From NCBI GenBank assembly GCA_021324415.1, contig JAJPJF010000447.1, forward strand, positions 1-41,043: DNA of 41,043 bases. Direction: 5' to 3'. Both the position numbers and the translations under genes were made by a program. Positions 1 to 41,043 of this stretch are shown piece by piece. The DNA is from Nostocales cyanobacterium Centralia_MAG_434. Its GTDB lineage: Bacteria; Cyanobacteriota; Cyanobacteriia; Cyanobacteriales; Nostocaceae. The notes below the pieces were generated by a model. That model saw only the letters and a list, made by a program, of their open reading frames with translations. It searched no databases and was not told the origin of the DNA. Each line of letters opens with the position of its first letter. Positions within the stretch are counted from its first letter, which is position 1.

Positions 1-736
1 CGATGGCTCTGGTCCTCCCAAAGGCGCGCGCGTAGTCGGTTTGCGTCGTTCTGGTGCTTGGGCAGAATTGGTGACTGTTCCCACAAACTTTCTAGCAGAA
101 TTACCACCCTCAGTATCTTTTGCCCAAGCTGCTACACTACCCGTAGCTGGTCTCACGGCATATCATGCCCTACGCAAGGGCGGTTTTCTTTTAGGTTCAA
201 AAGTATTGCTCACAGGTGCATCTGGCGGTGTAGGTAACTTTGCTATCCAGCTGGCACGTCTATCAGGAGCGCAGGTTGTAGCACACATCCGTCAAGCTAG
301 CCACGAGGCTTTGGTGAAAGAAGTTGGGGCACACTCAGTGGTGATTGGTGAAGACCTGTCCGGTGCAAGTGAGTATGGACCCTATAATCTCATTTTGGAC
401 TCAGTTGGTGGTAACATCCTGGGGGCTGCTCTAGGTTTATTGGCAGAAGATGGTGTGCTCGTGACGTTTGGAGCCTCTGCAGGAAGTGAGGTAACATTTA
501 ACGTATCACGTTTTTATGCAACTGGAGGTGCCAGTTTGTACGGTCTGATCTTGTTTCATGAATTGAAACATGAATCAGCATCCGTCGGACTCAAGAAGCT
601 TTTGAGTTTGGTAGAGGTCGGTCAATTGCGTCCTCCCATAGAAATAGAAGCCCCTTGGACTCAAGTCGCCGATATAGCACAACAGCTACTTGATAGACGC
701 TTCACTGGTAAGGCTGTATTACATATCTCGAGGTAA
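1..736 (+). CDS. NADPH:quinone oxidoreductase / zinc-type alcohol dehydrogenase-like (MDR), 5' truncated
   Basis: C-terminal 245 codons of a medium-chain dehydrogenase/reductase; the frame is open from base 2 to the window edge, so the true start lies outside. The GASGGVG nucleotide-binding turn (bases about 218-238) begins the Rossmann fold, followed by the family's LDSVGG segment and a C-terminal FTGKAVL motif typical of quinone oxidoreductases. These enzymes reduce quinones or enones with NADPH in the cytoplasm. No structural-zinc cysteine cluster is visible in the part present, which favours the zinc-free quinone oxidoreductase branch, but the N-terminal catalytic domain is mostly missing. 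The substrate cannot be told. Confidence 0.88.
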   Translation, partial: DGSGPPKGARVVGLRRSGAWAELVTVPTNFLAELPPSVSFAQAATLPVAGLTAYHALRKGGFLLGSKVLLTGASGGVGNFAIQLARLSGAQVVAHIRQASHEALVKEVGAHSVVIGEDLSGASEYGPYNLILDSVGGNILGAALGLLAEDGVLVTFGASAGSEVTFNVSRFYATGGASLYGLILFHELKHESASVGLKKLLSLVEVGQLRPPIEIEAPWTQVADIAQQLLDRRFTGKAVLHISR

Positions 737-742
737 GAGTGA

Positions 743-866
743 GTGGGGAGGACAGGGAGGACAAGGGGGACAAGGGGGACAAGGAGGACAAGGAGGACAA
801 GGAGGACAAGGGGGACAGGGAGGACAAGGGAGACAAGGGAAGGGAAGGGAAGGGAAGGGAAGGGAG
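743..866. repeat. G-rich 9-bp tandem repeat followed by 5-bp repeat
   Basis: About ten imperfect copies of a 9-bp unit (GGAGGACAA / GGGGGACAA) run directly after the oxidoreductase stop codon, then change to a GGGAA pentamer (about 838-866). One frame reads as Gly-Gly-Gln repeats, but that follows from the unit length and there is no sign of a gene. The plus strand is purine-only apart from the C of each unit and has many G-runs. Confidence 0.9.
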
Positions 867-901
867 ATTGGGTTGCTCCCTTGCTTCCCGGTTTTTAGGT
901 T

Positions 902-1186
902 CTAGGATTCTACTTTGACACCTTTCCAGAAGGCAATATAGCCCTCAATCTGCTTTGCTTTTTCCTTGGTGTTGGGATAGTACCAAGCAGCATCTTTGTT
1001 AACTTGTCCATCAACTTCAATGTTGTAGTAACTGGCAAGACCTTTCCACGGACAAGTGGTGTGGGTGTCGCTTTCCTTAAAGTACTGCTTGTTAATTGAG
1101 TCAGGAGGAAAGTAATGATTATTTTCCACAACAACAGTGTTATTGCTTTCAGCTAAAGTTGCGCCATTCCAAGTTGCTTTTGGCAT
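902..1186 (-). CDS. DUF427 domain protein
   Basis: 94-residue protein matching the DUF427 family: an N-terminal MPKATWNGATLAES segment, a central HTTCPWKGLASYY motif and a C-terminal AWYYPNTKEKAKQIEGYIAFW motif. These small cytoplasmic beta-rich proteins are widespread in bacteria and fungi and have no proven reaction. The length is full for a single-domain member. It starts at an ATG and stands alone, divergent from recQ across about 120 bp of AT-rich DNA that probably holds both promoters. The family call is firm; the function is unknown. Confidence 0.9.
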   Translation of the reverse strand: MPKATWNGATLAESNNTVVVENNHYFPPDSINKQYFKESDTHTTCPWKGLASYYNIEVDGQVNKDAAWYYPNTKEKAKQIEGYIAFWKGVKVES

Positions 1187-1307
1187 AACTCACAAATGTA
1201 AATAAACTTTACAATTAATATTATAAAAAAGATAACTCTGCCTCAGACATGCAATTGGTTATCATGTATGGCAAGGTTAATACGCCTCCTTTGTCTGACA
1301 GTCACCT

Positions 1308-3506
1308 ATGTCCCAGTATTCTAACTTAGAACAAGCGCTAAAATACTACTTCGGTTACGACAACTTCCGCCCCGGACAACGGCAAATTATTGAACAAGCG
1401 CTACAAAATCGGGATTTACTGATTGTCATGCCTACCGGAGGGGGAAAATCATTGTGTTTTCAACTTCCAGCACTTCTCAAACAAGGTATTACTATAGTTG
1501 TGTCGCCACTGATAGCCTTAATGCAAGACCAAGTGGAGGCACTACGAGATAATGGGATAGCTGCAACGTTTCTCAATAGCAGTCTCAATTCCTATCAGGT
1601 ACGATCGCGTGAAGAAGCCATCTTGAATGGTAAAGTCAAACTACTTTATGTCGCACCAGAACGATTACTCAGCGATCGCTTTCTGCCGTTTCTAGATTTA
1701 GTACACCACCAAGTTGGTATTTCGACCTTTGCAATAGACGAAGCGCACTGCGTCTCTGAGTGGGGACATGACTTTCGTCCAGAATACCGCCAACTCAAAT
1801 CCCTACGCAAACGTTATCCCGATATCCCTACCTTGGCACTGACGGCCACAGCCACTGATCGTGTTCGCAGTGATATCATCCAACAATTAGGTCTTAAGCA
1901 GCCTACTATCCATATTGCCAGCTTCAACCGCCAAAACCTTTACTACGAAGTTCGCCCAAAGACAAAAAATGCTTATGCTGAGCTATTAGAGATCATCCGC
2001 GAAAACGAAGGTTCAGGAATTGTCTATTGCTTGACACGCAAAAAAGTTGATGAACTTACGTTTAAATTAGAACACGATAAAATTTCAGCTTTGCCTTATC
2101 ATGCCGGCTTAACGGATGAAGAACGGACAAAAAATCAAACTCGGTTTATTCGAGATGATGTCCGAGTGATGGTAGCAACAATTGCCTTTGGCATGGGAAT
2201 CAATAAACCCGATGTGCGGTTTGTCGTTCACTTTGACATATCCCGCAATTTAGAGAGTTATTATCAGGAATCCGGTAGAGCAGGTAGGGATGGAGAACCT
2301 TCTCGGTGTACTCTTTTTTTCGGCTACAGTGATGTCAAGACAATAGAATTTCTCATCAATCAAAAACCAGACTCTCAAGAACAGTTGATTGCCAAGCAAC
2401 AGCTACGGCAAATGATAGATTATGCTGATGGTACAGATTGCCGCCGCACAATTCAGCTCGGTTATTTTGGGGAACGGTTTCCAGGCAATTGTGGTAACTG
2501 TGACAACTGCCGTTCACCAAAACCAGTGCAAGACTGGACAATTGAAGCGATGAAGTTTTTATCTTGCGTAGCGCGGACCAAAGAAAGATTTGGCATGCTT
2601 TATATTATCGATGTGTTGCGGGGAGCAAAAAATCAGAAAATTCTCCAGAACGAACATGACAAGCTTTCAACCTACGGTATTGGCAAAGATAGAAGTGTAG
2701 ATGAGTGGAGAATCCTGGGGCGATCGCTATTGCATCAAGGGTTATTAGAACAGACTAGCGATGGTTATTCAGTATTGAAACTTAATGCCCTGAGTTGGGA
2801 AGTCATGCGGCGACAGCGCACAGTTTCTCTAGCCGTTCCCACAGTACAAAAGGTGACTGTAGTAGACCAGGTGGAAAGTCCGAAAGCAGCAGAAGTGGAA
2901 GTACTCATGCAAAGGTTGCGATCGCTCCGCAAACAACTAGCTGATGAGCAATCTGTTCCACCGTACGTTATCTTTCAAGATTCTACTTTGAAATTGATGG
3001 CTCAAGTACAACCGCAAACAAAAGCAGAATTTAGTAAACTTTCTGGTGTTGGCAGTCACAAACTCACCCAATATGGAGACAAGTTCCTTGCGGAAATTCG
3101 TGCTTACCGTCAAGAACAAGGTTTACCAACAAAACCCACAAAAGAAGATAATTTTACACCCTCTGTAGGCTTACCTTCAGAAACTGAATTATACACATTA
3201 CAGCTACATCAACAAGGTTTTTCTATTACAGAAATTGCCAAAAAACGTAGTATCCGTCCTACGACAGTTGTCCGTCACCTTTGTGATTTAATCGAGAAAA
3301 ATCAGCAGGTAGATTTAAATCAGTTGGTTTCCTTAGAGCACCAGCAAAAAATTTGGCAAGTGTTAGACACCCTTGGCGATATTGCTCTCACCCCAATTAA
3401 AGAATATCTTGGTGAAAGCTACAGTTATGACGAAATTCGGTTGGTAAGAGGAAAGTGGCGGCGTGAGAGTAAAAAACAAGTGAGTCGAAGAGAGAATGTT
3501 CCCTAA
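1308..3506 (+). CDS. recQ: ATP-dependent DNA helicase RecQ
   Basis: 732-residue 3'-5' DNA helicase. Motif 0 (RPGQRQIIEQ, about 21-30), Walker A TGGGKS (43-48), DEAH box (144-147) with the RecQ aromatic-rich loop HCVSEWGHDFRPEYR, motif III LTATAT, and motif VI YYQESGRAGRDG. A zinc-binding region follows with Cys residues in CGNCDNC (about 390-400), then the RQC winged helix, an HRDC domain (about 540-605) and a C-terminal helix-turn-helix of the RecQ C-terminal type, which is longer than E. coli RecQ (about 610 residues). RecQ acts in recombination and stalled-fork repair. All helicase motifs look intact, so it should be active. Confidence 0.97.
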   Translation: MSQYSNLEQALKYYFGYDNFRPGQRQIIEQALQNRDLLIVMPTGGGKSLCFQLPALLKQGITIVVSPLIALMQDQVEALRDNGIAATFLNSSLNSYQVRSREEAILNGKVKLLYVAPERLLSDRFLPFLDLVHHQVGISTFAIDEAHCVSEWGHDFRPEYRQLKSLRKRYPDIPTLALTATATDRVRSDIIQQLGLKQPTIHIASFNRQNLYYEVRPKTKNAYAELLEIIRENEGSGIVYCLTRKKVDELTFKLEHDKISALPYHAGLTDEERTKNQTRFIRDDVRVMVATIAFGMGINKPDVRFVVHFDISRNLESYYQESGRAGRDGEPSRCTLFFGYSDVKTIEFLINQKPDSQEQLIAKQQLRQMIDYADGTDCRRTIQLGYFGERFPGNCGNCDNCRSPKPVQDWTIEAMKFLSCVARTKERFGMLYIIDVLRGAKNQKILQNEHDKLSTYGIGKDRSVDEWRILGRSLLHQGLLEQTSDGYSVLKLNALSWEVMRRQRTVSLAVPTVQKVTVVDQVESPKAAEVEVLMQRLRSLRKQLADEQSVPPYVIFQDSTLKLMAQVQPQTKAEFSKLSGVGSHKLTQYGDKFLAEIRAYRQEQGLPTKPTKEDNFTPSVGLPSETELYTLQLHQQGFSITEIAKKRSIRPTTVVRHLCDLIEKNQQVDLNQLVSLEHQQKIWQVLDTLGDIALTPIKEYLGESYSYDEIRLVRGKWRRESKKQVSRRENVP

Positions 3507-3595
3507 AAGTCTAGAGTTCACTGCTAGTGTGGCTTTTAACACTCCTGTTAGTCAACTCATGCTAGGATTTTCTGTAGATATATGTTGAATTTATT

Positions 3596-3817
3596 ATGAG
3601 CCTACTTCTAGAAATTAAATCAGTAATTACACGCTTGTCACAGGAAGAAGTGAACGAGCTTCTGTGCTGGCTCCAAGAATACGTAGATGATGAATGGGAC
3701 AGACAATTGAAAGTAGACGCTAAGTCTGGCAAATTGGATAAGTTAGTCCAACAAGCTAGAGCAGATATTGCGGCTAATCAAGTCAAGAGTCTTAATGAAA
3801 TCCTTAACGACTCCTGA
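3596..3817 (+). CDS. Probable antitoxin of a small toxin-antitoxin pair
   Basis: 73-residue acidic protein, overlapped at its 3' end by the RelE/ParE-like gene. It has an N-terminal helical stretch (ITRLSQEEVNELLCWLQEY) and a C-terminal half rich in Lys, Asp and Ala ending in SLNEILND, the sort of flexible tail that wraps around a toxin. I do not recognise a named DNA-binding fold; the antitoxin call rests on size, order and the overlap with the downstream toxin. It starts at ATG, 89 bp after recQ, but a shared function with recQ is unlikely. Confidence 0.6.
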   Translation: MSLLLEIKSVITRLSQEEVNELLCWLQEYVDDEWDRQLKVDAKSGKLDKLVQQARADIAANQVKSLNEILNDS

Positions 3818-4052
3818 CTTTTGGCGCTCATATGCAGCCCTACCACCTCAAATAAAAGAACAAGCCAAGAAAACTTATCAACTGTGGCTGAGTAATCAAT
3901 TTCATCCATCACTTCATTTCAAAAAAGTTAGTAACAATCTGTGGTCTGTTCGTATCAACATCGACTATCGTGCTCTGGCTATCAAGGAAGAAGAAGATTA
4001 TTACTGGATTTGGATTGGCTCACATGATGAGTACGATAAATTGTTGGGTTGA
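3795..4052 (+). CDS. RelE/ParE-superfamily toxin
   Basis: 85-residue basic-aromatic protein from the ATG at 3795; a TTG at 3768 is also in frame but lies deep in the antitoxin gene. The pattern TPDFWRSYAALPPQIKEQAKK, then SLHFKKVSNNLWSVRINIDYRALAI, then a C-terminal WIWIGSHDEYDKLL is the RelE/ParE/HigB fold signature: helical hairpin, RV-x-x-D-YRAL strand, and a terminal H-x-E-YD motif. Such toxins cleave ribosome-bound mRNA or poison gyrase; which applies cannot be told. The 23-bp overlap with the upstream gene implies translational coupling, normal for these modules. Confidence 0.8.
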   Translation: MKSLTTPDFWRSYAALPPQIKEQAKKTYQLWLSNQFHPSLHFKKVSNNLWSVRINIDYRALAIKEEEDYYWIWIGSHDEYDKLLG

Positions 4053-4117
4053 ATCTAATCTCCAGTGCAGCGCTTACTAATGGCAATCCAAAATAGGATT
4101 TTAGTCATAGTTAAATC

Positions 4118-4161
4118 CGTGACTTTTTTCTCTAGTCATCGTGACTATTCGCTCTAGTGAC
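4118..4161. repeat. Two adjacent imperfect 22-bp direct repeats
   Basis: Units 4118-4139 and 4140-4161 both begin CGTGACT and share CTCTAGT near the end, matching at most positions. They lie in the 247-bp gap before the DevC-like gene. They could be a spreading intergenic repeat or a repeated operator; the sequence does not decide between these. Confidence 0.7.
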
Positions 4162-4299
4162 TTTTGGCTCAAACTTCTATGCTTATGTCATGGGCATTAT
4201 ACATAGCTCTTAATACCCTATTGCATTTCTAGCCGAGGTGATAGTTATGCACAACTAACAGAAGTTACGCTTGAAGAAGACGATTCTCAGAACACTACT

Positions 4300-5541
4300 A
4301 TGGTTTCAATTGCTCGTAAAAACCTGCTTGAAGACATTCCTCGCTTCCTGGTAGCACAGGCAGGGATTATGTTTGCTGTTAGCCTAGTGACAATTCAGAC
4401 TGGGATTTTTCAGGGGTTTACCCGCTCTTCTGCTAAGTTAATCAACAATTCAACAGCTGACATATGGGTAGCATCAGACAGCATGGTGTACCTTGATCTA
4501 ACACTGCCACTTCCTCTAGCAGATGTCAATCTTGCTCAAAAAGTACCCGGTGTAGATCGAGCGGAAGCCTTAATTGCTAGTGGAGGGATGTGGCGTCACC
4601 CAGGAGGAGAAATTGCTCCAGTTAGAGTTATTGGTTTCGATCCACAGGGAGAATTGTTTACACCACAAAATCTCATCCAAGGAAGTGTGAACGCCTTAAA
4701 AGAGCCTTACACTGTCATAGTGGATACAAATAATTATGGCGCTCTTCACGTAAAACACGTAGGCGAACAAGCTGAGGTTAATTCCTTACCGGTACGATTG
4801 GTAGGCTTAACGCAAGGAAACCGATCCGTTGCGTCGAATCCCTATATGTTCACCTCCCTGGAGAGTGCCAGTTCTTACTTAAGTTCTGGTAAAACTGCTA
4901 CCTTGTCTTGCAAAACAAGAACAGGTTCTAGGGATATTCAGTGTACCAATGTTTATGAGCAATCTAATCAAAATTCTACTTCTACACCCAAACCCTTAGC
5001 CTCATCAGACCCCATTACCTATATACTGATTCGAGCCAAACCAGGTGAGAATCTACAAGCACTTAAACAAAAATTAGATGCCGCCATACCAGGCTCCCGT
5101 GCCTATACTCGTGCTGAAATGATCAAAAAAACACAAACTTACTGGCAAGAGCGAACTGGAATTGGATACCTTCTGGGTCTTGGCGCAACAGTGGGTGTTA
5201 TTGTTGGAGTGATTATTGTTGGGCAAATTCTATACTCTTCAGTGTCAGACCACATTAAAGAGTTTGGAACACTCAAAGCAATGGGCGCGTCTGATTGGGT
5301 TATATATGGTGTGATTATTGAACAAGCAATGTGGATGGCGGTTCTAGGTTATGTTCCCGGTACAATTCTTTGTTTAGGAATTGCAGCTTGGACATTGGCA
5401 AGTCAGGGAATCTTGATTTTAATTACACCAGTAACTGCAATTTCTGTTTTTGGGCTCACAGTTATCATGTGTATCGGTGCAGCAGTCTTTGCTATTCAAA
5501 AAGTGACCCGTGTTGATCCAGCAATTGTTTTTAAAGCATAG
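4300..5541 (+). CDS. DevC-like ABC transporter permease (MacB/FtsX type)
   Basis: 413-residue inner-membrane permease. An N-terminal hydrophobic helix (about residues 17-40) is followed by a large periplasmic MacB-like domain (about 45-280, with ADIWV near 53) and three C-terminal membrane helices forming the FtsX domain (LGLGATVGVIVGVIIVGQIL; a second near 345-365; a third near 375-400). The cytoplasmic loop LKAMGASDWVIYGVII is the FtsX coupling signature. DevC works with the ATPase DevA and the membrane-fusion protein DevB to export envelope components, such as glycolipids in heterocysts. The central insert with Cys residues around 204-216 is unusual. No DevB is visible upstream; see the findings for a possible remnant. 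Confidence 0.9.
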   Translation: MVSIARKNLLEDIPRFLVAQAGIMFAVSLVTIQTGIFQGFTRSSAKLINNSTADIWVASDSMVYLDLTLPLPLADVNLAQKVPGVDRAEALIASGGMWRHPGGEIAPVRVIGFDPQGELFTPQNLIQGSVNALKEPYTVIVDTNNYGALHVKHVGEQAEVNSLPVRLVGLTQGNRSVASNPYMFTSLESASSYLSSGKTATLSCKTRTGSRDIQCTNVYEQSNQNSTSTPKPLASSDPITYILIRAKPGENLQALKQKLDAAIPGSRAYTRAEMIKKTQTYWQERTGIGYLLGLGATVGVIVGVIIVGQILYSSVSDHIKEFGTLKAMGASDWVIYGVIIEQAMWMAVLGYVPGTILCLGIAAWTLASQGILILITPVTAISVFGLTVIMCIGAAVFAIQKVTRVDPAIVFKA

Positions 5542-5856
5542 TTTCACCATTATTTAAGGATATTTAAGGATATTTTAAGAATGGGTACAGAAAGCAAGTT
5601 TTAGGCTTTCAGTTTTAGCCTTCTTTGCTCCAACGACAAACTACTGACAACGCTAATGAATTATAGATGAAGTAAGACAATTCAACAATTTCAGTAGTTA
5701 AAATAGACACAAGTTGAATAAAATGAGACGTTAAATAGAGATAATGAATAGACTGAAACATGACTTTAGTTTTTAATAATTTGAACCATGTTTTCGAAGA
5801 AACTTAAATACGTAGTTTTTAATCTTTAACCTAACCAAAGCTAATAACCAAAGCAA
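5542..5856. other. Intergenic gap between DevC-like and DevA-like genes
   Basis: 315 bp without a credible gene. It holds a 10-bp direct duplication (TATTTAAGGA, about 5551-5570) and otherwise AT-rich DNA. Such a gap is long for two subunits of one transporter and leaves room for a separate promoter for the ATPase. I could not identify a clear NtcA box or -10/-35 pair. Confidence 0.6.
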
Positions 5857-6621
5857 ATGAGTCCTATACAAATAGACCCCAATGTGTCTACGACAATCAG
5901 AAACCAAGTTGCTTTTACACCAAACTCAACTCATATAGCAACAAAAGCGATCCTTGCTAAAGGTATTGCAATGACATTCGAGTCAGGGAAAGAGTCTTAT
6001 CAAGTTCTCAAAGGAGTTGATTGGGAAGTTCCAAAAGGCAGTATTCAACTGTTAATGGGACCATCTGGTTCGGGAAAAACCACGCTACTATCGATTTTAG
6101 CTGGACTGCTGACGCCAACAGAAGGGAGTGTCTATCTTCTAGGACAAGAAATTACACGCATGTCACGTCCTCAGCTAGCAAAGTTTCGATTGCAAAACAT
6201 TGGCTTTATTTTTCAAAGTTTCAACCTATTTCCAGCACTGACAGCATCAGAGAATGTTGAAGTCGTTTTGAATATTAAAGGTATTAACCGACATTTAGCA
6301 AAACATCAAGCGCAAGTGTTGCTAGAACAAGTTGGATTAGGTGATAAAGCAAATCAGAAGCCGAGTGAACTATCTGGTGGACAGAAACAGAGAGTGGCGA
6401 TCGCCCGTGCTTTGGCTGGTAATCCTCCAATAATTATGGCTGATGAGCCAACAGCAGCATTAGACTCTCATAGCGGGCATGCAGCCATCAACTTACTACG
6501 CAAATTGGCAAAAGAACAGGGCAGTACAGTATTAATTGTGACACACGACCCTCGTGTGATAGATGTAGCCGACCGAGTTGCCTACATTGAAGATGGAGTT
6601 CTCAAGCAAAATAGTCAATAG
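5857..6621 (+). CDS. DevA-like ABC transporter ATPase
   Basis: 254-residue ATPase of the MacB/LolD/DevA group. Walker A GPSGSGKTT (about 68-76), Q-loop FIFQSFNLFPALTASENV, signature LSGGQKQRVAIARAL, Walker B IIMADEPTAALD and the switch His in VTHDPR are all intact. The usual N-terminus of the family begins near residue 39 (MTFESGKESYQVLKGVDW), so about 35 residues before it are extra; an internal start is possible because the ATG at 5857 has only a weak ribosome-binding site. It probably energises the upstream DevC-like permease for export across the envelope. Confidence 0.93.
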   Translation: MSPIQIDPNVSTTIRNQVAFTPNSTHIATKAILAKGIAMTFESGKESYQVLKGVDWEVPKGSIQLLMGPSGSGKTTLLSILAGLLTPTEGSVYLLGQEITRMSRPQLAKFRLQNIGFIFQSFNLFPALTASENVEVVLNIKGINRHLAKHQAQVLLEQVGLGDKANQKPSELSGGQKQRVAIARALAGNPPIIMADEPTAALDSHSGHAAINLLRKLAKEQGSTVLIVTHDPRVIDVADRVAYIEDGVLKQNSQ

Positions 6622-6666
6622 TAACTCCTAACTCTTAACTCTTAACTCCCAACTCCCTCACTCCCT
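6622..6666. repeat. STRR-type heptamer repeat (TAACTCC-like)
   Basis: Degenerate 7-bp units (TAACTCC, TAACTCT, CAACTCC) run from just after the ATPase stop codon towards the convergent epimerase gene. This is the short tandemly repeated repetitive class known from Nostocales. Similar units recur at about 29905-29954. Confidence 0.8.
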
Positions 6667-6678
6667 TCACACACACAA

Positions 6679-7635
6679 TTAACGTCGAATGAGATCGAGT
6701 AGGATTTCTGACACAGAACGGTGATGCCAACCGAGTTCCTCACGCGCTTTACTAGCATCCACACGAACACAACGGTCATAGATGTAGTGAACCCGTTCAC
6801 GGCTTAAGGGAGGTTGCCATTTGAAGAGATGTCCAACAGGATCGAGTAAGTTACCCACAAGCCTGACGAGAGGCTTGGGAGCTTCATAGGGAACTGGAAT
6901 GCCTGTTTGCTGACTAAGAATTTCAAACATTTCACGTGTTGTTAATTCACCAGCCGAGATGATGTAGTGTTCGTTGGGTGGACCTTTTTCTGCTGCCAAA
7001 ATCATAGCAGCCGCCAAGTCATCCACATGAACAATACCAGTCATGCGATCGCCACCAGCCCAAAGTTTGAGCCGTCCTTTGAGAAATTGCTGAATCACGG
7101 GACCAAAATGAGGATCATCAGAACCATAAATTCCTGAAGGGAGAACACTAACAACTGGTAATCCTTGTTGAGCATATTGATTTACCAATTGCTGAGCTTG
7201 GTATTTGGTGCGGTCATAGGCAGAAGAAAAGCTAGTTTGTGTTCTTTTAAATGTTTCATTAACTACCTGTCCTTTCGTATCCCCAAACACACCTATTGTG
7301 CTGCAATACACCAATTTGGAAACACCAGTCGCCTGAGCAACTTTCAGTACTGCTTGAGTTCCGTGCACATTGACCCGATCCATCTCAGCTTCATTGACGA
7401 GTCCTAACTCCACGTAAGCAGCGGTATGGAAAACAGTGTCTACCCCATTCATTGCCGTGTGCAGTGCGTCTATGTCAGTGATGTCGCCATAAACCAATTG
7501 AGCACGGCAATCGGCAAGACGAGCCAAATTGCTTGATTTGCGCACCAAAGCAATAACAGAGTCACCTCGTTGTTCCAAAGCTCTCACCAAGTGAGAGCCT
7601 GTAAATCCATTGGCTCCAGTCACTAACGCCTTCAT
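6679..7635 (-). CDS. NAD-dependent epimerase/dehydratase, extended SDR; CerR-like candidate ketoreductase
   Basis: 318-residue extended short-chain dehydrogenase. The N-terminal GANGFTG (7-13) binds NAD(P); the active site is Ser112 in CSTIG and YDRTK (Tyr140, Lys144). The C-terminal half (EAPKPLVRLVGNLLDPVGH, then ARELGWHHRSVSE) resembles the HpnA/3-beta-HSD-like branch that uses lipid substrates. Its start overlaps the stop of the GNAT-type gene by the four bases ATGA, so the two are translationally coupled. In Caulobacter an enzyme annotated as an epimerase of this type (CerR) reduces the 3-keto group in ceramide synthesis. By context a keto-lipid reductase is likely here; the actual substrate is inferred. 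Confidence 0.9.
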   Translation of the reverse strand: MKALVTGANGFTGSHLVRALEQRGDSVIALVRKSSNLARLADCRAQLVYGDITDIDALHTAMNGVDTVFHTAAYVELGLVNEAEMDRVNVHGTQAVLKVAQATGVSKLVYCSTIGVFGDTKGQVVNETFKRTQTSFSSAYDRTKYQAQQLVNQYAQQGLPVVSVLPSGIYGSDDPHFGPVIQQFLKGRLKLWAGGDRMTGIVHVDDLAAAMILAAEKGPPNEHYIISAGELTTREMFEILSQQTGIPVPYEAPKPLVRLVGNLLDPVGHLFKWQPPLSRERVHYIYDRCVRVDASKAREELGWHHRSVSEILLDLIRR

Positions 7636-8780
7636 AAAACTTTTTCGTAAATTCGATATGTCTTATAAATTTTGCCACCTGCGGCTTCAATCAGTTTACG
7701 GGAGGGATAATTATCCTCATAGACCCAAGACAATTCTGCCCGTTTATAAGGTTTATTCTTTTGTGTTCCACCCCGCATACCCAGATAAATCAAAGCGAGG
7801 GGTACCATTTTTCGACGATACTCTGGTAATGAACAGATGACGATGACTCGTCCTTGATCAATCTGACGGCGATACCACAGAAACTTGAGAATACCTAACC
7901 AGTTCAACTTGCCGCCAACATGTTTGAGTGGAATATTGTAATCTGGTAACCCCATAAAACAGCCAACCATTTCACCGTTATATTCCGCAACTGGAAAGAC
8001 GTCTGGGTCTACAAGGCTCTGTAAAGATTTAGCTTCTTCAAGAAACTCTGCCTCTGTTCGTGGTGTATAACTCCAGTTATTGGCAAAGGTGGAATTCAGA
8101 AGATGATACAGACTAATGCAATCTTGCTCAAAAGCCTTGCCCTTCGTGTTGATGGGACGGAAACTGATGCCGGATTTACAAGCAATTCGATAAGCTTTCT
8201 CAAATTCTGCTGCTAAAGGTTTATCTAAAGGGAAGTCATAAGCATAAGCATCTTTAGCTTTATACCATCCATCCTGTTCCATAAATTGTGGATAGTAGGG
8301 TGGGTTATATGACGTCATCACTATTGGTGGTGAGTCAAATCCATCAACTAAAAATAGACAGCTATTGTGTGTCGATAAATCTATAGGACCACGAGCAAGA
8401 GTCATACCTTGTTCTCGTAGCCATTCACAAGCAGTCTTCAGCAGAGCTTGAGCAATTGCGAAATCCGAAATGCATTCAAAAAAACCAACTAGACCGATAT
8501 TCTTCCCTTCTCGCTCAATCAATCGATGATTAATTGCAGCCACAATGCGTCCTACAGGCTGAGAACTCTTTGCTTGTTGAGATAAGGCTATAAACTGTTG
8601 TAATTTTCCATACTGAAAAAAGGGATTCGTCGGTGCAAATTGCTTAGCAACTTCACTCCTGATGCGTGGTACCCAGTTCCGGTCATTGGCATAAACTCGT
8701 GCTGGGACATCGAGAAACATTTCCCGTTCGGCTGTGGTTGTCACAGATTGGATTTTAAATGCTGAGCTTTGCTTTGTCAT
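7632..8780 (-). CDS. GNAT-fold acyltransferase-like protein (candidate bCerS-type N-acyltransferase)
   Basis: 382-residue soluble protein of the acyl-CoA N-acyltransferase superfamily. The N-terminal part reads FLDVPARVYANDRNWVPR, then GRIVAAINHRL and GLVGFFECISD, which resemble the GNAT beta4 region. The C-terminal part ends AELSWVYEDNYPSRKLIEAAGG, a normal GNAT ending. The ~380-residue double-length architecture is the one often annotated as 'N-acetyltransferase' and, as I recall, includes the bacterial ceramide synthase bCerS. It sits 118 bp after the oxoamine synthase and overlaps the SDR by 4 bp. Expected role: acylation of an amine made by the upstream enzyme. Superfamily is likely; the reaction is inference. 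Confidence 0.75.
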   Translation of the reverse strand: MTKQSSAFKIQSVTTTAEREMFLDVPARVYANDRNWVPRIRSEVAKQFAPTNPFFQYGKLQQFIALSQQAKSSQPVGRIVAAINHRLIEREGKNIGLVGFFECISDFAIAQALLKTACEWLREQGMTLARGPIDLSTHNSCLFLVDGFDSPPIVMTSYNPPYYPQFMEQDGWYKAKDAYAYDFPLDKPLAAEFEKAYRIACKSGISFRPINTKGKAFEQDCISLYHLLNSTFANNWSYTPRTEAEFLEEAKSLQSLVDPDVFPVAEYNGEMVGCFMGLPDYNIPLKHVGGKLNWLGILKFLWYRRQIDQGRVIVICSLPEYRRKMVPLALIYLGMRGGTQKNKPYKRAELSWVYEDNYPSRKLIEAAGGKIYKTYRIYEKVL

Positions 8781-8822
8781 TTTAGTAACATTTTAGATTC
8801 CAAAATTACAGACACATCCCAT

Positions 8823-8870
8823 AGCAGATAAACGTAGATCATCTGCTGATTCTATCTGCGTCTATCTGCT
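8823..8870. repeat. Imperfect inverted repeat between two cluster genes
   Basis: Arms 8823-8839 and 8854-8870 match at 15 of 17 positions (AGCAGATAAACGTAGAT against ATCTGCGTCTATCTGCT). It lies in the 118-bp gap between the oxoamine synthase and the GNAT-type gene. No T-run follows on the minus strand, so it is more likely an mRNA-stabilising or processing hairpin, or a spreading repeat, than a terminator. Confidence 0.7.
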
Positions 8871-8898
8871 ACAGGGTGCGGTTTAAAATCCAAAATTG

Positions 8899-10179
8899 CT
8901 ATGCACTAATTGTTGGTTTATACATTAAGTTGCGGCTAGCTACCATACTAGAAACGAGACGATCCATTTCGGCTTGAGTTTGTAGAGCAGTCACCGTAAT
9001 TCGAAGGCGAGGTTTAGCAATAAACCAGATAGGAGAAACCCATATACCATGAGTTTCCATCAATTCTCTAGCAAACAGCTTCGGATTCAGCTCTGGAGGT
9101 AAAATCACTGGTATAACATTTGTCTCACCAAGTGCAACAAAATCATGCTCAGCTAAGCGCGATCGCAAGTACTGGGTATTTTCCTGAAGCCTTTGTACAC
9201 GTTCTGGATACTTACGTACCTGACGGATACTCTCTAGCGCAGCGGCAGTTAATGGTGGGGACAAAGAAACTGTACCAATTGAAGTAGGCGAGACATTCAA
9301 GAGTGGTATGAGTTCCGCTACATGAGTGCTGATACCTGCTCCGGCTGAAGCGCCAAACTTAGAGAAAGTTGTCATATTGAGTGGCACAACACCACGCTCA
9401 ACGGCCTGCATCGGTAGAAGACCAAAATGTTCGTAGATTCCTCTTCCGGTTGCACCAATTGCACCACTTGCGTGAGCCTCGTCCATTAGCAAGACACTGC
9501 CGGGGTAATTTTGCAATACGTCCAGCATATCGGGTAAAGGCGCAATATCTCCATCCATTGAAAACACTGCGTCCGAAACTACCATAATCCGGTCATTTGG
9601 TAAGGCATACCGACGGAGCTTACGAGCCAAGTCCTCTGCATCACAGTGTCGGTAGGCTTTGACACGAACACGAGGACTATGCCCAAAAACCTTTCCAGAA
9701 CGAGTACCAGCATTAACAACTGCTGAGACAATGCAGCCATGATTGAGAACGTCAGTGAGAATTAATGTCTCGCGAGTATTTTGAAATCCTGGTACTGGAA
9801 TTGCTAGGTGACAGAAGGCATCCATCAACGCTTGCATTGCCATCCAGGCATTCAGGAATAGCTGCGTATAGGGAAGGTGCTTGAAAGCAGAAATCTCAGC
9901 TTCTAACTGCCGATGTAAATCAATACGACCACTCAAAACAGAAGTAGAACTGTTAGACGTTCCGTATTGCAAAATAGCATTAATGGCAGCTTGCTTAACT
10001 GCTTCTTCTTGAACTAAACCCAAGACATCATTTGTGCAAAAGGTAAGAACGGTGCGACGTTTACCAGTTGCGACCTCTTCAATTTCAACTAAATTCCCCT
10101 GCTTGTTGTGACACACATATTCATCAGGATCAAGCCCGCTTTCGTACCAGCGCTGGACATACTCTTTGACAATTTGCAC
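8899..10179 (-). CDS. PLP-dependent alpha-oxoamine synthase (serine palmitoyltransferase / AONS / KBL family)
   Basis: 426-residue fold-type I PLP enzyme that joins an acyl thioester to an amino acid with loss of CO2, giving an alpha-amino ketone. His147 in the NHG motif stacks on PLP, Asp233 and His236 lie in DEAHASG, and the Schiff-base lysine is Lys274 in TTFSKFGAS. The family's glycine-rich YGTSNSSTSVLSG segment is at 72-84. The start is GTG at 10179, preceded by GTGAGGAAAG. No bio genes or kbl partner are nearby, so biotin or threonine roles are not supported; the adjacent acyltransferase, SDR and hydroxylases favour a sphingoid-type base. No membrane helix is seen, as in soluble bacterial Spt. 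Confidence 0.9.
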   Translation of the reverse strand: MQIVKEYVQRWYESGLDPDEYVCHNKQGNLVEIEEVATGKRRTVLTFCTNDVLGLVQEEAVKQAAINAILQYGTSNSSTSVLSGRIDLHRQLEAEISAFKHLPYTQLFLNAWMAMQALMDAFCHLAIPVPGFQNTRETLILTDVLNHGCIVSAVVNAGTRSGKVFGHSPRVRVKAYRHCDAEDLARKLRRYALPNDRIMVVSDAVFSMDGDIAPLPDMLDVLQNYPGSVLLMDEAHASGAIGATGRGIYEHFGLLPMQAVERGVVPLNMTTFSKFGASAGAGISTHVAELIPLLNVSPTSIGTVSLSPPLTAAALESIRQVRKYPERVQRLQENTQYLRSRLAEHDFVALGETNVIPVILPPELNPKLFARELMETHGIWVSPIWFIAKPRLRITVTALQTQAEMDRLVSSMVASRNLMYKPTISA

Positions 10180-10500
10180 AATAATCTTTCCTCACCTTTT
10201 CCTAGCTAGCGTATTGCTTCGTTCTCAACAGTATATTTTCACATTTTTACAGGCTCGGTATATACTATCCTGGTCTAGCCAAACGCTGAATGAGAGAAGA
10301 CTTGATGGTGTCTAATAATATATTCATCCAGTTCATCAGCGATTATTTATACTCAATAATGTTGGTGGTATGCTTGTGTAGCAATCTTCTGAGAAGAGCC
10401 ATCGATGGATCATCTATCGTAACTCTCATCAGATTACATTTTCTTGGATTCCAAAAGCTTACGTTAATACCATAGTTTCAGATCAAAAGATGGACTTTTC
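10180..10500. other. Intergenic region between oxoamine synthase and Rieske gene
   Basis: 321 bp with no gene I can support. The one open frame on the plus strand (10290-10475) encodes a hydrophobic peptide with no recognisable family and a poor start. The region probably contains the promoter for the minus-strand synthase, but no clear -10/-35 pair could be fixed. Confidence 0.5.
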
Positions 10501-11580
10501 CTAATTCCGGTTCCGCTTATTTTGTGAATGGCTAGAGTTTTGAGTGTATTGTTCATACTGTCGGATAGCCAGTCGCTGAACTGCGATAATTGCCGGATTA
10601 ATTTCTACATAGCGCCGATGAGGATTCTTCAAATAGGTTTGTTGCTCACTTTCAACCATTTCAATATCTTGGGCGAGAAATCTCAACAACACAAAACGTT
10701 GGATCAGTATCCCTAGCAATGGCTTAATTGGGTTGAGTATCCATTTGGGAAGACGGATTTTAAAGAAGAAGAAAGCAATAGAATGAGTTTCAGTTGGTCC
10801 CACTGGTAACCGCATTAAGTATAAAGTGGAAATTCCCTGAAGAGAACTGTAAAAGTGAGGGTAGCGATACTCTGTTGAGACAGGTAAGGTTGTGACTTGG
10901 TTGGCCTTTTCGCTCAATCCCAAAAACTTTGCCATCTGACCTTTATAGGAGACCTTATATTCGGTACCTATTGATGTATCAGTCTCTCGTAAATTAATCA
11001 AGACTGGATCAAACCAGCCCTGCAACTTTTCGTGTAGAAAACCATGGAAAACATCCATTGAGTTTTCATTACAAATAGTAAAATGTGCCTTGATTTTGGC
11101 AGAAACAGGAACCATAAACCAGTCGGGTTGGTCAAATTCCGGGATGTGGGGTGGTTCGCTTTCTGCAGCCAGAGTAGGGTCACCAGGAAAGATCCAGATC
11201 AGACTATATCTTTCTAGAATTGGATAACTGTGGGCTTGGGCACGGGGAAGCTTTTGTTCTTTTGGCAGGTAAGGAATACTAACACAATGACCTTGAGAAT
11301 TAAATTCCCAACCATGATAAGCACAAGCCAAATTGCAGCCTTGTACTTTGCCTTTGTGCAGTGCAACGCCTTTATGAGGGCATACATCCTCTAAGGCATG
11401 TAACTGACCACTATCATCACGGTAAACGGCAATAGCCTGTTGCCAAATCATGACTGGCATAATGTTACCAGGCTTCAATTGGTTTGCCCAACCAACAGCG
11501 TACCAGTGGTTGGCGTTGATGCCCACCTGTCGGACAGCATTTTGAACTGTCTGGCTTGTTAAAGTCGTAGCCAGTTCCAT
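10501..11580 (-). CDS. Rieske non-haem iron oxygenase (ring-hydroxylating type, alpha subunit)
   Basis: 359-residue oxygenase. The Rieske [2Fe-2S] ligands are Cys67, His69 (CPHKG) and Cys86, His89 (CAYHGWEF). The catalytic mononuclear iron is bound by His179 and His183 in MDVFHGFLH with bridging Asp176 and, near the C-terminus, Asp305 in AQDIEMVESEQ. All ligands are present, so it should be active with a separate reductase, which is not in the window. The single-subunit, VanA-like architecture is common in secondary metabolism and lipid or sterol oxidation. It lies on the same strand as the oxoamine synthase. Likely a tailoring hydroxylase; the substrate is unknown. Confidence 0.93.
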   Translation of the reverse strand: MELATTLTSQTVQNAVRQVGINANHWYAVGWANQLKPGNIMPVMIWQQAIAVYRDDSGQLHALEDVCPHKGVALHKGKVQGCNLACAYHGWEFNSQGHCVSIPYLPKEQKLPRAQAHSYPILERYSLIWIFPGDPTLAAESEPPHIPEFDQPDWFMVPVSAKIKAHFTICNENSMDVFHGFLHEKLQGWFDPVLINLRETDTSIGTEYKVSYKGQMAKFLGLSEKANQVTTLPVSTEYRYPHFYSSLQGISTLYLMRLPVGPTETHSIAFFFFKIRLPKWILNPIKPLLGILIQRFVLLRFLAQDIEMVESEQQTYLKNPHRRYVEINPAIIAVQRLAIRQYEQYTQNSSHSQNKRNRN

Positions 11581-11745
11581 GTGCTTGTGCCTCTGTAGTT
11601 TATTTGTGTATTTAGTCTTTTAGTCTCCCATAAGTTCATCAACTTGTTCCTATGAACACAAGTAGGACAGTTTACAGTTTTCGGTTTACTTAGCTACAGC
11701 ACTCCGCCTGCGCTATAGTTACTTAAAATTTCAGTTTTCTAGCTT

Positions 11746-12897
11746 ATGTTAAGTGATTACAGATTGTTAGTGTTACTAGTGGCAGGCTCCCTCACCACAA
11801 TGGCAGGGGGAGTTGTTGCTCCAATTTTGCCAGAGATGGTACAACAACTCCATCTTGATCCAAGATTAGCTGGTAACCTAGTTAGCCTGCATTGCTTAAC
11901 AATTGCGATCTTTAGCCCTTTGCTAGGTATCTTAGCAGACAGGATTGGTCGGGTACGTGTGCTCATTCCCTCGTTGATCCTCTTCGCGTTATTTGGCATG
12001 GCAGGAGCCTTAATGAATAGTTTGGGACCTCTATTAGTGTCACGGGGGTTATTGGGAGCAGCTAGTGGTGGTATAGCAGCGGCAAGCCTTGGTTTGTTGG
12101 GAAGTATGTATGAAGGTAAGGCGCGATCGCAAGCACTAGGTTATGCTACCAGCGCTCTAACACTCACTGGCATTGCCTTCCCACTTTTGGGAGGTTTGGT
12201 TGGGGCTATGAATTGGAGATTTGCCTTTTTGCTCTATGGGTTAGGACTACCTGTGGCACTGCTGGTCAACTTACTTTTCAATCAAAAGCAGTCAACTAAA
12301 CAGGTATCATCTATTACAACTAATACCAAAAATAACCTAACCCAAGTATTACGGTATCCTCAAATCTGGATGCTACTGCTAATCATTGGCTTAACCTCAG
12401 TAGCTATGTATGCTGTGGTTATCTACGCCCCTCTTTACCTCAAAAAAACCATTGGTGCTGGAACCATTCTCAATGGCATTGTCTTAGCTTCTCGTGCTGT
12501 CGGGGCTGCTGTTGTTTCTGCCGTAGGTTCCAGATATTTGGCTCAATCCCTCGGCATGACTAGAGCTATTGCTGTAGGATTTGCCCTGATGGCAGTAACT
12601 TTGGGAACTATACCTTTTTTAACCCAAATCGGCTGGCTGTTACTCACTGCAATTCTCTTCGGTGTAGGATTTGGAATTACACTGCCTAACCTCTATGACA
12701 GTCTTGCTAATCTCGCACCTAAGGAATTGGGCTCTAGCATTTTAGCAGCTGGCACGGGCGCTGGTTTTCTAGGCCAATTTCTCTCCCCAATCCTGTTAGG
12801 ACCAGTGCTAGCCTTTAGTGGCATGGAAGGAGTTTTTTATGCAGCAGCTGGTGTGGCAGCTTTGGCGGGATTTTTGTTGTTTTTACCAAAGTGGTAA
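11746..12897 (+). CDS. MFS transporter
   Basis: 383-residue integral membrane protein with about 12 hydrophobic helices. The motif A loop LADRIGRVRVL follows helix 2, and an antiporter-like motif (ASGGIAAASLGLLG) lies in the first half. The N-terminal MAGGVVAPILPEM is typical of drug/proton exporters. It is transcribed divergently from the Rieske oxygenase across 165 bp and inside the biosynthetic neighbourhood, so it may export the product; a general drug exporter is equally possible. Confidence 0.9.
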   Translation: MLSDYRLLVLLVAGSLTTMAGGVVAPILPEMVQQLHLDPRLAGNLVSLHCLTIAIFSPLLGILADRIGRVRVLIPSLILFALFGMAGALMNSLGPLLVSRGLLGAASGGIAAASLGLLGSMYEGKARSQALGYATSALTLTGIAFPLLGGLVGAMNWRFAFLLYGLGLPVALLVNLLFNQKQSTKQVSSITTNTKNNLTQVLRYPQIWMLLLIIGLTSVAMYAVVIYAPLYLKKTIGAGTILNGIVLASRAVGAAVVSAVGSRYLAQSLGMTRAIAVGFALMAVTLGTIPFLTQIGWLLLTAILFGVGFGITLPNLYDSLANLAPKELGSSILAAGTGAGFLGQFLSPILLGPVLAFSGMEGVFYAAAGVAALAGFLLFLPKW

Positions 12898-12919
12898 TTT
12901 TAAGCAATAAATAACTCGG

Positions 12920-13896
12920 TTATAACATCTGCAAAATCTTCTTAATTTTTTGCTTTCTTTGTTTGCTAAATAAGGCGATCGCCAAACTCAGTAAAGTATA
13001 TGGTAAAGCGCATAAAATTCCCAGGTATGTACGCCATATACTCCAAGACAACATTATTCGTGAGACTGGAGACACCTTCCAAAATCGATTTACCGAACAT
13101 ACCATCTCATCACCCAATGCTGTGACTTCATGCCACCAACCCGCAGGAATATAAAGAACTTCACCCTGATTGAGAATCAATTCACATTTATATTCAAGTG
13201 CCTGTCTTAATTTAGGAAATGAATGAAAATCTGGCTTTTCTGGATAAACTTGACTAAACCAAGAACGTAATTTGAACCCATTGCGCAAGTGAATATACAC
13301 TGGAAATGGATACAGATTATATGTTTGTGAAGGTGGGAACATGACAACTTTTTTTGCACCATGTAATTGCATAAGTGTTCCGTCTACTGCATCATAGTGT
13401 AAAGATTCTATATGACCTCCTGGTCCAATCCAGATATTAAAATCACTGACAGGTTTTTTAAAACCCAGTTGATTCCCAATATTTTGTAAGTTGCTCGTAT
13501 TTGCAAGACTGGTATTTTGCAGTGAACATTTAGCTACACATCATTCTCGTGAGCTTGATGGTTACGCAGCATAGCAGCATATTCTGTAAAAGGAAGGGCT
13601 TGTGCTTCAATTCCACTGCCTATATTTTTCCATTTACGTTTGTCCTGCTTATATCTTTCATGTCCATAAAACCTGAGAAGAAACTTTTGATCGCCCAAAT
13701 TGTCACATAAATAATCCAAATTCCAGTCGCACTCTTCAAGTAATCCAGTAATCACGACTGGAGTACCAGTTTTTTGGTATTGTTCAACGAATATTTCAGG
13801 AGTTAAAGATGATATATCTACACGCTTTATGGTATCAAGTGTGAAATTGAATTCCGATTGAAACTTCTGTCTCAATTGAGTGTAGTTGTTATTCAT
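12920..13896 (-). pseudogene. Cupin-8/JmjC-domain oxygenase gene split by one frameshift
   Basis: Two minus-strand frames together make one protein of about 325 residues. The first (13896 to the TAG at 13534) carries the JmjC-type N-terminus with GTPVVITGLLEECDWNLDYL. The second, open from about 13540 to 12920, carries WIGPGGH, then the iron ligands H-x-D in LHYDAV (13399-13391), the MQLHGAKKVVMFPP strand and the third ligand His in YIPAGWWHEV, then a C-terminal hydrophobic helix. The frames meet inside a 7-bp window containing GTGT: either one base was lost or a GT was duplicated. Without the shift this would be an Fe(II)/2-oxoglutarate hydroxylase. Real decay and sequencing error cannot be separated here. 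Confidence 0.85.
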
Positions 13897-14064
13897 AATA
13901 ATGACGCATTACGCTGTCGAGTCAATCATGAATATTATAGAAATATAATCTTGTACATAACTATCTTGAGGCAGACAAAAGTTAACATGAGATTGAGTTC
14001 ACCCAGCCCGCAACGGGAGCGGTAACAGGGAACAGATTAAGTAAAAAAATTTGTTAGTTTCACC

Positions 14065-14093
14065 AAACCCGGTTTCTTTAAAAAACCGGGTTT
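14065..14093. repeat. Palindromic repeat (AAACCCGGTTTC family), copy 1
   Basis: 11-bp perfect arms (14065-14075 and 14083-14093) of AAACCCGGTTT form a strong hairpin between the GH3 and JmjC genes. A second, longer copy with the same core lies at 23557-23597, which marks a dispersed repeat family. It may also act as a transcription terminator for GH3 on the minus strand, though no clear T-run follows. Confidence 0.85.
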
Positions 14094-14117
14094 CTGCATG
14101 TTGGCAAATGATTTTTC

Positions 14118-15794
14118 TCAATTCGACAACACAATTTCTTGTTCGACTTTCAGTCCATTAAGAAAATTCCGGTCTTCACTGATATGGGGAAATTTGAGTT
14201 GTGAATCTGGAATTCCCTTGGCAAGTTGACGTTGGCGAAGGATTGCGAAGCTTCCAGAAGACAAAATCCGCAATCGTGGAGGGGGAATTGCATCACGGCG
14301 ACTAATTTCATAGTGAGTGTTCACTTCTTGGAGCTTACGGTCAAAACTTTCTAAGAAAGATTGGGGATTCTCAAGGTAATACCCAGGAGCCAACTCGATA
14401 CTCGCCAAATAGCGTGCAGGAAAATCATTCTCTGATAAGGTGATACAGAAATCTTCTAAGGGCAAGTTAAATTCCTGTTGTAAAGCCTGCATCACTTGAG
14501 TGACATGAAATTCAGTTGTTTTTTCTGTTGTTGAAGAAATAAACCCACCCCGACGATAGCGAAATACGATGAGGGGAGCTGTTTCATAAAAACCCAGCAC
14601 TTCTACAACATCACCAATGTCATAACGGTAAAAGCCACCAAAATTAGTGATCAATATACGGTAGCGTTCTCCTGGCTTAACTTCACTGGCAAGTAGTGTT
14701 TTCGGATGCTCTACCTCCCATTGGTCTTCTGGAATAAACTCAAAAAAACTACTTTCTATCGCGAGAATACTCCCATCCTGATTGACGTCGGGATAAATGC
14801 TAAACATCCCTTCTGCTGATGAATAGACTGCACCAAATACAGGGGTATCCCCGAAGTATGTTGGGAATCGTTCAAAGTAGAAATCTGATGTTCCTCCCCG
14901 CGCATTCGCAACAAATGATAATTCTGGCCAAGCCAGTTTAGGGGTGAGCTTGCCTTCTGAGGTGAGAATAGAGCGCAATTGATCTGCTCGCTTAGGAATT
15001 GGAGACAATTGCTGCTCTAATTTGAGCCGAATCTCTGGTTCTAGTTCTAACCAAGGCGCAATTGTTCCTTTGTCTAAATCTCGAATGAGATTCTCAGCGT
15101 ATTGTTCTAAATAGTTGCAGGTTCGCAGGATCAGCATGGGAAAATTGGCGATCATTCCTCGCGTAGCCGATTCGCGTAAAGCAAAGAGCAGACAAACATA
15201 ATGGCGTGCTAAGCTATCGCCTACTTGTAAAACTTCATAAGGGTGGGCAAAAAATTGTTTGTAGAGAGATTTGTCCATGCGGAGTGCGCCAGCACTAGAT
15301 GGTCCATACTCAATACCGCCATCTGTACGACCCCAGGCTTGTACTGAATTTGTCACCAGCAGTTTGCCAAACTCCAGCTTTCTTGCCTTGAGGGCTTCAG
15401 ATAAAAAACCAATACCAGTGAGAGTTGCACTGCGGAAAGCGTTCTGCGATCGCCTTGTGGTGGGAATAAGTTTCTTTTTTCCAGTTGAGCCGCTCGTGAG
15501 GGTCAAGTAGACAACAGGCTCTGCTGTGAGAATGTTTGTTTCCCCTTTCGCAATTCGCTCTGTGTAGGGTTCATAGCTGCTATAGGGTAAAATCGGCATT
15601 CGTTCTCGAAATTGATCTATTGTTTTGATCTCGCCTAGCCTGTATTTGCGACCCCATTCCGTATCTTTATGGGCTGATAACACAGATTGTAAAAATTGCT
15701 CTTGTACTGCACTGGTACGGCGAGTTTTCTTTACAAAATTTGCTTTGCTATGGCTAGCAACAGTAGTTAGAAGTGACAGTAATAAATTTGTCAT
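14118..15794 (-). CDS. GH3-family acyl-adenylating enzyme (auxin-responsive GH3-like)
   Basis: 558-residue member of the GH3 branch of the ANL adenylate-forming superfamily. The P-loop motif TSGSTGKKK is at 100-108; the central FGAVYSSAEGMFSI and YRYDIGDVV motifs (Asp as the ATP ribose ligand) are typical of the family. Plant GH3 enzymes couple acids such as jasmonate or auxin to amino acids by way of an acyl-AMP. Bacterial homologues are poorly known. Full length. It is divergent from the hydroxylase-family gene across about 100 bp. In this neighbourhood it may activate a fatty acid or form an amide; no product can be named. Confidence 0.92.
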   Translation of the reverse strand: MTNLLLSLLTTVASHSKANFVKKTRRTSAVQEQFLQSVLSAHKDTEWGRKYRLGEIKTIDQFRERMPILPYSSYEPYTERIAKGETNILTAEPVVYLTLTSGSTGKKKLIPTTRRSQNAFRSATLTGIGFLSEALKARKLEFGKLLVTNSVQAWGRTDGGIEYGPSSAGALRMDKSLYKQFFAHPYEVLQVGDSLARHYVCLLFALRESATRGMIANFPMLILRTCNYLEQYAENLIRDLDKGTIAPWLELEPEIRLKLEQQLSPIPKRADQLRSILTSEGKLTPKLAWPELSFVANARGGTSDFYFERFPTYFGDTPVFGAVYSSAEGMFSIYPDVNQDGSILAIESSFFEFIPEDQWEVEHPKTLLASEVKPGERYRILITNFGGFYRYDIGDVVEVLGFYETAPLIVFRYRRGGFISSTTEKTTEFHVTQVMQALQQEFNLPLEDFCITLSENDFPARYLASIELAPGYYLENPQSFLESFDRKLQEVNTHYEISRRDAIPPPRLRILSSGSFAILRQRQLAKGIPDSQLKFPHISEDRNFLNGLKVEQEIVLSN

Positions 15795-15896
15795 TGAAAT
15801 TTGATAAAACAGAGCAACTAGCAGCCATAAAATACTATAGGAAAATCGTCTGGTGTGCGTTACTATACAAAAGCAAAGTGTGAAAAATGAGAGTTT

Positions 15897-16421
15897 ATGC
15901 TCGCATTGGCAAAGCTTTCCATTGAACCTGCCTCTTTAGGATTGGAAATCATCTTTTTTACCCTAGCGTTTGTTTTTGCAAGTCTAGTAGAGTACTGGCT
16001 ACATCGCTTAATGCACATCTCTCCTCGGATAGGTGAACGTCACCGTGACCATCACCGTCGCAATGAAGGACAGGGAGTATTGTGGGAGTTTCGAGACTAC
16101 ATCAGGGGTAGCTTTATCGTTATGTGCTTGATGTTTTTCTTTTCCTGGGAGGCTGGAGTCGGTTGGTTTCTTGGCGGACTAATATACGCAGCGTTTTCAG
16201 CTTATGCCCATCAGCTACAGCACGAAAACCCAACTAAATGCTTCTGGATGAAGATGCCAGTCCACTATGTACATCACAAATATGGTATGTGGCATCATAA
16301 TTTTGGTCTGGCAGTCGATTGGTGGGATCATGTGTTTGGCACATACAAGCCTGTAGAATGGCTGGGTGAAGAAGAACTGAGTCAACAACCCCGGAGTTAT
16401 TTAGAACTCCGGTGGTGGTAG
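15897..16421 (+). CDS. Fatty acid hydroxylase / sterol desaturase superfamily protein
   Basis: 174-residue di-iron membrane protein. Histidine clusters: HRLMH (36-40), HRDHH (49-53), HQLQH (105-109), HYVHH (123-127) and HH (133-134), with hydrophobic segments at about 15-34 and 73-102. This spacing matches the FA_hydroxylase family, which includes sphingolipid C4-hydroxylase and fatty-acid 2-hydroxylase of eukaryotes and carotenoid beta-ring hydroxylase of bacteria. The compact length and HxxMHxSPR start are closest to the CrtZ-like small members, so a carotenoid role is a real alternative. It is followed by the Mpo1-like gene and the amidohydrolase on the same strand. Confidence 0.88.
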   Translation: MLALAKLSIEPASLGLEIIFFTLAFVFASLVEYWLHRLMHISPRIGERHRDHHRRNEGQGVLWEFRDYIRGSFIVMCLMFFFSWEAGVGWFLGGLIYAAFSAYAHQLQHENPTKCFWMKMPVHYVHHKYGMWHHNFGLAVDWWDHVFGTYKPVEWLGEEELSQQPRSYLELRWW

Positions 16422-16529
16422 AAGCACCTTAGTAAGCATGGATAGGCAAAAAATATTACCATCTCTTTATTTTGCCAAACAAAAATATTTGAGTTTCACG
16501 AAATAAGGGTTCATGACAGGAGAATCAAT

Positions 16530-16844
16530 TTGAGCTATTTTCAGGACGCTAAAGCCCATTTTGTGGCAAGTCATCAGCATCCCATCAACCAGGTTTTGCA
16601 TCACCTAACAAATATCTTGGCGATCGCCGCTGTGGTCTCACTGTTCTACGATTGGCGGTGGACACTACTATGCTTAGTGCTCACCCAGATTTTTGCCCTC
16701 GGCGGACATGCTTTTTTTGAGAAAAATGAGCCCGCTTTTGTCAAGTACCCAGGGATCACAATCTTAGCTTCAATGATGTGGTCTTTTGAGAACTGGTTTG
16801 GTTTACGTCAAGCTTGGCTTTATTTTAAACGCCAGAGTGTCTAA
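16530..16844 (+). CDS. DUF962 / Mpo1-like protein
   Basis: 104-residue membrane protein. The hallmark N-terminal H-x-x-P-x-N-x-x-x-H pattern (SHQHPINQVLHHLTN, about 14-28) and GGHAFFEKNEPA (about 58-69) are those of the Mpo1/YGL010w family, with about three hydrophobic helices. Yeast Mpo1 is an Fe(II) dioxygenase that oxidises 2-hydroxy fatty acids from phytosphingosine breakdown. The start is TTG at 16530, chosen because AGGAG lies seven to eight bases upstream and no in-frame ATG is available. It lies 109 bp after the hydroxylase and 23 bp before the amidohydrolase. Confidence 0.87.
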   Translation: MSYFQDAKAHFVASHQHPINQVLHHLTNILAIAAVVSLFYDWRWTLLCLVLTQIFALGGHAFFEKNEPAFVKYPGITILASMMWSFENWFGLRQAWLYFKRQSV

Positions 16845-16867
16845 GTTTAATCGGAGGAACAACATAC

Positions 16868-18277
16868 ATGTATCAAGGTTTACTGGTCATTGATGCTGAT
16901 GCCCATAAGCTCGAAAACCCTCTTGTTATGCGGGATTATATCGAGCCAGAGTATCGCGATCGCATCGGTTTAGTCATTGACAGTCTGGGCGATCAACGAG
17001 CGCGAATCATGGACTTTAATCCAGCTACGGGCAAAAACGACTTCATGCGTATGTTCCCGCAACCTCAAGGACTGGGTAAAGGTGGTTTTCGCAACCTCCA
17101 CCCAGACACAACCCTAGGTGCAATGTTCAATCGTGTACGGATTGAACATATGGATCAAGAAGGTATTGATGTCCAAGTTATTTACGGCACGCTCAACTTA
17201 ATTTTCTCCAGCATTTTAGATAAAGATCTAGCTATAGCACTTTGCCGTGGTTACAATAGTTACATCGCTGATGACTGCCGAGGATACAATAATCGGCTCA
17301 AAGCGATTGGTGTGATACCACTACAAGATGTAGATGCAGCAGTAGCAGAAATGTACCGCTGTGTGAATGAACTGGGTTTGATTAGTGTTGCGGTTGCACC
17401 AAACTTACCAATTCCTCACCCCAAAGCACCTGAGGCATTCCCAGATATCCGTACCTGTAAAGCTATCAGCCATCCTGACTTCCGTCCTATCCTTCAAGCA
17501 GCCGTAGACCTGAACATTGGTCTGGGAATTCACGGTGGTCCCGGTTCTTATATGGTAGGTGGTATTTCAGACCATACGGAAACCTTTGTCCTCACACACA
17601 TTTTTGTTCAGCGCAACCAGCAACAACTGGCTTTGGCGCGGATGGTTTTTGATGGTGCGTTTGAGCAATTCCCAACTCTTCGGGTAGGCTTTTTAGAAGG
17701 TGGTTGTGGTTGGTTACCAGATCTTGCCCATGCTTTCCATGAGCATTGGGAAAAACGCATTCGCGATTTTGACCCCAAAAATCCTTATCGCCCCTCCCTG
17801 ATGGAATTCACTAAATTGATGATTCAGGAACGAGGCACCCACAACAATATTAACCTGATTAGCCAGGCGAAAAACCTCTTCGATCTTATGTGGAATCAAC
17901 AGCATGACCCCACTAAAATCGATGATGCTAGTCTCTACGAACATTATGATCTTCGTCATCGTGACCCAATGGAGTACTTCGAACGAGGCCAAATCTTCAC
18001 CTCTTTTGAATCAGATGACCCAGGTCCTGCTTACCTTCCAACAGCAATGGGTGAAGTGGGTAAGCGTCTGGCTTGCTTCTCTGGCGATTATGGCCACTGG
18101 GATGGTGTACTTCATAACTGTGTCCAGGATGCGGCTACAGTCACAGATTACGACCAAGAACATTTAGCACTTTTGCTAGGTGGTAATGCTTTGTCTCTGT
18201 ATGGCGATCGCCTACGCCAATCTCTACCTACTGAACTGCAAACCCAGGCGTTGAGTCTCAGTAGTATTGCTGAATAG
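16868..18277 (+). CDS. Amidohydrolase-2 family protein (ACMSD-like)
   Basis: 469-residue metal-dependent hydrolase or decarboxylase of the amidohydrolase-2 family. The N-terminal metal motif is DADAH (9-13) with KLE after it; other ligands are likely His in GLGIHGGPG, His in the VLTH segment, and the late Asp in SGDYGHWDG. FLEGGCGWLP is a strong family signature. A consensus GGAGGA ribosome-binding site lies 9 bp before the ATG. These enzymes decarboxylate or hydrolyse small ring or amide substrates. It is probably co-transcribed with the Mpo1-like gene and is the last gene of the plus-strand group, followed by a hairpin. Confidence 0.9.
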   Translation: MYQGLLVIDADAHKLENPLVMRDYIEPEYRDRIGLVIDSLGDQRARIMDFNPATGKNDFMRMFPQPQGLGKGGFRNLHPDTTLGAMFNRVRIEHMDQEGIDVQVIYGTLNLIFSSILDKDLAIALCRGYNSYIADDCRGYNNRLKAIGVIPLQDVDAAVAEMYRCVNELGLISVAVAPNLPIPHPKAPEAFPDIRTCKAISHPDFRPILQAAVDLNIGLGIHGGPGSYMVGGISDHTETFVLTHIFVQRNQQQLALARMVFDGAFEQFPTLRVGFLEGGCGWLPDLAHAFHEHWEKRIRDFDPKNPYRPSLMEFTKLMIQERGTHNNINLISQAKNLFDLMWNQQHDPTKIDDASLYEHYDLRHRDPMEYFERGQIFTSFESDDPGPAYLPTAMGEVGKRLACFSGDYGHWDGVLHNCVQDAATVTDYDQEHLALLLGGNALSLYGDRLRQSLPTELQTQALSLSSIAE

Positions 18278-18301
18278 ACTTCTTAGTAGAAGTTGCTTAA
18301 T

Positions 18302-18337
18302 AGGTTAAGGGGTCATGGAAAATCAAACCCCTAACCT
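18302..18337 (+). terminator. Hairpin after the amidohydrolase gene
   Basis: Arms AGGTTA + GGGGT (18302-18313, one bulged A) pair with ACCCC + TAACCT (18327-18337), 25 bp after the stop codon. Only a short T-run (TTTA) follows, so termination may be partial. Confidence 0.6.
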
Positions 18338-18540
18338 TTACTAAGCTGAAACATGGCTTGTGGAAGCTCAACCGTGACTTTGTGCGTTGTCATTGGTTGC
18401 TGAATTTCTCTTGCGATCTATATCTTCGATCTTAACGGAATTAAATTTCTGCCAAGAAGTGGAAAATACTCGAGGGTGTCACACTGGCAGTGCCTTTACT
18501 ATGGAAATATTAAAAGAATTATTGAAAGGAACCAATCGCC

Positions 18541-19089
18541 ATGACCCTGATTGCTGCCAAGTGGACGATTGACGAATATCATCACATGATCGAGGCTGGC
18601 ATTTTAGACTCGCGCAAAGTTGAATTACTGAAAGGGGAAATTGTCGAAATGTCGCCGGAAGGTGAACCTCACGCTTACTGTAGTCACGAAGCAAGTGACT
18701 ATTTAACGAATTTCCTAGGCAATCTCGCGACAATACGCCAAGCTAAGCCCATCACTTTACCCAACGATTCGGAACCCGAACCTGATATTGCTATTGTCCA
18801 ACGTTTAGGACGTGAGTATCGAGAACATCACCCCTATCCAGAAAATATTTTTTGGCTGATTGAGTATGGTAACTCCAGTTTAGAGAAAGATTTGGAAATA
18901 AAAAGCAAGATTTACGCGGAAGTTGGTATTCCAGAATACTGGGTTGTTAATCTCAAAAGGTCAACCCTCGTCGTGTTTCGAGAACCTTTAGATGGAGAGT
19001 ATGCTACAAAACTGACTCTGACTGAAGGAACAATTCAACCGCTTGCATTCCCTGATGTGTTAGTGTCCGTCGTACAAATTATTAATTAG
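18541..19089 (+). CDS. Uma2-family (DUF820) endonuclease-fold protein
   Basis: 182-residue protein of the Uma2/DUF820 family, greatly expanded in cyanobacteria. It shows the PD-(D/E)xK-like core: PEPDIAIV (Asp), then WLIEYGNSSLEKDLEIKSKIYAEVGIPEYWVV in which Glu and the downstream Lys fit the nuclease motif. GAAAGGA lies 8 bp before the ATG. The cellular role of the family is not established. A decayed relative lies at 40206-40499. Full length for the family (about 180-200 residues). Confidence 0.93.
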   Translation: MTLIAAKWTIDEYHHMIEAGILDSRKVELLKGEIVEMSPEGEPHAYCSHEASDYLTNFLGNLATIRQAKPITLPNDSEPEPDIAIVQRLGREYREHHPYPENIFWLIEYGNSSLEKDLEIKSKIYAEVGIPEYWVVNLKRSTLVVFREPLDGEYATKLTLTEGTIQPLAFPDVLVSVVQIIN

Positions 19090-19301
19090 TTAATATCGTT
19101 TTAAATTTTGATGGTGCGGGAGAAAATTCTGATTTTCGGTATAGGCGAGGACGTATTGCTGAATATTGTTAAGTTATTTGACGTTGTGATTCCTGAGTTT
19201 TCCGCTATTCTAATCACACCTGCTGATTACAGTCATTTTTTAGCAGGTTTGGTGAAGAAATTTAAGTTTCCTTTATCCTTTTGTGTGAGGATTGGTTTCG
19301 A

Positions 19302-20864
19302 ATGCGAGTTTTGCTCCTATATCCCCTATTTCCTAAATCTTTTTGGTCGTTTGACAAAGCACTAGAACTCATCGGGCGTAAGGTTTCGCTCCCTCCCCTA
19401 GGCTTGATCACAGTTGCGGCTATTCTGCCACAGACTTGGGAATTCCGCTTAGTAGACCGTAATGTTCGCTTCGAAACTGAAGCCGAATGGGCTTGGGCCG
19501 ATTTGGTGATTATATCAGGTATGATTGTTCAAAAACCTGATATGCTGCACCTAGTCGCTGAGGCAAAGCGGCGTGGTGTACCTGTAGCAGTGGGTGGTCC
19601 CTATGTGACATCCTCTCCTGAAGCAGTGCAGGCAGCTGGGGCAGATTTTCTAGTTTTGGATGAGGGCGAGATCACTCTACCATTGTTGGTCGAAGCTCTA
19701 AACCGAGGCGAAACTTCAGGAATATTCACTGCCAAAGGTGAAAAACCTGATGTTACCAGCACCCCAATCCCAAGATTTGACTTGTTGGATTTAGGTGTAT
19801 ACAACGAGATGTCAGTACAGTTTTCCCGTGGTTGTCCTTTCCAGTGCGAGTTCTGCGACATTATCGTCTTATATGGGCGCAAGCCACGCACCAAAACACC
19901 TGCTCAGTTGCTGGCTGAGTTACAGACTCTCTATGATCTGGGCTGGCGACGCTCAGTTTTTGTCGTGGATGACAACTTTATCGGTAATAAGCGCAATGTG
20001 AAGCTCATGCTGCACGAACTTATTCCCTGGATGGCAGCTCATGATTACCCCTTCCGCTTCACGACTGAAGCTTCTGTGGATCTAGCACAAGATCAGGAAC
20101 TGCTGGAGATGATGGTTGCTGCTAACTTCGGCGCTGTCTTTCTAGGTATTGAAACACCGGATACGGATAGTCTCTCTTTAACTAAGAAGTTCCAAAATAC
20201 ACGCAACTCTCTGGTGGAATCTGTTCAGACTATTAATCGGGCAGGTTTACGCGTGATGGCAGGATTTATTATTGGCTTTGATGGCGAGAAAGCAGGGGCG
20301 GGCGATCGCATCATTGATTTTGTAGAAGCAACTGCAATTCCTCAAGCACTTTTCAGTATGCTTCAAGCCTTGCCGAATACAGCTTTGTGGAATCGACTCG
20401 AAAAGGAAGGACGTCTGATTAATGGGAAGCAAGAGGCGAACATCCACCAAACAACTCTCAGCAACTTTATTCCTACTCGACCTTTACCAGAACTCGCCCG
20501 CGAGTATGTTAGGTGCTTTTGGGAACTGTATGAGCCTACTCGCTATCTGGCACGGATTTATCGGCATTACCAACAGATGCGACCCAACCTCCACAAACGG
20601 AAATTCAAGATGCCAGAATTAGTTGAGTTTAAGGCATTGCTACTCATTTGTTGGCGACAAGGGCTAAAGCGCAATACACGCTTTCAATTTTGGCGTCAGC
20701 TGTTCTTAATTATCTGGCATAATCCAAGTGTACTTGTGCCGTATCTGAGTAATTGTGCCCTAATTGAACACTTCATTGAGTATCGCCAAATTGTGCGTGA
20801 CGAAATAGAAACCCAGTTAGCCGGGTTTGTCGCAGAAGAAGCAATTCTTCAAACAAGCCGATGA
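19302..20864 (+). CDS. B12-binding-domain radical SAM protein (DUF4070-type)
   Basis: 520 residues from the ATG at 19302, chosen because the family starts MRVLLLYP. An N-terminal cobalamin-binding Rossmann domain (about 1-140; LPPLGLITVAA and AVGGPYVT motifs) is followed by a radical SAM core with the 4Fe-4S cysteines Cys178, Cys182, Cys185 (CPFQCEFCD) and a C-terminal DUF4070 region. Relatives include HpnR/HpnJ-like and BchE-like enzymes that act on lipids or tetrapyrroles, often methylating unactivated carbon. The specific substrate is not identifiable. Its last 9 bp overlap the 3' end of a convergent tRNA gene. Confidence 0.92.
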   Translation: MRVLLLYPLFPKSFWSFDKALELIGRKVSLPPLGLITVAAILPQTWEFRLVDRNVRFETEAEWAWADLVIISGMIVQKPDMLHLVAEAKRRGVPVAVGGPYVTSSPEAVQAAGADFLVLDEGEITLPLLVEALNRGETSGIFTAKGEKPDVTSTPIPRFDLLDLGVYNEMSVQFSRGCPFQCEFCDIIVLYGRKPRTKTPAQLLAELQTLYDLGWRRSVFVVDDNFIGNKRNVKLMLHELIPWMAAHDYPFRFTTEASVDLAQDQELLEMMVAANFGAVFLGIETPDTDSLSLTKKFQNTRNSLVESVQTINRAGLRVMAGFIIGFDGEKAGAGDRIIDFVEATAIPQALFSMLQALPNTALWNRLEKEGRLINGKQEANIHQTTLSNFIPTRPLPELAREYVRCFWELYEPTRYLARIYRHYQQMRPNLHKRKFKMPELVEFKALLLICWRQGLKRNTRFQFWRQLFLIIWHNPSVLVPYLSNCALIEHFIEYRQIVRDEIETQLAGFVAEEAILQTSR

Positions 20865-20927
20865 CGGGATTTGAACCCGTGGCCTGCTGATTACGAATCA
20901 GCTGCTCTACCACTGAGCCACATCGGC
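20856..20927 (-). tRNA. tRNA-Thr (anticodon CGT)
   Basis: A 72-base cloverleaf on the minus strand: acceptor stem GCCGATG/CATCGGC (7 perfect pairs), D arm GCTC-AGTGGTA-GAGC, anticodon arm GCTGA-TTCGTAA-TCAGC with CGT in the loop, 5-base variable region, T arm ACGGG-TTCAAAT-CCCGT, discriminator T. CCA is not encoded. The 3' end lies inside the final three codons of the radical SAM gene on the opposite strand. Confidence 0.97.
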
Positions 20928-20962
20928 ATATACAGTCTAAAAGTATAGCACTATTTAAAGTC

Positions 20963-21235
20963 ATGGTAGAACAAAATCCGAAAAATCGGGTTAACCCTCA
21001 ACAATATGCCCGTCTTAGGGCTGAAATTGCAGCTCCTTATCGGGGCTTACGGAAATTTATCTATGTTGGTTGTGGTGCTTCCGGCTTTATCGGTGCACTC
21101 GTCTTTTTCTCTCAGTTACTTGCTGGCAAGGATGTTAACAGTGCTCTTCCCAACTTAGCTCTCCAAATAGGAGTTGTTGTCTTGATGGTTTTTCTCTGGG
21201 GTTGGGAGCAACGTCGGGAACAACGTAAAAATTAA
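20963..21235 (+). CDS. DUF3493 small membrane protein
   Basis: 90-residue protein of the cyanobacteria/plastid family DUF3493, with the family's RLRAEIAAPYRGLRKFIYV segment (18-36), a first hydrophobic helix (about 37-52) and a second (about 65-79), then a WEQRREQRKN basic tail. The plant relative (LPA3-like) takes part in photosystem II assembly; the cyanobacterial role is not proven. It starts at ATG just downstream of the tRNA locus and ends before a good terminator hairpin. Confidence 0.92.
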   Translation: MVEQNPKNRVNPQQYARLRAEIAAPYRGLRKFIYVGCGASGFIGALVFFSQLLAGKDVNSALPNLALQIGVVVLMVFLWGWEQRREQRKN

Positions 21236-21276
21236 AATCAACTTTAATTTTTGTTTTAATATTTTAATTTTTTTAG

Positions 21277-21310
21277 GCCTCTATCACGGGACAGAGGCTT
21301 GTTTTGTCTT
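21277..21310 (+). terminator. Intrinsic terminator after DUF3493
   Basis: Perfect 6-bp arms GCCTCT (21277-21282) and AGAGGC (21293-21298) followed by TTGTTTTGTCTT, 41 bp after the stop codon. Confidence 0.75.
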
Positions 21311-21425
21311 GGAGCGCTTCACTTTACATTTATACACAGTTGCTTACAAAAACAGAAAAAATAAAAAAATTGTTATAAAATCTGAAAACTCTTAAATTTC
21401 TGCGAAACTAAAAAATGTTCAAACG

Positions 21426-21562
21426 AGGTCAGCTTACATAAAGACCTTGACTATAAATTACAATTCTTTAAAAGGGGTAAGTCAAATATAAACACCCCAA
21501 CCAAATAAAATGAATTTTTTAGCGCCAGCCTCTTAAATTAAGAATCTGGCGCTTTTAATTTT
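21426..21562 (+). ncRNA. Candidate structured RNA ending in a strong terminator
   Basis: The 339-bp gap 21236-21574 holds, after the DUF3493 terminator, two small hairpins: AGGTC/GACCT (21426-21430, 21443-21447) and GGGGT/ACCCC (21474-21478, 21494-21498). A strong terminator follows: GCGCCAG/CTGGCGC (21522-21528, 21546-21552) with TTTTAATTTTT. Since the DUF3493 gene already has a terminator, this second one on the same strand has no known transcript. A weak -10 (TATAAA, 21374-21379) lies upstream. No known small RNA family is recognised; the second hairpin could instead stop antisense read-through into the SLH gene. Confidence 0.35.
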
Positions 21563-21574
21563 TATCTCAAAATA

Positions 21575-23266
21575 TTAAGGAGCCTTTACTAAATATGGTG
21601 AAGGAATGACTTTGGCACGTCCCGCATTAACCATTGCCTGATAGACAAAAGCCGCCACATCTGCTCTTGTTGCCTGACGGTTAGGGTTTAGTTGCTTGAC
21701 TGTAGGATAATTAACAACTAATTGCCGTGCAGTAGCTGCTGCAACTGAGTTAATAGCATACTGAGGAATCTGGGAAGCATCGCTGTAAAATGAAAGGACA
21801 TTTTGATTGTCAGCACTTAACCCGAGACCACTAGCTAAAGAGACTAATGCCTGAACTCGTGGAATCTGCTCTTGTGGTTTAAAAGTATGATCCGGATAAC
21901 CAGAAACAAAACCACTCTTGTATGCTGATTCAATCACTTGATACGCCCAGAAATTAGATGGGACATCAGAAAACTGTGTGCTCTGACGTTTGTCTTGTGG
22001 TTGAAAAGCTTTGGCAACGATGGCGGCAAATTGGGCACGAGTCACAGGGTCATCAGGTCTAAAACTTCCATCCGGGAAGCCAGCGATAATATTTTTAGAT
22101 GCGAGAGCTTCAATATATGTTTTTGCCCAGTAACCTGTTGGCACATCTTTGAAAGCAACCGCTCCTCCAGAAAGAGGTGGAGCTTTGGCGAAGACAAAGT
22201 CTACTTGACCGAGAATCCGCTTAGCGTCCATCTCGTTGCCGATCGCAAGAATTTTGTTGGTTTTGGTGGAATTATTCAGGTCATAGCGAGCGTTTTTGCT
22301 GATCAAATTCCCACCCTGATTGTCATTTGTACCAAGATCGGGGAGAGCATTGATAGTCACCACGATGCCATCCTGTGTATTGTTCTGAATCACATTCCTA
22401 CGTAGCACAGGCTTGGCTGACTCTGAGATATAAATACCATCTTTATTTTTGATTATCTGGTTTTCCGATACCAGAGGTGTAGAAGTGCCACCGATAGCCA
22501 GTCCAAACCCAGTATTCTCAAACAGGTTATTCCGAATTTCGCCTTGAGCAGATTTTGCTACAGAAACTCCATTACCCTTATTTTGAATAAATACGTTATT
22601 TTCAATTTTTGGATTAGCTGTACCGGTGACAAAAACTCCCTCGCGGACACTGTTAGTAAAAGTGCTGTTTGTGATTGTGGGATTAGCAGATTCAACCCAT
22701 ATACCAGTTCCACGGCTGTCTGAGTTGGTAACGGTTATCCCAGTGATTGTGCTGTCGTTCTCAGCTAGGATGGCAACATTTTGTCGGGCAAAGGTGGGAC
22801 TGATATAAATACCACTACCTGTAATTAATACCGACTGACCTTTACTAGAGTCATCACCTCGTAGCGTGACACCTTGTTTGATCAGTAGTGGGAATTGTTC
22901 ACCACTGTCTTTGTTATAGGTGCCAGGAGATAGTTGAATGACTGTACCAGGTTGCGCTTGATTGAGAGCGAAAGTAATGGTTTTATAAGGTTGTGCTTCT
23001 GTGGTACCGGCACCAGTATTGTCTTGACCGGTTTGGGGATTGACGTAAATGACGCTGGCTGTCGTTGCTCTAACTTGCGCCACTAAATTTCGAGCGTTTC
23101 CTTGTTGATGGACAAGACCTGCATTTACCTGCATGGGCGATAGTAAACCAGTTGTGACAAGGAAGAAAGTGCTGAGACTAGCTGGCAAAGCGAGGCTAGA
23201 TGCGAGATTCCCAAAAGGAATTGGATAAGGTTTCAATTGCGGAGTATGTAGTCCCTGACGTATCAT
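21575..23266 (-). CDS. Secreted DUF1565 beta-helix protein with three SLH domains
   Basis: 563-residue envelope protein. An N-terminal signal sequence (about 1-50, hydrophobic stretch ASLSTFFLVTTGLL) is followed by a DUF1565 right-handed beta-helix (about 72-330) with YVNPQTGQDNTGAG, repeated short coils such as NPTITNSTF and NKDGIYISESAKPVLRRNVI. Three S-layer-homology repeats follow at about 365-550 (FKDVPTGYWAKTYIEALAS; FSDVPSNFWAYQVIESAYK; and a degenerate third). SLH repeats bind secondary cell-wall polymers, tying the beta-helix to the envelope. A carbohydrate-binding or lyase activity is possible for the helix; none is proven. Confidence 0.93.
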   Translation of the reverse strand: MIRQGLHTPQLKPYPIPFGNLASSLALPASLSTFFLVTTGLLSPMQVNAGLVHQQGNARNLVAQVRATTASVIYVNPQTGQDNTGAGTTEAQPYKTITFALNQAQPGTVIQLSPGTYNKDSGEQFPLLIKQGVTLRGDDSSKGQSVLITGSGIYISPTFARQNVAILAENDSTITGITVTNSDSRGTGIWVESANPTITNSTFTNSVREGVFVTGTANPKIENNVFIQNKGNGVSVAKSAQGEIRNNLFENTGFGLAIGGTSTPLVSENQIIKNKDGIYISESAKPVLRRNVIQNNTQDGIVVTINALPDLGTNDNQGGNLISKNARYDLNNSTKTNKILAIGNEMDAKRILGQVDFVFAKAPPLSGGAVAFKDVPTGYWAKTYIEALASKNIIAGFPDGSFRPDDPVTRAQFAAIVAKAFQPQDKRQSTQFSDVPSNFWAYQVIESAYKSGFVSGYPDHTFKPQEQIPRVQALVSLASGLGLSADNQNVLSFYSDASQIPQYAINSVAAATARQLVVNYPTVKQLNPNRQATRADVAAFVYQAMVNAGRAKVIPSPYLVKAP

Positions 23267-23299
23267 GTTGAGTTTGCGTTTATGATGTGCTCGTTTATT

Positions 23300-23330
23300 C
23301 AGTTATCAGTTAACAGTTATCAGTTATCAG
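23300..23330. repeat. STRR-type heptamer (CAGTTAT), block 1
   Basis: Four to five copies of CAGTTAT/CAGTTAA upstream of the SLH gene. The rest of the 459-bp gap 23267-23725 holds the palindrome at 23557-23597 and the likely SLH promoter; no gene is supported there. Confidence 0.8.
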
Positions 23331-23556
23331 CTATTAATAGGTTGGGCGACTTTTCTCTCAAGACTAGAGACTAGGTCTTACCCGTCACCTTGCTGTCAAA
23401 CCCATGCAAAACTGTACTGCATGACCTGCACTATAACACTTGGGTTCCCTAAGTGAAAATATGGTTAATCCTGCTTAATAACTCACTTTCTGCACCCTCA
23501 AGAGCCGCTGCTAAGTCGCGACTAACACAATACTTTCGGGATCATGATTCAGAAAA

Positions 23557-23597
23557 GCACACAAACCCGGTTTCTTCAAGAAACCGGGTTTGTGTGC
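23557..23597. repeat. Perfect 20-bp palindrome (AAACCCGGTTTC family), copy 2
   Basis: Arms 23557-23576 and 23578-23597 are perfectly complementary around one C. The core AAACCCGGTTTCTT is shared with the copy at 14065-14093. It lies between the SLH gene and the small protein gene and looks like a dispersed non-coding palindromic element. Confidence 0.92.
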
Positions 23598-23725
23598 CTT
23601 CATTTAGTTAAAATTTGTGACGTTACTGACTTTGAGAATAAAATACAACAATTAGGCATGAAACCCACTACTCCATGCCTTATTTCCACAACAGTAGAAA
23701 TTATTTTAAATTGGAATCAATTGGT

Positions 23726-23923
23726 TTAGTAAGCTAAAGTTTCTAAAGTTTCCCGTAAATAGCGTTGTACTTGTTGCTCAAGGCTGAACTGTTGGAATTG
23801 AGAATCACACTCGTAGAGCCAGCGTTGAAAACCTGAACTCGCGGCGATCGCGTCCTTCAGATTATTCCACATTTCGGCATCACCAGAGAATTGGCGCGTG
23901 TTGGAAGCATGAATTTTAGCCAT
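23726..23923 (-). CDS. Small conserved hypothetical protein
   Basis: 65-residue soluble protein starting MAKIHASNTRQFSGDAEMW, with a helical middle (WNNLKDAIAASSGFQRWLYE) and a charged end. I believe similar short proteins occur in Nostocales, but no function is known. The start is ATG. It lies downstream of infB on the same strand, separated by a block of tandem repeats, so its link to the infB operon is unclear. Confidence 0.65.
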   Translation of the reverse strand: MAKIHASNTRQFSGDAEMWNNLKDAIAASSGFQRWLYECDSQFQQFSLEQQVQRYLRETLETLAY

Positions 23924-23960
23924 AGTTTCTCAGTCCTAAGTTTTAACTTTAAAAGCAAAT

Positions 23961-24060
23961 CAGTTATCAGTTACCAGTTATCAGTTATCAATTATAGCTT
24001 TGGAGTATAAGTGATAACTGTTCACTGTTAACCGTTCACTGATTGTTGACTGTTCACTGA
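23961..24060. repeat. STRR-type heptamer (CAGTTAT / GTTCACT), block 2
   Basis: Repeats of CAGTTAT and ACCAGTTAT (23961-23991) followed by an inverted-sense series of ACTGTTC units (24017-24060) directly next to the infB stop codon. The two halves are partly complementary and could fold into a long hairpin after infB. Confidence 0.8.
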
Positions 24061-24061
24061 C

Positions 24062-27000
24062 TTATTTTGCTACTGAGAGTGTGCGACGCTTTGTCACCAT
24101 TTGGAAGGCTTCGATGATGTCACCTTCTGCCCAATCATTGAATTTATCAATACCTACACCACATTCATAGCCGGCATTGATTTCGCGCGCATCCTCTTTC
24201 ATACGCTTGAGGGAGTCGAGAACACCTTCGTAGATCACCTTACCACCACGACGCACCCGCAGTTTGCAGTTGCGAACTAGCTTGCCCGACTGAATGTAAC
24301 ACCCGGCAACTGCTCCACGACCAACAGGGAATATTGCCCGTACTTCAGCTTGTCCAAGGGGTTCTTCCACCAGTTCTGGTTCCAGAAGACCTTCCAAGGC
24401 TCCTTGAATATCTTCTAGAAGTTTGTAGATGATATTGTATTCCCGCACATCCACACCAGCTTCATCGGCAGCTTGTCTTGCGCCACTAGCGTAGGTGGTA
24501 TTGAACCCAATGATGACAGCACCACTGGCTGCGGCCAAGTCAATATCTGTCTGGGTAATTTCCCCAGCCGCTGCCAATAGCAAGCGAATTTGTACTTCGT
24601 TTTGCGGGATTTGTTTGAGTGCGCCCACAATGGCTTCGACAGAACCTTGCACATCGCCTTTGAGGATCAAGTTGAGTTCTTTCAACTCGCCTTCTTGGGC
24701 TTGAGCAGAGAGAGTTGTGAGGGTAACACGTCCCTGCATCAAACGAGACTGGCGCTGTTTGTCGGCGCGATCGCTTGCAAGTACCCGTGCTTCTTTTTCG
24801 TTTTCGAAAGCCTCAAACTCATCACCTGCGGCTGGCACATCACTTAAACCCAACACCTCGACGGCAAAAGAAGGAGTAGCAGCTTCTACTCTTGCGCCTC
24901 TATCATCTACCATTGCGCGGACCTTACCAAAGGCAGAGCCAGCAACCAACATATCGCCGACGTGTAGACTGCCATTCTGGATGAGAAGGGTAGCAACTGC
25001 TCCTTTCGCCTTATCCAGATGTGCTTCAATTACCGTTCCTTTAGCGGAACGATCTGGGTTGGCAGAGAGTTCTTCTACTTCTGCTACCAAAAGAATCATC
25101 TCTAAAAGGGTATCCAGATTTTCGCCTTTGATGGCGCTTACGGGGACCATGATTGTATCACCACCCCATTCTTCTGCTGTTAAACCATACTGAGTGAGTT
25201 CTTGCTTCACACGGTCTGGCTGTGCCCCTTCTTTGTCGATTTTGTTAATCGCCACAATAATTGGCACCTCTGCGGCTTGAGCATGCCTAATGGCTTCAAC
25301 TGTTTGAGGACGTACACCATCATCAGCGGCTACTACCAAAATAGCTATGTCGCCAACGCGTGAACCCCTCGCCCGCATAGCTGTGAAAGCTTCGTGTCCA
25401 GGAGTATCTAGGAACACCACTTGCTGCACTTTACCATCGTGTTCTACATCTACGTGGTAAGCACCAATATGTTGGGTAATACCGCCAGCTTCACCTGCTG
25501 CAACTTTTGTTTTCCGAATCGAGTCGAGCAGGGTGGTTTTCCCGTGGTCTACGTGCCCCATAATTGTCACTACAGGTGGACGACGGTGGAGGTTTTCTAA
25601 GTCTGCCACGTCAATCATTTCAGTGACTTTACGTGCTTCCGCTTCTGGTTCAGTGGTTTCAACTTCCACACCCAGTTCATTTGCAATCAGGGTGATGGTA
25701 GGAATATCGAGGTTTTGGGTGATACTCACAGCCATACCTTTAATGAACAGGATCTTGACAATCTCTGTATCAGCAATTGCCAGAAGGTCAGCCAATTCTT
25801 GGACTGTCATCGCACCTGTAATTGCGATTTTTTCTGGACGTTCTTGCTTTTGATCAGGTTCTCGGCGACGGTTTTGCTCGCGGGAGGCAGTCGACTTTTT
25901 ACCTCTAGCTATTGGGCTCATAGTAGCCGTAGCTATAGAAGGCTGTGCCGCCTTGGCTGCTTTAGGTTTGGGAGGACGGGCAATGGAGAGGCTAACTTGG
26001 ACTGTAGCTGGTATTTCTAGTCCCTCTTCATCTAAGAGGTCGTCTTCTTCCAGCAGATCGTCATCAAGTATTGGCTTGACCCGTTTTCCTTTGGCGACGC
26101 CTTTACCAAGCTTGCTTGATTCTTTGACCTCATCAATTTCCTCTTCTTGCCACTTTTTCCCACCTTTAGCTGGACGGGGTGGTGTTGGGCGCTTGAGTTC
26201 AATGATTTCGGCTGGGGCGGCGATATCTTCATCATCTATCGTCGGTGCTGCTTTTACTGTCCCTGGGGCTGTTGGTCTTGCTGGACTAGAGACTGAAGCC
26301 ACTGCAGCTGCTGGAGATTGCTCTGGACGTGCTGGTCTTGGTCGTGGCATGTCCACGACTTGCCCTGGAGCAGATGGTCTGTTGCCCTTCTGCTCTGGTT
26401 TTACTGGTGGCGCTGGAGAACGCGAAGCTTTTTGTGGTCCAGTCTGAGGCTGTTGTGATGTTTCTGCGGGGTTTGTTTGCGCCTTCCCTCTTCCCCTTGG
26501 CTGATCGCGTGATTGATCGCGATCGCGTTTCAGTATAGGGCGCTCACTGATACTTGTTGGGGAATCAGCATTATCCTGCTCAGATGGTCTTGTTGGTGGA
26601 GCCGCTAATTGTGGCTTTTGGGGTCTTTCTTGTCTGGTTTTATTTTGTGCAGCGACTTTTTCCGGTTTTTCTGCTGCTATTTTATCCCCTGGCTGGTTGT
26701 TATTATCAGGCGTTTTTTCCGCAGTGTCTGTAACAACAAGTTCTTGAGGGGTCTCAGACTGATTCCGGGGTACAGGTCGAATTGGTGCCGTCGGCTTCAT
26801 GGGTGAGACTGGTGTCGCGAAAGGTCGAGGAGGTGAAGGAGGAGAAACTTCAGAAGAAGCAAGTTGGTTATTGGTAGCAATAGACGCCTCTGAGGCGTTG
26901 AAGTTATTAGTATTTCTCAATATTTTGGGTTTACGAATCTCCAAAATTTGTTGTTTATTAGGTGCAGCAGGTCGGTTTCGTCCGCCAGGTTGTGGTGAAT

Positions 27001-27223
27001 TTGGTTTATGGCTTATGAGTGCGCCATTATCCTTTTTCGTCGTCACACTTGTTGTGGCAAGCTTTTCCGCTTGTAAACGGATTTGTTCAGCCTCAGATTC
27101 TGTGATCGTGCTGCTATGGCTTTTGACCGCAATATTGAGCTGGTCGCAAATTGCTAATAGCTCTTTGTTATCCAAATTCAATTCCTTTGATAATTCGTAG
27201 ATTCTAACTTTGCCGTTGTTCAT
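24062..27223 (-). CDS. infB: Translation initiation factor IF-2
   Basis: 1053-residue GTPase that delivers initiator tRNA to the 30S subunit. An IF2_N domain (about 1-55, [18 protein letters not shown]) is followed by a long Pro/Ala/Lys-rich linker (about 60-470) and a second IF2_N-like segment ([22 protein letters not shown]). The G domain has G1 GHVDHGKTT (about 555-563), G3 DTPGHE and G4 NKID, and is followed by beta-barrel domains II and IV. The ribosome-binding site is AGGGGAAAG just before the ATG. Last gene of rimP-nusA-ylxR-infB. Linker length is normal for cyanobacteria. Confidence 0.98.
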
Positions 27224-27654
27224 CCACTCTTTCCCCTTTAATTTACAGTTTTAGCGGATGGTTGCCTGGTTTGTGACATCTCCATCCTTCGATTACTGTG
27301 TTAGGTTGCCGTTCTGGTTTTGCCGGTGCCTCCAATCAGGAAAGAGAGATGTTTCGGTTCATTGCTGGCATCCCCACCGGAAGTGATGGGCGACGCCGAT
27401 CTGCGCGCGGGCGCTACCAGGTTGCCATTTTGTACTTTTTGGTTTTGCTGATTCTGAGTCTTCCACGACACAATCGAGTAAAACTTATTTGGAGTGTTGT
27501 TTCGCCCTTTTAAATTTTTTAGAGAGGAATGCCAACAACCCCTATTTACTATTTTGGCAGATAAGGATAACCGCAGAGGGGGTGATGATAGCACAATTAG
27601 TTCGGCTGTTACCACAATGCCTCTGGAGATTCCCGATATATAAAGTGGTTCTAA
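27224..27654 (-). other. 431-bp spacer between ylxR and infB inside the operon
   Basis: Long for a gene gap within this operon. One minus-strand frame (27615-27301, GTG start) is open for 104 codons, but its product shows no family and contains stretches that look like translated repeat DNA, so I do not call it a gene. The spacer ends with the infB ribosome-binding site. It could contain an internal promoter or a 5' leader for infB. Confidence 0.55.
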
Positions 27655-27924
27655 CTAGGTTTGATTTTGAGAATTGCTTTGGGCTAAACGTTGCCACAAT
27701 GCTTCATACAGTGTTTCTGGCACTGATGCACGTAGCGATCGCCCTAAACGGTTTTTTTTCTGAGCTGTTTGAAGACAGCTCGTTTGCGGACAAATATAGG
27801 CAGAACGCCCCATGCCCTTATCTAATTGTACCTGTCCAGACGGGAAGACGCGGACAATCCGCCAAAACTCTTGCTTTGATTTAACGCTACGACAACTAAT
27901 GCAGCGTCGATAATTCGGCTTCAT
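27655..27924 (-). CDS. ylxR: YlxR (DUF448) RNA-binding family protein
   Basis: 89 residues from the ATG at 27924; an in-frame ATG at 27984 would add 20 residues unlike the family. The typical MKPNYRRCISCR start with Cys pair, RIVRVFPSGQVQLD, GRSAYICP and KNRLGRSLR motifs are all present. YlxR proteins bind RNA and nucleoid components and lie between nusA and infB in many bacteria, as here. The exact role in cyanobacteria is unsettled. Confidence 0.93.
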   Translation of the reverse strand: MKPNYRRCISCRSVKSKQEFWRIVRVFPSGQVQLDKGMGRSAYICPQTSCLQTAQKKNRLGRSLRASVPETLYEALWQRLAQSNSQNQT

Positions 27925-28177
27925 TGGGTTGGTAGCTCTTTGATCAAGAGCCGTCGGAGTCTGCTCAAAACAAGTATTCTTCAAACTTTACCTATTCATT
28001 ATCCATATTTTCAAAAATTTTAGCCTCCAGCGACTCCTCATTATTTATTCTCTTGTCCCTCCTGATAAATGTCATCTGCTTGTGGCGTATATTTTTTGCG
28101 TAAAGTTAGATTCCTTAACATTTTGGCGACACAAGTGTATGGCAATAAGTCAAACACACTACCATCTTGCTTAAAAT

Positions 28178-29866
28178 TTAGACCTCCAGAGAATCTAATA
28201 TGGTTTTGAGTGTTACATCCTCGTTTTCTAAAGCATCAGCAAGTTTAGCAATGGCAGCAGTTGTTCCAGACGCGTTAGATAGGGACACTAAGCGTTCCAA
28301 AAACTGCTTTAGTGTATTGAGCGAAGCTTGAAAAATCAGCAAATTCAACAGTTCTGCTGCTTCAGTATTTTCTTCTGTTAAGGCTGTTAAAGCATTTTTC
28401 AGTTCGGAGGGAAAAGCCTGAAAAGACTTTACGGCTGTCTCAATCTTGTTTTGAGCTGCTTCTATGATCTCAGCTTGATAATCCTCGTCATCTTCTTCTT
28501 CCTCTTCCTCTTCCTCTTCTTCAGCTTGATAATTATCTTCCTGTGCTTGATATCTGTGGTTTGTTTGTACTTCTTCGTAATCGTCTAATTCTTGAAGCTC
28601 ATCTTCCTCTAGTTGTAAATCAACATCATCAATGTCATCATTCTCAACAACATCTTCATCTTCTTCTGCTTGTGCTTGTTCTTGTAAGTATTTTGCTCGT
28701 GAAGCTATAAACTTAGCATCTTCTGCTGCATGATCGTATTTAGCTTTATCTTTAATGTCAATTTTCCAGCCTGTTAAACGAGCGGCTAAACGAACATTTT
28801 GTCCTTCTTTACCAATAGCCAAACTGAGTTGATCGTCAGCGACTAGGACGTGGGTTTGTCTTGTTTCGGGGTCCATCAAGCGCACCTCATCCACACGTGC
28901 AGGACTGAGCGCATTCGCTATATATGTTGCTGGATCTGGAGACCAACGAATCACATCTATTTTTTCTCCGCGCAATTCATTAACGACCACTTGAATACGT
29001 GATCCCCTCGCACCAATACAAGCACCAACTGGATCTACATCACGATCAAGAGTGTCAACAGCAATTTTGGTTCGAGGACCAACGTGCCGAGATGGAGGGT
29101 TTGCTTCCCGTGCTACTGCTACAATTCTGACAACTTCATCTTCGATTTCTGGCACTTCGTTGGCAAATAGATACACTACCAGACCTGCATCAGCCCGAGA
29201 CACCAACAACTGTGGTCCTCGTTGCTGACCTTGGGAAACTTTTTTAAGATATACCTTAAAGGTGGCATTTGCTCGGTAATTATCATTAGGCAGTTGCTCA
29301 CGCTTGGGCAATTCCGCTTCTACTTCTGGCTGACCAAAACCACTGCTAACTGCCATGATCACAGATTGCCTTTCAAACCGCAGAACTCTTGCTTGCAGAA
29401 CTGTTCCTTCTAGGTCTTGGAATTCTTCCTGTACCATCTGGCGTTGTTGATCGCGAAGCTTCTGCGCTAATACCTGCTTAGTTTGCATCGCCGCCATGCG
29501 ACCAAAATCTCCTTGATCTGGAGTCACATCTAGCACAACTTCTTGTCCTAATTGTGCTTCGTCTCCTCCCATATCCTGAACTTGTTTAAGAGAAATTTCG
29601 TGGTCAATGTTAGCAATTTCTTCAACTATAGTTTTAGTAGCGACGACGCGAAAGCCTTCTTCTTCAACATCAAGCTGTACATCAAAATTATCAAAGTAAT
29701 CTTCATCGAACTGCTTTCGCTCTATGTTTTGGGCACGGCGATAACGTTCATATCCTTTCAGCAGTGCTTCTCGAATTGCTGCTTGAACTGCCATTCGAGG
29801 TAAATTACGCTCGCGACTAATATTTTCAATTAAATCTTTTAATCCTGCTAAAGTAACCATTGACAT
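28178..29866 (-). CDS. nusA: Transcription termination/antitermination factor NusA, with long acidic C-terminal extension
   Basis: 562 residues from the ATG at 29866; AGGAG lies 7 bp upstream, whereas the in-frame TTG at 29872 has poorer spacing. N-terminal RNAP-binding domain (LAGLKDLIENISRERNLP), S1 domain with VLRFERQSVI, KH1/KH2 with DPVGACIGARGSRIQ and LSLAIGKEGQNVRLAARLTGWKIDI. After the KH domains, about 190 residues follow: a run of Glu/Asp (28485-28525), then a helical segment rich in Leu and Ala ending VTLKTILDSLEV. The extension is much longer than in the typical core protein. Second gene of the operon. Confidence 0.96.
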   Translation of the reverse strand: MSMVTLAGLKDLIENISRERNLPRMAVQAAIREALLKGYERYRRAQNIERKQFDEDYFDNFDVQLDVEEEGFRVVATKTIVEEIANIDHEISLKQVQDMGGDEAQLGQEVVLDVTPDQGDFGRMAAMQTKQVLAQKLRDQQRQMVQEEFQDLEGTVLQARVLRFERQSVIMAVSSGFGQPEVEAELPKREQLPNDNYRANATFKVYLKKVSQGQQRGPQLLVSRADAGLVVYLFANEVPEIEDEVVRIVAVAREANPPSRHVGPRTKIAVDTLDRDVDPVGACIGARGSRIQVVVNELRGEKIDVIRWSPDPATYIANALSPARVDEVRLMDPETRQTHVLVADDQLSLAIGKEGQNVRLAARLTGWKIDIKDKAKYDHAAEDAKFIASRAKYLQEQAQAEEDEDVVENDDIDDVDLQLEEDELQELDDYEEVQTNHRYQAQEDNYQAEEEEEEEEEEDDEDYQAEIIEAAQNKIETAVKSFQAFPSELKNALTALTEENTEAAELLNLLIFQASLNTLKQFLERLVSLSNASGTTAAIAKLADALENEDVTLKTILDSLEV

Positions 29867-29904
29867 AAGCAATCTCCTAAATTTTTATACAAGTAGCCAT
29901 AACA

Positions 29905-29954
29905 ATTAGGAGTTATAATTCCTAACTCCTAATTCCTAACTCCTAATTCCTAAA
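29905..29954. repeat. STRR-type heptamer (CTAACTC / CTAATTC) in the rimP-nusA gap
   Basis: About six units of TCCTAACTCCTAATTC type between rimP and nusA, similar to the block at 6622-6666. Confidence 0.8.
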
Positions 29955-29955
29955 C

Positions 29956-29996
29956 GCCAGTTGCTTCAAGTCGGCACAGCCGCCCAACGCACTGGC
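29956..29996. repeat. Dispersed ~41-bp repeat with inverted ends, copy A
   Basis: Begins GCCAGTTGCTTCAAGTCGG and ends CGCACTGGC, so the ends GCCAGT/ACTGGC pair. A close relative lies at 40597-40640. The family lies in gene gaps and is transcribed within the rimP-nusA intergenic region. Confidence 0.85.
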
Positions 29997-30008
29997 TCCT
30001 CCTAACTC

Positions 30009-30470
30009 TTAACGGCGTTCATCCAACTGCACCTTAGTAATCAAGGTGCGGGGAATTTCGACGACACGACCTTTTTGGTTTAAGAAAACTGTTGTCTCAT
30101 CCCGACGAATTAATTGCCCAGTCCATTCCTGTTGTCCTTCATAAGATGGGGAAGTCCAGACGATTACAGGAAATCCTTTAAAGGCAATAAACTCGCGGTC
30201 AGTTACCAGTTGGCGTGAGATACCTGGACTGGACACTTCCAGTACATAGGCATCTGGGATGACTGCTGCCGCATCTAGAGAGGCTTCTAAAGCACGGCTC
30301 ATCCGCTCACAATCATCTAATCCAGTATCTTGGTGTGGATTGCGGATGTCTACCCGCAAAACTGGGGGACGTTGGTTGGTGTGAAAAACCACGCCGACAA
30401 TTTCCAAGTCCAGTTCTTCTGCCACTGGTGTTGCTAATTCGATAATTTGTGGGACTATAGGATGAGTCAT
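30009..30470 (-). CDS. rimP: Ribosome maturation factor RimP
   Basis: 153 residues from the ATG at 30470 (family start [20 protein letters not shown]). Conserved RimP features: [19 protein letters not shown], the [12 protein letters not shown] helix, [12 protein letters not shown], and a C-terminal SH3-like domain. RimP helps mature the 30S subunit. First gene of the rimP-nusA-ylxR-infB operon. There is no Shine-Dalgarno before the ATG; an intrinsic-terminator-like hairpin ends 13 bp upstream. A GTG at 30506 is in frame but lies inside that hairpin. Confidence 0.95.
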
Positions 30471-30483
30471 GCTGCAATTCAAC

Positions 30484-30508
30484 AAAAAAAGTGGGCGTTG
30501 ACCCACTT
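30484..30508 (-). terminator. Terminator-like hairpin in the rimP leader (candidate attenuator)
   Basis: On the minus strand, AAGTGGG and CCCACTT pair around TCAACG (30508-30489) and are followed directly by a run of T (complement of 30484-30490). It lies between the upstream region and the rimP ATG (30470), so it would stop transcription before the operon unless bypassed. Another hairpin (CGAACC/GGTTCG, 30544-30561) lies just upstream in the leader. Confidence 0.7.
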
Positions 30509-30684
30509 CCTGCGATAGGGATATCTTCCAAGAAGTCTTGCGACGAACCAGTGAAGGTTCGCCCTTAATTTGAGTTTAGCGCATTTCTTCTGGGTCGAGA
30601 AGTCACCAAGCACATGTTTTCAATCCTTAATGGAATTCATCTCGGTGAATACAGTTCGTTGCTCTAAACTGCAGATATTTTTAA

Positions 30685-32136
30685 CTACCTTTTTTCTCTC
30701 AGTGATATCACAGAAGAGCTTTTGCTACTGACTACTGGCTCAACGGTTACCTGGGTTCTGGGTTTCCTTATTTGCTCTAATATTTGTGACCTCTCTTCGG
30801 TGGATAAGTTCTGAACGTAGTTAAGTTTAACTTCCTCTAAAAAGTCCAACAGTAGGCTCTGAATTTCTGGAAGTATATTTGAGTTCTTTATCTGTGATCC
30901 CAAGGCTGCACTAAAGCTTGTCATGAATTCACTAGAAAGTTTTGCTAAAACGGGGTCTTGTGACGTCTTAACCAAAGCATTGTAAAGATTTGTCACTATC
31001 TGATTTGTTAATTGCTTGCTTAACTCGGTTTGCATGTCTCCTACCATGGGTAAACCTTGCAAGCTACGGTAAATTGGGGATTGATTGAGAGCACTGTCGA
31101 TAGTGTGATGTATGATGGCGGTGATTTCTGGTTCAACTTTGGGTAAAACTTGGTAAATGATTGTTTGAACCAAAATACCTGCGATCGCCTCTAGTTCATT
31201 CAGATTATTGATATCTATGTAGGATTGCTGTTTCGGTTTTTGTGACAGCCAGTGGGTTAACTCTCCTCGTTGAATTGAACTTTGAAGTTGGTTAATCACC
31301 CGAACTACAACAACTTCTGTAAGTTCTCCTGCAAAATTTGTGACTATCCCCAGGTTAGCTTGCTGCCTTACAGATTTGAGATCTATCAATTGTGCTTGAT
31401 CAAGACGTATCACTACAGGTATAATTCTTAACCACCTACAAAAGGGTATCAGTAATAAAAGGTCATACCAGCGCCAGAGAATTATGTTTAACCAGCTAAA
31501 CCCAGGATGGCGGCGTTTGATGTAGAAGCTACGCGCTAGTAAATCTAAACTAAATAAAATGACAAAGGGTAAATCAATAATCCAAAAATTATCAATAAAT
31601 TCGCCATTTTCACCGATGTGGCGATAATAGTTGGTTGCAATTAAAGGTGCAATGTCTTTATCAAAGAAATTGATCTCCTTATACCAACCTTTTTGGGATA
31701 AATAAGCCTGACTCCAAAAAGTGGCAAAGGAACGCTTTGCAGATTCTTGGTGGATGTGATCACGCATCCGATTTTTAATTTTTTCTAAGGTCCCACTCTT
31801 ACCCACTGCTGCAAAAGGATTAGTCTCAATCAGATCGCTACTTAGACGCCGCAATTCTGCGAGCTGAGTTTCTACTTGTGGCGATCGCAATCCTGTTTGA
31901 CTGACTTGATGTTTCAGTGTATTTACGGTTACAAGATAGTTGTCTGTTTCCCGATGAGGTTCAATCCCTTTGACTGAATCATAGAGGTGGGTTATTTGTG
32001 GCAACCTACGTAAGTAGAAATTCCGCCAAGGAATGTAACTTAAATCAAATAAAACTAGGCCCAAGTTGACTGTGGCAATAATTGCCATCATTTTTTCAAA
32101 CCATAAGTTACGCTGCTTGGGTAAATTCGCGCTCAT
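30685..32136 (-). CDS. Conserved cyanobacterial membrane protein of unknown function
   Basis: 483-residue protein with a short N-terminal hydrophobic segment (about 15-33) and a membrane core at about 183-245 (FWIIDLPFVILFSLDLLARS; WYDLLLLIPFCRWLRIIPVVIRL). The latter basic-spaced helix recalls the S4 segment of ion-channel voltage sensors but without a pore. A long helical soluble C-terminal half (about 260-460) follows, repeatedly LTNQIVTNLYNAL-like. I do not recognise a named family beyond cyanobacterial hypothetical proteins. It follows no close operon partner; the gap to rimP is about 210 bp. Confidence 0.75.
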   Translation of the reverse strand: MSANLPKQRNLWFEKMMAIIATVNLGLVLFDLSYIPWRNFYLRRLPQITHLYDSVKGIEPHRETDNYLVTVNTLKHQVSQTGLRSPQVETQLAELRRLSSDLIETNPFAAVGKSGTLEKIKNRMRDHIHQESAKRSFATFWSQAYLSQKGWYKEINFFDKDIAPLIATNYYRHIGENGEFIDNFWIIDLPFVILFSLDLLARSFYIKRRHPGFSWLNIILWRWYDLLLLIPFCRWLRIIPVVIRLDQAQLIDLKSVRQQANLGIVTNFAGELTEVVVVRVINQLQSSIQRGELTHWLSQKPKQQSYIDINNLNELEAIAGILVQTIIYQVLPKVEPEITAIIHHTIDSALNQSPIYRSLQGLPMVGDMQTELSKQLTNQIVTNLYNALVKTSQDPVLAKLSSEFMTSFSAALGSQIKNSNILPEIQSLLLDFLEEVKLNYVQNLSTEERSQILEQIRKPRTQVTVEPVVSSKSSSVISLREKR

Positions 32137-32389
32137 TCCATTCCTGACAGTTAGATAATGTGGTTTGAAGTTTTTCTAGTCTACTTTCTACTTTTATGTT
32201 CAAAAATAAATATCTCTACTGATAGATGAAAAAAATAATATTATATACACTAGTTAAATTAAACCACATAACTTAAAATAATCTAATCAAAAATCTACAA
32301 TCATCAAGAAAAAAGATGTTAAGGAAACTGAGAATGCATCTCTTAACGTCAATATTCTATTGATTTGTCTAAAAAATGGAGTTTAGATT

Positions 32390-33085
32390 ATGTGGTGTGG
32401 GTTTGAAAAATCAAGAGCTAGTGTAGCTGCTGTTTGTTTTATAACAGCTGGTATGATCATGTCCAATACAGCATTTGCCGCCCAAAAATACACCCCGAGG
32501 CAATTTCGTGCTGTGTTGCATGGACTAGGCTATAAGGTCAAGGTGTCAGATACACCCTTAACAGATGCCGAAACAAAAGCAGCAATCAAGGAATTTCAGC
32601 AGGGTTATAAGCTAAAACCTGCTGATGGGGTAGCAGGACCAAAGACGGAAAATTATGCGGGACAAATCGTTGAGATTCTGCAATCTAACTTGAATTTGGT
32701 GCTGAAGCCCAAAACTCCTCTACCTCGCAATCAATATTATGGTGCCCAGACAGAAGCAGCCGTGAAGGAGTATCAGAAAAAAAATCAGCTAACAGAAACA
32801 GGAATTGCTGATTTAGCATTGCGCCAGAAGTTGGATAAAGAGGCAGAAAACCTCATCTCAAGTCCGACATCCACACCAACAAAGAAGCCCTCAACAAAAC
32901 CAAAGGCTTCTCCTACAGAAACTTCAACACCAACAGCTTCTCCTACAGAAACTTCAACACCAACAACTTCTCCTACAGAAACTTCAACACCAACACCGAC
33001 GGCAACGCCTACATCTACACCTAAGACCAAACCAACAACCAAACCAACAACTAAACCAACCGCTAAACCCAAAACGAAGTCTTAA
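32390..33085 (+). CDS. Secreted peptidoglycan-binding-domain protein with Thr/Pro repeat tail
   Basis: 231 residues with a signal peptide (hydrophobic core SVAAVCFITAGMIMS, cleavage after AFA at about 31). Two PG_binding_1-like segments follow: FRAVLHGLGYKVKV...AIKEFQQGYKLKPADGVAGPKT, and TEAAVKEYQKKNQLTETGIAD. The C-terminal third is Thr/Pro/Ser-rich and repetitive, ending TKPTTKPTAKPKTKS, probably a flexible or glycosylated wall linker. It binds peptidoglycan and has no catalytic domain. The internal DNA repeat is listed separately. Confidence 0.88.
   Translation: MWCGFEKSRASVAAVCFITAGMIMSNTAFAAQKYTPRQFRAVLHGLGYKVKVSDTPLTDAETKAAIKEFQQGYKLKPADGVAGPKTENYAGQIVEILQSNLNLVLKPKTPLPRNQYYGAQTEAAVKEYQKKNQLTETGIADLALRQKLDKEAENLISSPTSTPTKKPSTKPKASPTETSTPTASPTETSTPTTSPTETSTPTPTATPTSTPKTKPTTKPTTKPTAKPKTKS
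32906..32995 (+). repeat. Three 30-bp tandem repeats within the coding region
   Basis: Units at 32906, 32936 and 32966 are near-identical (only one base differs in the third) and code for the decapeptide ASPTETSTPT (TSPTETSTPT in the third). Near-identity at the DNA level points to recent expansion; copy number may vary among strains. Confidence 0.92.
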
Positions 33086-33099
33086 TCATGTGAAGAATA

Positions 33100-33999
33100 T
33101 TACCTGAGTGTATCTTGGGATGGTTTTTCTAAGGGTCTTCCCTTGGGCACTGGTAATATTGGACGACGATCATCATACGGCATAGGAATGTACTGTACTG
33201 TGGGTCGTCCACCTTGCGGTTGTGGGTATAAATCCATGAGGTCATAAACAACACGGGGTAGCCCAACTGTTATGGGCAGCCCCATTTCTGTTGCCTCCTC
33301 AACAGTGATGGGATAATCGTGAGTGACACGTCCAGTTGTTAGGCTGTCAACAATTTTTTCAATGTTTTCCAGTTTCACTTTTTGATTAGGCACATCGTCT
33401 TTAAGCAAAGTCCTCACAAAACGCTGCACTTGAGCAATAGCTTTACGCGCTAGGTCTGCCATGATGAGGGTTTGATCATCAATTTCACTGATAGGCTTGT
33501 CTTCAACAACTTTCAAAAGACTTGACGCAGGAAAGTTACCAAGTTGGGGATCAACTGGTCCAAGAACAGCGTTGGCATCCATCACGATTTCATCAGCCGC
33601 TAAAGCCAACATTGTGCCACCACTCATGGCATAGTGTGGAACAAAGACCGTCACTTTTGCCTGATGGCGAATTAATGCTCTAGCGATTTGTTCGGTTGCC
33701 AAAACCAGACCACCAGGAGTATGCAAAATTAAGTCAATGGGCACGTCTGGGGGAGTTAGGCGAATTGCCCGCAGAATTTGTTCTGAGTCTTCGATGGTGA
33801 TGTAGCGCGATATGGGAATTCCTAATAAACTGATAGACTCCTGACGATGAATGAGCAAAATGACTCGACTTTTTCGTTCCTGTTGAAATTCTTGTAGGGC
33901 ACGGAAACGCCGAAACTCTATCTGCCTTTTCTGCCACAAGGGTTGCAGAGAAGAAAGGAGCAGGAAAATCCAAAATAAATCACCAATACCAAAACCCAT
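33100..33999 (-). CDS. Membrane-anchored SDH/ClpP-fold serine protease-like protein
   Basis: 299 residues from the ATG at 33999; a TTG at 34017 is also in frame. An N-terminal membrane helix (about 5-20) is followed by a Clp/crotonase-fold domain with HTPGGLVL (93-100) and YAMSGGTMLALAADEI, in which Ser126 is the probable nucleophile, and then a Pro-rich tail. It matches the SDH_protease (serine dehydrogenase proteinase-like) family, which resembles SppA and NfeD-type membrane proteases. Substrate unknown. It is convergent with the peptidoglycan-binding gene (14 bp apart). Confidence 0.88.
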   Translation of the reverse strand: MGFGIGDLFWIFLLLSSLQPLWQKRQIEFRRFRALQEFQQERKSRVILLIHRQESISLLGIPISRYITIEDSEQILRAIRLTPPDVPIDLILHTPGGLVLATEQIARALIRHQAKVTVFVPHYAMSGGTMLALAADEIVMDANAVLGPVDPQLGNFPASSLLKVVEDKPISEIDDQTLIMADLARKAIAQVQRFVRTLLKDDVPNQKVKLENIEKIVDSLTTGRVTHDYPITVEEATEMGLPITVGLPRVVYDLMDLYPQPQGGRPTVQYIPMPYDDRRPILPVPKGRPLEKPSQDTLR

Positions 34000-34093
34000 A
34001 ACAGTTATTGTTGACAACTAAATCACTATGGTCATGATTGTCCCAATTTTTGAGAAAACACAGTTCTATCTGGAGAGTCATACTCTGTATTGA

Positions 34094-35920
34094 TCATCCT
34101 CGTTGCCAAATTTTAATAGTGTCATCATCACTAGCACTGACTAAAGTTTGTCCATCTGGACTAAAGGCGATGGATCTTACATAGTTAGAATGCTCGTTAA
34201 GAGTAGATATTTCATTACCTGTATTTAGTTCCCAGATTTTGATAGTGTTATCCCAACTGCCACTAGCCATGGTTCCTCTAAGTCCTCCTGTATCAAAGGC
34301 AATTGGAGGAATTGGGTTGAAAGCGAGTGAGGAAACTGGGTTAGTATGACCAGTCAAAGTACGTATTTCTTTCCCTGTACTGACTTGCCACAGTTTTATC
34401 TTGTTGTCACTACTGCCACTAGCAAGAATTTTGCCATCCCAACTAAGAGTAACGGAATTGACAAAGAAGGAATGACCTGTAAGCGTACGAATCTCTCTAC
34501 CAGTACTTACTTGCCAGAATTTGATCGTGTAGTCAGCACTACCACTTACCAAGATTTCTCCATCTGGGCTAAAGGTGACTGAGCAAACTGAATCAGAATG
34601 ACCTGTAAGAGTTCGAATTTCTTGACCTGTATGTACTTGCCATATCTTAATTGTGCTGTTGGCACCACCACTAGCAAGTAAATTTCCATCGGGACTAAAG
34701 GCAATAGAATTCACCCAGCTAGAATGAGCTATGATTGTGCGGATTGCTCTACCTGTACTTAACATCCAGAGCTTAATGGTATCATCCCAACTGCCACTAG
34801 CAAGTAACTGCCCATCTGGGCTAAAGCTAAGGGTCTGTACCATGCTGGAATGACCATCAAACCAGCGACCCAGAGTACGAAGCAATCTTCCTGTGTCTGG
34901 TTGCCACAACTTAATAGTGTTGTTACCACTACCACTGGCAATCAACTGTCCATCTGGACTGATGACCACAGAGTGAACCATACTAGAATGACTTTTAAGC
35001 GTGTGTACGCATTGCCACCTCTCTGGTAAAGCAATTGGTGTGGAGAATTTCTGTTGAGGTGTGCTTGTGAGTGTTGGGGACAATGATGTTAAACTATCGC
35101 CGACACCCAATAGATCCAACCACTGCTGTATGGACTGGGGACGATAAATTGGCTGGAGCTCCATTCCTAGAAGAATTGCTTTATTGACTCTGTCGCTGAT
35201 GTTGGGATTGAAATGTTGTGGTGGGATGAGGGGAATATTGTTGCGTCTGTCATCCGCACTTGTGGGAATAAAGTTGGTCAATAAACTATATAAGGTAGCA
35301 GCTAAGCCATAAACATCAATATATTCTCCCCTTGGTGCTTCTAATTCATATTGTTCTGGAGGTGCAAAACCAGGTGTCCGATATACAGTGTGCCTTTGGA
35401 CAACATTAGGAATAAATTCTCTAGCAATTCCAAAGTCAATGAGTACTGCTTCCGATTTACCGTTGCGGATCATGATGTTGCGCGGTTTGATATCTCTATG
35501 GAGTAAACCTTTGCGGTGAATAACTTTTAAAGCATCACCAATTTGGCGCATGTAGAGCAATGCGTCCGCTTCTGGCAGCACTCCCATACGTTCAAGGCAC
35601 TTGCCTAAATCCTCGCCTTCTATATACTCCATCACCATACAAGGCAAATCGAACTCATCAAAGATGGTCTCTATCTGCACTATATGGGGATGACGACATA
35701 CAGCCAACCGAACAGCTTCATCTCGGAAGTCTTGCTTTAATTTGGCTTGGTGTGGTTTCCAAGCGGGGTTGTTGAGGATATTTTCTTTAAGGGTTTTTAT
35801 GACCCGCCGTTCACCTCTTTGGGTTCTAGCTAGGTAGGTGATACCAATTCCACCTTCACCTAGTTTTCTTTCGATAATGTATCGTCCTCCAAACAGCAGA
35901 TATCCCGCATTCCAGACCAT
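34094..35920 (-). CDS. Ser/Thr protein kinase fused to a seven-repeat WD40 propeller
   Basis: 608 residues. Hanks-type kinase domain (about 12-275): G-loop LGEGGIGITYLA, catalytic Lys42, HRDIKPRN (141-148), DFG (162-164) and TPGFAPPEQY. A short linker leads to WD40 repeats (about 305-607): I count seven units with the HS-x-x-V...SPDG...SGS-x-x-x-T-I-K-LW pattern, enough for a closed seven-bladed propeller. The sixth blade has an insertion (PPIAFDTGGLRGT). The kinase motifs are complete, so it should be active; the propeller likely binds partners. No phosphatase lies nearby. Common domain pair in filamentous cyanobacteria. Confidence 0.96.
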   Translation of the reverse strand: MVWNAGYLLFGGRYIIERKLGEGGIGITYLARTQRGERRVIKTLKENILNNPAWKPHQAKLKQDFRDEAVRLAVCRHPHIVQIETIFDEFDLPCMVMEYIEGEDLGKCLERMGVLPEADALLYMRQIGDALKVIHRKGLLHRDIKPRNIMIRNGKSEAVLIDFGIAREFIPNVVQRHTVYRTPGFAPPEQYELEAPRGEYIDVYGLAATLYSLLTNFIPTSADDRRNNIPLIPPQHFNPNISDRVNKAILLGMELQPIYRPQSIQQWLDLLGVGDSLTSLSPTLTSTPQQKFSTPIALPERWQCVHTLKSHSSMVHSVVISPDGQLIASGSGNNTIKLWQPDTGRLLRTLGRWFDGHSSMVQTLSFSPDGQLLASGSWDDTIKLWMLSTGRAIRTIIAHSSWVNSIAFSPDGNLLASGGANSTIKIWQVHTGQEIRTLTGHSDSVCSVTFSPDGEILVSGSADYTIKFWQVSTGREIRTLTGHSFFVNSVTLSWDGKILASGSSDNKIKLWQVSTGKEIRTLTGHTNPVSSLAFNPIPPIAFDTGGLRGTMASGSWDNTIKIWELNTGNEISTLNEHSNYVRSIAFSPDGQTLVSASDDDTIKIWQRG

Positions 35921-36629
35921 TAGTAAAAATTGCCACTGCTGCTATTTGTTTGAGCCAGCTATCAGAATAGCGCTTTGGGAACAGAGTAAGAGGTAGCAGA
36001 CAGAGAAATAACTTCTCTTAGCGGAGTAATGACTAAATATTGGTTTGGTCGTGTGTGCTTGATCTCTCTCAATCCTAAGTTGCTTTTCCTAAATCCCCAC
36101 AGGATAAATTTGGGAGATTGATAGTGGTTAGTAGATTATATCATTTAAATTTGCTGGCATCAGATTGCCTTGGGCGATCGCCAGTCCCTAGACTTGTTGT
36201 GCTACCCACCATTTACACAAGGTTTGAAGTGTTTATCAAATGGAGGTTTTGATGAAGTAGATCTAGTTAAATTAAATTTTAACAATTGTATTTAGATATA
36301 ATTCGGAATATTGCGAAGCGCTCTTGTAGCTAACTAAATTCTTATATCTCATGCTAGGGATAAATTAAGTTAAATGGTTAAACCAATCGCGATGGCCATT
36401 AACTGCTAACTATTAAAGGTTGCAGGTATTAAATCCGCGCGAGCTAATGCGCAATTTATATGCATAAGAGCTTATGGGTTCAATCACCTTTCATTTTATT
36501 TTCAAGTCAATCTAGCATCTGGACAAATGAAAAATAGGCAGCAAATATCATACTATTTTTAGAAGAAACTAACAACAAAGTCACCCTCTTACAAGCCATT
36601 CATCTTTCTATAATCGCTAAGCTGGAATT
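35921..36629. other. 709-bp gene-free region
   Basis: AT-rich region between the WD40 kinase (minus) and the haem sensor (plus), so it holds divergent promoters. One HIP1 octamer lies near 36176. No open frame, strong hairpin, tandem repeat or RNA gene was found by eye. Confidence 0.6.
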
Positions 36630-37538
36630 ATGTTTAAAAATTTTAGTTTGAAACAAAAATTTACAGTTCTACTACTCATAATTCTAGTGGTAGGTCTGAG
36701 CTTGAGTGGATTGATTTTATCTTCTCTGTTGAGGCAAAACGCTACAAATGAAGTTGCCTCAAAAGCTTTAGCTCTCATCGACACCATGAGTTCTGTCCGT
36801 CAGTACACTGTTACCCAAATCACTCCCGAGTTATCTGATAAATTGCAAACTAAGTTTTTGCCGCAAACTGTAGCAGGCTATTCTGCACGAGAGGTGTTTG
36901 ATATCTTACGACAAAAACCTGAATATCGTGACTTCTTTTATAAAGAAGCAACTCTTAACCCTACTAATCTTCGGGACAAAGCTGACAGTTTTGAGTCAAC
37001 AGTTGTAAATCGTTTCAGAAATGAAAAAGATTTAAAGCAATTGAGTGGATTTCGCTCAACTCCTGGTGGTGATATTTTCTATATTGCTCGTCCACTGCCA
37101 GTTTCTAAGACAACCTGTCTAGAATGTCATGGCAAGCCTGAGAATGCGCCTAAAACTATGATTGACCAATATGGTACAGCTAATGGATTTGGGTGGCAGA
37201 TGAATGAAATTGTCGCTGCTCAGATTATTGCGATTCCAGCTAGTAAAGTCCTTGCTCAAGCCTCTCAATCCTCGTTTCTGATTGTAGGACTTGTATCCGC
37301 TATTTTTGTTGTCGTCATCTTGTTAGTCAACTTTTTCTTGAACACACAAGTTGTACGCCCTCTTAAACATATAACTCGCATTGCAGAGGAAGTGAGTACA
37401 GGTCATATGGAAGCTGAATTTGAACAGCTATCGAATGATGAAATTGGGAAACTAGCACGAGCATTCAAACGGATGCAGTTAAGTTTGCAAATGGCAATGA
37501 AAAGAATCAAACGTACTCATGGAAATACGGAGTTTTAG
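36630..37538 (+). CDS. DUF3365 (Tll0287-like) c-type haem sensor protein with HAMP domain
   Basis: 302 residues. First membrane helix about 10-32; periplasmic Tll0287-like DUF3365 domain (about 40-210) with the c-type haem motif CLECH (163-167); second helix about 214-235 (FLIVGLVSAIFVVVILLVNFF); HAMP domain 236-288 (RPLKHITRIAEEVSTGHMEAEFEQLSNDEIGKLARAFKRM). It stops soon after the HAMP, so it has no histidine kinase or cyclase output of its own and must signal through a partner or act as a scaffold. It probably senses redox state or a haem ligand in the periplasm. It ends 19 bp from the convergent kinase gene. Confidence 0.9.
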   Translation: MFKNFSLKQKFTVLLLIILVVGLSLSGLILSSLLRQNATNEVASKALALIDTMSSVRQYTVTQITPELSDKLQTKFLPQTVAGYSAREVFDILRQKPEYRDFFYKEATLNPTNLRDKADSFESTVVNRFRNEKDLKQLSGFRSTPGGDIFYIARPLPVSKTTCLECHGKPENAPKTMIDQYGTANGFGWQMNEIVAAQIIAIPASKVLAQASQSSFLIVGLVSAIFVVVILLVNFFLNTQVVRPLKHITRIAEEVSTGHMEAEFEQLSNDEIGKLARAFKRMQLSLQMAMKRIKRTHGNTEF

Positions 37539-37557
37539 GAGAGTTACGAGTTAGAAA

Positions 37558-38826
37558 TCATAAAAATAGACTACGTCTAAATTCAAATGCCGCTTGTACT
37601 TCAGGAATTTCTCTTGCTAAAATTTCAACAAATTCGTAAGGTGACAGATTAGGAGTCTCAGCCAGAGTTTCTTCCACAATGAGATCTGCCATTGGTCCAA
37701 TATGGTAAGCTAGCTCTTGCTGACAACGCTTTATAAAAGCTGGATCTATCGACGACGATGGTTGTTGAATTTGAGAAGTTTGCTGATTAAAAATTTGAGA
37801 AGTTTGCTGATTATAGGATTTCCCAGTTGTGTCTTGAGGGGAATTAACAAAGCTTGAGATTGTTTGTCCTATTGTTCTTATAGAGCCAAATTCAGGGGTT
37901 ATTACAGTAGGAGGTATTTCAATAATTGTTGATTGCTCGTCTGCTGTTTCAGATTGTTGAAGATGCTCAAGATCCATCAGCACGTCTCTTGATGTTTTGT
38001 ATCGCTGTTTAGGCGTATCTGCTAACATCTGATCTAGTATTTGAGCAAACTCATGGCTAACATTAGTGTATTGATGCCAATTCCACTCCAAAGAGTATTG
38101 ATCCATCAGAAATGATGGGTCTCTACCTGTTAGTAAGACAATTGCAGTCACACCTAGCGCATAAAGGTCACTGCTGGGAGAACATAATCCTAAGCTAATC
38201 TGTTCTCGGGGAGCGTATCCTACTTTTCCTACTAGCGACATTTTGCCAACAAAAGGCACATGCTCTAAAGTTCTAGCCTCGTTAACGTCGGCTATTTGCT
38301 TACCAACACCAAAGTCGATCAGCACAGGTATATCCTTACTTTCAAGCAGCATAATATTATCAGGAGAAATATCTCGATGAATAATATTATGCTGATGAAT
38401 ATATTCCAAAACAGGTAGCAGATGTTTTAGCCAAAGTATAATTTCGTCTTCAGAAAAAGCTCGTCCTTGTTTTTGGTATTCATGTAACAGGGTTGAATAT
38501 GTTTTACCATTGACAAATTCTTGAACTAAGAACAAACGTCCATCGCCCTCAAAGCATGCTAAAAATTTAGGAATTTGAGGGTGTTCTAATTGATGGAGAA
38601 TTTTTGCCTCTCTTCTGAACAAAGTCCGACATTTTTCTAGGCCATTCTCTCCTGTTCCAATGGGAGCGAATTCCTTGAGAACACAAGGTTCATTGAAGCG
38701 ACGTGTATCAAATGCTAAATAAGTTCTTCCCAGACCACCCTGTCCTAGAAGTGCTTGGATAATATAGCGGTTATCAATCAAAGTCCCGGCAGGTATTTCG
38801 GGTTTTACTAGGGGAGCTTGAGACAT
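37558..38826 (-). CDS. Ser/Thr protein kinase with cyanobacterial C-terminal helical domain
   Basis: 422 residues from the ATG at 38826 (family start followed by GTLIDNRYIIQALLGQGG). Hanks-type kinase: G-loop LGQGGLGRTYLA, Lys51 (VLKEF), HRDISPDN (150-157), DFG (171-173). The catalytic-loop Lys after HRD is Ser in this protein (HRDIS instead of HRDLK), which may lower or alter activity, though related cyanobacterial kinases share this. A Ser/Thr/Gln-rich linker with repeats of QTSQIFNQ leads to a C-terminal domain (about 365-422, RCQQELAYHIGPMADLIVEE) that recurs in cyanobacterial signalling proteins. It is convergent with the haem sensor gene. Confidence 0.93.
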   Translation of the reverse strand: MSQAPLVKPEIPAGTLIDNRYIIQALLGQGGLGRTYLAFDTRRFNEPCVLKEFAPIGTGENGLEKCRTLFRREAKILHQLEHPQIPKFLACFEGDGRLFLVQEFVNGKTYSTLLHEYQKQGRAFSEDEIILWLKHLLPVLEYIHQHNIIHRDISPDNIMLLESKDIPVLIDFGVGKQIADVNEARTLEHVPFVGKMSLVGKVGYAPREQISLGLCSPSSDLYALGVTAIVLLTGRDPSFLMDQYSLEWNWHQYTNVSHEFAQILDQMLADTPKQRYKTSRDVLMDLEHLQQSETADEQSTIIEIPPTVITPEFGSIRTIGQTISSFVNSPQDTTGKSYNQQTSQIFNQQTSQIQQPSSSIDPAFIKRCQQELAYHIGPMADLIVEETLAETPNLSPYEFVEILAREIPEVQAAFEFRRSLFL

Positions 38827-39165
38827 ATTATGCACTCCTAAAGATCTTGTTGATAGATCTTTTATTGTGTTAAAATTAAGCAAATATAAGTTGAATATCT
38901 ATGCAGCAAATAGTAAAATTATCTACAAAATTGCTATAAGCATATTTTACGTTTTCATAGTTAGAAAATCCTCATACTACCTTAGTAACTATTTTTTACT
39001 AGGATAAACAATAAAATTTTATATTCTTTTATTAAGAATCTGTTACAGAATAGTCAATTTCTCTTGAGAGAATTGTTTAACTCTAGAGATCCCGATTAAT
39101 TATCAGTACAGTTTTAGCTAAAAACGCATAAAAATTGTAAATTTATATAAACTAGCATGCACAAA
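38827..39165. other. Intergenic region between PhnD-type protein and kinase genes
   Basis: 339 bp of AT-rich DNA. It should contain the promoter of the kinase gene. No gene, repeat or clear hairpin was found. Confidence 0.5.
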
Positions 39166-40068
39166 CTATTTGCTCGAGTTCTTAGTATTCTCAGGTGCAG
39201 CTTGGCTTAGTATAACGGGTGTTTGTTTAAGCCGTGCCTCAAGAGGTTTGACTTTTTCTACCAGTTTAATAAACTCATCGTAGTTAGGGACTGGAGCAGT
39301 AGGGATATAACCAGCATCTGCTGCAATATCTGCTGATACTTCACTCATTGCTTTTTGAATTTGCTGCTGTCGGTTGCGCTCTATAGTTGGTCCAAGCAAG
39401 ACAACTCCAGGCGGAATCCACCGACTTACGTGTAATACTCTAAATTTAGTTCCTCCAAAATCCCGTTTATAAAGCTCAAAATCCTTCTCAGATAAAGCAC
39501 CTGCATCAACTTTTTCATCACTTAGCCACTGCAGTAATGTTTTAGGTGTGGGAGCAAAACGAATTTGCGCAAGGGTTAAACCATAGAGATCGTACAAAGG
39601 AACATAGTACCCAGCAGCAGAACCCTCCTCTCCTAAAGCAATGGTCTTATTAGCTAAGTCTGATATTTTTTGAATTGGTTTATCATCCCGCACTACAAGT
39701 AAGGAGCGTTGTCTACTACTAATTCCCTCCAGTGAAAATAACGGAATGTAGAGATCATTCCCGATCGCGATCGCTGCTAAACCAGGAGACGCAAACACTA
39801 TATCCCATTTTTTGCGATGAATTTGCTCTAGGGCTTGTAATTCATTATAAGCAGGCTCTAACTCTACAATTGAGTGCGTTTGTGCTGCCATATAATCTTT
39901 GAAGCGCTCATATTTTTCTAGTGAAACTGCGCCCTCACCGTAGCTGACTACACCTATAGTCAGTCTTTCTGTGTTGTTGTTTTGTTTTTTTGAACCGCAT
40001 CCGACTCCTAGTAGCGTTATAAGTACTAGTATTGGAAGCAGTAACCACTGCCAATCCGTCCTTTTCAT
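39166..40068 (-). CDS. Orphan PhnD-type substrate-binding lipoprotein
   Basis: 300 residues. Lipobox LGVGC with lipidation at Cys24 after a hydrophobic stretch (LLLPILVLITLL). The mature part has the phosphonate/phosphite-binding PhnD-like fold: LTIGVVSYGEGAVSLEKYERF, KWDIVFASPGLAAIA, DLANKTIALGEEGSAAGYYVP and the KVDAGALSEKDFELY segment. No permease or ATPase is adjacent, so transport alone is not supported. Such orphan proteins often feed ligand signals to sensors in the membrane. It is on the same strand as the kinase and upstream of it, and close to the haem sensor. Confidence 0.9.
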   Translation of the reverse strand: MKRTDWQWLLLPILVLITLLGVGCGSKKQNNNTERLTIGVVSYGEGAVSLEKYERFKDYMAAQTHSIVELEPAYNELQALEQIHRKKWDIVFASPGLAAIAIGNDLYIPLFSLEGISSRQRSLLVVRDDKPIQKISDLANKTIALGEEGSAAGYYVPLYDLYGLTLAQIRFAPTPKTLLQWLSDEKVDAGALSEKDFELYKRDFGGTKFRVLHVSRWIPPGVVLLGPTIERNRQQQIQKAMSEVSADIAADAGYIPTAPVPNYDEFIKLVEKVKPLEARLKQTPVILSQAAPENTKNSSK

Positions 40069-40205
40069 TAGTCAATAAAATTAAGTTATGGATCAAGGTA
40101 TCCTTGATTATCGCGATTTCAAGCACTTACTATATTAATCACTAGCAAAACTTTATTTTTCCCAAAGGAAGTGTTGCAGTTACCAGAAAATATTGTAAAT
40201 AAAAG

Positions 40206-40499
40206 CTATCCTAACTCCTCAGGATTGACTCCCAACTGACGCAATCGCTCAGCCAATTGTTCTGCTCTTTTTCTTGCTTGAGCCGCTTCCTGTTCAGTAA
40301 TTGAAGCTCTTTTAGTGGCAGCAATCGCTTCTTCTTCTGGGACCGGAATCAACTTTCCTTCAAGAGTGAACCATCTTAACCACAACCGCTCAATATCTCG
40401 AAATGACCCTTGCCATAATCCCAACATTAAGCCCAATTCAGGCATTCTTAAGTATCCTGCAACGCAAGAGGGTGTGAGGTAAAAAAGTACCCGTGTCAT
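40206..40499 (-). pseudogene. C-terminal remnant of a Uma2-family gene
   Basis: 97 codons that match only the C-terminal part of long Uma2/DUF820 proteins: LRMPELGLMLGLWQG, then LWLRWF and LEGKLIPVPEEE, then a coiled-coil tail with AERLRQLGVNPEEL. The nuclease core of the family is missing; the upstream 400 bp is repeat-rich, suggesting truncation by insertion or deletion. The ATG at 40499 is probably accidental. Confidence 0.75.
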
Positions 40500-40596
40500 T
40501 ATGGGGTTTACTCAGATCCCACACCCAATCCCAAGGATTTACCTGAAACAGCAAGAAGGCTCACACGCTCACCTGTACTCAGGTCAGTGTTGAGAC

Positions 40597-40640
40597 GGGC
40601 AGTTGCTTGAAGTCGGCAGAGCTGCAAGAGCGCACTGCCC
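40597..40640. repeat. Dispersed ~44-bp repeat with inverted ends, copy B
   Basis: Begins GGGCAGTTGCTTGAAGTCGG and ends GCGCACTGCCC, with ends GGGCAGT/ACTGCCC pairing. It shares most positions with the copy at 29956-29996, including compensating changes in the end stem. Confidence 0.85.
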
Positions 40641-40706
40641 TCATGAATTGCGAGTGAGGTGAGGAGTGTAGTCTGACCATGTTTAAGCGTATCGAATTTG
40701 CCGCAA

Positions 40707-40784
40707 CAAAAAGGGGCAGGCTTTTCTTGGTTGATCGTGTCGCCCCCTAATTTATTCGTTGGGTATGAAGCCTGCCCCTTTTTG
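40707..40784. repeat. Perfect 17-bp inverted repeat with 44-bp spacer
   Basis: Arms 40707-40723 (CAAAAAGGGGCAGGCTT) and 40768-40784 are exactly complementary, giving a 78-bp element upstream of the tnpB start. It could be a MITE-like unit or a structured end of the IS605-type element. The 414-bp gap 40500-40913 otherwise holds only the dispersed repeat at 40597-40640 and a small AT palindrome (40835-40850). Confidence 0.85.
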
Positions 40785-40913
40785 TCAGGATCAGGCTCCG
40801 TAGAGAAAACCGGGAAGGCTAGGACGAGGAGACGAACAAAATATTTTGTTTGGTCGGCACAAAAACGAAATTATATGTTACCATGAATATGTAAACACGG
40901 TAAGGTCGATACC

Positions 40914-41043
40914 ATGTATAGAACACTTAAAGTTAGAATTTATCCGACTGACGAGCAAGAATCTTATTTAGCTCAATGCTTTGGTAATACTCGTTGGTTG
41001 TGGAATTATATGCTTAATGCCACTACTAGCGCGTATAAAGAAA
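40914..41043 (+). CDS. tnpB: IS200/IS605-family TnpB (OrfB), 5' part only
   Basis: 43 codons run to the window edge from the ATG at 40914, with GGTAAGG upstream. The start MYRTLKVRIYPTDEQESYLA and then FGNTRWLWNYMLN are the conserved N-terminus of IS605 OrfB/TnpB, an RNA-guided nuclease ancestral to Cas12. The RuvC catalytic residues lie beyond the window, so activity cannot be judged. No tnpA is visible upstream in the window, so it is either a solo tnpB element or has its tnpA elsewhere. Confidence 0.88.
   Translation, partial: MYRTLKVRIYPTDEQESYLAQCFGNTRWLWNYMLNATTSAYKE

Follow-up and report, generated by a model that had tools for sequence, protein, structure and literature searches.

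The c-haem sensor, the Ser/Thr kinase and the PhnD-type lipoprotein encoded side by side in the window (the whole stretch of DNA analyzed, 41,043 nucleotides; Table 1) are somewhat more readily understood as a split receptor than otherwise. In this receptor, the HAMP domain of the sensor would dock effectors through a STAC-like domain, and the PhnD-type protein would serve as an optional co-receptor. The original prediction, in which the three genes form a joint signalling module, was supported, and its basis is genomic.

Table 1. Positions and proposed roles of the features of the putative split receptor.
Feature	Coordinates	Strand	Remarks
c-haem sensor	36630..37538	+	TM, Tll0287-like (sCache_heme) domain with CLECH, TM, HAMP, protein end; output domain absent
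Soluble Hanks-type Ser/Thr kinase with C-terminal domain	37558..38883	-	ORF with TTG start; likely true start 38826
C-terminal domain (CTD) of the kinase, STAC-like, 60 residues	37567..37746	-	Predicted four-helix fold with an invariant Gly-Pro joining the first two helices; HAMP-docking role proposed
PhnD-type (PF12974) lipoprotein	39166..40068	-	E 3.4e-30; permease absent nearby; proposed periplasmic co-receptor

The sensor had been described as a Tll0287-like c-haem protein with HAMP and no output domain, and the Pfam matches agreed with this description. In particular, the 302-residue protein matched PF11845 (Tll0287-like) at residues 35-203 (E 8.5e-41) and HAMP at residues 237-287 (E 1e-10), leaving 15 residues beyond the HAMP domain. 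Hydrophobic stretches were found at residues 12-30 and approximately 207-245, the latter being divided in two by the script. The haem-c motif CXXCH occurs once, and its two Cys residues and the His were invariant in 27 aligned sensors. The window sensor lacks the axial Cys found in the redox-type (Tll0287) branch, its only cysteines being Cys163 and Cys166; this sequence pattern fits the HAMP-linked branch of the sCache_heme proteins.

The neighbouring gene was correctly read as a Ser/Thr kinase with an HRDIS loop, as HRDISPDN and DFG are both present and the Pkinase match was strong (E 9.6e-38, Pfam). The ATG at 38826 is probably the true start, because the alignments of close homologues mostly begin at residues 14-20. 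No hydrophobic or transmembrane stretch was found in the window kinase at the cut used. Across the named loci, HRD..N and DFG were both kept in 64 of the 70 CTD proteins. The CTD itself was absent from the original prediction, and it is a candidate for the missing connection of the kinase to the sensor.

The sensor, kinase and lipoprotein genes were kept together in other genomes in two gene orders, each represented by 12 loci and bordered by different flanks, so the expectation of unlinked genes failed. All three families were found in 29 of 60 relatives and none in 25, while five had the sensor alone and one had the sensor with the CTD. Fischerella thermalis PCC 7521 and Calothrix sp. PCC 7103 are among the strains that carry the module. 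Distance correlations among sensor, CTD and PhnD gave r values of 0.84-0.90 over 45 loci, uncorrected for the species tree. Judged by these genomic sequences, the three genes belong together. A wider block is also conserved in window-type loci (WD40 kinase, SDH protease, peptidoglycan-binding protein, NusA and others), as would be expected if the genes were neighbours through inherited gene order only, with the kinase, the haem protein and PhnD working separately. However, the linkage persists in the second gene order and with other effectors, and the sensor-kinase pair also occurs in Proteobacteria; neutral synteny was rejected on these grounds and is, in our estimate, improbable. The kinase-WD40 gene at 34094-35920 was rejected as a core partner, as it lacks a CTD and adjoins the sensor consistently only in loci of the window type.

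On six proteobacterial plasmids, a Ser/Thr kinase gene directly follows the sensor gene, and each of the four proteobacterial kinases examined carries two CTD copies. PhnD was not found in the annotations of the six loci.

PhnD proteins are usually at home in ABC transporters. A PhnD-type lipoprotein without a transporter alongside had been predicted here, and this was borne out: the PF12974 protein has a lipoprotein Cys24 that was invariant in 37 aligned sequences, and no ABC permease or ATPase was found by Pfam among the seven ORFs tested at 32390-40499. An ABC pair does lie within the window at 4300-6621, about 33 kb off, and is of the FtsX/MacB exporter type. The pocket motif STSG of PhnD reads SA[A/T/S]G in 36 of 48 proteins. 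Within the stretch examined per locus, the PhnD gene was absent from 23 of 68 sensor-CTD loci.

Whether a PhnC/PhnE transporter elsewhere is tied to the lipoprotein was addressed at the level of gene neighbourhoods. No homologue of the PhnE of this genome was found within 3 kb of the 48 linked PhnD genes, and contig C58 of the same genome bears a separate PhnD-ABC-permease-permease cluster that includes its own PhnD; yet 12 of the 48 loci contain an ABC ATPase homologue that close to PhnD. These 12 loci, the usual partnership of PhnD with transporters and the redox-like properties of stand-alone Tll0287 proteins (PMC12889525, in part) would suit an arrangement in which the haem protein performs redox or electron transfer, PhnD serves a transporter and the kinase regulates that pathway. 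We consider this arrangement marginally less probable still than neutral synteny. Against it, besides the lack of a PhnE homologue within 3 kb, the three such ABC proteins inspected by Pfam were an FHA-ABC-ABC2 fusion, a protein with a branched-chain amino-acid type C-terminus and one without assignment, and the structures nearest to the PhnD model were XAC2383 and ArrX, which are signalling proteins. Additionally, the sensor has a HAMP domain and no Cys besides those of CXXCH, as does an NO-binding, HAMP-linked member of the family (PMC12889525, in part).

The split receptor depends on the CTD, for which no Pfam or NCBIfam match was obtained. Its motif is of the LGPx(x)A type, and among 44 sequences the Gly and Pro were invariant and the Ala was conserved at a level of at least 90%. 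The structure model (pLDDT 87.5), in which the Gly-Pro falls in the first interhelical turn, is a bundle of two helical hairpins, as is STAC (60-90 residues). Foldseek placed AF1502 (STAC) at ranks 1 and 2 with an E-value of about 1, and the predicted fold is closest to that of AF1502. By sequence, the match to AF1502 was unstable over three profiles: E 0.0021 with one, no match with a narrower CTD profile (A4) searched against the PDB, and E 0.57 at rank 3 with another. Upon comparison with the STAC domain of RpuS, HMMER gave no significant match; hhalign against RpuS-type STAC gave probabilities of 36-77, and its scores exceeded those of 60 column-shuffled versions for each of the three profiles so treated. 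The CTD kinase has no transmembrane stretch and is not joined to an SLC5 transporter in the manner of CbrA; the domain is therefore named STAC-like only.

In the 8.4-Mb genome of the window, the CTD was found in only three proteins (E up to 0.001), each adjoining a Tll0287-HAMP sensor, and a second module, which the original prediction did not contain, lies on contig C459. Other proteins that end in the CTD beside sensors are histidine-kinase-like, caspase-like, cyclase-kinase and CHAT-kinase proteins. Because enzymes of several types encoded next to this kind of sensor share the tail domain, its sequence distribution suggests a plug between sensor and enzyme. Alternatively, the CTD may serve signalling enzymes generally, as a tail for oligomerisation or regulation, rather than dock on this sensor, to which its link would be functional but indirect. 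Two copies are frequently present in one protein, and, among the 76 CTD proteins of the 60 relatives, 38 had a sensor gene no more than 500 bp away and 38 did not. One genome (G059) encodes 11 CTD proteins, none of them on a contig bearing a sensor; outside it, 27 of 65 were separated from a sensor by over 500 bp or sat on a sensor-less contig, or 20 of 65 with a 5-kb cut. The general tail is nevertheless unlikely in our view, although clearly less so than neutral synteny, as it is opposed by the three sensor-adjoining proteins in the genome of the window and by the class-wide co-occurrence.

Among 145 genomes, HAMP-terminated sensors occurred in 40, of which 38 had the CTD, versus 0 of the 12 with longer sensors only, where 'short' denotes an open frame of <355 aa, a cut of our choosing, and the short frames were read one by one only in part. 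The table before correction gave 36/39 and 1/13, and the corrections were made after this first table had been seen: one genome (G104) was reassigned after locus reading, as its sensors end at HAMP, and in another (G125) a CTD was detected once the cut was relaxed and a smaller database was searched. Fisher values of the uncorrected table overstate the significance because the genomes share ancestry. The exceptions were G187, with a CTD and no sensor detected, and G155 and G184, each with a sensor and no CTD detected. Reading of nine longer-sensor loci revealed that six of the 12 genomes have sensors of 365-381 residues in which a conserved tail of 42-49 residues follows the profile match. The class-wide test is weakened because these six genomes have a tail and not an output domain; with no recognisable output domain and no CTD, they also favour the general tail. 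CTD presence was thus predicted by a sensor that ends at HAMP and not by the absence of an output alone. Outside the class, the CTD was found in 0 of 38 'same phylum' genomes.

The split receptor that we prefer would operate as follows. The lipoprotein would bind a periplasmic ligand and act, in the manner of AioX or XAC2383, as co-receptor on the haem-Cache domain, which may in its own right respond to NO or redox state. The change would cross the membrane to the HAMP domain at the end of the sensor, and the output would arise in trans: the four-helix STAC-like domain at the kinase C-terminus would dock on HAMP, whose state would set kinase activity. Elsewhere, the same docking domain would bring the other enzyme types to the same kind of sensor. 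The computed basis comprises gene linkage, co-occurrence, the shared domain, effector variety and the predicted fold; we infer the physical contacts (docking included) and the ligand, as well as the direction in which the kinase is regulated and its targets.

The closest parallel is AF1502, the archaeal (Archaeoglobus) partner of AF1503, a HAMP receptor without output (PMC4834066, in part). In both systems the receptor stops at HAMP, and the product of the coupled gene contains a small domain of four helices whose first two are joined by a Gly-Pro turn (PMC4834066, in part), although such coupling is not true of every CTD protein. In contrast to the stand-alone archaeal AF1502, the STAC-like domain here is C-terminal on kinases and other enzymes of Cyanobacteria and Proteobacteria, and the window sensor is a c-haem Cache protein. 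In the SLC5-STAC histidine kinases CbrA, CrbS and RpuS, STAC is proposed to pass a membrane event on to the kinase (PMC13022988, in part); there it is internal and follows the transporter in one protein, whereas here it is C-terminal in a separate protein without a transporter domain. The CXXCH Cache domain is shared with a HAMP-linked sCache_heme (DUF3365/Tll0287) member that lacks the axial Cys, binds NO and has two TM helices and HAMP only (PMC12889525, in part). The sections consulted, in which spectra and NO release are reported for P. azotoformans, contrast fused outputs with stand-alone domains and describe no partner in trans for an sCache_heme sensor. PhnD-fold binding proteins likewise act with membrane sensors in AioX/ArrX (PMC5908839, in part) and, from a partial source, in the XAC2383-XAC2382 pair; unlike in these pairs, the partner here is an output-less haem sensor, and the pocket motif is altered. 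The sensor-CTD pairing was not recognised in the surveyed literature on STAC, Tll0287/DUF3365, AioX and XAC2383, a survey that did not extend to Korycinski 2015 (STAC) and Teixeira 2018 (XAC2383).

A broader claim, to which we give slightly less than an even chance, is that such split receptors form a class common to Cyanobacteria and Proteobacteria and, by homology, to archaeal AF1503/AF1502, in which a HAMP-ended receptor would be served in trans by a STAC-like universal plug that swaps kinase, cyclase, histidine-kinase and caspase-like outputs. Signalling by output-less HAMP receptors and the role of STAC are presented as open questions in the portions of PMC4834066 and PMC13022988 consulted. 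A candidate partner fused to enzymes of measurable activity turns the question into a binding and kinase assay. If the proposal is true, it would provide a function for an unnamed domain, a bacterial route from sensor to Ser/Thr kinase and a new PhnD-type co-receptor.

The three genes of the original prediction were all recovered from the open reading frames (ORFs) and Pfam matches of the window, which is one contig (C82) of an 8.4-Mb genome. In the sensor, two hydrophobic stretches flank a Tll0287-like domain, in which a single CLECH motif occurs. As proposed, the protein lacks an output domain: its HAMP domain spans residues 237-287 and is followed by just 15 residues. The kinase, predicted to be soluble by hydropathy, contains the expected HRDISPDN and DFG motifs. 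The PhnD-type protein has a single N-terminal hydrophobic stretch and a Cys24 that was invariant in 37 aligned sequences, and its putative lipobox appears atypical at position -3. The sensor and kinase genes lie tail to tail; the lipoprotein and kinase genes share a strand and are separated by 282 bases as the ORFs were called, or by ~340 with a kinase start at 38826. A second Ser/Thr kinase, which is fused to WD40 repeats and has no copy of the C-terminal domain (CTD) described below, was kept next to the sensor in loci of the window type.

Features of the module in the window and in fetched loci (L numbers)
Feature	Location	Strand
Ser/Thr kinase, WD40-repeat fusion	window 34094-35920	-
Sensor, Tll0287-like c-haem/HAMP	window 36630-37538	+
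Ser/Thr kinase	window 37558-38883	-
CTD of the kinase (60 residues)	window 37567-37746	-
PhnD-type lipoprotein	window 39166-40068	-
ORF start, presumably resembling a TnpB-type transposase; ORF cut by contig end	window ~40915-41043	+
Second kind of sensor, tailed	L117:13669-15633	
Second kind of sensor, tailed	L127:8115-10059	
Sensor fused to cNMP-binding domain (Kovacikia minuta)	L246:8001-9575	+
Window-type gene order	window and 11 fetched loci: L099, L100, L101, L104-L109, L111, L112	
Second gene order	12 loci: L118, L119, L121, L122, L123, L125, L126, L130, L131, L132, L137, L139	

Sixty relatives were searched with each of the three proteins, and the loci were then fetched. Linkage of the three genes was found in other genomes, in two gene orders. 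In the window-type order, the lipoprotein gene is followed by the kinase gene and a convergent sensor gene; in the second, the lipoprotein and sensor genes are divergent, the kinase gene is convergent with the sensor gene, and the flanking genes form several different sets. The lipoprotein gene was ~28 kb away in L102, and none was found in the stretches L113 and L114. Co-transcription of the PhnD and kinase genes is likely in L111 and L134, because the ORFs are ~50 bases apart in the former and adjacent as called in the latter. We also observed tandem duplication of the sensor gene next to the kinase in L099, L101, L107, L112 and others; the two copies may form heterodimers.

The final 60 residues of the kinase reappeared on other proteins adjoining sensors. 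On contig C459, a second module of the same genome comprises a PhnD protein and two sensors, of which one has a longer post-HAMP tail, together with a HisKA_3-HATPase protein with two CTD copies and a HisKA_3 protein with one. A profile search of the whole genome revealed four CTD copies in three proteins, namely the window kinase and the two C459 proteins. Three of the five Tll0287-like matches in this genome adjoin the CTD proteins; the other two lie on a 9.4-kb contig (C117) and in a 672-aa frame (C366). In other genomes, the CTD forms the C-terminus of caspase-like proteins (Pfam C14; L134, L220 and L235), of cyclase-kinase proteins (Pfam; L216, L223, L232 and L236) and of a CHAT-kinase (L214). 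Simple motifs assigned the 70 CTD ORFs of 79 named loci to kinases (57), cyclase plus kinase (7) and caspase-like proteins (3), with 3 unassigned. Caspase-like (C14) proteins with two CTDs occur near the sensor in L128 and L133-L136 (Pfam on the L134 members), where genes for a sigma-70 region 4 protein and a DUF1822 protein adjoin.

The window copy of the CTD matched no Pfam or NCBIfam family at E 1, and scattered members gave weak family matches, the best being PXA (4 of 44 members, E 0.00062). Its predicted structure (mean pLDDT 87.5) contains four helices, and a Gly-Pro pair that does not vary in the alignment separates the first helix from the second. In a Foldseek search of 350,542 PDB chains, the two chains of AF1502, the STAC protein of Archaeoglobus, took the top two ranks (probabilities of 0.90 and 0.89, E ~1), and all later rows had probabilities of 0.28 or lower. 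Structural alignment with VIA-align gave AF1502 a Z-score of 5.8 versus 5.2 for the next, unrelated row, a weak result for a helical bundle. According to one report (PMC4834066), the four helices of AF1502 form a bundle of two hairpins, an LGPx(x)A motif lies between the first helix and the second, and the gene is coupled to that of AF1503, whose relatives are receptors ending at HAMP; the predicted CTD has both the four helices and the Gly-Pro. The sequence evidence for kinship with AF1502 is uneven: AF1502 was the best match of profile A1 (E 0.0021), ranked third with profile A6 (E 0.57) and was not found with profile A4. When aligned by hhalign to STAC domains from RpuS and from nine relatives on plasmids, the CTD reached probabilities of 36-77 with scores of 22-28. 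Three profiles, A4 not among them, were also column-shuffled 60 times, and the highest shuffled scores were 15.4, 14.1 and 12.3. We call the domain STAC-like rather than assigning it to STAC.

Among the 60 relatives, including the genome itself, all three families were present in 29, none in 25, only the sensor in 5, and sensor plus CTD in 1 (cut-offs of 1e-20 for sensor and PhnD and 1e-5 for CTD). Thirty-eight of their 76 CTD proteins were encoded <500 bp from a sensor gene and 45 within 5 kb, against a rough chance expectation of ~0.04 (85 sensors, ~6 Mb per genome, 2.5-kb target). One genome, G059, held 11 of the 76, none on a sensor-bearing contig. Since many CTD proteins lie away from sensors, one sensor may serve several effectors in CTD-rich genomes, or the CTD may have other partners. 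The 79 named loci, all cyanobacterial by title and partly overlapping the 60 relatives in genome, come from the top 80 of 573 confirmed sensor-profile matches and are therefore biased to close relatives; scored within up to 10 kb each side, 45 contained sensor, CTD and PhnD, 23 sensor and CTD, 3 sensor and PhnD, and 8 the sensor only. The sensor and CTD genes were convergent in 66 of 68 loci. PhnD is optional in the module, as 23 of these 68 had none within that distance.

If the CTD supplies the missing output, it should accompany sensors that stop at HAMP, rather than the haem domain itself. We examined 145 genomes across the class, taking a frame <355 aa as a short sensor. The first tabulation placed the CTD in 36 of 39 genomes with a short-frame sensor and in 1 of 13 with longer frames only. 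Upon reading, G104 had long frames, yet its sensors end at HAMP, and G125 had a sensor-adjoining CTD protein below the first cut; with both changed, the counts were 38 of 40 versus 0 of 12. A sensor was present and a CTD not found in G155 and G184, and the reverse held for G187; the CTD lay on contigs of 3.6 kb (G099) and 3.2 kb (G115, also on a 25-kb contig). One locus was read in 9 of the 12 longer-frame genomes, and G093, G109 and G119 were judged by their 748-941-aa frames only. Sensors of 365-381 residues in G061, G085, G100, G112, G123 and G189 share a similar charged tail extending 42-49 residues past the profile match; in G169, a tailed 356-residue sensor adjoins PhnD, and frames away from this locus measure 833 and 842 aa; and G128 (524 aa) and G069 (638 aa) have sensors with long C-terminal parts. 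The CTD thus goes with sensors stopping at HAMP, and tailed sensors do without it, though they also show no known output domain. Across the 145 genomes, PhnD and CTD occurred together in 34, PhnD alone in 1, CTD alone in 6 and neither in 104.

A second kind of sensor, with a conserved charged post-HAMP tail of ~45 residues instead of a CTD partner, was seen in L117, L127 and L272-L278. The gene next to it in L117 and L127 belongs to one cluster of ParA/MinD-like ATPases. A different output route is possible for tailed sensors.

The sensor query matched 10 records of a plasmid collection. Six proteobacterial matches reach HAMP (Skermanella, Rhodovulum, three Caballeronia and Paraburkholderia), and in all six the gene immediately after the sensor gene, in the same orientation, encodes a Ser/Thr kinase; each of the four kinases translated (L239-L242) carries two CTD copies. 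Type VI secretion genes adjoin in five of these six loci (L239-L242, L247 and L248), a PP2C phosphatase gene lies beside them in two, and no PhnD-type protein was found among the annotated products of the stretches. A search with the Skermanella kinase (E 1e-60) returned five plasmids, all within the same six. A haem or NO input to type VI secretion control is possible in Proteobacteria. On a Rippkaea orientalis PCC 8801 plasmid (L243/L244), PhnD and sensor genes are divergent, and a caspase-domain protein with a C-terminal CTD is encoded ~5.5 kb away across the record start. This module may be mobile, because it is plasmid-borne with insertion-sequence genes on both sides. Another of the 10 plasmid matches, in Kovacikia minuta (L246), is a sensor fused to a cNMP-binding domain. 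The Sphaerospermopsis and Vibrio matches, annotated as a hypothetical protein and a diguanylate cyclase, do not include HAMP.

The sensor profile matched the AF1503 HAMP domain (E 5e-10) and Tll0287 (E 5e-4). PMC12889525 describes tight NO binding by a HAMP-linked family member without an axial Cys. The window sensor likewise has no Cys outside CXXCH, so NO is our best guess for its haem. The PhnD model (pLDDT 88.3) was closest to XAC2383, ArrX and PtxB; XAC2383 is a signalling protein by the title of a cited paper, as is ArrX according to PMC5908839. The Ser-Thr-Ser-Gly pocket motif reads Ser-Ala-[Ala/Thr/Ser]-Gly in 36 of 48 PhnD proteins and Ser-Val-Thr-Gly in 2, and the other 10 did not match the pattern. 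No PhnE homologue was found within 3 kb of any of the 48 genes. ABC ATPase homologues lay within 3 kb in 12 loci, and in nine of these the gene measures ~2.4-2.6 kb. A relative of that size in L099 is an FHA-ABC-ABC2 membrane fusion; the L226 protein is an ATPase whose C-terminus is of the branched-chain amino-acid type, and the L222 protein is an ATPase of unassigned type.

Linkage, co-occurrence, the exchange of effectors and the fold were obtained by computation; we infer every physical contact in the following signal flow. The inputs would be a ligand bound to the lipoprotein and, at the haem, NO or the redox state, and the signal would pass through TM2 and HAMP to the CTD and onward to the kinase.
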